39,676 nucleotides of DNA, taken from assembly GCF_003439125.1 (NCBI RefSeq), contig NZ_QSUU01000006.1, forward strand, positions 115,333 to 155,008, written 5' to 3'. The notes under the pieces were generated by a model. The model was not told the DNA's origin. It did no database searches and was given only the letters and a program-made list of their open reading frames with translations. Position 1 is the first letter of the stretch, and the number at the start of each line of letters is the position of its first letter. The position numbers were made by a program, and so were the translations under genes. This document shows, piece after piece, positions 1-39,676 of the stretch. Source of the DNA: Collinsella sp. OM04-5. GTDB taxonomy: Bacteria; Actinomycetota; Coriobacteriia; Coriobacteriales; Coriobacteriaceae.

Positions 1-48
1 TTTGGGCTGCACGTTTTTGTTTTGGGAGATCCATTTGAGCCTCATAGT

Positions 49-110
49 TATGTTCACGTTCGGGAACATAACGCCAGTTGCCTTAGCTAAGTTCACGTTC
101 GGGAACATAG
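49..110. repeat. Tandem palindromic operator-like repeats
   Basis: The 19-base sequence GTTCACGTTCGGGAACATA occurs at 52-70 and again at 91-109, 39 bp apart. The first copy is part of a perfect inverted repeat, TATGTTC (49-55) and GAACATA (64-70), and both copies contain a tighter GTTC-GG-GAAC dyad. The pair lies just past the 3' end of the sensor-kinase gene. It could serve as tandem binding sites for a gene beyond the window edge. The short plus-strand ORF running through it has no coding character. Confidence 0.55.
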
Positions 111-135
111 CCGTCCGCAGCGCAAGACGGCCCGG

Positions 136-1179
136 CTACTCAAAGTATTGGAACTTGTTCGTCGAGAAGGCGAACGTTACGACAAAGCCTTCGCCGGAGT
201 CGGATGCCGCCGTGACGTCGATGCCCATCTTGGAGCATAGGCGCGCCACCAGGTAGAGGCCGATGCCCGTTGCGCGCTTGGTGGTGCGGCCGTTGTCGCC
301 GGTAAAGCCCTTCTCGAACACGCGCGGCAGGTCTGCCGCACACACGCCGCAGCCGTTGTCCGCAACGGTGAGCTCGATGCGCTCGCTCGCCAGGCCCTCG
401 TCCAGTAACGCGCCCGAAAACACGATCTTCGCGCCGTCCTCGCGCGCATATTTAATGCTGTTCTGAATGAGCTGGCCCAGGATAAACTCGAGCCATTTTT
501 CGTCGGTAAAGACCTCGAAGTCGAGGTTCTCGCACACCGGAGCCACGTGCGCCGCAATGAGCTCGCGCGCGTTGGCCTTAATCGCACCCGTCACCAAGGT
601 CTTAAGGTCCCAGCGGCGAATCAGGTAGTCGCGCTCCACGACTTCCGAGCGCGCGTAGTACAGCGCCTGGTCGATATAGCGTTCCACGCGAGCCAACTCG
701 CGACCCAGGTCATCGACACGTGTTGGGTCATCTGCGCCGCCGTCGAGGTTTTCCAGAATCAGGTGAGCCGCCGCCAGGGGCAGCTTGGCCTCGTGGACCC
801 AGCTCTCGATATAGTCGCGATAGTCTTCGGTCTGACGCCGGCCCTCGGCAACCTCGTCGCAGGCGGCTTTGCCCACCCGGCACAGGACCTCGTACTCGAG
901 CTCGCCCTCGGCATAGGTTGGGCATTGCACCATCTCCTGCACCCATGCGGGGCTCTCGAGCTCCTCTGCCGCGCGCTCCAACTGACGCAGAAAACGGCGA
1001 CGGCGAGCGTACTCGATCACGATGCCGAGCATACCGAAGATAAAGGACACGCCAACCGCCACGACCACGATAGAAACGGGTGCGCCGGCGACCGTCAGCA
1101 CAAAGCAGCTCAGCAGCACGCCGCACGTCCACACGGCGACGGGAAGCAGTGCATCTTTAAAGAACTTGCCAAACGACAT
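136..1179 (-). CDS. Sensor histidine kinase, BceS-like intramembrane-sensing type
   Basis: A 347-residue membrane kinase that would autophosphorylate on histidine and pass the phosphate to the regulator encoded just upstream. Two membrane segments (about 11-31 and 36-57) are joined by a very short loop, so there is almost no extracytoplasmic sensor domain, as in the intramembrane-sensing BceS family. The H-box reads SWVHEAKLPL, with His129 the likely phospho-site. The N-box is QLIQNSIKY (Asn240), followed by ADNGCG (about 273-278) and a GIGL glycine box (305-308). The start lies 9 bases beyond the regulator's stop codon, so the two genes are co-transcribed. BceS kinases usually sense cell-wall antibiotics together with a BceAB transporter; no transporter is visible, but the gene runs toward the window edge. 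The ligand is unknown. Confidence 0.85.
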   Translation of the reverse strand: MSFGKFFKDALLPVAVWTCGVLLSCFVLTVAGAPVSIVVVAVGVSFIFGMLGIVIEYARRRRFLRQLERAAEELESPAWVQEMVQCPTYAEGELEYEVLCRVGKAACDEVAEGRRQTEDYRDYIESWVHEAKLPLAAAHLILENLDGGADDPTRVDDLGRELARVERYIDQALYYARSEVVERDYLIRRWDLKTLVTGAIKANARELIAAHVAPVCENLDFEVFTDEKWLEFILGQLIQNSIKYAREDGAKIVFSGALLDEGLASERIELTVADNGCGVCAADLPRVFEKGFTGDNGRTTKRATGIGLYLVARLCSKMGIDVTAASDSGEGFVVTFAFSTNKFQYFE

Positions 1180-1188
1180 AGCCGGCCC

Positions 1189-1860
1189 CTAGACCGAATA
1201 GCCTTGGCCGCGATGCGTCGTCAAATACCCCTTGATGCCGATTTTTTCGAGCGTGGTGCGCAGGCGGTTGATGTTGACGGTGAGCGTATTGTCGTCCACG
1301 AAGGCGTCGGAGTCCCACAGGTCCTGCATGATGGCCGAGCGCGAGACGATCTTGCCCGCGCGGCTCAGGAGCAGCGAGAGAATGCGCAGCTCATTTTTGG
1401 TGAGCTCGGTGCTGTCGCCGGTCGCCGTGTTGGTGACCATAGAGCGGGCGAGGTCGAGCTCCAGCCCCTTGTGGACGAGCGTGCTGCGCTCGCCTGACGC
1501 CGCGGTGCGACGCAGCAGTGCGTTGATGCGCGCCACGAGCACGCGCGCGCTATAGGGCTTGGGAACAAAGTCGTCCGCGCCGAGCGTCATGGCCATGACC
1601 TCGTCGATCTCGGTCGTGCGCGACGTGAGGACGATGATGGGGACCTCGGATTCGCGGCGAACCTCGTGGCAGATATGCTGGCCGTCCTTGACGGGAAGCG
1701 TGAGGTCGAGCAGCACCAGATCGGGCGCGGCGGCGAGAATATCGCGCGAGACATGCTCGAACGATTCGCAGGCCTCGATTTCAAACCCGGCGCGGGCAAG
1801 GATGTCGATAAGCTCACGACGAATGGGCTCGTCGTCCTCAACGATATAAATCAGCGCCAT
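1189..1860 (-). CDS. OmpR-family response regulator
   Basis: A 223-residue DNA-binding response regulator. The receiver domain (about 1-115) has the acidic pair Asp9/Asp10, phospho-acceptor Asp52 in VLLDLTLP, the switch Thr79 and the conserved Lys101. A winged-helix output domain follows (about 125-223), ending THRGQGYSV as is typical of the family. The ATG at 1860 was chosen because AAGGGAG sits just upstream and the receiver domain begins at once; an in-frame start at 2037 would add 59 residues unlike any receiver. It is first in a two-gene operon with the kinase downstream. Partnership with that kinase is inferred from adjacency. Confidence 0.92.
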   Translation of the reverse strand: MALIYIVEDDEPIRRELIDILARAGFEIEACESFEHVSRDILAAAPDLVLLDLTLPVKDGQHICHEVRRESEVPIIVLTSRTTEIDEVMAMTLGADDFVPKPYSARVLVARINALLRRTAASGERSTLVHKGLELDLARSMVTNTATGDSTELTKNELRILSLLLSRAGKIVSRSAIMQDLWDSDAFVDDNTLTVNINRLRTTLEKIGIKGYLTTHRGQGYSV

Positions 1861-2037
1861 GGATTCCGCTCCCTTCTTGGTTGTCTTGCCACCATTATGG
1901 CTGCGGAGCCGCAAGTACGCGCCTCGCGCGGCAACAAGGTGACAGAACTGTTCGCGAACGAAAGCGTTGGCTCGCCCCTCGCTCGCAACGGGCGCGGGGA
2001 TCAAATGATTATTAAATCCCCGTCCCAGAAAAATCAT
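1861..2037. other. Intergenic region with nested dyads
   Basis: This 177-bp gap should hold the promoter of the two-component operon and the 3' end of the upstream gene's transcript. CGGGGAT (1995-2001) pairs with ATCCCCG (2016-2022), and AAATGATT (2003-2010) pairs with AATCATTT (2032-2039). These overlapping dyads could be a weak terminator or an operator. No convincing promoter hexamers were found. Confidence 0.4.
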
Positions 2038-2745
2038 TTAGCAGCGGGCACGGAGCTTTTCGTAGCCTTCGGCGAAGAAGGCGACCGTCGCGGCGTCGGC
2101 CTCGGCGGCGTCCGTCTCGCTTGCGGGGACCACGCCGTGCTCGTCGCTCACCAGGAACAACGCGCCCTTGAGCTGCGCGGGAATGTCTACGCGCGTGACC
2201 GGGATGCCCTTGGTCTGGGCCAGCTGCTCGATGAGCGTCGCCGTGCCGCACAGGAACTCGTCCGCCGGCGCCACAAAGGCGAGCTCGCCGTTGTTGACGG
2301 CGGCGAGCAGCTCGGGCGCCACACCAGTTTCGTCAGCCTCGGAGCGGGCCTCGGCAGAGCGGGCACGCAGCGCCTTGGCCGACGTATCGGCGAGCGGCTC
2401 GTACTCCCCCACCGTCATGGCGGCGTTGCCGTTGATGTCGATCACCAGCATGAGCACGCCGTCGCGTGCGGTGTAGTCGCCTTCGGCAAGCGACCACTCA
2501 ACGTGCTGTTTGGCCCAGCTGAGCATGTTATGGGTAAGCGGCTCGCCCTGCACCAGGCGCTCGGATAGCGCGCGAATGTGGCGGTTGAGCATGGGCACCT
2601 TTTTGTTGGACATGCGCCAACGGCAGACAAGCGCGGGCTTGTCGAGCGTGAACTTCTCGACCGCCTCCTGATTGGCGCAAAAGTCCTCGTACGCACGCTG
2701 GTCCTCGGCATTGCCAAACAGCTCGGCATCATCAATCTGGGGCAT
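2038..2745 (-). CDS. Hypothetical protein
   Basis: A protein of 235 residues that I do not recognise. It has no signal peptide, membrane segment or obvious catalytic motif. It is rich in Ala and Glu, with a moderately acidic C-terminal third, and looks soluble and cytoplasmic. The start at 2745 (MPQIDDAELF) was chosen over the one at 2769 because GAAAGG lies 7 bases upstream of it. Coding character is good: codon use matches the neighbours and the opposite-strand frames look like shadows. It stands between purH and the two-component operon, separated from purH by a strong hairpin, so it is probably its own transcription unit. Confidence 0.7.
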   Translation of the reverse strand: MPQIDDAELFGNAEDQRAYEDFCANQEAVEKFTLDKPALVCRWRMSNKKVPMLNRHIRALSERLVQGEPLTHNMLSWAKQHVEWSLAEGDYTARDGVLMLVIDINGNAAMTVGEYEPLADTSAKALRARSAEARSEADETGVAPELLAAVNNGELAFVAPADEFLCGTATLIEQLAQTKGIPVTRVDIPAQLKGALFLVSDEHGVVPASETDAAEADAATVAFFAEGYEKLRARC

Positions 2746-2786
2746 GGTCATACCTTTCGTGTTAGTCATTCCGTCCTCTTATACCA

Positions 2787-2821
2787 AAAAGACGGCCCTC
2801 CAAACGGAGCGACCGTCTTTT
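2787..2821. terminator. Bidirectional intrinsic terminator
   Basis: AAAAGACGG (2787-2795) pairs with CCGTCTTTT (2813-2821), and an inner CTCC/GGAG stem lies within the loop. A-runs and T-runs flank it on both sides, so it can work in either direction. It sits between the end of purH and the start of the hypothetical gene, and most likely ends purH transcription on the minus strand. Confidence 0.8.
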
Positions 2822-2890
2822 GCAGAGATAATTTTAGAAGCGAGGCGGTCCAAGGGACGAGATAACATCCCATCCTCCCCAGTCAACCTA

Positions 2891-3007
2891 ACAGGTCGGC
2901 GAGGGTTGCCCAGGTGCCGCAGATTGCCGTGAAAGAGGAGCGACGCGTACTTGGGTACGCGGGCGACGAATGAGCGGCAAGGTGCGGTGGTTGGGCAAGC
3001 CGCAGCG
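2891..3007. repeat. Long palindromic intergenic repeat, copy 1
   Basis: About 117 bp that recur, with substitutions, at 31115-31232. The element is one large imperfect palindrome: GCGTAC (2945-2950) and GTACGC (2955-2960) form the apical stem, TTGCCG/CGGCAA an outer stem, and GCCGCA/TGCGGT a further one. It starts 13 bp beyond the purH stop codon. The second copy also lies directly behind a biosynthetic gene on the minus strand. The shape resembles dispersed REP/BIME-type intergenic elements; its function is unknown. Confidence 0.85.
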
Positions 3008-3019
3008 CCACCTCCCTAC

Positions 3020-4627
3020 TTAATGGCGGAAGTGGCGCGCACCCGTGAAAACCATCGCAATATTGTGCTCGTTGCAGGCCTGGATGCTCTCGTCATCGCG
3101 CTTGGAGCCGCCGGGCTGGATGATGCAGGTCACGCCGTGTGCGGCAAGCACGTCGACGTTGTCGCGGAACGGGAAGAACGCGTCGCTTGCGCAGGCAAAG
3201 CCGCCCTTCTCCACGCCCTCGCGCTCGCAGAAGTCCTCGGCGCGCTCGCAGGCAAGCAGCGCAGAGTCAACACGGTTGGGCTGACCGGGGCCCATGCCAA
3301 TGCCGGCCTTGCCCTTGGAGACCAGGATGGCGTTGGACTTGACGCCCTTGCAGACCTTCCAGGCAAACTCGAGCTCGGCCATTTCGGCATCGGTGGGCTT
3401 GCGGTCGGTGGGAAACGTAAAGGTCGCGGGATCCTCGGTCACGTGGTCGACTTCCTGCACCAGCATGCCGCCGTCGATGGAGCGCAGCTCCACTTGGGCA
3501 CCGTGGTCCACGCCGCCGGTAGCCAGCACGCGCAGGTTGGGGCGCTTGGCCATGCGCTCGAGCGCCTCGGCGGTATAGCTCGGGGCGATGATGACCTCGA
3601 CGAACTGCTTGTTCTGATCGGCAAAGTGCTCAACCAGCTCAAAGGGAACCTCGCGGTTGCAGGCGATGATGCCGCCGAAGGCGCTCTTGGGATCGCAGGC
3701 GAAAGCGCGGTCGTAGGCGGCCGTGATGTCCTCGGCAACGGCGGAACCGCAGGGGTTCTGATGCTTGAGGATCACGCAGGCCGGCTCGTCGAACTCGCGG
3801 ACCAGGTTCCAGGCGGCATCGGCGTCCAGATAGTTGTTGTAGCTGAGCGGCTTGCCCTGGATCTGCTCGGAGCCCACAAGCGGGAACTGAGAGCTCGCGG
3901 TGTTCTCGCAGCCCTCGGCAAAGCGGTAGACCGTAGCCTTTTGCTGAGGATTCTCACCATAGCGCAGGTCGTCGACCTTCTCCAGCGAAATCTCGAGCTT
4001 GGCAGAGGTGTCCGCCACGTCGCTTGCCTGGGCGGCAAGCCAACGGGAGATAGCCGTGTCGTAGGCGGCGGTGGTCTGGTAGACCTTCACCTGCAGGCGA
4101 CGACGGGTGGCAAGCGTGGTGCAGCCACCGGTCTCGCGCATCTCGGCCAGGACGGCATCATAGTCGGCCGGGTCGGAGATGACGGTAACGCTCGCGGCGT
4201 TCTTGGCGGCAGAGCGCAACATGGAGGGGCCACCGATGTCGATGTGCTCGATGGCATCCGCAAAGGTGACCTCGGGGTTGGCGACGGTCTTCTCGAACTC
4301 GTACAGGTTGACGACGACCAGGTCGATCAGCTTAATGCCGTGCTGGGCGGCCTCCTGCATGTGCTGCTCGGAATCGCGGCGGGCCAGCAGCGCGCCGTGA
4401 ACCTTGGGGTGCAGGGTCTTAACGCGGCCGTCCATCATCTCGGGATAGCCCGTGAACTCCTCGATGGGGGTTACGGGAACGCCCGCGTCCTCGATGGCAC
4501 GAGCCGTGCCGCCCGTAGAGATGATCTCGACGCCAAAGTCATCGACCAGCGTCCGTGCGAAATCGACGACGCCCGTCTTATCGGTAACCGAGATCAACGC
4601 GCGCGCGATCTTCACATCAGATCCCAT
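3020..4627 (-). CDS. purH: Bifunctional AICAR transformylase / IMP cyclohydrolase
   Basis: Catalyses the last two steps of purine synthesis: formylation of AICAR by 10-formyl-tetrahydrofolate, then closure to IMP. The 535 residues match the usual length. The N-terminal MGS-like cyclohydrolase domain (about 1-145) has [10 protein letters not shown] at 69-78. The transformylase domain follows, with RYGENPQQ at 222-229 and the catalytic KHQNPCG at 288-294. The start at 4627 has a strong AGGAGGA site. No other pur gene is adjacent, so it appears monocistronic. A palindrome in the upstream region (4702-4723) may be a regulatory site. Confidence 0.97.
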
Positions 4628-4701
4628 GCAGTCCTCCTGTCTGGTACGCCGCCGTGCTCTGTGAGTCGGTGATACGTCGATCTGCAGCGCTCGCGCAGCG
4701 G

Positions 4702-4723
4702 CATTGAAAATACTGATTCAATG
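4702..4723. promoter_or_regulatory. Palindrome upstream of purH
   Basis: CATTGAA (4702-4708) and TTCAATG (4717-4723) form a perfect 7-bp dyad with an 8-base spacer. It lies about 75 bp upstream of the purH start, in the region shared with the divergent acetyltransferase gene. It has the form of a repressor operator. No purine riboswitch core was recognised here. The assignment is inferred from position only. Confidence 0.4.
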
Positions 4724-4904
4724 TAGCGCATCGAGCGCATCGATGCACCCCGCAACGGGCGCATGTGCAGAAAAAGTTTGCGAGCAGAGGGGATGGGCAC
4801 GGCACCGGGCACGGTGAGTTCATGGAACACAGGGGCACCATAATTAGATGCCATTGGCGTGGTAGAACTGTGCTCGATATGCATCCGCAAAAGAAAGAGG
4901 CACC

Positions 4905-5546
4905 ATGGTCTCGCGGGTTCTCTACCGACCGTTTGATACCGAAGACTTCGACGCCATCGCGCTGATTCTGCAGCAGCTTTGGCATAACAATTCGGATAAC
5001 GATGAGTACAACCGCCTCGAGGCCGCGTGCGACCTCGCCTATTGCCTTTCGTCATCGACGTTTTCGCAGGTTGCCGTAATCGACGGTCAGGCGCGTGGCA
5101 TTTCGCTCGCGCGTGCGGGACAGAGCTCCGGCGCCACCGTTAAGGAACATTGGATGGATACCGAACGCGCGCTGCTATCGCAGATGCGTGAACTGGAGCC
5201 TGATGCCTGCGCCGAGTATCTCTCGTTTGTGCGTGCAACCATCCGAACCAACAACCGCCTGCTCGAGAGCAGCCCGTTGCCGCACGACAACGAAGTCACG
5301 CTGCTCGCCGTCGATCCCGATGTCCACGGCCTGGGCGTTGGCTCGGTTTTGCTCGATGCCGGGGTCTCGTACCTGTCCTCGCGCGGGGCGACAAGGGCGC
5401 ACCTGTACACCGACTCCAACTGCTCGTGGAAGTTCTACGAGTTGCACGGCTTTAAGCGCACGGCCACGCACCGCGCCAACCGCGAAGAGCGCCGTCACGA
5501 CATGCCGCGCGAAAGCTTCCTCTACGAACTCGACCTAACAGCCTAG
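4905..5546 (+). CDS. GNAT-family N-acetyltransferase
   Basis: A 213-residue cytoplasmic acetyltransferase that would move an acetyl group from acetyl-CoA to an unknown amine. The GNAT core is in the C-terminal half: VTLLAVDPDVHGLGVGSVLL (about 127-146) contains strand 4 and the pyrophosphate-binding HGLGVG loop, and WKFYELHGFKR (about 173-183) is the usual end of the fold. The first 100 residues are less typical. The ATG has AAAGAGG a few bases upstream. It diverges from purH and is probably a single-gene unit ended by the hairpin at 5741-5781. The substrate cannot be predicted. Confidence 0.85.
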   Translation: MVSRVLYRPFDTEDFDAIALILQQLWHNNSDNDEYNRLEAACDLAYCLSSSTFSQVAVIDGQARGISLARAGQSSGATVKEHWMDTERALLSQMRELEPDACAEYLSFVRATIRTNNRLLESSPLPHDNEVTLLAVDPDVHGLGVGSVLLDAGVSYLSSRGATRAHLYTDSNCSWKFYELHGFKRTATHRANREERRHDMPRESFLYELDLTA

Positions 5547-5561
5547 CCCAGGCAGCCACAC

Positions 5562-5597
5562 CTAGTCATTTAAGTCTGTCCCCAATGAGTGGCCTAG
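5562..5597. repeat. CTAGTCATT palindromic repeat, copy A
   Basis: The left arm CTAGTCATT is followed by a TTAAG..GTCCCC core and an AATGA..CTAG right arm. Related copies stand at 8026-8062 (inverted orientation) and 30159-30189. All three lie close to the 3' end of a gene or in an intergenic gap, suggesting a small dispersed intergenic element. Confidence 0.6.
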
Positions 5598-5629
5598 GGG
5601 GTTTGTAGATAGCCCTGGTCAAAAAACAT

Positions 5630-5829
5630 CAAATATGAGTACTGTTACCTTTTTAGTAGCAGCGATTTGGGACATTTTTGATGCTTGTAGGCATGACGAC
5701 CAGCTGCATGAGCTGACGTAGCTCCCCAAATGTTCAATGAAATGGGCTCCTAACGAGAAGTACTCTCATTAGGAGCCCATTATTATGTGCAAACATATGT
5801 GACCAGCGCAGCAACAGTACTCATATTTG
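5630..5829. repeat. Inverted-repeat element (MITE-like)
   Basis: CAAATATGAGTACTGTT at 5630-5646 is repeated exactly in reverse complement at 5813-5829. Partial similarity continues outward from both arms (a GG.CAAAAAA stretch). The interior has no ORF but contains the 13-bp hairpin at 5741-5781. The form, about 200 bp with inverted ends and no transposase, fits a miniature non-autonomous element or its remnant. Confidence 0.55.
5741..5781. terminator. Bidirectional hairpin terminator
   Basis: AATGGGCTCCTAA (5741-5753) is perfectly complementary to TTAGGAGCCCATT (5769-5781), and an inner GAGA/TCTC stem extends it. Flanking sequence is AT-rich on both sides without a long T-run. It lies between the convergent acetyltransferase and DUF2207 genes, where a shared terminator is expected. 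Confidence 0.65.
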
Positions 5830-5957
5830 GCATTTTTTGTCCACTGCCCCTTGCGCGAAGGTCCTCAGCGGAAAGTTTGGCCCGTTTCGATGCACAAAAA
5901 TGGGATGAATCTTCCCTGGCAACCGCCCAGAAAGATCCACCCCAAAGCAAGCGCTCA

Positions 5958-7904
5958 CTAGAACGTTCCGCCGCCGCCTCCGCCGGCGCCGCCACCACCG
6001 CCGCCAGAGAAGCCGCCGCCGCTGCCGCCGCTCGAGCTGTCGGAGCTCGAAGCCAGCTCGCGGATGGTCTCGTGGTACACATCGTTGAACGAATCGAGTG
6101 GGGACTCGTTGCCGTAGTGATGGTAATACCACCAGTAGCAGGGGTAGTTGTCGTAGAAATCGTCGCTGTTGCGCAGGTCCGCAGGCACGGCTTCGGCCAG
6201 CTGTCGCAGCACTTCTTTCGAAACGCCCAGAGCAACGCCCATCACCAGCAGTTTGTTCCACAAGATCAGGTCGCTGGGAATGGCCTCCTTCAGGCGCGTA
6301 AAGTCCTCGAGCCAATGCTTGAGCGCCTTGCAGCGAGCCGCCACCTCGGCGCCCTCCGGCGTGTAGCGACGGAAGGTGCAGCTCAGAACAAAGCCCACGA
6401 TCGTGACGGGGATCGAGATCATAGCGGCGCCGACATTGGCATCCGCAAAGTCGGTATAGATCAGAGAGCCCAGAATGCCAAAGACGATGATGATGCCGAG
6501 AACCAAGCCGGCAACCAGGGCGATGGTGCCGTCCGAGGCGATAAGCTCGCGCGTCTCCAGCTTGCCCTTAACCGTGCTCTGATAGTCCTCGAGCTTGTCG
6601 CCAACAGATTCAGTACGCTCGCTGGCATACTCCTCCAGCTCGCTAAACGTGCGTGAACGGACGCCGTCTTTATCGGGCTTAACGCCGGCGAAGAAGACCT
6701 TGAGCACATCGCGATCGATGCCGTCCTTCTTGGCAGCCTTCCAGGCCTCGTCGGTCACTGTGATGCGATACGTCTGCTCCTCTTTTTCGCGACGGAGCAG
6801 ACCCTTCTTCTTGGTCTCGGTCGCTTCTTCCAGCTTGATCACGCGGTCGTCGGTAAGCTTCATAAGCGTGGCGATATATGCCTGATCGGGCACCTCGTTC
6901 CAGCTCATGAGGGCCGAAAGCACGGCGGGATGGTCGGCCGAAGGCACATCGCGGAAATATTCGTCCTGGAAAAGCGGCTTGGGCTTGGGCCTGCGCAGCT
7001 TAAGCATCACGATCACACCGGTATAGGCAACCGCCACGACAACACACACCACGGCAATCGCGCTGGCAACCGCACGCGCGTGCTCACGGCGGGCGTTAGC
7101 TTCGTCGGCCCATTCCTTCTCTTCGCTCAGGATCGTTGACATGCGCTCTTCGCCCGAGGCGGCAAGCTGCGGCACCCAGTCGCTGGGGAAGGCGATGCGT
7201 GCCTCGGCGAATTCGCCCTGGTGCACGCAGGGAATGGTGTAGGTGACCATGGGCTCGTCCTCATCGAGCGACACGTCGCCCGTCAGCGGACCATGGCCCC
7301 ATGCGCGGAAGTTATCGCCCTTGACGGCCGCCGTCCCGGCAGCGGCATTTGCGAAGCACACTTCCATCTCGACGTCATCGGAATCCGCAGACCAGCCGTC
7401 GCCCACGAACTTCCAGTAGAGCTCGGCGGTATCGGCCCAGTTCATAACCGCACCGGTCATGGTGTAGCTCACGTAATAGATCGCGCTGTCGCCGCTCTCG
7501 TGGGGGCTGAACACCTTAATCCTTACGCCGTCACCGGTCTGCTCGACCGTGTAGACGCCAGAATCGCCCTTGTTCGCGCTATCGACTTTGTTAAACGCGG
7601 TGTCCTCTTCCTCGACACTCAGCACGTCAACGCCCGCCGTGCCGCCCTGCTGGTTGGTGCCCGTATTGATCTCCCAAAACACGCCGTTGATGTCGTCGTC
7701 GAAATCAAACTGGCGTCCCTCGACAACGGTCAGCGATCCATCGGCCTCGACCGTGGCACCGATATAGGTTTGGGTCATGGAGTAGCCGTCGGCGTGCGCG
7801 GCGGCAGGCAGCAGCAACAACGCAAGCGCAACGAGCGCGCAGACGGAAGCGAATCGCGCAAACAGGCGGCGCTGCCGGCTGACTTTGGCGGCGAGGGTGT
7901 TCAT
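5958..7904 (-). CDS. DUF2207-type membrane protein with Gly-rich tail
   Basis: A 648-residue protein with an N-terminal signal peptide (hydrophobic run ending AAAHADG, about residues 17-40). An extracytoplasmic domain of the DUF2207 kind follows, including EADGSLTVVEGRQFDFDDD. Membrane segments lie at about 270-295 and as a pair at about 460-510, with charged cytoplasmic stretches between. The C-terminus is a Ser- then Gly-rich tail ending GGGGGGTF, a feature common in DUF2207 proteins. The ATG at 7904 has AAAGGATG upstream and opens directly into the signal peptide, so the longer frame is rejected. The family's function is not established. No neighbour suggests a partner. Confidence 0.85.
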   Translation of the reverse strand: MNTLAAKVSRQRRLFARFASVCALVALALLLLPAAAHADGYSMTQTYIGATVEADGSLTVVEGRQFDFDDDINGVFWEINTGTNQQGGTAGVDVLSVEEEDTAFNKVDSANKGDSGVYTVEQTGDGVRIKVFSPHESGDSAIYYVSYTMTGAVMNWADTAELYWKFVGDGWSADSDDVEMEVCFANAAAGTAAVKGDNFRAWGHGPLTGDVSLDEDEPMVTYTIPCVHQGEFAEARIAFPSDWVPQLAASGEERMSTILSEEKEWADEANARREHARAVASAIAVVCVVVAVAYTGVIVMLKLRRPKPKPLFQDEYFRDVPSADHPAVLSALMSWNEVPDQAYIATLMKLTDDRVIKLEEATETKKKGLLRREKEEQTYRITVTDEAWKAAKKDGIDRDVLKVFFAGVKPDKDGVRSRTFSELEEYASERTESVGDKLEDYQSTVKGKLETRELIASDGTIALVAGLVLGIIIVFGILGSLIYTDFADANVGAAMISIPVTIVGFVLSCTFRRYTPEGAEVAARCKALKHWLEDFTRLKEAIPSDLILWNKLLVMGVALGVSKEVLRQLAEAVPADLRNSDDFYDNYPCYWWYYHHYGNESPLDSFNDVYHETIRELASSSDSSSGGSGGGFSGGGGGGAGGGGGGTF

Positions 7905-8025
7905 AGGCACATCCTTTGTCTGTGATACCAGTAACGCCATTGTCCCACGTTTACGGGCGCACATGACGAACATCTAGGCCAGCGGAGTATCAAACGGGAC
8001 GAAAGTCACGCCCGCACCCCGGCAG

Positions 8026-8062
8026 CTAGTCATTGGGAACGTTCTTAAATGACCAGTCATTA
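8026..8062. repeat. CTAGTCATT palindromic repeat, copy B
   Basis: CTAGTCATT (8026-8034) is followed by a GGGAACGTTCTTAA core and AATGAC, then a second partial AGTCATT. The core is in reverse orientation relative to the copies at 5562-5597 and 30159-30189. It lies upstream of the DUF2207 gene. Confidence 0.6.
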
Positions 8063-8126
8063 GGGGCACCCTTGGCATAGCCCGCCCCGGCAATAGATAC
8101 CACTTCACAGCTCCGTCACAGGTGTA

Positions 8127-8281
8127 GCGGCTTTGTGTGGGCGCGGCCCGCGCTGATTGAGCCGCCAACCGAGGGGCATAAAGCAGTTGAGCGAAACGGT
8201 TTGCCCCTTTGCCGTTCGCTCGAGGATTATGTCCCCCTTTTCCGCGGAAACCCCGGCAGTTGCGAAGAGCTGCTGGGGTTT
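8127..8281. other. Structured intergenic segment, possible RNA leader or small RNA
   Basis: Several stems can form: GCGGCT (8127-8132) with AGCCGC (8160-8165); AGGGGCA (8172-8178) with TGCCCCT (8202-8208); and GAGCG-A-AACGG (8189-8199) with CCGTTCGCTC (8212-8221). The last two overlap and are mutually exclusive. A strong hairpin closes the segment (AAACCCCGGCAG 8248-8259, CTGCTGGGGTTT 8270-8281). No known riboswitch was recognised and the transcribed strand is unclear. Confidence 0.35.
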
Positions 8282-8404
8282 CTGTCGTCTAAGGTGCCGA
8301 GTTGATGGACAGGAATCAAGGCACCGAGTCTGCGGCCGCCATACGCAATGCGGGGCCTCGACAACTTGCGGGCCACAGTGACGCCTCCCCATCGTGCCCC
8401 GCGC

Positions 8405-8410
8405 TATACT
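8405..8410 (+). promoter_or_regulatory. -10 element placing the start site at the gluQRS ATG
   Basis: TATACT at 8405-8410 ends 7 bases before the ATG at 8418, so the predicted transcription start falls on or next to the start codon. There is no Shine-Dalgarno sequence between them, consistent with a leaderless mRNA. No good -35 hexamer was found at the usual spacing. Confidence 0.5.
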
Positions 8411-8417
8411 CGTCCGC

Positions 8418-9428
8418 ATGGATATCAAAACACGCAACATAGCAACACCCGCCGCGGACGCGCCAGCGACGCCACCCGCCTCCGCCCCCGCACCCGTCGT
8501 GGGCCGTTTCGCCCCGTCGCCCTCGGGCCGCATGCACCTGGGCAACGTGTTCAGCTGCCTGTGCTCGTGGCTTTCGGCCCGCAGCCAGGGCGGCAGCATC
8601 GTGCTGCGCATCGAGGACCTGGACGATCGCTGCAAGCGCCCGGAACTTGCCGCTCAACTGATTGACGATCTGACCTGGCTGGGGCTCGACTGGGACGAAG
8701 GCCCCTACTACCAGCACGATCGCCTGGATCTGTACGAGGACGCCCTGCGCCGTCTGCAAGACGCCGGCCTCACCTACCCCTGCTTTTGCACGCGCGCCGA
8801 GCTCCACGCCGCAAGCGCGCCGCACGCCAGCGACGGCACGCCCATCTACCGCGGCGCCTGCCGAAACCTTTCTGCCAAAGAAATCGCCCGCCGCAGTGCT
8901 CTGCGCGCCCCAGCCACGCGTCTGCGCGTGCCCACCGTCGATGATCTCGCAGACGACGTGATCGAATTCGTGGACCGCACGTATGGTGCCCAATGCGAGG
9001 CGCTCGCCACTGAGTGCGGCGACTTTTTGGTGCGCCGCAGCGACGGCGTGTTTGCCTATCAGCTGGCCGTGGTGGTCGATGACGCCGCCATGGGCGTCAC
9101 CGAGGTCGTGCGCGGATGCGATCTGCTGGGTTCCACGCCGCGCCAGATCTATCTGCAGCATCTGCTGGGGCTGCCCATGCCGCGCTACGCGCACATTCCG
9201 CTGCTCATGTCACCGGACGGCCGCCGCCTTTCCAAGCGCGATCGCGATCTGGACCTGGGAGAGCTCCGCGCCCGCTTTGGCACACCCGAGGCACTGCTGG
9301 GCTGGCTCGCCGGGCAAACGGGCATCGCGCCGGACACCACGCCGCGCTCTGCCGAGCGGCTGGTCGAGCACTTTAGCTGGGATGTTATCCGCGCACACCG
9401 GGAGAACATCACCGTAACGGCTGAGTAA
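8418..9428 (+). CDS. gluQRS: Glutamyl-Q tRNA(Asp) synthetase
   Basis: A class I glutamyl-tRNA synthetase paralogue that in characterised cases activates glutamate and attaches it to queuosine at the wobble position of tRNA(Asp). The 336 residues comprise the catalytic domain without an anticodon-binding domain, the hallmark of this subfamily. Visible motifs are PSPSGRMHLGN (33-43, HIGH equivalent), LRIEDLDDR (63-71), PCFC (121-124) with a later Cys148 that may bind zinc, and RRLSKRD (269-275, KMSKS equivalent). The first 27 residues are a Pro/Ala-rich extension. The ATG at 8418 is preferred to a GTG 24 bases upstream because the -10 element occupies that stretch. Queuosine genes are not in the window. 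Confidence 0.9.
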   Translation: MDIKTRNIATPAADAPATPPASAPAPVVGRFAPSPSGRMHLGNVFSCLCSWLSARSQGGSIVLRIEDLDDRCKRPELAAQLIDDLTWLGLDWDEGPYYQHDRLDLYEDALRRLQDAGLTYPCFCTRAELHAASAPHASDGTPIYRGACRNLSAKEIARRSALRAPATRLRVPTVDDLADDVIEFVDRTYGAQCEALATECGDFLVRRSDGVFAYQLAVVVDDAAMGVTEVVRGCDLLGSTPRQIYLQHLLGLPMPRYAHIPLLMSPDGRRLSKRDRDLDLGELRARFGTPEALLGWLAGQTGIAPDTTPRSAERLVEHFSWDVIRAHRENITVTAE

Positions 9429-9443
9429 TCAGGCACCCCACCC

Positions 9444-10169
9444 CTACGCAACATCCCAGGGCTGGAGTTCGTCGCCCAAGCGAACGATGCAGTCGTAGAG
9501 CACGGTATGACGCTCGGCCGGGTTGGCATCTCGATGAAAATGCCCGTAGTACCAGCGCCTGTAGTCCAAGCGGTCTTCCAGCTCATCGAAAAATGCCGTA
9601 AGCCGATCAACGGCAGGGCAATTCCAGCCGGGCCCCGGATAGAGCGTGGGCGAAAGCATGCGCGTGGAGCAGGTGTGGGTGATCACGTAGTCGACCTTCC
9701 AGCCCACGCCGTCGAGCTTTGTCCGTGCCTCCTCAAAGTTGCGCTCGTCCGGCAGCTCCTGCGGCCACCAGCTGGAATACGGAATGTAGTATTCCTTGTC
9801 CACGCTCGTGGCGCCGCCCATGGTAAAGACCGTTGAGCCGTCGAGCTCAAAAACCTCGCCGCGCGTCAGGCGCCGTATGGGCGAGGTGTCCGACAGACGC
9901 TGCGTCAACCCACCATGCCACAGCTCCATGGGGCGCTCCGCCCAATGGTCGTAGCGTTCGTGGTTGCCGTCGACGAACAGCACGGTATAGGGGCGCGACT
10001 CCAGCCAGGCGATATCGGCGCACTCCTCGGCAGAAAAATCCCAGGGAAAGCCAAAGTCGCCCGCGACAATCAGATAGTCGTCACTCGTCAGGCTATCCCC
10101 AAGCTCCCAGTCGCGCAGCTTTTGCATGTCAAGGCCGCCGTGAATATCGCCCGTCACATAGACCGTCAT
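9444..10169 (-). CDS. Calcineurin-like metallophosphoesterase
   Basis: A 241-residue cytoplasmic phosphoesterase with the full two-metal set: GDIHGG (7-12), GDFGF (38-42), GNHERYDHW (69-77), a THTC histidine (about 164) and YYGHFHRD (about 208-215). The substrate is not predictable; relatives act on phosphodiesters, nucleotides or protein phosphates. Its ATG overlaps the stop codon of the upstream phosphoesterase gene by four bases, so the two are translationally coupled. It converges on gluQRS with a 15-bp gap. Confidence 0.87.
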   Translation of the reverse strand: MTVYVTGDIHGGLDMQKLRDWELGDSLTSDDYLIVAGDFGFPWDFSAEECADIAWLESRPYTVLFVDGNHERYDHWAERPMELWHGGLTQRLSDTSPIRRLTRGEVFELDGSTVFTMGGATSVDKEYYIPYSSWWPQELPDERNFEEARTKLDGVGWKVDYVITHTCSTRMLSPTLYPGPGWNCPAVDRLTAFFDELEDRLDYRRWYYGHFHRDANPAERHTVLYDCIVRLGDELQPWDVA

Positions 10170-10804
10170 CGGATCACCACTTCCCTCTTATAGGCTTCGA
10201 GATCGCGCTCGACCTGTTCATCGTCCGTAACGTTGACCCACCACGGCCACTTAACGCACTGCACCAGCTCGTCTACCTGCGCAAACCATAACTTGAGCTC
10301 ATCCAAACTTACCGGGGCGTAACCGTTGGCGTCCACGCCCACGTCATAGCGCAGCAGCCCCTGCCGAAGGTTGAACTTGTTATACGCGCCGCCGCAGCTA
10401 TGGATATGCCCGTGCAGATGCCAGCTGCCGTGCGACATGCCCTGCCAGTCGACCATGGGATAGTGGCTCAGCACGATTTTCTGCCGATCGATTTTGAGCA
10501 CGCAAATGGGCGGCTCGACGATAAAAGCATCCGCTACGGCAGGCTGCGTCCAGTCTTTGTCGTGGTTGCCGGGTAGCAGGTGGACGTGCTTACATACGAT
10601 GCTTTTACGCAACTCGTAGGCCTCTTGGACCGCCATCTTAAAGCTGAAGTCGCCCAAAATGTAAAGCTCGTCGTCCGCAGCGACTTTGCTATTAATGCTC
10701 GCGACCATGGCGTCGTTCATCTGCGCAACATTCGACCAAGGCCTGTCGGCGAGACGCAGCATGTTCTCGTGTCCAAAGTGTGTATCGCTGGTAAACCAGA
10801 TCAC
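10166..10804 (-). CDS. Calcineurin-like metallophosphoesterase
   Basis: A 212-residue phosphoesterase with SDTHFGH (6-12), GDFSF (51-55), PGNHDKDW (78-85), LSHYPM (about 112-117) and HGHIH (about 130-134). The compact form with an SDTHFGH start is a distinct subgroup from the overlapping downstream gene. It begins with GTG at 10804, preceded by TAGGAGGT at good spacing. The two may be a divergent pair that works on related substrates, inferred only from overlap. A small membrane protein gene lies 40 bp upstream on the same strand and may share the transcript. Confidence 0.87.
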   Translation of the reverse strand: MIWFTSDTHFGHENMLRLADRPWSNVAQMNDAMVASINSKVAADDELYILGDFSFKMAVQEAYELRKSIVCKHVHLLPGNHDKDWTQPAVADAFIVEPPICVLKIDRQKIVLSHYPMVDWQGMSHGSWHLHGHIHSCGGAYNKFNLRQGLLRYDVGVDANGYAPVSLDELKLWFAQVDELVQCVKWPWWVNVTDDEQVERDLEAYKREVVIR

Positions 10805-10844
10805 GGGGACCTCCTAACGCTGCGGGGCATCCATCCCTTAGGGC

Positions 10845-11084
10845 TTACCCTTCGTTCTTCCATCCAAACGGGTCAAACACCCAAAAAGCTAGATCGAGCA
10901 CGCCGCCGGTCATCATGGCGCCGGCAAGAGCCATGCAAACGTGTAGAGAGCTGGCGCTTCGAAGCACGTCAAATGGCCCCAAAACAGCCAGCAGCGCGAC
11001 CGCTGCACCGGCAAGGCACAGCGTGAGACACGGCCCCGCGTCCTTGACGCATTTCTTTGCGAGATGCTTGGTGTTGTCACTCAT
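10845..11084 (-). CDS. Small two-helix membrane protein
   Basis: A 79-residue protein that I do not recognise. Two hydrophobic segments (about 17-38 and 46-69) predict an integral membrane protein with short charged ends (KHLAKKCVKD at the N-terminus, GWKNEG at the C-terminus). It contains three cysteines in the first third. The ATG at 11084 has AAGGAG about 9 bases upstream. It precedes the two metallophosphoesterase genes on the same strand with a 40-bp gap, so co-expression is likely. Confidence 0.65.
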   Translation of the reverse strand: MSDNTKHLAKKCVKDAGPCLTLCLAGAAVALLAVLGPFDVLRSASSLHVCMALAGAMMTGGVLDLAFWVFDPFGWKNEG

Positions 11085-11202
11085 CGATTTCGAGCTCCTT
11101 AGAGGGTCGTTGTTCAGGTACGTGCCGTCGCGGCAGAGCAGGACGGCAGGTTAAGTGTCCCACGCCACGCGGACACAGCTGAAAGCCCTCGCTCAAATAA
11201 CA

Positions 11203-11236
11203 GCGCGCCGCAGGATTCGTATCACCTGCGGCGCGC
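11203..11236. terminator. GC-rich hairpin
   Basis: GCGCGCCGCAGG (11203-11214) is perfectly complementary to CCTGCGGCGCGC (11225-11236) with a 10-base loop. In the minus direction it is followed by TGTTATTTG, a weak T-run. It lies 135 bp beyond the 3' end of the AAA_14 gene and upstream of the small membrane protein gene, so a terminator for the ATPase transcript is the simplest reading. Confidence 0.55.
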
Positions 11237-11370
11237 CGAAAATGATCCGCTTTCCTTCGTCCCCAACGGATCAGCTGAGTTGGTGCCGCTCGACGGAGAG
11301 GAAGAAGCCGGCGGCGTCACGAACTGCGGCAATGTCGCTAGGCATAGGAAACAGACGCGCTCTAAACGCC

Positions 11371-12666
11371 CTAAGCCCCAAGCCCACCCATTAAGAAATC
11401 GACTGCTGAAACGATTTTGATGCCGTCAATATCGGTCGGATGACTTCCCCGGCGAACGACGATGATCTTCTCGTAACCGCCGGTAATCTTCTCGAGCGAC
11501 CTGAGCTCAAATGGACGCAGCTCGCGCTTACGCGTCGCCTCCTCGTCAATCGACTCCGTGACCTGAATAAACTTACGATCCGAGCCGTCGCCGATTGCAA
11601 CAAAGTCGATTTCAGCATCTCGAAGATGACCTGTGAAGACTCGGTATCCGTCATAGACAAGGCGATTGTAAACGGCATTTTCGAGAACACGCCCACTGTC
11701 GCTGCCGCGATACCCATCCAAGAAAGCTCGAAGCCCCAGATCCTCAATGTAGAACTTGCCACCGGTCTTCAAAATGTCCCGACCCTTAATATCAAATCGG
11801 CGCGCATGCGAAAAGATATAGGTCTCCTCAAGGGCGGATACACAAGTGTCCACAACGCCATGCGAGGATTTCAGCCCGTTCTCCGCCAGCGTTCCAACGA
11901 TCTTATTAATTGATGTCGGGTTTGAAATGTTATCGGCTAAGTAGGATGTAACGCGGTCGAGCACGCCCTTGCTTGTCACCGATCTCCTGCCCCGACGGGC
12001 TTCGCGAGCCAAAATGTCGCGCCCGACGATTGTCTGGTACGTGCTCCAGATGTAGTCCTTCATTTCCTGTTCCGGCAGCTTTGAGGCGGCAAGGAACGGC
12101 AGACCTCCAAACATTAAATAACGGTCGAGAAGATCGTCGAGCGCAACGATGTCCTCCCGGCCAAAAACAGCAAGCCTATTCGTGACGTCAGTCGGACCAA
12201 GAAAGTTGACATATTCCGAAAAAGCGAGCGGATGCATCCGAATCTCGACATACCTGCCCGAGATTAAGGTCGCAATCTCAGACGACAGGAGAAAAGCATT
12301 CGAACCAGTAACATATATATCGCAGTCCCGGTCGACACGAAGTGCGTTAATCGCCTTCTCCCATCCGGCAACCTCCTGAAGCTCGTCGAAGAAGAGATAG
12401 CACCTCTTGCCCGCAGGCATTAGGCCGTCGACGTGGCGGTAAAGCTCTCGCCAATCACGCACGCCCTCCAGCTCAAACGACTCCATCTTAAAGGTCAAAA
12501 GACATTCGGATGGAACGCCGTTATCCTCCAGATGTTTGCGCATCATGTCCAGAAGCGTCGATTTGCCACAACGGCGCATACCCGTTACGACCTTGATGAC
12601 ATCCGCATCACGAAAGGCGATCAACTTTTCGAGATATCGATTTCTAGGAACCATCCGTTTATCCAT
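11371..12666 (-). CDS. AAA_14 / DUF4143 ATPase
   Basis: A 431-residue P-loop ATPase of the widespread but poorly characterised AAA_14-DUF4143 group. Walker A is GMRRCGKST (29-37) and Walker B LFFDELQ (91-97), followed by a sensor-like YVTGSNAFLLSSE. The C-terminal part is DUF4143-like; EIDFVAIGDGSDRKFIQV resembles a degraded PD-(D/E)XK nuclease fold. The ATG at 12666 has a weak GGGGCGGG upstream; MVPRN at 12654 is an alternative start. AT content is higher than in the housekeeping neighbours, and the next genes are restriction-modification and abortive-infection types, suggesting acquired DNA. Two 34-bp palindromes begin 15 bp upstream and are probably its control region. Confidence 0.85.
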   Translation of the reverse strand: MDKRMVPRNRYLEKLIAFRDADVIKVVTGMRRCGKSTLLDMMRKHLEDNGVPSECLLTFKMESFELEGVRDWRELYRHVDGLMPAGKRCYLFFDELQEVAGWEKAINALRVDRDCDIYVTGSNAFLLSSEIATLISGRYVEIRMHPLAFSEYVNFLGPTDVTNRLAVFGREDIVALDDLLDRYLMFGGLPFLAASKLPEQEMKDYIWSTYQTIVGRDILAREARRGRRSVTSKGVLDRVTSYLADNISNPTSINKIVGTLAENGLKSSHGVVDTCVSALEETYIFSHARRFDIKGRDILKTGGKFYIEDLGLRAFLDGYRGSDSGRVLENAVYNRLVYDGYRVFTGHLRDAEIDFVAIGDGSDRKFIQVTESIDEEATRKRELRPFELRSLEKITGGYEKIIVVRRGSHPTDIDGIKIVSAVDFLMGGLGA

Positions 12667-13193
12667 CGCCCGCCCCAATCTGCAAGTTTTTCTCACAGCA
12701 TGACAAGAACTTGCGAGTTTTGCAAGTTTTTCTTACGTAGCGACAAGAACTTGCAAAATCTCCTCGGAGTCATTTGCGGTCGGATTCTGGCGAGGCCATG
12801 CAAAGCAGCAGGCCACGTGGCAACAACCAATGCCAACTCTTTACAGAGCCTCTGCCCCATTAGCATCCCCATGCCACCTCGCCCCTCTTGAATGCAACAA
12901 ATCTAGGTAGATGTCCCCGAGCCAACAAACGCAACCATACGTCCGATGTAAAGCCCGCAAGTTAATTACCTCCCACCTATCGTGTTGGCGCCTCGACCGC
13001 CATAGACGTCAAATACCCCGCCAGGCACCTGCCTCAAAATACTGCAGCAAGAAATGACGACGCGACGCAGTTCGATGTCCCCCATGTGTATCGTCTTGAC
13101 AAATGGATTCTTTTATAAGAGCTGGCCGCATTGAGACAAATCCAATAGAATGAATCTTTGCATTTTTGTCACGCACGTTCGAAGGGAGTCAAA
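12667..13193. other. Gene-free region between divergent accessory genes
   Basis: This 527-bp gap separates the ATPase (minus) from the methyltransferase (plus). It holds the tandem palindromes at 12681-12755. Near the methyltransferase a TTGACA (from 13097) and a TAGAAT are present but not well spaced as a pair. No gene was recognised in the middle. Confidence 0.5.
12681..12755. repeat. Two tandem palindromes upstream of the AAA_14 gene
   Basis: Two ~34-bp units (12681-12714 and 12721-12755) repeat with a 40-bp period. Each opens TGCAAGTTTTTCT and closes GACAAGAACTTGC, so each is an inverted repeat (TGCAAGTT/AACTTGCA); the central bases differ. They start 15 bp upstream of the ATPase start codon, inside the expected promoter, and are best explained as tandem operators. 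The other AAA_14 gene in the window also has tandem repeats upstream (21963-22041), of different sequence. Confidence 0.75.
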
Positions 13194-14087
13194 GTGAAGG
13201 CAGCCTCTTTCTTCAGCGGAATCGGCGGTATTGACCTCGGCTTCGAGCGTGCCGGCGTTGAAATCGTCTTCCAAAGCGAAATCAATAATTTTTCGCGGGC
13301 AGTGCTACAAAAGCACTGGCCGGATGTCCAGCTAGCAGGAGATATCAATGAAGTCCAACCCGAAAGCATCCCCCAAGCAGAAGTCTATTTCGGAGGATTC
13401 CCCTGCCAAGACCTTTCGCTTGCCAACCAAGGAAAACGCCTCGGTCTTGCCGGATCGCGAAGCGGACTCTTCTTTAAGTTCGCAGAACTCGTCGCTGCCG
13501 CAAAGCCTCGATGGATTTTTATCGAAAACGTTCCCGGACTCCTCAACTCAAACAACGGAGAAGATTTCAGAGCCCTGCTCACCAAATTGGATGAGCTCGG
13601 GTATTGCGTATCATGGCGAGTACTGGACGCAAAATACTTTGGAACACCCCAACGACGTCGCCGCGTCTATATTGTCGGAAGTCTTGGAAACTTCGGCTCC
13701 GCTGAGGTACTTTTTGGACAAGGAGCAGCTCGAATCTCTTCTAAATCGCGCAGAAGCACGGACCACGCCTATGCCCCAGGACTTGAAAAAGAGCATCGAG
13801 TCTCAGATTACTACTCTATCCAACACGCCGGGATTGGCAGAAAACCTTCAGCGGGCCCGCAAGCAAAAGGATATAGAAACGACGGAGAAACTTACACTTG
13901 CGATTCAAGAGGAAGCTCCGACGCTATTTGTCAGACGCATGCTTCCTTTAGAGTACGAGAGACTCCAGGGATTTCCGGACGACTGGACTCTCGTAGATGG
14001 ACAGCTCTAGGAAACGCTGTCTGCGTGCCCGTTATAGAATGGATTGCGCGCCGTATCGTCGAGGTCGATAAGGCTCAGAACAGCTAG
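13194..14087 (+). CDS. Cytosine-5 DNA methyltransferase, motif IX out of frame
   Basis: A Dcm-type methyltransferase of 297 residues that would methylate cytosine C5 in a short DNA site. This frame shows motif I FFSGIGGIDLGF (6-17), motif IV GGFPCQDLS (67-75, nucleophile Cys71), motif VI ENVPGLL (111-117), motif VIII QRRRRVYIVG (153-162) and motif X ALGNAVCVPVIEW near the end. The expected motif IX (LPLEYERLQGFPDDWT) is encoded at the right place but one frame over; here those bases read RVRETPGISGR. Either two small compensating frameshifts have scrambled about 25 residues, or both frames are used. Start is GTG at 13194, with GAAGGGAG upstream. It overlaps the convergent nuclease gene by four bases, forming a likely restriction-modification pair. 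Confidence 0.85.
   Translation: MKAASFFSGIGGIDLGFERAGVEIVFQSEINNFSRAVLQKHWPDVQLAGDINEVQPESIPQAEVYFGGFPCQDLSLANQGKRLGLAGSRSGLFFKFAELVAAAKPRWIFIENVPGLLNSNNGEDFRALLTKLDELGYCVSWRVLDAKYFGTPQRRRRVYIVGSLGNFGSAEVLFGQGAARISSKSRRSTDHAYAPGLEKEHRVSDYYSIQHAGIGRKPSAGPQAKGYRNDGETYTCDSRGSSDAICQTHASFRVRETPGISGRLDSRRWTALGNAVCVPVIEWIARRIVEVDKAQNS
13348..14010 (+). other. Overlapping frame in methyltransferase gene
   Basis: An open frame of 220 codons lies inside the methyltransferase gene, shifted by one base. Its end encodes RRMLPLEYERLQGFPDDWT, a textbook C5-methyltransferase motif IX. A middle part (SEVLETSAPLRYFLDKEQLE, about codons 110-129) resembles, from memory, short phage proteins associated with methyltransferase genes. 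No clear ribosome-binding site precedes its ATG. It may be a relic of frameshifting in the methyltransferase or a real overlapping gene. Confidence 0.45.
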
Positions 14088-15031
14088 AACGGAATGTCAA
14101 TCCTTTCATTTTCAAGACTGCAGAATTGCCCCTGAAATGCCTCCAGAGTCGGTTGTCCTTGGTTGATTAGTGCTTGAACAAACGTCTGGTAGTTCGTATA
14201 CAGCGTCCGGTCTTCATCGATTGTCAATGGAATGGGGCCGTCCTCAACAGAGCGGCTCTTATCCTCTTTAAAGGCGAGAAGAGCCAACGTCCAGTTGTAA
14301 TCCTTCAAATCAGGCAGATTCACTGACTCTAGTCGCTCCATAAGATAGTCATAGAGCAGCGTGCCCACACAAAACGCAATCCCAAGGCCTTTCCATGTCT
14401 TCATGGCGATATTGCCCTTGATTAGAAATTGCTCTTGTTGTCTTCTCCAAGCATTGGTGACCAAAGTATTTGCAGTAGTTTCGGCACGCAGCTGCTCATT
14501 CGTCCTCTCGTTTTCAGTCATGTTTTTCCATTTGCGAACACGCTGAGTAATTTTGCCGGTATCCGATGTTTCTCCACCGCCTTGCATTTCAAGAACAAGT
14601 CGATTAGGGCCAGATGTCGACGACTCCCCGCTGCGCGTGGTAATTATAAAATCAGCATGATATGCACTGCCCTTACTCACTCGAAGGGACTCTTCTCGTT
14701 TGACGCAGATGTCAGACGGGTCAATGCCCCCATCAAATATATGCTGCGCAGCCATGGTTAGTATTTTCTTTTGATGCGAACAAAGCGGGAGATCTTTTTT
14801 GGTGGAGCACAATCTCTCCGAACACGATATCCAAAGCACTCCGTCCTGATCCCTTACCGAACAGACCGGCTCGTTTTTTGCTTTAAGCTTCTTGCACGTA
14901 TTACCGCCGGAGAAGGGGCAGTGCGGAACCGGCTCTTCCGGGCTCCATCCGGCATATGGAATATCTATGGGGTGAATGGGCGTCAAAGCGTCTGTTCTTT
15001 GACCATAATACTCTGCAACTCTCGTACTCAT
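14084..15031 (-). CDS. Probable type II restriction endonuclease, NotI-like
   Basis: A 315-residue protein read as the nuclease partner of the convergent cytosine methyltransferase. The N-terminal part is cysteine-rich (Cys38, 46, 57, 70, then 75 and 84), recalling the Fe-Cys4 site of the NotI family. The middle has ADFII (Asp127) followed by LVLEMQGGGETS (Glu148, Gln150), which fits a PD-(D/E)XK active site with Gln replacing the usual Lys, as described for NotI. A C-terminal helical region follows. The ATG at 15031 has only a weak GGATGGG upstream. The nuclease role is inferred from these motifs and the tail-to-tail arrangement with the methyltransferase. The recognition site cannot be read from the sequence. 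Confidence 0.6.
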   Translation of the reverse strand: MSTRVAEYYGQRTDALTPIHPIDIPYAGWSPEEPVPHCPFSGGNTCKKLKAKNEPVCSVRDQDGVLWISCSERLCSTKKDLPLCSHQKKILTMAAQHIFDGGIDPSDICVKREESLRVSKGSAYHADFIITTRSGESSTSGPNRLVLEMQGGGETSDTGKITQRVRKWKNMTENERTNEQLRAETTANTLVTNAWRRQQEQFLIKGNIAMKTWKGLGIAFCVGTLLYDYLMERLESVNLPDLKDYNWTLALLAFKEDKSRSVEDGPIPLTIDEDRTLYTNYQTFVQALINQGQPTLEAFQGQFCSLENERIDIPF

Positions 15032-15132
15032 TTCCCATCCAATCGTAATGCTAGGTAGCTGGATAAAGGATGCTTTCAGCCAAGCGGTACACAGTCACAC
15101 CATTAATGGTATAGCTGCAATTCAATTCTAAT

Positions 15133-15918
15133 TTACCCCTTAAACACCATATCGTTGTGGTATTCAATAAAATCTGGTCTTGGGCTCGATTGTTTAGGCA
15201 ATGTAATTCGCTCGCCGCTATAACGCCACAAGAACTCGTCCTCGGCAGCCCCATGTCCAACCACACTCGACACCACAATCTTGAAATCCTTCGTTATGGT
15301 AATAAGTCCCTGGTCAAATGCCTTATCGTGCAGCGCGTTCAACAGCAATCCGTTATCTGGCGCCAGGCGCTCGGTCCGGGGATCAGCCACGTTCCAGGGC
15401 TTGATATGACTTGCAACCAGTAACGTCGGGTTCGATAGGCCCGTTAAACAACACCGCGAGCGATAATTAACGAGCAGCGTATTACGAAAGAACTGTTGGT
15501 TAACACGCGCTGAGATTATTGCCTCACGCTCTTGCCCCTCAGGCAAATCGATGCCAATTGCCTCTTTCAGCTCTCTGCTCATCGAATTATCAGAGTTAAG
15601 CTGGTCAAAAAATGCGCCCGCCGCTTCCTCGACCAACCTATCGCCGCTCGATGAATACTCTGCCCAAACCAATCTATCCATCTTGCTGGCATTAACCATG
15701 CCCACCTTGCCGCGTGCTCGACGCCGGTCGTCTAACGAGGCGAGGTTCCATATCTTTAAGGAAACCGCCGCCGGCGTTCTGCCGATGGCATGTGCCAGCG
15801 TCTGTATATCTTCGCCTTTGTCATCGATAAGCCTTGCAGGCAGGGCGAGATATAAAAACAGCGCCGCAAGGGTTTCTTCCCTCGACCAGTTTTTTCTTCG
15901 CTCCGCCACACCAATCAT
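15133..15918 (-). CDS. HNH endonuclease
   Basis: A 261-residue protein with an N-terminal helical domain (about 1-75, including a helix-turn-helix-like TLAHAIGRTPAAVSLKIWNL) and a C-terminal HNH nuclease domain of the HNH_2 kind. The nuclease core reads CCLTGLSNPTLLVASHIKPW (156-175), then APDNGLLLNALHDKAFD (186-202), giving His171, Asn189 and His197 as active-site and metal residues. Such proteins are frequent in restriction and defence clusters. It lies about 100 bp upstream of the NotI-like gene on the same strand, so both may be co-transcribed. It may be an accessory or independent restriction nuclease. The start ATG has a weak GAGTGAG site. Confidence 0.8.
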   Translation of the reverse strand: MIGVAERRKNWSREETLAALFLYLALPARLIDDKGEDIQTLAHAIGRTPAAVSLKIWNLASLDDRRRARGKVGMVNASKMDRLVWAEYSSSGDRLVEEAAGAFFDQLNSDNSMSRELKEAIGIDLPEGQEREAIISARVNQQFFRNTLLVNYRSRCCLTGLSNPTLLVASHIKPWNVADPRTERLAPDNGLLLNALHDKAFDQGLITITKDFKIVVSSVVGHGAAEDEFLWRYSGERITLPKQSSPRPDFIEYHNDMVFKG

Positions 15919-16107
15919 CTCACTCGCACGTTGTTCGCTCGATAAAACCAGGATAATCCAAGTCGATGGTTCCTATCGTAGTCAAAGCGCCCATTATCAA
16001 TTCGCCTTTGCAACATCCCGTCACAGCACGGGACTCAAATTATGTAACGCTAATTTCGCCGGCGCGGACATGACAATCACAGCATGTTTTTACGTTTCAG
16101 CGCTCAT

Positions 16108-16173
16108 TTAAAACTGTCTTGCGGCATTCCTAACAGCCATCTCCAATGCGGCAGGCGTCTTGTACTTCACCAT
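16108..16173 (-). pseudogene. Remnant of an AbiEii toxin gene (N-terminal stub)
   Basis: Fifteen bases past the AbiEi stop there is a good ribosome-binding site (GGAGGAC) and an ATG opening MVKYKTPAALEMAVRN, which ends at a TAA after 21 codons. The opening matches the characteristic start of AbiEii nucleotidyltransferase toxins as I know them. Nothing toxin-like continues in any frame before the HNH gene, so the toxin has been lost and only its translation start remains. The antitoxin is intact. Confidence 0.6.
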
Positions 16174-16188
16174 GTCCTCCGTTTCGCA

Positions 16189-16815
16189 TTACCCGTTTAG
16201 CACCATCAGCAAAGGCCTCATGAGCTCGCGTCTTTTGGCGGTTTTAGAGTTCTCCTTTACGAGATCTTTCAGCCGCTGCGTATCGAGCCCGCGTCCAAGC
16301 GCGTCGTGATAGGCATTAATAATTAATGAGGGGTCCTCGCAATCGAGGCAAAGATCAACAAGCGTGCGCTCGGGCTTGGTTACCGGCAGGCCGTCGAGCC
16401 AAACGATGTCCTGCTCAGCGATCTCGCGCTTTACAAAAGAAAGGGATTCGTTTCTTGTATTGATACGCGTGGGCGCGGTCATCCTGTAGGGGGACAGATA
16501 GAAATCGCCCATTTGCTGCAGGTTCGCCGCCGTCGTACCGCTCACGGCGATGCCATCCCACTGGCGTTTTCTCTCCCACGCGCAAAGGGAGGGATTGGTG
16601 AGCTTCCAAAAAGCGTTGAGCTCGTCGGTATCTCGGCACTGTGTGCCCAACATCCGGTAGGCGCCGTGGCATATCCGTTCAAGACGCCCCGCACGGCATG
16701 AGTGTGCCAGCGCATCTCGAGAGATGTCCATGCGAGCCGCTTGTTGAGCTGTGGTGAACACGCCCTCCCTCTCGGAAAGCTCTCTTATCGCCGTTATGTT
16801 GCTAAAGTACTTCAT
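16189..16815 (-). CDS. AbiEi-type antitoxin / transcriptional regulator
   Basis: A 208-residue protein of the type IV toxin-antitoxin AbiEi group. The N-terminal winged helix (about 1-60) has VFTTAQQAARMDISRDALAHSC and then LERICHGAYRML, the standard AbiEi opening. The C-terminal part (about 115-208) has LPVTKPERTLVDLCLD, also typical. In characterised systems AbiEi represses its own promoter and counteracts the AbiEii nucleotidyltransferase. Here only a 21-codon toxin stub follows, so the gene is an orphan antitoxin. The start at 16815 (MKYFSN) is the family's normal start; an upstream ATG adds eight residues. It is more AT-rich than the housekeeping genes. Confidence 0.8.
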   Translation of the reverse strand: MKYFSNITAIRELSEREGVFTTAQQAARMDISRDALAHSCRAGRLERICHGAYRMLGTQCRDTDELNAFWKLTNPSLCAWERKRQWDGIAVSGTTAANLQQMGDFYLSPYRMTAPTRINTRNESLSFVKREIAEQDIVWLDGLPVTKPERTLVDLCLDCEDPSLIINAYHDALGRGLDTQRLKDLVKENSKTAKRRELMRPLLMVLNG

Positions 16816-16933
16816 GTTGCAATTGCAGGATATTTTCATACTTTTGCAACGTGATTTTAATTCCTTATGATCGAAGCGCTTTGTTTATCCTATGTCTGAC
16901 GCCGTTTTGCACCGGTACCCCATCCCCCGCTAT

Positions 16934-17115
16934 CGAGGTCTAATACTTTTCCGCGAAGTGAACGTCTGTTTTAGGACCCCTGAAGCATCCGCATTTTTCG
17001 TCGGCAAAATCGCAGGATTCCAGTATCGAAACCGCAGGAAACGATGCCCTTAAAGTGTCTATGCTTCGGGGGTCCGATTTAGCTCGTTCACTTCTCGGAA
17101 AAGTATTAGACCTCG
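16934..17115. repeat. 182-bp palindromic element with terminal inverted repeats
   Basis: The 19-bp sequence CGAGGTCTAATACTTTTCC at 16934-16952 is exactly inverted at 17097-17115. The arms continue inward with mismatches (GNGAAGTGAACG, then GGACCCC.GAAGCAT), giving ~60-bp arms around a ~60-bp centre. There is no ORF inside. It could be a miniature mobile element or a long hairpin RNA. No flanking target duplication was identified. Confidence 0.75.
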
Positions 17116-17183
17116 CTGCTAGCCACCCAGAAGAACACCTCTCCCTTCCCCACTGCCACCCAAAAACTCATCCAACATTAATC

Positions 17184-17211
17184 TTGGCTCAAGAATCGCT
17201 TAATCTATAAC
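17184..17211 (+). promoter_or_regulatory. Candidate promoter of UBA-like / two-component operon
   Basis: TTGGCT (17184-17189) and TATAAC (17206-17211) are separated by 16 bp, a fair sigma-70-type promoter. The predicted start near 17218 gives a leader of about 110 bases before the ATG at 17330. Confidence 0.4.
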
Positions 17212-17329
17212 CTGCACTATAGAGTTCGACCAAGGGCGGGGCGGCGCCGCGCGACGCAGGCCGCCGAACGCAACGCTCGCGCCCGGGCAAATCGCCCGGC
17301 GTCGCGCCCATCGAACGAAAGGAAAGGTC

Positions 17330-17872
17330 ATGGACGACCTCGAAAAAGTTGAAACTATCCGCACCAAGTGCAACGTGAGCTACACCGATGCCAAGGCCGC
17401 GCTCGACGCTGCCGACGGCAACGTTTTGGATGCCATCATTTGGCTCGAGTCGCAGGGCAAGACCCAGACCACGTCGGCGCATGCCGCCACCGAGTCCGCG
17501 CCAGTCGATGAGCCCTCTGCCGAGATGGTCGCCGCGCAGGTCGCTTACGAAAAGTCGAGCGAAAAGACCGACTTCTCCAAGAAGATGGACAGCGTGTGGG
17601 AGTACCTCAAAAAGCTCTTCCGCCTGAGTCTGGACACCAAGTTTATCGCCACGCGCCGCGATGCGATCATCCTCAACATCCCCATCCTGATCCCCATCGT
17701 CGCGCTGTTTGCCTGGGGCGCCACGATATGGCTGATGCTGATTGGCCTGTTCTTTGGCATGCGCTACCGCATCGACAGCGACGGCGACGTGCCCGGCAGC
17801 ATCAACAACCTTATGGATAGCGCTGCTAACGCCGCGGACGACATCAAGCAAAATCTCAACGACGACAAGTAA
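17330..17872 (+). CDS. UBA-like N-terminal domain membrane protein (DUF4342-like)
   Basis: A 180-residue protein. The N-terminus (about 3-43) is a three-helix UBA-like domain, with VSYTDAKAALDAADGNVLDAI the conserved part, similar to the helper domain of EF-Ts. A Ser/Ala linker follows, then an amphipathic stretch and hydrophobic segments (about 115-145) that would enter the membrane, and a polar tail. The layout fits the DUF4342 family, whose function is not known. The ATG has a strong GGAAAGG site. It is first in an apparent operon, 18 bp before a response regulator and kinase, so it may be part of, or regulated with, that signalling unit. Confidence 0.75.
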   Translation: MDDLEKVETIRTKCNVSYTDAKAALDAADGNVLDAIIWLESQGKTQTTSAHAATESAPVDEPSAEMVAAQVAYEKSSEKTDFSKKMDSVWEYLKKLFRLSLDTKFIATRRDAIILNIPILIPIVALFAWGATIWLMLIGLFFGMRYRIDSDGDVPGSINNLMDSAANAADDIKQNLNDDK

Positions 17873-17890
17873 TCGCAGACGGGGGCACGC

Positions 17891-18659
<769 letters not shown>

Positions 18660-18676
<17 letters not shown>

Positions 18677-19955
18677 CGCCGAGGCCAAGCGCGTCACCTC
18701 CATCGCCCGCGCCATCAACTGGAGCTATATGTGGCGTCGCCTGATGAGCTACGTCTGGCTCGATCTGTTGCTGTTGGTTATTGCGGTGGCGATCCTCGTC
18801 TATGGATACAACCAGACGCTGCCCAACGGCGCGTTTACCGCAGGATGGATCCCCGGCGCCGCCGTTCGCAGCATGTCGCTGACGCCCGCGCGCGGCTGGG
18901 ACCTGACAACGCTCACCTATACCGTCGAGCTTGCGCGTACCACCAAGACTTTCCCCCTCGCGCAGGACCTCGTCGCGCTATGGCCTCTCTACCTTGTCGT
19001 TGTGAGTTGGCAGGTCATCAGCGTGCTCAACATGCTCGGCGGCGCCCGCCGCGTGCGCCGCACCATGGCGCCGCTCAACGACCTGGCCCTGCGCGTGGAC
19101 GAACTCGGCCGCATGCAGCTCTCCGGCGGCAAGATGGAAACATTGGAGCAGGCCATCGAGCGCGCAAGCGTCGACTCGCCGAGCGTCACTACCGGCGACG
19201 CCGACCTGGCAAGCATCGAGGTTGCACTCAACCGCCTACTGCGCCAGATGCAAGAGGCCAAGCTGCAGCAGATGCGCTTTGTCAACGATGCGAGCCACGA
19301 GCTGCGCACGCCCATCGCGGTGATTCAGGGCTACGTGAACATGCTCGACCGCTGGGGCAAAGACGACCCGGACGTGCTGGCAGAGTCCATTGCCTCGCTC
19401 AAGGCCGAAAGCGAGCATATGCAGGAGCTCGTGGAGCAGCTGCTGTTTTTGGCGCGCGGCGATGCCGGACGCACGGTCCTGCGGCGTGCGAATACTAACC
19501 TGGCCGCACTGGTCGGCGAGGTATGCGAGGAATCGCAGATGATCGATGCCGAGCACACATATCGGCTGGCTTTTGACGCCTTGCTTGCCAGCGACCCGCG
19601 CTGCGACGCGCCCGTCGACGTGGCGCTCGTGAAGCAGGCTCTGCGCGTGATTGTGCAAAACGCCGCCAAGTACTCGGATGCGGGAACGACCGTCGCATTT
19701 GGCATAACGCCCAATGCGGGCTTGGGCACGATCGACATAAGTGTTGAGGACGAGGGCATCGGCATGAACCAGGAATCCGCAGCTCACGCGTTTGAACGGT
19801 TCTACCGCGCCGACAATGCACGCGATGCCGGCGCACAGGGCTCGGGTCTGGGGCTTGCCATTGCCAAGTGGATCGTCGACAGCCATGGCGGCGTCATTGG
19901 CGTGACCTCAGTCGAGGGCGTCGGCAGCCGCTTTACGATTCGCCTGCCGCGATAG
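18660..19955 (+). CDS. Sensor histidine kinase
   Basis: A 431-residue membrane kinase paired with the overlapping response regulator. Two membrane segments (about 32-50 and 106-126) bracket a small extracytoplasmic loop of about 55 residues. A HAMP-like stretch (about 127-200) and the dimerisation box VNDASHELRTPIAV follow, with His213 the phospho-site. The ATPase domain has VIVQNAAKYSD (N-box), VEDEGIGM, FERFYRAD and GSGLGLAIAKWIVDSHGG, all intact. The ATG at 18660, inside the regulator's last codons with GGGGTGGG upstream, gives a normal N-terminus; the longer frame read through the regulator gene is rejected. A strong terminator follows. The stimulus is unknown. Confidence 0.92.
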
Positions 19956-19975
19956 GGATGCCCCTCGGCATAAAT

Positions 19976-20009
19976 AAAGGGATAGAGCCACGCGGCTCTA
20001 TCCCTTTTT
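19976..20009. terminator. Strong bidirectional terminator
   Basis: AAAGGGATAGAGCC (19976-19989) is perfectly complementary to GGCTCTATCCCTTT (19994-20007) with an ACGC loop, followed by more T. It separates the kinase gene (plus) from the convergent VOC gene (minus) and works in both directions. Confidence 0.92.
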
Positions 20010-20031
20010 GCTAGCTATGGCAGCTTGTGCG

Positions 20032-20406
20032 CTACTCGCGACACAGATGCACGGCGAAACCGGCGAACTCGCGCTTAAAGTACACGAGCTTGGTACCGCC
20101 GTCGGGCAGCAGCACGCGCGACTCCTCGTTGACCTCGAGCCCGCGCTCGGCAAACCACTTCTCCGCCGCATCGATGTCGTTGACGGCAAAGCCGATGTGG
20201 CCCTTGGTGCCACGACCGTTCTGCTTCATGATCTCGACCAGCGAATCGTTAAAGTACGAAACGGGGGTCTCGATGACGGGCAGGCCCATCATCGTCGAGA
20301 ACAGCTCCGCGATCTCCAGGGCGTCTGCCGGGTCGGTGGCGTTAATGCCCACATGGGCAACGCGCATACCAAAGAGCTCTACCGGGTTGGCGTTCTGCTC
20401 ACTCAT
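20032..20406 (-). CDS. VOC-superfamily (glyoxalase/epimerase fold) protein
   Basis: A 124-residue single-module protein of the vicinal oxygen chelate superfamily. MRVAHVGINATDP (14-26) opens the first beta-alpha-beta unit, with His19 a likely metal ligand. HIGFAVNDIDAAEKWFAERG (70-89) opens the second, and FAVHLCRE ends it. Family members include glyoxalases, epimerases and antibiotic-resistance enzymes, and the sequence does not decide among them. The gene lies 11 bp downstream of a PTS IIB gene on the same strand, so a role in handling the product of a phosphotransferase-imported sugar is a reasonable guess. The longer upstream frame overlaps the IIB gene and is rejected. Confidence 0.78.
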   Translation of the reverse strand: MSEQNANPVELFGMRVAHVGINATDPADALEIAELFSTMMGLPVIETPVSYFNDSLVEIMKQNGRGTKGHIGFAVNDIDAAEKWFAERGLEVNEESRVLLPDGGTKLVYFKREFAGFAVHLCRE

Positions 20407-20417
20407 GCAGTCAGCGC

Positions 20418-20705
20418 CTACTGAGCCATAACGTCGAGAACGGCCTTCTCGGCGGCAACGCGGTTCATGCCGGTCATGAAGGGCACGCCGCTCACGTACG
20501 GGCAGGTGAGGCCCTCGGGGGCAACGGTGGTGGCGATCAGCAGGTCGGCGCCCTCGTCGCAAGCGTCCTTGGCCTCGGAGATGGCGCACTGCACGATCTC
20601 ATACTTGCCGGCATAACCGTTGGCGTCGAGCATGGTAGCGACCTTCTGGGCAACGAGCGTGGAAGTAGCAGCGCCAGCACCGCAAGCCAAAACGATCTTC
20701 TTCAT
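20418..20705 (-). CDS. PTS system IIB component, galactitol type
   Basis: A 95-residue cytoplasmic phosphocarrier of the sugar phosphotransferase system. The start MKKIVLACGAGAATSTLVAQ holds the phospho-cysteine Cys8 in the CGAGAATS P-loop typical of galactitol-type IIB proteins, and the length is normal. It would pass phosphate from a IIA protein to a sugar bound by IIC. No IIA or IIC gene is adjacent, so it is an isolated IIB, followed only by the VOC gene. GAAGGGAGA precedes the ATG at good distance. The sugar cannot be determined. Confidence 0.85.
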   Translation of the reverse strand: MKKIVLACGAGAATSTLVAQKVATMLDANGYAGKYEIVQCAISEAKDACDEGADLLIATTVAPEGLTCPYVSGVPFMTGMNRVAAEKAVLDVMAQ

Positions 20706-20807
20706 AGGTAATGTCTCCCTTCATGGTTTACTTTAGGTAAGTGTACCGCAGCGAGCGATGGCACTTAGCCTCGATGAGCTTTTATGCCAGTTTGCTTGCG
20801 CGCTGCG

Positions 20808-20813
20808 TATAAT
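20808..20813 (+). promoter_or_regulatory. Consensus -10 upstream of TPR-like gene
   Basis: TATAAT at 20808-20813, preceded by TGCG, gives a likely extended -10 about 55 bp before the ATG at 20869. No strong -35 was found at 17 bp. Confidence 0.5.
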
Positions 20814-20868
20814 ACATCTAGTACGTGTTGCCATACCGCTCGCTTTATGAGCGACTAAGGACCCTAAT

Positions 20869-21492
20869 ATGCCCGATTCCCGCACCCTCTGGACCGCCGT
20901 CGTTATCATCTGCATCGCCGTGTCGGTGTTCTTTAGCGTCAAAAAACGCACCACGTTTAAACGCCTGCAGCAGCTTATGGCCGCTAAGCAGTGGGACGAG
21001 TTCGATCGCTTGCTCGACGGCAAACTCACCAGCATGCTGTACCCGCGCTACAACCGCGACTACCTGCGCCTGAACTCCTATCTGCTGCGCGAGGACCACA
21101 AGCGCGCCAGCGAGATGTTCGACCTGCTGCTGGGACTCAACCTGCCCAAGATGCAGCGCGTCGACCTGGTCATTAAGGCCTTTAACTACTACGTTGGCCA
21201 GGAGGACCGCAAAAAATCCAAGGAGTTGCTGCACGAGATCAAGGGCTTTGAGGGCGGTCAGGCCGAGGCAGTCGCACACGAATGCCAGCTGATGTACGAC
21301 ACGATGATCCTCAAGCGCCACAACGACATTCCCGAGCTGGAGCGCATGCTCGAAGAGGCCGGTGACGACAAGGTCAAGAGCTGCCGCCTGGAATACCTGC
21401 TGGCCCTGCAGTACAAGAACAAGGGCGACGAGGCCAAGTTTGCCGAGTACTTGGAAAAGTCGGGCCAGCACTCGATGGCTGTCAACGCGTAA
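20869..21492 (+). CDS. Membrane-anchored TPR-like protein
   Basis: A 207-residue protein with one N-terminal membrane helix (about 8-25, LWTAVVIICIAVSVFFSV). The rest is a cytoplasmic helical domain of repeated helix pairs such as MAAKQWDEFDRLLDGKL, HKRASEMFDLLLGL and EDRKKSKELLHEI, consistent with TPR-like repeats. I do not recognise a specific family. It may be a scaffold or assembly factor at the membrane, inferred from architecture only. The ATG has TAAGGAC upstream and a consensus -10. The gene ends 31 bp before the tRNA-Leu gene on the same strand. Confidence 0.7.
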   Translation: MPDSRTLWTAVVIICIAVSVFFSVKKRTTFKRLQQLMAAKQWDEFDRLLDGKLTSMLYPRYNRDYLRLNSYLLREDHKRASEMFDLLLGLNLPKMQRVDLVIKAFNYYVGQEDRKKSKELLHEIKGFEGGQAEAVAHECQLMYDTMILKRHNDIPELERMLEEAGDDKVKSCRLEYLLALQYKNKGDEAKFAEYLEKSGQHSMAVNA

Positions 21493-21523
21493 CGGGCGGC
21501 TTGTGCTAGACTTCTAGTCTCAC

Positions 21524-21608
21524 GGGGGCGTGGCGGAATTGGCATACGCAGGAGACTTAAAATCTCTCGCCGCAAGGATTGTGGGTTCGAGTCCCACCGC
21601 CCCTACCA
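21524..21608 (+). tRNA. tRNA-Leu (anticodon UAA)
   Basis: An 85-base cloverleaf with encoded CCA. The acceptor stem GGGGGCG (21524-21530) pairs with CGCCCCT, and discriminator A is followed by CCA (21606-21608). The anticodon stem-loop GGAGA-CTTAAAA-TCTCT places TAA at 21558-21560. A variable arm of the long (class II) kind is present, as expected for leucine, and the T arm reads GTGGG-TTCGAGT-CCCAC. A terminator follows at 21618-21657. Confidence 0.95.
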
Positions 21609-21617
21609 TTGGCTTTT

Positions 21618-21657
21618 ACGGGCCTGTATCTCCCAGGGATGCGGGCCCGTTTCTTTT
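21618..21657 (+). terminator. Terminator after tRNA-Leu
   Basis: ACGGGCC (21618-21624) pairs with GGCCCGT (21644-21650), with an inner TCCC/GGGA stem, followed by TTCTTTT. A closely similar hairpin follows the duplicated tRNA end at 21813-21850. Confidence 0.8.
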
Positions 21658-21784
21658 GCACGCCGGTGGGGCTCGAACCCGCGAGGGGCGAGCGTTAAGC
21701 AAACGCGGAGCGTTTGTAGCGAGCCGGCGAGGGCGCCGGCAGGCGACCGAGGCCGGTGCGTATTTGCTGCGCAAATTCGCAGAC

Positions 21785-21850
21785 GTCCCACCGCCCCTAC
21801 CACGCATTGTTTACGAGCCCGTGTCCCCCGGAGACGCGGGCTCGTTTCTT
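21785..21850 (+). repeat. Duplicated tRNA-Leu 3' end plus terminator (att-like)
   Basis: GTCCCACCGCCCCTACCA at 21785-21802 exactly repeats the last 18 bases of the tRNA gene (21591-21608). In both places a similar hairpin and TTTCTT follow; here ACGAGCCCG (21813-21821) pairs with CGGGCTCGT (21837-21845). The copies are 194 bp apart. A duplicated tRNA 3' end is what integration at a tRNA leaves behind, but no integrase is present, so this would be a scar or a local duplication. Confidence 0.7.
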
Positions 21851-21871
21851 GTGGATGCCGACACGGATGAT

Positions 21872-21941
21872 AAGTTGCGGTGGAATAGTTCCTGTTTTGA
21901 CTGGTTACCAGCTCATTTAAGAACTTTTTCACCGCAACTTA
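21872..21941. repeat. 70-bp palindromic element, copy 1
   Basis: AAGTTGCGGTG (from 21872) pairs with CACCGCAACTT (21930-21940), enclosing a GGAATAG stretch and an inner AGTTC/GAACT stem. The same design recurs at 23455-23523 in the same orientation, beyond the other end of the AAA_14 gene, with the inner stem changed to GGACT/AGTCC. Confidence 0.8.
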
Positions 21942-21962
21942 GATTGGCACTCCCACATTTTT

Positions 21963-22041
21963 CGATGGAAAAACGTGGTTGTCTCGCACATTTTCCGATG
22001 GAAAAACGTGGTTGTCTCGCACATTTTCCGATGGAAACGCC
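21963..22041. repeat. 33-bp tandem repeats upstream of the AAA_14 gene
   Basis: The unit CGATGGAAAAACGTGGTTGT plus CTCGCACATTTTC begins at 21963, 21996 and, truncated, 22029, with an exact 33-bp period. Each unit contains a CATTTTTC/GGAAAAACG dyad. The array ends about 10 bp before the -10 TATACT (22052-22057) of the ATPase gene, suggesting iterated operators. It is not a CRISPR: there are no variable spacers. Confidence 0.8.
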
Positions 22042-22051
22042 CAAATGGCCT

Positions 22052-22057
22052 TATACT
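22052..22057 (+). promoter_or_regulatory. -10 element of AAA_14 gene
   Basis: TATACT at 22052-22057 lies 24 bp before the ATG at 22081, directly after the tandem repeats. No consensus -35 is seen at 17 bp, as might be expected for an activator-dependent or repressed promoter. Confidence 0.5.
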
Positions 22058-22080
22058 AGCCGAGAGGGTTGGGAGGCAAT

Positions 22081-23382
22081 ATGCAACGACAGCTTATGAG
22101 TGAACTTATCGCTTGGAAATCAAGGGCGAATCGCAAACCTCTCTTGCTTAAGGGAGCCCGCCAGACAGGAAAGACTTGGCTTCTTAACGAATTCGCAAGC
22201 CAGCAGTATCGAAACGTCATTCGTTTTGACTTTATGCTCGAGCCGAGCACACGCTCGCTGTTCGATGGGGACCTCGACCCCAAGCGCATCATCTCCCAGA
22301 TAGAGCTCCTACGTGGCCAAACCGTAACGCCGACAGACACGCTCATCATCTTCGACGAGATCCAAGAGGCGCCACGCGGGATCACCTCGCTCAAGTACTT
22401 CAACGAGCTTGCACCCGAATACCACATCGTAGCAGCCGGTTCCTATATGGGCCTCGCGCTCCGACGCGAAAACGAGTCATTTCCCGTCGGCAAAATCGAC
22501 CAGCTCACCATGCGTCCCATGGGGTTTGCCGAGTTCGTTCGCGCCGTCGACGGCAACCCGCTCGCCGACGCCATCCTTGCCGCAGACATGAACCTTCTAG
22601 CAAACGTCACCGAAAAGCTCGTGCACTTGCTCAAGGAATACCTTGTTGTCGGTGGTATGCCCGAAGTTGTCTCCGCTTTCGCCGAGACACGCGACTTCAT
22701 TGAAGCCCGAAGGCTTCAGCAGCAAATCATCGAGGCTTACGAATCCGATTTTGGCAAACATGCACCCGCCCGCATCGTCGAGCGCATGAGGTTGGTTTGG
22801 AAATCCCTTCCCGGCCAGCTTGCCAAGGAGAACAGGAAGTTTGTCTATGGCGCCCTTCGCCCCGGAGCGCGCGCACGCGATTTTGAGGAAAGCCTCCAGT
22901 GGCTCACGGACTACGGAATCGTTCATAAGGTGCCACGTGTTTCCGCTCTAAAGGCACCGCTCTCGAGCTACGAAGACCTCTCGGGCTTCAAACTGTTCTG
23001 CATCGACACCGGCATCCTCGGAGCGCTCTCCGGTCTCTCTCCGGCCATCGTTCTTAACGGATCCGCTGTTTTTACCGAGTTCAAAGGTTCGCTGACCGAA
23101 CAATACGTCGCGCAGGAGCTTTTGATCCAGGACAAAACTCCCGTGTATTGGTCCTCTACCTCTGGCAATGCCGAAACCGACTTTGCCATCGACCATGCGG
23201 GAACCGTGCTTCCGCTTGAGGTCAAGGCGGCAGAGAACCTTAAAGCGAAGAGTCTGAAAATAGCCTGCGAAAAATTCAAACTCGAGCGTTGCGTGAGGAG
23301 CTCTCTGGCGGCATATAGAGACGAGGACACGCTCGTCAATATTCCGCTTTGGGAAATTGGGCAAATCGACAAACTGGCATAA
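22081..23382 (+). CDS. AAA_14 / DUF4143 ATPase with nuclease-like C-terminus
   Basis: A 433-residue P-loop ATPase of the AAA_14-DUF4143 group. Walker A is GARQTGKTW (25-33) and Walker B LIIFDEIQ (88-95), followed by IVAAGSYMGLAL as the sensor strand and LTMRPMGFAEF as the family signature. The C-terminal DUF4143 region includes NAETDFAID and VLPLEVKAAENLKAKSL, the D...E-x-K pattern of PD-(D/E)XK nucleases. It belongs to a different branch from the ATPase at 11371-12666: the two share architecture but little sequence. Start is ATG 22081 with GGGAGG upstream. The gene is bracketed by two copies of a 70-bp palindrome. Its cellular role is not established. Confidence 0.87.
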   Translation: MQRQLMSELIAWKSRANRKPLLLKGARQTGKTWLLNEFASQQYRNVIRFDFMLEPSTRSLFDGDLDPKRIISQIELLRGQTVTPTDTLIIFDEIQEAPRGITSLKYFNELAPEYHIVAAGSYMGLALRRENESFPVGKIDQLTMRPMGFAEFVRAVDGNPLADAILAADMNLLANVTEKLVHLLKEYLVVGGMPEVVSAFAETRDFIEARRLQQQIIEAYESDFGKHAPARIVERMRLVWKSLPGQLAKENRKFVYGALRPGARARDFEESLQWLTDYGIVHKVPRVSALKAPLSSYEDLSGFKLFCIDTGILGALSGLSPAIVLNGSAVFTEFKGSLTEQYVAQELLIQDKTPVYWSSTSGNAETDFAIDHAGTVLPLEVKAAENLKAKSLKIACEKFKLERCVRSSLAAYRDEDTLVNIPLWEIGQIDKLA

Positions 23383-23410
23383 AGGCTGCGGAGGCGCTCA
23401 GCAAGGACTG

Positions 23411-23450
23411 TCCCCAGGTGCCGGCAGAAAAAACGTCCCTAGGTGCCGGC
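23411..23450. repeat. Short direct repeat
   Basis: TCCCCAGGTGCCGGC and TCCCTAGGTGCCGGC occur within 23411-23450, 24 bp apart, between the ATPase gene end and the second 70-bp palindrome. Their role is unknown. Confidence 0.5.
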
Positions 23451-23454
23451 TGTT

Positions 23455-23523
23455 GAGTTGCGGTGGAATAGGGACTGGTTGGGGCCCGAAAGGGCGATTT
23501 TAGTCCGCATTTCACCGCAACTC
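23455..23523. repeat. 70-bp palindromic element, copy 2
   Basis: GAGTTGCGGTG (23455-23465) pairs with CACCGCAACTC (23513-23523). Inside, GGACT and AGTCC form a second stem. The outer arm and GGAATAG stretch match copy 1 at 21872-21941, while the inner stem differs in sequence but keeps pairing. It could also terminate the ATPase transcript. Confidence 0.8.
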
Positions 23524-23535
23524 AGAGGAAGACGG

Positions 23536-24537
23536 TTAAAGAGCACTCAGGCTCGGGGTCCAGGCGATGGTGGGAGTCGCGCCGTCGAGAACCTCGTTGA
23601 TGGTGGCGGCCATGCCGGCGAGTAAGCTGTTCTCGCTTACAGTGAGCGTCTTGTAGCCGCCGGCTCGCATAAGCTCGCGGATTACCACGGCACCAGCCAA
23701 GATCACGCCCGCGCGTTTGGGCTGTACACCCGGTAGAGCGGCGATGCCGTCCGCATCCAACGCAGACATGCGCTCGATAGCGGCCGAAACCTGATCCAGC
23801 GAAAGCTCGCGCAGGTGCACAAAGCTCGAATCGTACGGTTCCAGCTCATGAACGAGCGCCACGAGTGTGGTGACGGTGCCACCCACTGCGACCAAGCGTT
23901 CGGCGCGCTCAAAATTGCTCGGCAGGCCCTCAAAATAGGCAGCGAACTGCTCGCCCGCCCACGCGGCAGCGGCAGTAAGCTCGCCGCGTGCGGGCGGCAG
24001 TGCCGAGAAAAATCGCTCCGTCACACGGCGACAACCGATGTCCAGCGAACGCGCGCCCTCCAGCGCAAAGACCCCACGCTCCGGCGCATAGACGCCCGTC
24101 GCGAGCTCCGTTGATCCGCCGCCCGAATCGGCAACAATGATGCGCTCGCCGGCAAAGTCGTGCGCCACGCCAAAAAACGTCAGGCGCGCCTCGACCTCGC
24201 CCGGAATCACCTGCGGTTCGAGCCCCAGCTCACGCAGACCGTCCAGCAGCAGTGCGGCATTGGATGCATCGCGCGCGGCGCTCGTGCATGTGGTGCAAAT
24301 GCACGCGGCCCCAAAGGCACGCGCCTCGTCCACAAACATGCGGCATGCAGCGAGCACGCGCTCGACCGCCGCCTCGCAAAAGCGACCCGTCGCGTCCACA
24401 CCCTCGCCCAGGTCGGTAATCTCGGTATGCTTGGACGATTCCACGATCGCCCCGCCCTCGACCTGCGCCAGCACCAGTCGCGACGACACCGTTCCCAGAT
24501 CGATCGCCGCCACCTTATATCGTTTGCAATCTGCCAT
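23536..24537 (-). CDS. ppx: Exopolyphosphatase / pppGpp phosphohydrolase family (Ppx/GppA)
   Basis: A 333-residue cytoplasmic enzyme of the ASKHA fold that removes phosphate from polyphosphate or from pppGpp; the sequence does not separate the two. AAIDLGTVSSRLVLA (10-24) is the phosphate-1 motif, VIPGEVEARLTFFGVA precedes the second, IIVADSGGGSTEL (about 137-149) is the phosphate-2 motif, and VAVGGTVTTL and AGVILAGAVVIREL complete the fold. The length fits the short Ppx form without a C-terminal HD domain. It lies 20 bp downstream of the DivIC-like gene on the same strand, an association common in Actinomycetota, where eno, divIC and ppx sit together. Confidence 0.9.
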   Translation of the reverse strand: MADCKRYKVAAIDLGTVSSRLVLAQVEGGAIVESSKHTEITDLGEGVDATGRFCEAAVERVLAACRMFVDEARAFGAACICTTCTSAARDASNAALLLDGLRELGLEPQVIPGEVEARLTFFGVAHDFAGERIIVADSGGGSTELATGVYAPERGVFALEGARSLDIGCRRVTERFFSALPPARGELTAAAAWAGEQFAAYFEGLPSNFERAERLVAVGGTVTTLVALVHELEPYDSSFVHLRELSLDQVSAAIERMSALDADGIAALPGVQPKRAGVILAGAVVIRELMRAGGYKTLTVSENSLLAGMAATINEVLDGATPTIAWTPSLSAL

Positions 24538-24557
24538 TGCGGGCTCCCCTCCGGGCG

Positions 24558-25319
24558 CTATTTGCCGTTGGACACGACCGTCTGGCCCTCGACACCGTTA
24601 AACCCAAACAGCATGTCGAGCGCCTGGATGTACCACGGGGCGTCCTTACCGACTTCTTCGATTTCCTTGGCAACTTCGCTGGCCTTCTTGGCGTTCGACG
24701 ACTTCTTGCTCGAAGACGAATCCGAATCGTCGTCCAGGCCCTGCACTTCAACCCTCTTCTCGCCGGGCATCACCAGGCCCAGATCCTCGGACGCCGCATC
24801 CTTAATGCCCTCCTCCGAGAGCAGTTTGTCGACGCTTTTTTGCAGCTCATCATTGTATTGCTGACGAATCTCGACCTGCTTGGCCAAGATATCGCTCGAA
24901 CGCTTTGCCACGTACAGATCGCGCACGGGGAAATACAGGCTCACGAGCACCAGGGCAACGACAATGCCGATGAATAGCCCTCGCTGAGGACCGTGGGTAA
25001 AGTCGTAGATCGCCTTGACCACCGCGTTGTCGTTGGCGTAGTGCATAAAGTCCGAGCCCGAAAAACGGTTCGAAGGCCTGCTCGACCTATCGTGCGTTTG
25101 AGCCGACGAGCGCTGAGCATGCGACGAACGTGCCGGGCGCACTGGTCCATCTGTCGAAGTATTCACTTGAGCATTGGGGCGCGAGGTACTTGTCGGGCGC
25201 TGCATGGAGCGGTCGGCGCCGGCGTAGGCGGACCCACCGAGCTGCACCGTGCGCGCACGGCGAGGCGACGGCTCACGCGAACCGGCGGAATAGTACCTGT
25301 TGTCGTAAATCTGATCCAT
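24558..25319 (-). CDS. FtsB/DivIC-type septum formation initiator
   Basis: A 253-residue single-pass membrane protein expected at the division septum, where FtsB/DivIC proteins link early and late divisome parts. A long, basic, Ser/Arg-rich cytoplasmic region (about 1-112) precedes one membrane helix (about 113-132, GLFIGIVVALVLVSLYFPV). A coiled-coil (about 135-175) follows, with the conserved IKDAASEDLGLVMPGEKRVE, then an Asp/Ser/Lys-rich tail. It is much longer than E. coli FtsB, as usual in Actinomycetota. The start at 25319 is chosen because the upstream frame overlaps the enolase terminator. Its place between eno and ppx is the normal actinobacterial context. Confidence 0.85.
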   Translation of the reverse strand: MDQIYDNRYYSAGSREPSPRRARTVQLGGSAYAGADRSMQRPTSTSRPNAQVNTSTDGPVRPARSSHAQRSSAQTHDRSSRPSNRFSGSDFMHYANDNAVVKAIYDFTHGPQRGLFIGIVVALVLVSLYFPVRDLYVAKRSSDILAKQVEIRQQYNDELQKSVDKLLSEEGIKDAASEDLGLVMPGEKRVEVQGLDDDSDSSSSKKSSNAKKASEVAKEIEEVGKDAPWYIQALDMLFGFNGVEGQTVVSNGK

Positions 25320-25410
25320 GTGCGCCTTGTGCGGTTGAGGTTTGTTTGCGCTAAGTATTCTAGTTATAGCACGAGCGCCCGCACCGCCTTCGCCAGCCTT
25401 TGCTCGACAT

Positions 25411-25443
25411 AAAAAAGGCGCTGAGTCATATGGCCCAGCGCCC
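25411..25443 (-). terminator. Intrinsic terminator of eno
   Basis: In the minus direction GGCGCTG (25442-25436) pairs with CAGCGCC (25423-25417) and is followed by TTTTTT (25416-25411). It lies 73 bp beyond the enolase stop codon. Confidence 0.88.
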
Positions 25444-25515
25444 AATGGTGCTCAACAGCGCCCGGCTGGAGCAAGGCAAATCCGAGTCTTCCCCGCCCCC
25501 GCGACCTCCGCGTGC

Positions 25516-26817
<1,302 letters not shown>

Positions 26818-26878
26818 TCACTTGGAAACGTAGTGGATGCAAGCGACCGGCTGACCGTGCACCATCGGTGCGCCTCCG

Positions 26879-26923
26879 TAAGTTAGCCATGTCGCACTTT
26901 TTGCATTATGCCCTAAGTTAGCC
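26879..26923. promoter_or_regulatory. Direct repeats in the eno upstream region
   Basis: TAAGTTAGCC occurs at 26879-26888 and 26914-26923, 35 bp apart. On the minus strand a CATAAT -10-like element lies between them. The placement suggests a pair of binding sites around the enolase promoter; the protein is unknown. Confidence 0.4.
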
Positions 26924-26942
26924 GAGGGATACACTTGATTTT

Positions 26943-26990
26943 CGAAAAATTTAGCGGGAACGATGAGGCGTGTCAGCCCGTCGTTCCCGC
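26943..26990 (-). terminator. Intrinsic terminator of mazG
   Basis: GCGGGAACGA (26954-26963) and TCGTTCCCGC (26981-26990) form a perfect 10-bp stem. In the minus direction it is followed by TAAATTTTTCG. It lies just past the mazG stop codon. Confidence 0.88.
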
Positions 26991-26994
26991 AGTC

Positions 26995-27855
26995 TTACTC
27001 CTCCGCCTTTGCGGCATCCCACAGGTCGTTGAGGCCGTGGGTCGAAAGCTCGGCAAGATCCACGTGGGCATCGGCCGCCATCTGCTCCATCGCAGCCCAG
27101 CGACGGCGAAACTTGGCCGTGCTCGCGCGCAGGGCGCTCTCGGCGTCGATACCCTCCTTGCGCGCGACGTTGACCAGGGCAAAGAGCAGATCGCCAAACT
27201 CCATTTCGCGCTCGGGCGAGCCAGGGGCCTCGGCCTCAAACTCGGCACGCTCCTCGGCGACCTCGTCCCACACATCCTGGACCGTCTCCCACTCAAAGCC
27301 CACGGCAGCCGCCTTGCGCGACACCTTCTGAGCCTGCATCAGCGCCGGCAGATGCGTGGGCACGCCGTCGAGCAGGCCCTCGGGCGCCGCCTCGCTTGCC
27401 GCAACGGCCTTGTCCTTGGCGGCCTTCTCGGCAAGCTTGACCTCGTCCCAAATCTTGAGCACCTCGTCGGAGCTATCGGCATCCACATCGCCAAACACGT
27501 GCGGATGGCGCCGGATGAGCTTGGCGTCGATATCGTGCGCCACGTCGGCCAGCGTAAACTCGCCGGCGTCCGCCGCAATCTGCGCATGCAGTACGACCTG
27601 CATGAGCACGTCGCCCAGCTCCTCGCGAAGGTGTGCCGCATCATCGGCCTCGATGCAGTCGAGCGCCTCATAGGCTTCCTCGATCATGTTCTTGCCAATG
27701 CTGCGGTGCGTCTGTTCGCGGTCCCACGGGCAGCCATCGGGCTGACGCAGACGCCAGATGGTCTGCACCAGATGCTGCAGCTCGGTCGACGCGTCTACCA
27801 GCGTGGACAGATCGCGCGAGCCCTCGGCATTTTGCTGAGCCATGTGCTGCGCCAT
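26995..27855 (-). CDS. mazG: Nucleoside triphosphate pyrophosphohydrolase MazG
   Basis: A 286-residue all-alpha NTP pyrophosphohydrolase that clears abnormal nucleotides. It has the two-domain form of E. coli MazG. The first domain contains LRQPDGCPWDREQTHRSI (36-53), MIEEAYEALDCIE and LREELGDVLMQVVLHAQI, with the metal-binding EExxE and ExxD motifs. The second has FEWETVQDVWDEVAEERAEF and EFGDLLFALVNVAR. The gene lies 2 bp after the phosphodiesterase gene on the same strand, an operon, and ends at a strong terminator. Confidence 0.95.
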   Translation of the reverse strand: MAQHMAQQNAEGSRDLSTLVDASTELQHLVQTIWRLRQPDGCPWDREQTHRSIGKNMIEEAYEALDCIEADDAAHLREELGDVLMQVVLHAQIAADAGEFTLADVAHDIDAKLIRRHPHVFGDVDADSSDEVLKIWDEVKLAEKAAKDKAVAASEAAPEGLLDGVPTHLPALMQAQKVSRKAAAVGFEWETVQDVWDEVAEERAEFEAEAPGSPEREMEFGDLLFALVNVARKEGIDAESALRASTAKFRRRWAAMEQMAADAHVDLAELSTHGLNDLWDAAKAEE

Positions 27856-27857
27856 GG

Positions 27858-28406
27858 CTACTCCTCCTCCATGACCACGTGGCGGAACGCGCCGCCCTCG
27901 TAGATGCCGTAGCTGTGCGAGCCGTCCTTGGGGATGCTCACGCTACCGGGGTTGAAGAGCCACAGGCCCGGGTGCGCGGCGCTTTCCTCGTTGACCTTGA
28001 TGTGCGTATGGCCGTAGACGAGCGCGGAGCCCTCGGGCAACGCGGGCGCGCGGTCGACGCTGTTGTGCATACCGGCGCCAAAGACATGGCCGTGCGTCAG
28101 GAACAGCTCGCGGCCGGTCTCGTCGAACAGCGTGGCGTAGTCGGCCATGACGGGGAAGTCGAGCACCATCTGGTCGACCTCGGCGTCGCAGTTGCCGCGC
28201 ACCGCGATGATGCGGTCGGCCAGGGCGTTGAGCAGCGGGATTACGCGCTTGGGAGCATAGTCGCGCGGCAGGTCGTTACGCGGGCCATGGTAGAGCAGGT
28301 CGCCCAGCAGAACGATGCGGTCGGGCTGCTCGGACTCGATGGCGGCACAGAGGCGCTCAGCCCAGTATGCCGAGCCGTGGATGTCGGAGGCGATGAGGTA
28401 TTTCAT
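27858..28406 (-). CDS. YfcE-type metallophosphodiesterase
   Basis: A 182-residue cytoplasmic phosphodiesterase of the YfcE/MJ0936 group. It shows SDIHGS (7-12), GDLLYHGPRN (36-45), RGNCD (70-74), LTHGHVFG (about 104-111) and YGHTHI (about 131-136), the complete two-metal site. E. coli YfcE hydrolyses model phosphodiesters; the natural substrate is unknown. The start at 28406 has AAAGGA upstream; the in-frame extension to 28463 lacks this. It precedes mazG with a 2-bp gap and follows the LarC-like gene, so the three may form one operon. Confidence 0.88.
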   Translation of the reverse strand: MKYLIASDIHGSAYWAERLCAAIESEQPDRIVLLGDLLYHGPRNDLPRDYAPKRVIPLLNALADRIIAVRGNCDAEVDQMVLDFPVMADYATLFDETGRELFLTHGHVFGAGMHNSVDRAPALPEGSALVYGHTHIKVNEESAAHPGLWLFNPGSVSIPKDGSHSYGIYEGGAFRHVVMEEE

Positions 28407-28459
28407 GGTGGTCCTTTCGGTGAGGTTGATGAGGTGGGTGTGGCGCGTCGCCGACCGTG

Positions 28460-28945
28460 TCACTCAAATTGCAGAGCCGCGGCTTGTGCTGTCTGCATCA
28501 CGCGCTGGAGCGGCACACCGTGCTCGCGGGCAAGGCGGGCGCAGTCCTCGTACTCGGGCGCTGCACGCTCGCTGCCGTCGGGCAGGGTGGCCACCTTGAC
28601 GGACACCTCGCCCCATGGCGTCGTCACCTGCTCAAAGCGGCGTGGCAGGCAAACGCGTTCCATGACCTGGCGACGGATGCCATTGGTCGTGGTTTCCAAA
28701 AAGATGATCGTCTGCAGGCGCTCGATGTCCTCGTGGGCGCAGATTACCTGCAGCTGCCAGCCGGGACGGCCTTTCTTGCAATAGACGGGCAGCCAGTACA
28801 CCTCGCGCGCACCCGCCTCGCGCAGGCGGTCGGCGGCGTAGGCGAGCACCTCGGGCGACGCGTCGTCGATGTCGCATTCCAGTTTGATGATGGTTTCGGG
28901 CGCATCGGTCTCGCGGGACAGCGGGGATTTGCTATCGCATTGCAT
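28460..28945 (-). CDS. Stand-alone LarC C-terminal domain (nickel-pincer cofactor)
   Basis: A 161-residue protein matching the C-terminal part of LarC, the nickel-insertion enzyme for the lactate racemase cofactor. IIKLECDIDDASPEVLAY (19-36) and VYWLPVYCKKGRPGWQLQV (49-67) are the family blocks, then ETTTNGIRR (84-92) and EYEDCARLAREHGVPLQ. Full LarC is about 400 residues, and in Lactiplantibacillus it is made as two ORFs joined by a frameshift. Here the N-terminal domain is not upstream: the next sequence is a gene-free gap and a divergent gene. Either LarC1 is elsewhere or this domain works alone. The start at 28945 has GGAAAGGA upstream. Confidence 0.75.
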   Translation of the reverse strand: MQCDSKSPLSRETDAPETIIKLECDIDDASPEVLAYAADRLREAGAREVYWLPVYCKKGRPGWQLQVICAHEDIERLQTIIFLETTTNGIRRQVMERVCLPRRFEQVTTPWGEVSVKVATLPDGSERAAPEYEDCARLAREHGVPLQRVMQTAQAAALQFE

Positions 28946-29246
28946 ACGGTCCGGGTCCTTTCCACACGGGCTCGTTTTGTTCATCCAAACGCTAGCACAT
29001 CGGACATGGCACAGGCGCGACTTTCGTCCGTCGTCGCCCTCGTCCTCATCCAAACATGTACGCCAGCCTCCAAACATGTCATTTTTTGTCGGTTTTGGAG
29101 GCTGATGTACACGTTTTGAGAGCGCAAGCGAGGCCGCACCGCGCGCCGCGCAGCCCTTCCAATCGATTTCGACCCCCGACGTGCCCGGCGTTTTGAGAGT
29201 TGCGCCATTACAATGGAGCGAATTCGCTTGACGCAAAGGAGTCGCC
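28946..29246. other. Intergenic region with long hairpin and hisK upstream sequence
   Basis: This 301-bp gap separates the divergent larC-like and hisK genes. It holds the stem-loop at 29052-29117 and a -10-like TACAAT near 29208-29213, followed by AAAGGAG before the hisK ATG. No gene was recognised. Confidence 0.5.
29052..29117. repeat. Two-step palindrome
   Basis: AAACATGTAC (29052-29061) pairs with GTACACGTTT (29107-29116) with one mismatch. After a 3-base internal loop, AGCCTCCAAA (29065-29074) pairs perfectly with TTTGGAGGCT (29094-29103). The loop contains TTTTTT. About 20 paired positions make this a stable structure or an element end; its function is unknown. Confidence 0.7.
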
Positions 29247-30158
29247 ATGCCCGCCTGCCCGCTGGTCGATTGCCATACCCACACCTCGTTCTCGGACGGG
29301 CATGCCTCGTTTGAGGACAACGTCCGCGCCGCTGCTGCGGCCGGTTGCCGCGTTATGGTCTCGACCGACCACCTCACCCTGCCCGCCAGCATGGATGCCA
29401 ACTGCGAGGTGCAGGTCGTCGAGGGCGACTTGCCGGCACATCGTTTGGCCTTTGAGGACGCCCGCAAACTCGCCGCGCAGATTGCGCCGGAGCTCACCTT
29501 TATCTACGGTTTTGAATGCGATTGGTACGAGGGCTGCGAGCCCTTGGTAGAGCGCTGGTCAGCGAGCGCCGTGGTGCGCTTGGGCAGCGTGCACTGGATT
29601 GGCGACCCGGGCGATATCATGGCCGGCGCCGCGGGCACGGCGGGAACAGAGAGCGTCGCTCGCCCCGATACGCCCGATTCGCTTTGTGGCTGGATCGACG
29701 ACGATACCAACCTGCATGTTTGGGAAAACTTAGGCGTACGCGGCGTATGGGAACACTACGTCGACGACTGGTGCCGTGCTTGCGAAAGCTCGCTTAACTT
29801 TGACGTGATGGCCCACCCCGACCTGGTCATGCGTTTTTCGAAGGAGGGCTTTGCGCCCGATTTTGACCCGGCGCCGTTTTGGGGGCAGGTGGCCGAGTGC
29901 GCGCACGATACGGGTCGCCGTGTCGAAGTCTCGACCGCCGCACCGCGTAAGGGCCTCGACGACTATTACCCCTCGACGGGGCTGTTGCGCTGCTTCGCCC
30001 ACGCCGAGGTGCCAATCACTTTTGGCTCGGACGCGCACCGCGCCTGCGACATCTGCTGGAACATTCGCGAGGCTCAGGCCCACGCCTACGACTGCGGTTA
30101 TCGAACCTTCGACATCCCCCACGCCACCAGCGAATGGGAGTCCACGCCCCTCGCCTAA
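29247..30158 (+). CDS. hisK: Histidinol-phosphatase, PHP type
   Basis: A 303-residue metal-dependent phosphatase of the PHP fold, expected to remove phosphate from L-histidinol phosphate, the step before HisD. Motifs are VDCHTHTSFSDG (7-18), STDHLT (39-44), GFECDW (88-93), a FDVMAHPDL motif, RVEVSTAA and the closing TFGSDAHRACD. The HisB here has only the dehydratase domain, so a separate phosphatase is needed, and this gene sits next to the his operon, converging on hisE with a 27-bp gap. The ATG has AAAGGAG upstream. PHP enzymes also include other phosphoesterases, but position makes HisK the best reading. Confidence 0.88.
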   Translation: MPACPLVDCHTHTSFSDGHASFEDNVRAAAAAGCRVMVSTDHLTLPASMDANCEVQVVEGDLPAHRLAFEDARKLAAQIAPELTFIYGFECDWYEGCEPLVERWSASAVVRLGSVHWIGDPGDIMAGAAGTAGTESVARPDTPDSLCGWIDDDTNLHVWENLGVRGVWEHYVDDWCRACESSLNFDVMAHPDLVMRFSKEGFAPDFDPAPFWGQVAECAHDTGRRVEVSTAAPRKGLDDYYPSTGLLRCFAHAEVPITFGSDAHRACDICWNIREAQAHAYDCGYRTFDIPHATSEWESTPLA

Positions 30159-30189
30159 CTAGTCGTTTAAGAACGTCCCCAATAACTAG
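30159..30189. repeat. CTAGTCATT palindromic repeat, copy C
   Basis: CTAGTCGTT, a TAAGAACGTCCCC core and AATAACTAG fill the gap between the convergent hisK and hisE genes, and overlap the last bases of hisE. Related copies are at 5562-5597 and 8026-8062. Confidence 0.65.
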
Positions 30190-30503
30190 TGGCGGCGGGC
30201 GTTGAGTTCGCCGGCCAGCTCGTCGAGGGTAATGCCGTAGCGCTCGAGCGTCACGAGCAGGTGGTAGATCAGGTCGCCGGCCTCGTAGCGAATGTGATCG
30301 TGGTCGTTATCCTTGCAGGCCATGATCACCTCGCTCGCCTCCTCGGCAAGCTTCTTGAGCAGCTCGTCCTCGACGTCGGTCAGCAGACGGGCGGTGTAGC
30401 TCTCCTGTGGCGACGCATCGCGACGACCGTGAATCACCTCGGCCAGACCCGTCAGCGTCTCGCCGATATTTCCCGGCTGCACGTTAGCTGTTCTGACTCC
30501 CAT
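30186..30503 (-). CDS. hisE: Phosphoribosyl-ATP pyrophosphatase
   Basis: A 105-residue enzyme of the MazG-like alpha-helical fold that cleaves pyrophosphate from phosphoribosyl-ATP, step 2 of histidine synthesis. YTARLLTDVEDELLKKLAEE and ASEVIMACKDND (the EExxE-type metal site), followed by YEAGDLIYHLLVTLERYG, are diagnostic. It is last in the his operon and separate from hisI, unlike the HisIE fusion of enterobacteria. AGAGGA lies upstream of the ATG at 30503. Confidence 0.95.
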   Translation of the reverse strand: MGVRTANVQPGNIGETLTGLAEVIHGRRDASPQESYTARLLTDVEDELLKKLAEEASEVIMACKDNDHDHIRYEAGDLIYHLLVTLERYGITLDELAGELNARRH

Positions 30504-30518
30504 GGTTATTTCCTCTCG

Positions 30519-30746
30519 TTACTGCAGCGTAAAGTAGGTACCGGTCTCATCGAACCGAGGCTTTGCGCCCTTTTTCTCAAAGAACTCGACGATGACGGCA
30601 TGGGCCTCATCGAGCCTTTCCTTCTCGGCCTCGAGCCAAAGCGACTGCTCCCCGCAGGCATCAGTCAGGTGCACGCGGCATGGCACGCCCGCGCGGAGGA
30701 GCTCGGTGTTGCAGTCGGCGACCTCGAACGGCGTCACGACTTTCAT
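30519..30746 (-). CDS. Small conserved-looking protein between hisI and hisE
   Basis: A 75-residue protein that I do not recognise. It is acidic and soluble, with a possible beta-strand opening ([19 protein letters not shown]), a CRVHL stretch and an amphipathic helix ([21 protein letters not shown]), ending TGTYFTLQ. Its ATG overlaps the hisI stop codon (ATGA), so translation is coupled to hisI, and hisE follows after 15 bp. Such tight placement argues that it is a real gene expressed with the pathway. It could be an accessory to HisI/HisE or unrelated cargo. Confidence 0.7.
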
Positions 30747-31084
30747 CGCACTCCCCCTTCCACGCGCTTAAAGAAGCAGGTACGGTTGCCGGTATGGCAG
30801 GCCGGGCCCGGCGAGTCCACCTTGACCAGCAGCGTATCGCTATCGCAGTCGGCCCAGAGCTCCTTGACCTCTTGCATGTTGCCACTCGTCGCGCCCTTGT
30901 TCCAGAGCTCCTGGCGGCTGCGGCTCCAAAACCACGTGGTGCCGGTCTTGAGCGTCAGCCCCACCGATTCCTCGTTCATCCAAGCAACCATAAGCACCTC
31001 ACCGGTGTCATACTGCTGAACCACACAAGGAATCAGCCCGCGGGCGTCGTACGTAAGATCAGACGCTTCTATTACCTCAGTCAT
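30743..31084 (-). CDS. hisI: Phosphoribosyl-AMP cyclohydrolase
   Basis: A 113-residue metal-dependent enzyme that opens the purine ring of phosphoribosyl-AMP, step 3 of histidine synthesis. It shows [40 protein letters not shown] and the metal-binding end [20 protein letters not shown] followed by TGNRTCF. The length is normal for the stand-alone form. GGGAGA lies just upstream; a second ATG at 31087 is an equally possible start. The gap to hisF contains the long palindromic repeat. The 3' end overlaps the small unknown gene. Confidence 0.95.
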
Positions 31085-31114
31085 CATTTCTCCCAAGTAA
31101 TTACCGTAAACCCC

Positions 31115-31232
31115 ACAGGTCGGCGAGGGTTGTCCAGGTGCCGCAGGTTGCCGCGAAAGAGGAGCGACGCGTACTTTGGTACGCGATCGACGGTTTGAGC
31201 GGCAAGATGCGGCGCCTGGGCAAGCCGCAGCG
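31115..31232. repeat. Long palindromic intergenic repeat, copy 2
   Basis: About 118 bp closely matching 2891-3007, here inside the his operon between hisF and hisI. GCGTAC (31169-31174) and GTACGC (31179-31184) form the apical stem, TTGCCGC/GCGGCAA the next, then GCCGCA/TGCGGC and CCAGG/CCTGG. In the operon transcript it would fold into a long hairpin that could block exonuclease or partly terminate, setting hisI and hisE levels; this is inference. Confidence 0.85.
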
Positions 31233-31244
31233 AAGCCCGCAGCA

Positions 31245-32027
31245 TTAGAAGTCTAACCTCACAGGAATACCTTGAGAGGCCATATACTCTTTGACTTCGC
31301 GAATGCTGAAGGTTCCAAAGTGAAAGACGCTCGCCGCCAGAACGGCATCGGCCTCGCCCTCGATCACGCCCTCGGCAAAATGCTCGAGTGTGCCCACGCC
31401 GCCGCTTGCGATGACGGGAATCGGTACCGCGCGCGCCACGGCGCGAGTGAGCGCCAAATCGAAGCCGGCCTTGGTGCCGTCGCGGTCCATGCTGGTCAGT
31501 AGGATTTCGCCGGCGCCGCGACGAGCCGCCTCCTCGGCCCACGCCACCGCGTCGACACCCGTAGCGTTGCGGCCGCCCGCCGTAAAGACCTCCCACTTAT
31601 CGGCGCCCGGTTCCCCGGGCAGCCCCACGCGCTTGGCATCAATCGCCACGACCACGGCCTGGCTGCCAAACGCCGCGGCAGCCTGGCTAATCAGCGACGG
31701 ATCGCGCACGGCCGCCGAGTTGAGCGACACCTTGTCGGCACCGGCGGCAACCATGGTGCGCATGCCCGCCAGGTCGCGAAAGCCGCCGCCCACGGTATAG
31801 GGAATGGCCAGCTCCTCGGCCGCATGCGCCGCCATCTCGATAGTCGTCGCACGGTTGTCGCTCGTGGCGGTAATGTCCAGAAATACGACCTCGTCCGCAC
31901 CCTCGCAGTCGTAGGCACGCGCCAGCTCCACCGGATCGCCCGCATCGCGCAAGCTCACAAAGTTGACGCCCTTGACCACACGGCCGTCCTTGACGTCCAG
32001 ACAGGGAATCACGCGTTTGGCAAGCAT
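31245..32027 (-). CDS. hisF: Imidazole glycerol phosphate synthase, cyclase subunit
   Basis: A 260-residue TIM-barrel enzyme that joins PRFAR with ammonia supplied by HisH, giving imidazole glycerol phosphate and [24 protein letters not shown] (5-23) holds the catalytic Asp11, DITATSDNR the second phosphate region, and [16 protein letters not shown] [10 protein letters not shown] holds the second catalytic Asp; IASGGVG closes the site. The length is standard. It follows hisA by 3 bp and uses GGGAGGAG as its site. AICAR released here feeds into the PurH reaction encoded at 3020-4627. Confidence 0.97.
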
Positions 32028-32030
32028 GGG

Positions 32031-32774
32031 CTACTCCTCCCCTCGGGCGGCGGCCAGCGCCTGTGCCAGCGTAAAGTTGCCTTCGTAGAGCGCACGGCCG
32101 GTAATGGCGCCTTCAATCGCGACCTCGCCCACCGCGGCCAGCGCGCGGATGTCGTCGAGCGTCGAGATACCGCCCGACGCCACGACGGGAAAGCCCGCGA
32201 CCTCGGCCACATGGCGATACGCCGCCACATCGATGCCCGTCTGCATGCCATCGCGCGCGATGTCGGTATACACCAGATGCTTAAAGCCCAGCTCGGAAAG
32301 CTGCGCCACGACATCGTCGAGCGCCACGCCCGTGCCGTCGCGCCAGCCGTTCACCTTGACCTGGCCGTCGTGTGCGGCAATGTCAGCCACCAGCAGCTCG
32401 CCAAAGCCTTGGGCTGCCACCTCAGCAAAACCCGGCTCGGTCACCAGCACGGTGCCCAGCGCAATACGACGCGCGCCGTAGCCAGCCAGCTCGTCGATGC
32501 GTGCGAGCGAGCGAACGCCGCCGCCCACGTCCACGGACAGGCCGTCGACGCCGCAGATAGCCTTAATCGCCGCCGAGTTGGCAGCGCACGCGTCCTCGTC
32601 CTCGCCAAAGGTAGCGGACAGGTCGACGACGTGCACCCAGTTCGCGCCCTGCTCGGCAAACGAGCGGGCGACGGCCACGGGGTCGTCGGAATATACCTTG
32701 CAGCGGCTGCGGTCGCCGCGCTCCAGGCGCACGACCTTGCCGCCGATCAGATCGATTGCGGGAAACAGAATCAT
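32031..32774 (-). CDS. hisA: ProFAR isomerase
   Basis: A 247-residue TIM-barrel isomerase that converts ProFAR to PRFAR. LFPAIDLIGGKVVRLERGD (3-21) carries the catalytic Asp8, VDVGGGVRSLA the first phosphate loop, YTDIARDGMQTG the second catalytic Asp, and VVASGGIST the last phosphate loop. In some Actinomycetota this protein also serves tryptophan synthesis (PriA); that cannot be decided here. It overlaps the hisH stop by four bases (ATGA) and leads into hisF. Confidence 0.96.
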   Translation of the reverse strand: MILFPAIDLIGGKVVRLERGDRSRCKVYSDDPVAVARSFAEQGANWVHVVDLSATFGEDEDACAANSAAIKAICGVDGLSVDVGGGVRSLARIDELAGYGARRIALGTVLVTEPGFAEVAAQGFGELLVADIAAHDGQVKVNGWRDGTGVALDDVVAQLSELGFKHLVYTDIARDGMQTGIDVAAYRHVAEVAGFPVVASGGISTLDDIRALAAVGEVAIEGAITGRALYEGNFTLAQALAAARGEE

Positions 32775-33472
32775 CGGCCAACCTCCTCGACGATGCTGAC
32801 GAAGTTCTTAAGGATACGCTGACCCAGCGCGGAGGATTTCTCGGGATGGAACTGGCAGCCCCACACGTTGCCATGGCGCACGATGCACGGGAAACTCCGC
32901 GTATAGTGCGTGCGTGCCAGCACATCGGCGGCATCGACGTCGTCGGCCACCGCGTAGCTGTGGGTGAAGTACATGTTGGCGCCCTCGGCAAAACCGGCAA
33001 GCAGCGGATCGGCCGCACCGGCGGGCGTCATGTGCACCTGGTCCCAGCCCACGTGCGGCACCTTCAGGCGACTCGACTCCAGGCGCGTACACGAACCGCG
33101 CATGATGCCCAGGCCATCGACCCAGGGGCCGTCAGCCTGCTCGGGGGCGTTACCGTCGGCGACCACGCCCTCGTCCGCAGGCACGCCCTCGTTGCCGCGC
33201 TCAAAAAACAGCTGAAGGCCCAGGCAGATGCCGAGCAGCGGAGTTCCGGCGGCGACGGCATCGAGCACCGCGTCCGCCTCGCCGCTCTGACGCATAAAGG
33301 CGATCGCGTCATAGAACGCGCCCACGCCCGGGATGACCAGGCCGTCCGCGTTGCGGATCTGCTCCGGATCATCCGACGTGCAGGCGGCGGCACCGGCGCG
33401 CGCAAGCCCGCGCACGACGCTCGACAAGTTGCCCTTGTGGTAGTCGACCACCACGATCTTCGGTTCGCCCAC
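32771..33472 (-). CDS. hisH: Imidazole glycerol phosphate synthase, glutaminase subunit
   Basis: A 233-residue class I glutamine amidotransferase that hydrolyses glutamine and feeds ammonia to HisF. The triad is Cys83 in LLGICLGLQLFF, His209 and Glu211 in GCQFHPEKS; IPGVGAFYDAI (47-57) is the oxyanion region. The GTG at 33472 was chosen because AAAGGGAGG lies directly upstream and the protein then opens GEPKIVVVDY as in the family; the ATG at 33493 would place that site inside the gene. Upstream is a 57-77 bp gap to hisB containing a hairpin, the only sizeable gap in this part of the operon. Confidence 0.95.
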   Translation of the reverse strand: MGEPKIVVVDYHKGNLSSVVRGLARAGAAACTSDDPEQIRNADGLVIPGVGAFYDAIAFMRQSGEADAVLDAVAAGTPLLGICLGLQLFFERGNEGVPADEGVVADGNAPEQADGPWVDGLGIMRGSCTRLESSRLKVPHVGWDQVHMTPAGAADPLLAGFAEGANMYFTHSYAVADDVDAADVLARTHYTRSFPCIVRHGNVWGCQFHPEKSSALGQRILKNFVSIVEEVGR

Positions 33473-33495
33473 GCGACCCCTCCCTTTTCCCATTC

Positions 33496-33536
33496 AAAAC
33501 CACCACAAAGGGGACAGGCGCCTTCGTGGTGGTTTT
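33496..33536 (-). terminator. Hairpin inside the his operon (attenuator candidate)
   Basis: AAAACCACCAC (33496-33506) pairs perfectly with GTGGTGGTTTT (33526-33536), and AAGG/CCTT extends the stem past one mismatch. On the minus strand the stem ends in TTTT, just before the hisH ribosome-binding site. It has terminator form but sits between hisB and hisH, so partial termination or transcript processing is more likely than a true end. Confidence 0.65.
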
Positions 33537-33549
33537 ACCCTTGTATCGG

Positions 33550-34137
33550 TTACAGCGAGCCCTTGGTGCTGGGGATGCCCTGCACGCGGGGATCGAGCTC
33601 GCAGGCGCGGCGCATTGTGCGGCCCACGGCCTTAAAGGCGGCCTCGATAATGTGATGCGAGTTGCCGCCCGCCAACTCGCGCACGTGCAGCGTGAGCTTG
33701 GCATCGCGCGCAAAGGCATAGAAGAACTCAACGGCCAGCTCGGTATCAAAACTGCCCACGCGCTCGGTCGGCACGGGCAGCTCGCAGTAGGCCTGGCCGC
33801 GACCCGAAATGTCCACGGCGGCCATCACGAGCGTCTCGTCCATGGCGATCGCCGCATCGGCAAAGCGCGTAATGCCCGCCTTGTTGCCCAACGCTTGGCA
33901 AAACGCCTCGCCCAGCACAATGCCCGTATCCTCAACGGTGTGGTGCGCATCGACCTCGACGTCGCCCACCGCGCGCACCGTCAAATCAAACAAACCATGG
34001 CGGCCAAAGGCGTTAAGCATGTGGTCGAAAAACGGCACGCCGGTCGAGATATCACACGCACCGGTTCCATCCAGGTCGAGCTTGACGACAATATCGGTCT
34101 CCCCCGTCTTACGGGTTACCTCGGCATAACGGCCCAT
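33550..34137 (-). CDS. hisB: Imidazoleglycerol-phosphate dehydratase
   Basis: A 195-residue manganese enzyme that dehydrates imidazole glycerol phosphate to imidazole acetol phosphate. The two internally repeated halves carry FDHMLNAFGRHG (37-48) with DAHHTVEDTGIVLGEA (63-78), and HVRELAGGNSHHIIEAAFKA (151-170). It is the dehydratase domain only, with no fused phosphatase as in E. coli, consistent with the hisK gene nearby. Its ATG abuts the hisC stop codon and uses the AAGGAGGAG at the end of hisC. Confidence 0.97.
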   Translation of the reverse strand: MGRYAEVTRKTGETDIVVKLDLDGTGACDISTGVPFFDHMLNAFGRHGLFDLTVRAVGDVEVDAHHTVEDTGIVLGEAFCQALGNKAGITRFADAAIAMDETLVMAAVDISGRGQAYCELPVPTERVGSFDTELAVEFFYAFARDAKLTLHVRELAGGNSHHIIEAAFKAVGRTMRRACELDPRVQGIPSTKGSL

Positions 34138-35253
34138 CTACATCTCCTCCTTCACCAGCGCGGCAAACGCAGCCAGCACCTCGTCGTTTTCCCGCGGCGT
34201 ACCCACGGTAATGCGCAGACAGCCCGCAAGCCCCAGCGCATAGCTAAAGTCGCGCACCAGAATCGAATACTCGTCGCGCAGACGCTCGCGCACGCGCGTG
34301 GCATGCGGCGTGCGCACGAGCACAAAATTCGCCGCGCTCGGCCATGCCTCCACGGGCATGCCCTCGGCAGCCATTGCGCGCAGGGCGCACAGCTCGCGCT
34401 CGCGCTCGGATGCGACCTGCGCCACCACGGGCGCGTAGGCATCGCGGGCACGCACGCAGGCAAGCGCGGCGGCCTGGCTCAGCACATTGACCGAATAGAT
34501 CTGGCGAATCGCCGCGAACACGTCGATGACCTCGGGCGCCGCGATCACGTAGCCCAGACGTGCGCCGGCGGCGCCAAACGCCTTGGACAGTGTATGCAGA
34601 ATCACCAGGTTGGGATGCTCGGCGATAAGTCCCTGCGCCGTAGTGGCCGCGCCAAACGAATCGTCGGCAAACTCAACATAGGCCTCGTCGACCATCACCA
34701 TGCCGGGGCACGCATCGCACAGCGCCGCGACAAAGTCGAGCGGCGCCACGTCGCCCGTGGGATTGTTGGGCGAGGTCACGATCGCCAGGTTGCACTCGGG
34801 TGCGGCCGCGAGCACGGCAGCCTGGTCGAGCTCAAAGGTCGACGGGTCGCGCCACACGTCGCGCACCTCGGTCTGGCAAAGCGACGCAAAGAACGCATAC
34901 TCGCTAAAGCACGGCGGGCAGTTGAGCAGGGTTCGCCCCGCGCCGCCAAACGCCAGCAGGTAGTTATAGAGCAGCTCATCGCCACCGTTGCCCACGCAGA
35001 TGTTCTCGCGTGCCACGCCATGCCAAGCGGCAAGCTCGTCGCGCAGGTCATTGGACATGGGGTCGGGATAGCGGTTGAGCGGCGTGGCGGCGAGTGCCGC
35101 GTCGACCGCCTCGCGCACGCCAGCCGGCACGGGATAGGTGTTCTCGTTGGCCGAAAGATTGATGCGCGTGGGCGTAAAGTTGGGATCGTAGGGCTCGATG
35201 CCGGTCAAGTAGGGCTGGACGAGCTCCTTCATGCGCGGCGTGAGTTCGGTCAT
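34138..35253 (-). CDS. hisC: Histidinol-phosphate aminotransferase
   Basis: A 371-residue PLP-dependent, fold-type I aminotransferase that converts imidazole acetol phosphate to histidinol phosphate. INLSANENTYPVP (31-43) and LNRYPDP (59-65) form the substrate region, SPNNPTGD (161-168) and VMVDEAYVEF (187-196) bind the cofactor, and Lys224 in HTLSKAFGAAGARLGY forms the Schiff base. The ATG at 35253 sits 1 bp after the hisD stop, with GAGGAGG inside the hisD end; the longer frame is discarded. The length fits the family. Confidence 0.96.
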   Translation of the reverse strand: MTELTPRMKELVQPYLTGIEPYDPNFTPTRINLSANENTYPVPAGVREAVDAALAATPLNRYPDPMSNDLRDELAAWHGVARENICVGNGGDELLYNYLLAFGGAGRTLLNCPPCFSEYAFFASLCQTEVRDVWRDPSTFELDQAAVLAAAPECNLAIVTSPNNPTGDVAPLDFVAALCDACPGMVMVDEAYVEFADDSFGAATTAQGLIAEHPNLVILHTLSKAFGAAGARLGYVIAAPEVIDVFAAIRQIYSVNVLSQAAALACVRARDAYAPVVAQVASERERELCALRAMAAEGMPVEAWPSAANFVLVRTPHATRVRERLRDEYSILVRDFSYALGLAGCLRITVGTPRENDEVLAAFAALVKEEM

Positions 35254-35254
35254 G

Positions 35255-36691
35255 TTAGACCTCCTCACCGGTCGCGTCAGCGGCACCGCCCGTAGCCGCC
35301 GCCAGGTCCACGCCCTCGGCAACCGTCGCCACGGCGTCGCCCGGCCAGGCAACCTTAGTCAGGTCGGCCGCCGCCAGCGACTCGGCACTCACGGCATCCT
35401 CGCCCTGCTCCAGCATGCGGCGGCGCAGCGCAGCCGAAAGCGCGTGTGCCCACAGGCCCTCGGCCTCGGCCAGACGCTGCGTAGCGGGAGCGTCGGAGAG
35501 CAGGCCCTCGGGCGTATAGCAAATGACGCTCGAGCGCTTGACGAACTCCTCCACCGAAAGCGGGTTGGAAAACATGGCCGTGCCGCCGGTCGGCAGCGTG
35601 TGGTTGGGGCCGGCAACATAATCGCCGAGTGGCTCGGAGCTCCAAGCGCCCACAAAGATGGCACCGGCGTTGCGGATACCGCCAAGCAGGCCCATCGCGT
35701 CCTTGCAGTGCAGCTCAAGGTGCTCAGGAGCCACGGTGTTCACGGCCTCGACGGCGGCAGCCATGTCGGCGGCCACCACGATGGTGCCCTCGTTATCGAG
35801 CGAGGCGCGCGTGATCTCGGCGCGCGGCGACTGCGCCACTAGAATATCGATGCCCGCCTCGACCTCGTGCGCAAACTGCTCGTCGCAGGTCACCAGATAG
35901 CAGGCTGCCAGCGGATCGTGCTCGGCCTGGGCCATCAGGTCGGCCGCGACCACCATAGGCTTGGCCGTGGCATCGGCCAGCACGCAGACCTCGGAGGGAC
36001 CAGCGACCATATCGATTCCGACGTCGCCCGAGACAATCTGCTTGGCGGCGGCAACAAAGGCGTTGCCCGGGCCGGTAATCTTGTCGACACGCGGAATGGT
36101 CTCGGTGCCGTACGCCAGCGCGGCCACAGCCTGGGCGCCGCCCACCATATAGATTTCGTCCACGCCGCCGAGCTTTGCCGCGGCAAGCGTGTAAGGGCTG
36201 ATCAGGCCGTCTTTTTGCGGCGGGGTCACCATGACCACGCGCTTGACGCCGGCCACCTTGGCGGGAATGGCATTCATGAGCACCGTGGAGGGATACTGCG
36301 CGCGGCCGCCCGGCACATAGATGCCGGCCGCCGCGAGCGGGGTCACCTTAACGCCGAGCATCGTGCCGTCCGGGCGTGTGGTAAACCAGCTCTGCTCGAC
36401 CTCGCGCTGGTGGAACTCACGAATCTGGCGTGCAGCCTTTTCGAGCGCCACGACAAAAGCGGGATCGAGGCCTTCGAGCGCGGCATCGATCTGTTCCTGA
36501 GGCAGGCGGAAGCTCTGCAGCTCAACACCGTCAAAACGCTGACAGTAATCGCGCACCGCGGTATCGCCGTTGGCGCGCACGTTGGCCACGATATCGCGGG
36601 CGGCGTCGACGATGTTTTGCGGCAGCACGCCCTTGCGGTTGAGCTGGTTGGTAACGAGGCGCTCACCGGGAGCAAGCTTGATAGTCTTCAT
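35255..36691 (-). CDS. hisD: Histidinol dehydrogenase
   Basis: A 478-residue zinc enzyme that oxidises histidinol to histidine in two NAD-dependent steps. It includes [20 protein letters not shown], the signature [12 protein letters not shown], and the catalytic stretch [20 protein letters not shown]. Family members are usually about 430 residues; the extra length is mainly a C-terminal Ala/Gly/Asp-rich extension of about 40 residues that looks disordered. The start at 36691 ([13 protein letters not shown]) has AGGGGAT upstream; the longer frame overlaps the hisZG end and is rejected. Confidence 0.96.
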
Positions 36692-36797
36692 ATCGGTATC
36701 CCCTATCGGTCGAGGTTTTAGTTCGAAAAACGAGAGACCGGGCGGCGGCACCAATCGGCCCGCAGCCCGGACGTTGGGGCGCCCGTGCGCGCTCGCG

Positions 36798-38513
36798 CTA
36801 TTGTGCCGAGCCCGCGACGGGCTCAAAATGCTTGTCCTTCACGGCCGCGGCCAGGCGATCTGCCAGATTACGCACGCGCGGATCTAAGCGCGCGGCACCC
36901 GGGTTGACAAAGAAGCGGGCAGTGCAGTCCATGATGCGGCCGGTGATGACCAGGTCGTTGTCGCGCAGCGTGGCACCCGTGGCCGTAATATCCACGATGC
37001 GATCGGTCATGCCGACGATGGGGCCCAGCTCGATGTTACCGTGCAGCGAAACGATGTCGACATTCACGCCGCGCTCGGCATACCAGGCACTCGCGATGCG
37101 CGGGTACTTGGTTGCCACGCGAAGCGAACCGCGACGGGCATAGTTGCGCTCAGCCTGACCAGCGCGCCACGCGGGCTCCGCCTCAATGAAAGTGCACAGG
37201 CCGTAACCCAGATCGACCAGCTGCAGCAGGTTGAGGTCTGCCTCGATAAGCGAGTCCCAACCGCAGATGCCGCAATCGGCACCGCCGCAGCCCACAAAGG
37301 CGGGCGCATCGCTGGGACGCACGATGACAAACTCGATATCGCCGACCGTGCCCTCGCCGGCACGCGTGTCGCGGCCGCGCACGATCAGGTGACGGCCGGG
37401 ATCGCGCAGCTCCGAGACATCCAAGCCCGCGGCCTCGAGCACGTCGAGCGTGTCGGCCTTGAGCGAGCCCTTGGGCACGGCGATGCGTAGCGGGCCCTCG
37501 GCGCCACGGCCCACGGCGTGGTCGCCATCGGAAGCGGCGTCCTCGGCCGAGGTGCACGCGGCCTCCAGACGCTCGAGCGAAAAGGCGAAACCCGCCGCCG
37601 GCACCTCGATGCCGTCGCCAAATGCGCCGGTAAAGATGGAGTCGTAGCGGCCGCCCGAACCGACCGGGTCAGGCAGGCCGCCGGCATAGGCCTTAAAGAC
37701 CAGGCCCGTGTAGTAATCGAAAGAGTTCATGATGGAGAAGTCGAACGACAGCACCTGGGCGTCCCCGGGAGCCAGGCCCTCGACCAGAGCACGCAGCTCA
37801 CTCGTGAGCGGCGCGACGATGCCCGCCGCCGCCAGAAGCACATCGACGCGGTCGAGTACCTCGGCGCCGCCGTGCAAGCGCGGCAGCTCGCTAATGGCAA
37901 CCTTGACGGCATCGGACTCGGCGCTTGCCGCCACGCGGGCATCGAGGCCCACAAAGTCGTTGGCGTGCACGCAGCGCAGGGCCTCGGCAGCCAGCTCGCG
38001 ATCCTCGCACGCCGCGAGCAGCTCCTTAAACGGACGCACGCTACCTGCGATAATGCGCGCATCGGGCAGCGCCAGCTTGCGCACGGCCTCGGCCACGAGC
38101 GAGACAATCTCGACATCGCCCGCGGTGTCGCCCGCACCGATAAGCTCAAAGCCCAGCTGTGTAAACTGGCGCGAGCCGCCGGCATTGCGCTGGCACTCAC
38201 GAACCACCGGCGCCTCGTAGCGAAGGCGTAGGGGCAGGTCGGCCGCGCGCATGCGGGTCGAAACCAGACGAACGATCGGCAATGTGTTGTCGGGACGGAC
38301 CACCAGCAGGCGACCGTCGTCATCAAAGAGCTTAAACGGCGTGTCCGCAATGCGGCCGCCTTCCTCGAGCGAACCCTTGTCCTCGAGCAGCGGCGTCTCG
38401 ACCGGAAGGTAATGATGCTCCCTGAAGCAGCCCTTCACCGTCAGCGCAATCTCCTCGCGCGCCTGAGCCTCCTCGGGCAATATGTCCCGGAATCCCCACG
38501 GTGTGGCCGTCAT
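36798..38513 (-). CDS. hisZG: Fused HisZ-HisG ATP phosphoribosyltransferase
   Basis: One 571-residue ORF joins the two subunits of short-form ATP phosphoribosyltransferase, which makes phosphoribosyl-ATP from ATP and PRPP, the committed step. Residues 1-320 are HisZ, a histidyl-tRNA-synthetase-like regulatory domain (TPWGFRDILPEEA at 4-16, VRPDNTLPIVRL at 72-83, GSGGRYDSIFTGAFGDG at 285-301). An acidic linker (about 321-340) follows. Residues 341-571 are short-form HisG: LRIAVPKGSLK (342-352), CGICGWDSLIEAD (414-426) and the PRPP loop GMTDRIVDITATGATL (501-516), without the C-terminal regulatory domain of long HisG. HisZ and HisG are normally separate genes. It is first in the his operon, with GAGGAGG before the ATG, so feedback by histidine would control the whole pathway here. 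Confidence 0.93.
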   Translation of the reverse strand: MTATPWGFRDILPEEAQAREEIALTVKGCFREHHYLPVETPLLEDKGSLEEGGRIADTPFKLFDDDGRLLVVRPDNTLPIVRLVSTRMRAADLPLRLRYEAPVVRECQRNAGGSRQFTQLGFELIGAGDTAGDVEIVSLVAEAVRKLALPDARIIAGSVRPFKELLAACEDRELAAEALRCVHANDFVGLDARVAASAESDAVKVAISELPRLHGGAEVLDRVDVLLAAAGIVAPLTSELRALVEGLAPGDAQVLSFDFSIMNSFDYYTGLVFKAYAGGLPDPVGSGGRYDSIFTGAFGDGIEVPAAGFAFSLERLEAACTSAEDAASDGDHAVGRGAEGPLRIAVPKGSLKADTLDVLEAAGLDVSELRDPGRHLIVRGRDTRAGEGTVGDIEFVIVRPSDAPAFVGCGGADCGICGWDSLIEADLNLLQLVDLGYGLCTFIEAEPAWRAGQAERNYARRGSLRVATKYPRIASAWYAERGVNVDIVSLHGNIELGPIVGMTDRIVDITATGATLRDNDLVITGRIMDCTARFFVNPGAARLDPRVRNLADRLAAAVKDKHFEPVAGSAQ

Positions 38514-38548
38514 CTGGTGAGCCTCCTCATGCTGTGTTTCATATAGAG

Positions 38549-38580
38549 CAGAAGACCGGCATAGCTCCGCCGGTCTTCTG
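38549..38580 (-). other. Hairpin in the predicted 5' leader of the his operon
   Basis: CAGAAGACCGGC (38549-38560) is perfectly complementary to GCCGGTCTTCTG (38569-38580) with an 8-base loop. On the minus strand it lies just downstream of a -10-like TATGCT (38597-38592), so it may form the very 5' end of the his mRNA. There is no T-run after it, making a terminator less likely. No T-box signature or histidine-rich leader peptide was seen. Confidence 0.55.
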
Positions 38581-38682
38581 GGTACTTTAGCATACTAGAG
38601 TGCTTGCGGGGAAAATCCGTCGCAGCCGCTCACACCGTATTCATCTGGAAACATAGGGTAGGTTGCCGCAGCCCGACCCCAC

Positions 38683-39519
38683 CTAGGCGCCAATCGCGCG
38701 TCGGTACTCCGCCATAACCTGAGCGTCGGCTGCCGCGGGATTGGCAAAATAGCGCCAGTCATAGGTCTCGGCCGAAACAACTCCGCGATAGCCGCGCGCC
38801 ACCAGCCTATCTAGGTCGGCGCGCATATCGCGGTCGCCGTCACCCCAAGCAAGATGCGTCGTGCCGTCTGCCGCAACATCGACAAAATGCACGTGGGCGA
38901 CATCATCGCCAAGCAGATCGAAATAATCGTCGATGGTATCCCCTGCCACCGCCATAGCGCCCAAATCCAGACACGCCTTAAGTGCCGGATGATCAACTGC
39001 CTCGATCATGCGCTTCGTGTCGGCCGCCGAGTTCACGATCATCGACTCAACCGGCTGTAGGGCCTCGAGCACCAGTCGCACGCCGCGCTCTCCCGCATGC
39101 TCGGCAATCGCACGCAGCATCGAGGCGCTGCGACCCCACGCGTCCTCGATCGGCTCGTTCAAAAATGCCCAGCCGCTCGAGACCATGACCTGCTCGGCTC
39201 CAAGTTCCGCCGCGATATCCACAACGTTCTTAAAGTACGCGAGCGTGCGGGCACGCGCCTCATTCCCGCGCGCCGCGATATTCCACGGCTTGGGGTTGTT
39301 CTGTTCGGGACAAAGCCCCACAACCCGAACCCCATACCGGTGTGACAGCTCCCGCACCTGCTCGAGCGAATCGTATCCATGGCAATCGACATACAGATGC
39401 ATCGCCCCGGTCCAAAGCTCGCAACACGTGTAGCCCGAAGCCGACGCCGAAGAAAAGAACTCCTCAAGGTCAAAATAACGATGGCTGATATTCATGACGG
39501 CAAGCTGGGGATAGCTCAT
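38683..39519 (-). CDS. Sugar phosphate isomerase/epimerase (AP endonuclease 2 fold)
   Basis: A 278-residue TIM-barrel protein of the xylose-isomerase-like group. SYPQLAVMNISHRYFDLEEF opens strand 1; ELWTGAMHLY, VVGLCPEQNN, EQVMVSSGWAFLN, LVLEALQPVES (Glu as metal ligand), KACLDLGAMAVAGD, VAHVHFVDVAADG (His/Asp) and GVVSAETYD (Glu) follow in barrel order, giving a plausible metal site. Such enzymes epimerise or isomerise sugars, sugar phosphates or inosose; the substrate is not evident. The start at 39519 has GGAGAG upstream and opens directly into the fold. It follows, on the same strand, the gene whose end is at 39593, and may share its operon for carbohydrate use. Confidence 0.85.
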   Translation of the reverse strand: MSYPQLAVMNISHRYFDLEEFFSSASASGYTCCELWTGAMHLYVDCHGYDSLEQVRELSHRYGVRVVGLCPEQNNPKPWNIAARGNEARARTLAYFKNVVDIAAELGAEQVMVSSGWAFLNEPIEDAWGRSASMLRAIAEHAGERGVRLVLEALQPVESMIVNSAADTKRMIEAVDHPALKACLDLGAMAVAGDTIDDYFDLLGDDVAHVHFVDVAADGTTHLAWGDGDRDMRADLDRLVARGYRGVVSAETYDWRYFANPAAADAQVMAEYRRAIGA

Positions 39520-39592
39520 AATTACTCTCCAACCCAAGCGAGGCCCCGTTCCATATAGGAGCGAGGCCCAATTACACAAACGTTATTTGCTC

Positions 39593-39676
39593 TTAGTAGT
39601 CGAACTGGTGATAGTAGCGACGGTACTTGAGGTTGTGCTTGGTGACCGTCTCGTAGTAGCGAGCCAGGCGGTCGGT
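39593..39676 (-). CDS. C-terminal end of a gene cut by the window edge
   Basis: The frame is open from the window edge to a TAA at 39593-39595 and encodes 27 residues, including ARYYETVTKHNLKYRRYY and ending HQFDY. Codon use matches the neighbours and no stop occurs in this frame, so it is likely the end of a real gene. The aromatic, basic tail is not enough to name it; a carbohydrate kinase or isomerase would suit the neighbouring sugar-isomerase gene, but this is a guess. Confidence 0.6.
   Translation of the reverse strand, partial: TDRLARYYETVTKHNLKYRRYYHQFDY

Follow-up and report, generated by a model that had tools for sequence, protein, structure and literature searches.

The window, by which is meant the whole stretch of DNA that was analysed (39,676 nucleotides of contig NZ_QSUU01000006.1 of Collinsella sp. 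OM04-5), contains two genes for ATPases of the AAA_14/DUF4143 family, here called gene A and gene B, each of which is directly preceded by an array of repeated sites (Table 1).

Table 1. Positions of the two ATPase genes, their arrays and associated elements in the window
Feature	Position	Strand	Basis or remark
Gene A, AAA_14/DUF4143 ATPase, 431 aa	11371..12666	-	Pfam, PADLOC PDC-S01, AlphaFold2, alignments
Gene A array, two 34-nt dyads, period 40 bp	12681..12755	-	Ends 14 bp upstream of the gene A start codon
Hairpin GTTGCGGTGGAATAG...CACCGCAAC, left flank of gene B cassette	21871..21941		Sequence
Gene B array, 2.7 copies of a 33-bp dyad unit, CACATTTTTCGATGGAAAAACGTGG in first unit	21950..22048	+	
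TATACT, -10-like hexamer directly after third gene B array unit	22052..22057	+	By eye
Gene B, AAA_14/DUF4143 ATPase, 433 aa	22081..23382	+	Pfam, PADLOC PDC-S01, AlphaFold2, residues in relatives
Second copy of the hairpin, right flank of gene B cassette	23454..23520		Sequence

The two genes and their proteins

Both proteins exceed the curated Pfam cut-offs for both domains (AAA_14 102 bits and DUF4143 31.8 bits for gene A; 79.1 and 109.4 bits for gene B), and both match PADLOC PDC-S01 profiles over nearly their full length, at 437.7 bits over residues 1-427 of 431 and 552.9 bits over residues 1-431 of 433, respectively; a search of seven family members against NCBIfam gave no match. Because the two proteins are only 16% identical in alignment, their assignment to unrelated branches in the preliminary description is fair. 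The AlphaFold2 models (pLDDT 90.6 for gene A and 92.1 for gene B) suggest, from their secondary structure, an ATPase followed by a winged-helix-like region, and the ATPase together with the next helical part has the STAND NTPase fold represented by 2qen, 2fna and CED-4. The Foldseek matches include the MalT-system entry 8bob; Orc1/Cdc6 was also ranked.

The branches differ in the C-terminal part. The gene B protein carries the residues of a PD-(D/E)XK-like site at E365, D367, E380 and K382, which are present in 132/132, 129/132, 132/132 and 132/132 gene-B-type proteins, respectively. The gene A protein has the same layout of ATPase, winged-helix-like part and PD-(D/E)XK-like C-terminus, the last of which lacks the catalytic lysine. 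The PD-(D/E)XK signature is missing from gene-A-type proteins: Q368 replaces the acidic residue in 42 of 42 sequences (alignment A4), and the lysine is absent in all nine aligned members shown (IQVT in the window protein).

Arrays in the window

The gene A array consists of two copies (12681-12714 and 12721-12754) which are spaced by 40 bp, are 82% alike and have inverted arms in each, in agreement with the two palindromes of 40-bp period that had been described there. The units of the gene B array lie at 21950-21982, 21983-22015 and 22016-22048, and Tandem Repeats Finder reports 96% matches at the 33-bp period previously given, with the copy number corrected from 2.4 to 2.7. It is by far the top tandem array of the window, scoring 162 where the next, a CCG run, scores 58. 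Neither the half-site GCAAGTTTTTCT, with up to one mismatch, nor the gene-B dyad, with up to three, has a further occurrence in the window. The gene A array and the array of locus L028, chosen to represent the gene-B cluster, outscore every one of 200 dinucleotide shuffles, and the array of window gene B, scored at the orthologous locus L390, outscores all 150 of its own. A promoter consensus scan found no promoter-like pair reaching consensus at either window gene.

Frequency of arrays upstream of family genes

The excess of repeats before family genes over those before control genes was evaluated by Fisher tests. A set from the nearest genus was assembled from 30 search-returned loci and 40 regions picked from the matches listed; clustering of its 79 family genes at 85% gave 57 clusters, of which 55 were tested. 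A cross-phylum set of gene-B-type genes was formed from the best 80 of 572 relatives, 78 of which were scored after two had proved too near a contig end. A third set comprised 30 gene-A-type genes, the fragment locus L199 being excluded, and is read without a control of its own. Gene starts in all sets are those of a simple open-reading-frame caller or of the match itself.

A significant tandem or inverted repeat was found in the upstream 170 nt of 45 of the 55 non-redundant genus genes and of 42 of 241 controls, and tandem repeats preceded 47 of the 78 cross-phylum genes (from the best 80 of 572) as against 9 of 171 controls. The array test was not passed by 10/55 genus genes, 26/78 cross-phylum genes (again from the best 80 of 572) and 12/30 gene-A-type genes; degenerate sites are visible by eye before some genes that fail it. 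Periods are tightly confined: 31 of 33 genus arrays have a period of 22-23, 32-34, 40 or 46 bp, and 46 of the 47 significant cross-phylum arrays (best 80 of 572 relatives) have one of 32 or 33 bp. The refuting outcomes named in the preliminary description, repeats no commoner than before random genes or missing from orthologous loci, were thus not observed: arrays are several-fold commoner before family genes than before controls and are kept at orthologous loci. What had been noticed at two genes is real and general: AAA_14/DUF4143 genes usually carry upstream arrays.

A conserved site in the gene B branch

The gene-B-type site is bipartite and about 26 nt long. It combines a constant A-tract-TGT end with a 6-bp core which is alike inside one array and different from gene to gene (core identity 0.66-0.76 within arrays, 0.29-0.49 between genes). 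Site models trained on one half of the cross-phylum genes (best 80 of 572) recovered 33/39 and 36/39 genes of the other half, compared to 8 and 9 of 171 controls. A further set of 139 loci included re-fetched training loci and close copies; after 53 had been dropped, the site was found in 59 of the 86 clean held-out gene-B-type genes, as against 5/171 and 5/241 controls, and was absent in the other 27. The proposal that the two window arrays reflect a shared design rather than shared ancestry is supported between the branches, where the arrays differ, and needs refining within the gene B branch: since the element is conserved across phyla there, its arrays seem, on the sequence comparison, to have been inherited along with the gene.

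In part of the branch the site also appears to stand in phase with the promoter. Counted from where the last site starts, 20 of 121 gene-B-type genes have a -10-like box at +34, against an expectation of about 3, and the other 101 have none at that position; with a -10 element at +34, the -35 element would fall inside the last site. Boxes at +23 (18 of 132 genes) may be an artefact of the TGTA end of the motif itself.

Privacy of the arrays

In one genome, a significant repeat precedes each of the ten paralogues examined, and these ten arrays include two that are near-identical. The best 16-base matches between paralogue upstream regions are 11-14 of 16, as raw values without a chance level, and the one pair which matches at 16 of 16 encodes proteins 93% identical. 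A search of 43 genomes with the gene-B dyad gave 23 matches in 8 genomes, all of them before one of 10 family genes, and no match away from family genes. For the gene-A dyad, three of the nine matches, located in genomes G012 and G035, are not accompanied by the gene; these two orphan arrays are read here as what gene loss has left behind. In viral contigs, four single exact matches were found to a 19-nt stretch of the gene-B site, and the retrieved surroundings contained no family gene. Among the genes at the 80 cross-phylum loci (best 80 of 572), the ATPase is the only widely recurrent cluster, being found at 79 loci where the next is found at 5; a linked partner regulator is therefore unlikely.

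Covariation between site and protein

Site positions were compared with protein windows by a partial Mantel test over 132 gene-B-type genes. For positions 5-9, 6-15 and 12-15, the best windows were 381-395 or 355-367, both in the PD-(D/E)XK domain, and exceeded the 99% level of the max-null; positions 9-15 exceeded the 95% level only, and positions 9-12 neither. For the TGT end (20-26) the windows lay within 233-253, in helices of the winged-helix-like region, with the best above 99%. The constant A-tract (16-20) selected window 153-161, outside both domains and just above the 95% null, which counts against the domain reading. An earlier run with 70 genes placed the best windows in the same PD-(D/E)XK stretches, below the null.

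A stricter test with 63 disjoint pairs did not reach family-wise significance: p was 0.45 for positions 6-15, and 0.055 for positions 6-9, whose best window, 285-295, is not among the PD-(D/E)XK stretches. For PD-(D/E)XK windows picked from the same data, the disjoint pairs returned p values of 0.015-0.04 under three core definitions and of 0.17 under the remaining one of the four. The covariation of the core with the PD-(D/E)XK domain is accordingly a suggestive lead only. The preliminary description had also considered that the repeats might be a substrate of the nuclease-like C-terminus; for the gene B branch the partial Mantel result speaks for this and the disjoint pairs do not bear it out family-wise, and for the gene A branch the catalytic lysine, missing from the nine members shown, speaks against it.

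Interpretation and alternatives

The reading that we favour, and consider likely, is that the array is a private operator, and that the ATPase encoded beside it binds the array and represses its own promoter, in line with the tight self-control suggested in the preliminary description. This reading builds on the presence of the arrays and their excess over controls, on the element conserved in the gene B branch, on the differences between paralogues, on the placement of the two dyads searched for, which apart from two orphan arrays lie before family genes, and on the apparent promoter phase in part of the gene B branch. Its components differ in strength: there is good reason to expect that the binder is the ATPase itself, somewhat less to expect that binding represses rather than activates, and the chances that the purpose is anti-phage defence appear about even. 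An ATPase oligomer would sit on the repeated sites and make contact every two, three or four helical turns, with a spacing that depends on the branch (22-23, 32-34 or 40 bp); it would cover the -35/-10 region and so hold down expression of its own gene. Some trigger, infection for instance, would then perhaps shift the nucleotide state of the STAND-like ATPase, upon which the operator would be released and expression would rise. The array is probably what would enable a protein to find the gene that encodes it and to regulate that gene.

A bolder form of this model, which is possible although we would not bet on it, is a self-addressed STAND nuclease: each protein would read a private address in its own promoter, the nuclease-like domain reading the core and the winged helix the TGT end, and the array would serve as both operator and holding site, where the protein would be kept at a set number, inactive and shielded from its many paralogues. 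An invader that upset this complex would set free an active, sequence-specific ATPase-nuclease. Against the operator reading stand the family genes that fail the array test, the gene-A dyads found apart from the gene, the negative promoter scan at both window genes and the 101 gene-B-type genes that have no box at +34; in STAND proteins, moreover, the winged helix is in many cases not a DNA-binding module.

It is improbable that the arrays are bound instead by an unlinked host protein, such as one that silences A+T-rich foreign DNA or regulates defence in general. The sites are rich in A-tracts, and the upstream regions of the genus set have a GC content of 0.45 compared to 0.56 in controls, which speaks for such a protein; the excess nevertheless stays when only controls with GC below 0.5 are used (45/55 vs 14/60). 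A single host protein could hardly read them all, given that paralogues in the same genome have different arrays, that distant phyla nonetheless share the element and that the gene-B dyad occurs only before family genes in the 43 genomes.

We give similarly little credence to the arrays being the ends or targets of a one-gene mobile cassette, moved by a TnsC/MuB-like ATPase with a nuclease-like domain. The gene B locus could be scored in the 22 genomes with a long flank match (the other 21 of 43 matched in short pieces only), and at these syntenic loci the cassette is present in 6, absent in 15 and undetermined in 1, with its left edge, by eye, at or near the array. Arrays can moreover persist without the gene, and a sequence search against solved structures gave a weak match to VchTnsC (E 4.7e-5). 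Against mobility, no copy of the array lies 3' of the gene in the window, a promoter phase is not expected of transposon ends, and the gene A branch lacks the catalytic lysine in the nine members shown; the flanking hairpins, of which a like copy occurs at 12 of 13 empty sites shown, and homologous flanks are enough for gain and loss.

That the arrays work as RNA, in the form of leader hairpins or attenuators, is very unlikely. Dyads do occur in many arrays (inverted repeats in 27/55 genus genes), and in several gene-A-type genes a single dyad has its centre some 23-37 nt upstream of the start codon; direct repeats, however, dominate the cross-phylum set (best 80 of 572), in which inverted repeats are found in 13/78 genes and 14/171 controls (Fisher p=0.05). 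Since periods are near whole helical turns and some of the genes have a -10-like box beyond the last site, much of the array would lie upstream of transcription. Chance or replication slippage in A+T-rich intergenic DNA is scarcely credible, for although short repeats of either type also precede control genes (42/241), the size of the excess, the held-out site model, the conserved tail and the fixed period speak strongly against it.

Significance

According to the sections consulted of PMC12988326, PDC-S01, in which an ATPase is joined to a domain of the PD-(D/E)XK superfamily, ranks fourth in frequency among the defences of prokaryotes, and most candidates of this kind still await experimental validation; the descriptions of PDC-S01 consulted mention no upstream operator. 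A literature search over published papers other than preprints, few of them under subscription, found nothing on repeats upstream of the AAA_14/DUF4143/PDC-S01 family, nor did the portions seen of PMC7159879 and PMC13092281, the main text of the latter containing "PDC" and "DUF4143" 0 times. With PDC-S01 so common and its validation pending, the array, an unstudied feature of most genes examined, gives a direct handle on mechanism. The arrays predict gene by gene which DNA each protein binds, suggest how up to a dozen paralogues (among the matches listed) could coexist in one genome without cross-talk, and offer putative matched regulator-operator pairs from widely different bacteria.

Comparison with known systems

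Autoregulation from repeated sites before the regulator's own gene is known from the controller proteins of type II restriction and from iteron-binding replication initiators. These are small helix-turn-helix proteins or replication initiators, unlike the window ATPases, for which no replication function is indicated. The placement of repeated sites directly before their own gene is nevertheless that of an autoregulatory operator of the RptR or C-protein kind. RptR, in the parts of PMC12255303 consulted, represses its own defence-island promoter through direct repeats which overlap the core promoter of the defence locus, and the autoregulation proposed here would be of a like kind; as described there RptR is a separate 9-kDa regulator with 9-bp repeats, whereas here the ATPase is the sole recurrent linked gene, the site is about 26 nt and the period is two to four helical turns.

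STAND-like ATPases are also found in regulators. IniR, in the excerpted text of PMC5760070, combines an SSO1545-like ATPase domain with a separate DNA-binding domain and binds a promoter, and the MalT system is represented among the Foldseek matches of the window proteins; IniR and MalT regulate other genes through a separate C-terminal DNA-binding domain, whereas here the gene that carries the array is the one for the ATPase itself. For the plant NLR Rx1, DNA binding by the NB-ARC domain is described in PMC4599002. Compared with SSO1545 (2fna), PABY2304 (2qen), CED-4 and the plant NLRs, the window family adds a PD-(D/E)XK-like C-terminus and a putative operator array of its own.

Repeats upstream of AAA_14/DUF4143 genes

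The preliminary description reported repeats directly upstream of both AAA_14/DUF4143 ATPase genes of the window, gene A and gene B, and assigned the two to different branches. Both statements were confirmed, with 40-bp-period dyads at gene A, 33-bp units at gene B and proteins that are 16% identical when aligned, and the suspicion attached to these arrays is supported and extends further than was stated. No further copies of either array's elements were found by sequence search in the rest of the window, and a consensus scan found no promoter upstream of either gene. Gene A adjoins a defence-island setting (13194-16839).

Features of the window and of two related loci
Feature	Position	Strand	Remarks
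Gene A	11371-12666	minus	AAA_14/DUF4143 protein
Gene A array	12681-12755		two 34-nt dyads, 40-bp period; directly upstream of gene A
C5 DNA methyltransferase	13194-14087		beside gene A; family-profile matches concentrated in first ~190 residues
Type II restriction enzyme	14084-15031		beside gene A
HNH enzyme	15133-15918		beside gene A
AbiEi-like gene	16189-16839		beside gene A
Predicted product	17891-18676		N-terminal ~60 residues weakly like SduA/DUF4263 and PDC-M60 proteins (25.9 bits)
REP-like hairpin GTTGCGGTGGAATAG...CACCGCAAC	21871-21941 and 23454-23520		both sides of gene B cassette
Gene B array	21950-22048		2.7 copies of 33-bp unit with dyad; directly upstream of gene B
Gene B	22081-23382	plus	AAA_14/DUF4143 protein
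Gene-A-type array	L419 2870-2961		no adjoining ATPase gene
Gene-A-type array	L420 2953-3029		no adjoining ATPase gene

Among 43 genomes of the genus nearest to the window, 40 contain family members, as many as 12 per genome among the matches listed. Thirty loci and 40 chosen regions supplied 79 family genes (genes A and B included), which formed 57 clusters at 85% identity, 55 of them testable; repeats were scored against 200 dinucleotide shuffles per upstream region (p<=0.01), and counts were compared by Fisher tests with those for 241 control genes from the same stretches whose free upstream DNA spanned 100 nt or more. Tandem repeats occurred at 33/55 family genes versus 12/241 controls, inverted repeats at 27/55 versus 34/241, and either kind at 45/55 versus 42/241, and the excess was also present against the 60 controls with GC below 0.5 (tandem 6, inverted 9, either 14).

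The arrays are private to their genes. The gene-B dyad, allowing three mismatches, gave 23 matches in 8 of the 43 genomes, every one directly upstream of one of 10 family genes; none was found away from family genes, and the reversed dyad, used as a control, had no matches. A significant repeat preceded each of the 10 paralogues examined in one genome, and their arrays were all unlike save for one pair with 93% identical proteins; the corresponding counts in four other genomes were 8/10, 5/8, 5/9 (one masked) and 2/3.

A common frame in the gene-B branch

Across many phyla, 47 of the 78 testable genes in the gene-B-type set (the best 80 of 572 relatives) had tandem repeats (controls, 9/171), the unit recurring every 32 or 33 bp in 46 of the 47, while inverted repeats alone showed a weak excess (13/78 versus 14/171, p=0.05). 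A 26-nt site model built on this set, approximately ACAAAAAGTCGTnnGAAAAAATGTAA, recovered 33/39 and 36/39 genes of the other half in a split-half test (controls, 8/171 and 9/171) and 59 of 86 held-out genes that were less than 80% identical to the training genes and to one another (controls, 5/171 and 5/241). Neighbouring sites were 32 or 33 bp apart in 75/89 pairs, and in 121/149 pairs of a larger, overlapping set. Identity at site positions 9-14 was 0.66-0.76 inside one array and 0.29-0.49 across genes, whereas the A-tract, over most of its length, and the TGT end were constant, so that each gene has a core of its own within a common frame.

Measured from where the last recognised site starts, a -10-like box began 34 bp downstream in 20/121 genes (about 3 expected), and a second peak lay one period on, at 67 (9/49); a third, at 23 (18/132), may be a product of the motif's own TGTA end. 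Several Firmicutes have TTGTAA or TTGTAT, 17 bp and TATACT, the first hexamer falling within the site.

Gain, loss and the gene-A branch

Gene B, flanked by tRNA-Leu and a Ppx/GppA gene, was present at 6, absent from 15 and of uncertain status at 1 of 22 syntenic loci, and the unit gained or lost comprises array and gene. Its left edge, judged by eye, lies at or near the array beside a short hairpin; hairpins of this kind occurred at 12 of 13 empty sites inspected, an exact 15-mer of the REP-like hairpin occurred in 22/421 loci examined, and these hairpins are possibly a recombination seam.

The array test was passed by 18 of 30 gene-A-type genes (29 loci and gene A), a set without separate controls. 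Near relatives share the 40-bp period and a core like AACTTGCA...TGCAAGTT; several distant ones have a single large dyad centred about 23-37 nt upstream of the start, some narrowly below threshold. In four genomes of the nearest genus, gene-A-type relatives (G004:C7, G009:C6, G011:C121 and G018:C1) each have one TAG inside the matched stretch. Of 9 matches to the gene-A dyad, spread over 6 genomes, 6 (4 genomes) lie upstream of gene A orthologues; at the other 3 (2 genomes) the 6 kb examined contains no gene A. Because the orphan arrays at L419 and L420 both match that of gene A, and the upstream flank at L420 is by eye that of the filled locus L184, they are likely operator relics left by gene loss; alternatively, they may be sites with another role. 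A further branch (L385, also L063, L048 and L067) has a 22-bp period, the L385 unit containing the perfect palindrome ACTCAGTATACTGAGT.

Proposed autoregulation and known systems

The ATPase formed the sole widely recurrent gene cluster in the 80 cross-phylum loci (best 80 of 572; 79 loci, the next 5), so the putative array binder is most simply the ATPase. Several copies of the protein are predicted to bind their own array and block their own promoter, with release coupled to ATPase state. Such autoregulation is supported by the combination of fixed period, private core and lack of a recurrent linked partner, and by the promoter phase in part of the gene-B branch. Partial Mantel tests on 132 gene-B-type genes point to the nuclease-like (PD-(D/E)XK-like) C-terminal domain as a possible reader of the core, with one odd window outside it for the A-tract; core-protein covariation in disjoint pairs did not reach family-wise significance.

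An autoregulatory operator array is already known as a kind of device; as far as the literature searched shows, what is new is a putative one, private yet branch-conserved, at most genes examined of a common candidate defence family. Direct precedents are RptR, which represses its defence-island promoter via direct repeats (PMC12255303), and IniR, a promoter-binding regulator that contains an SSO1545-like ATPase domain (PMC5760070).
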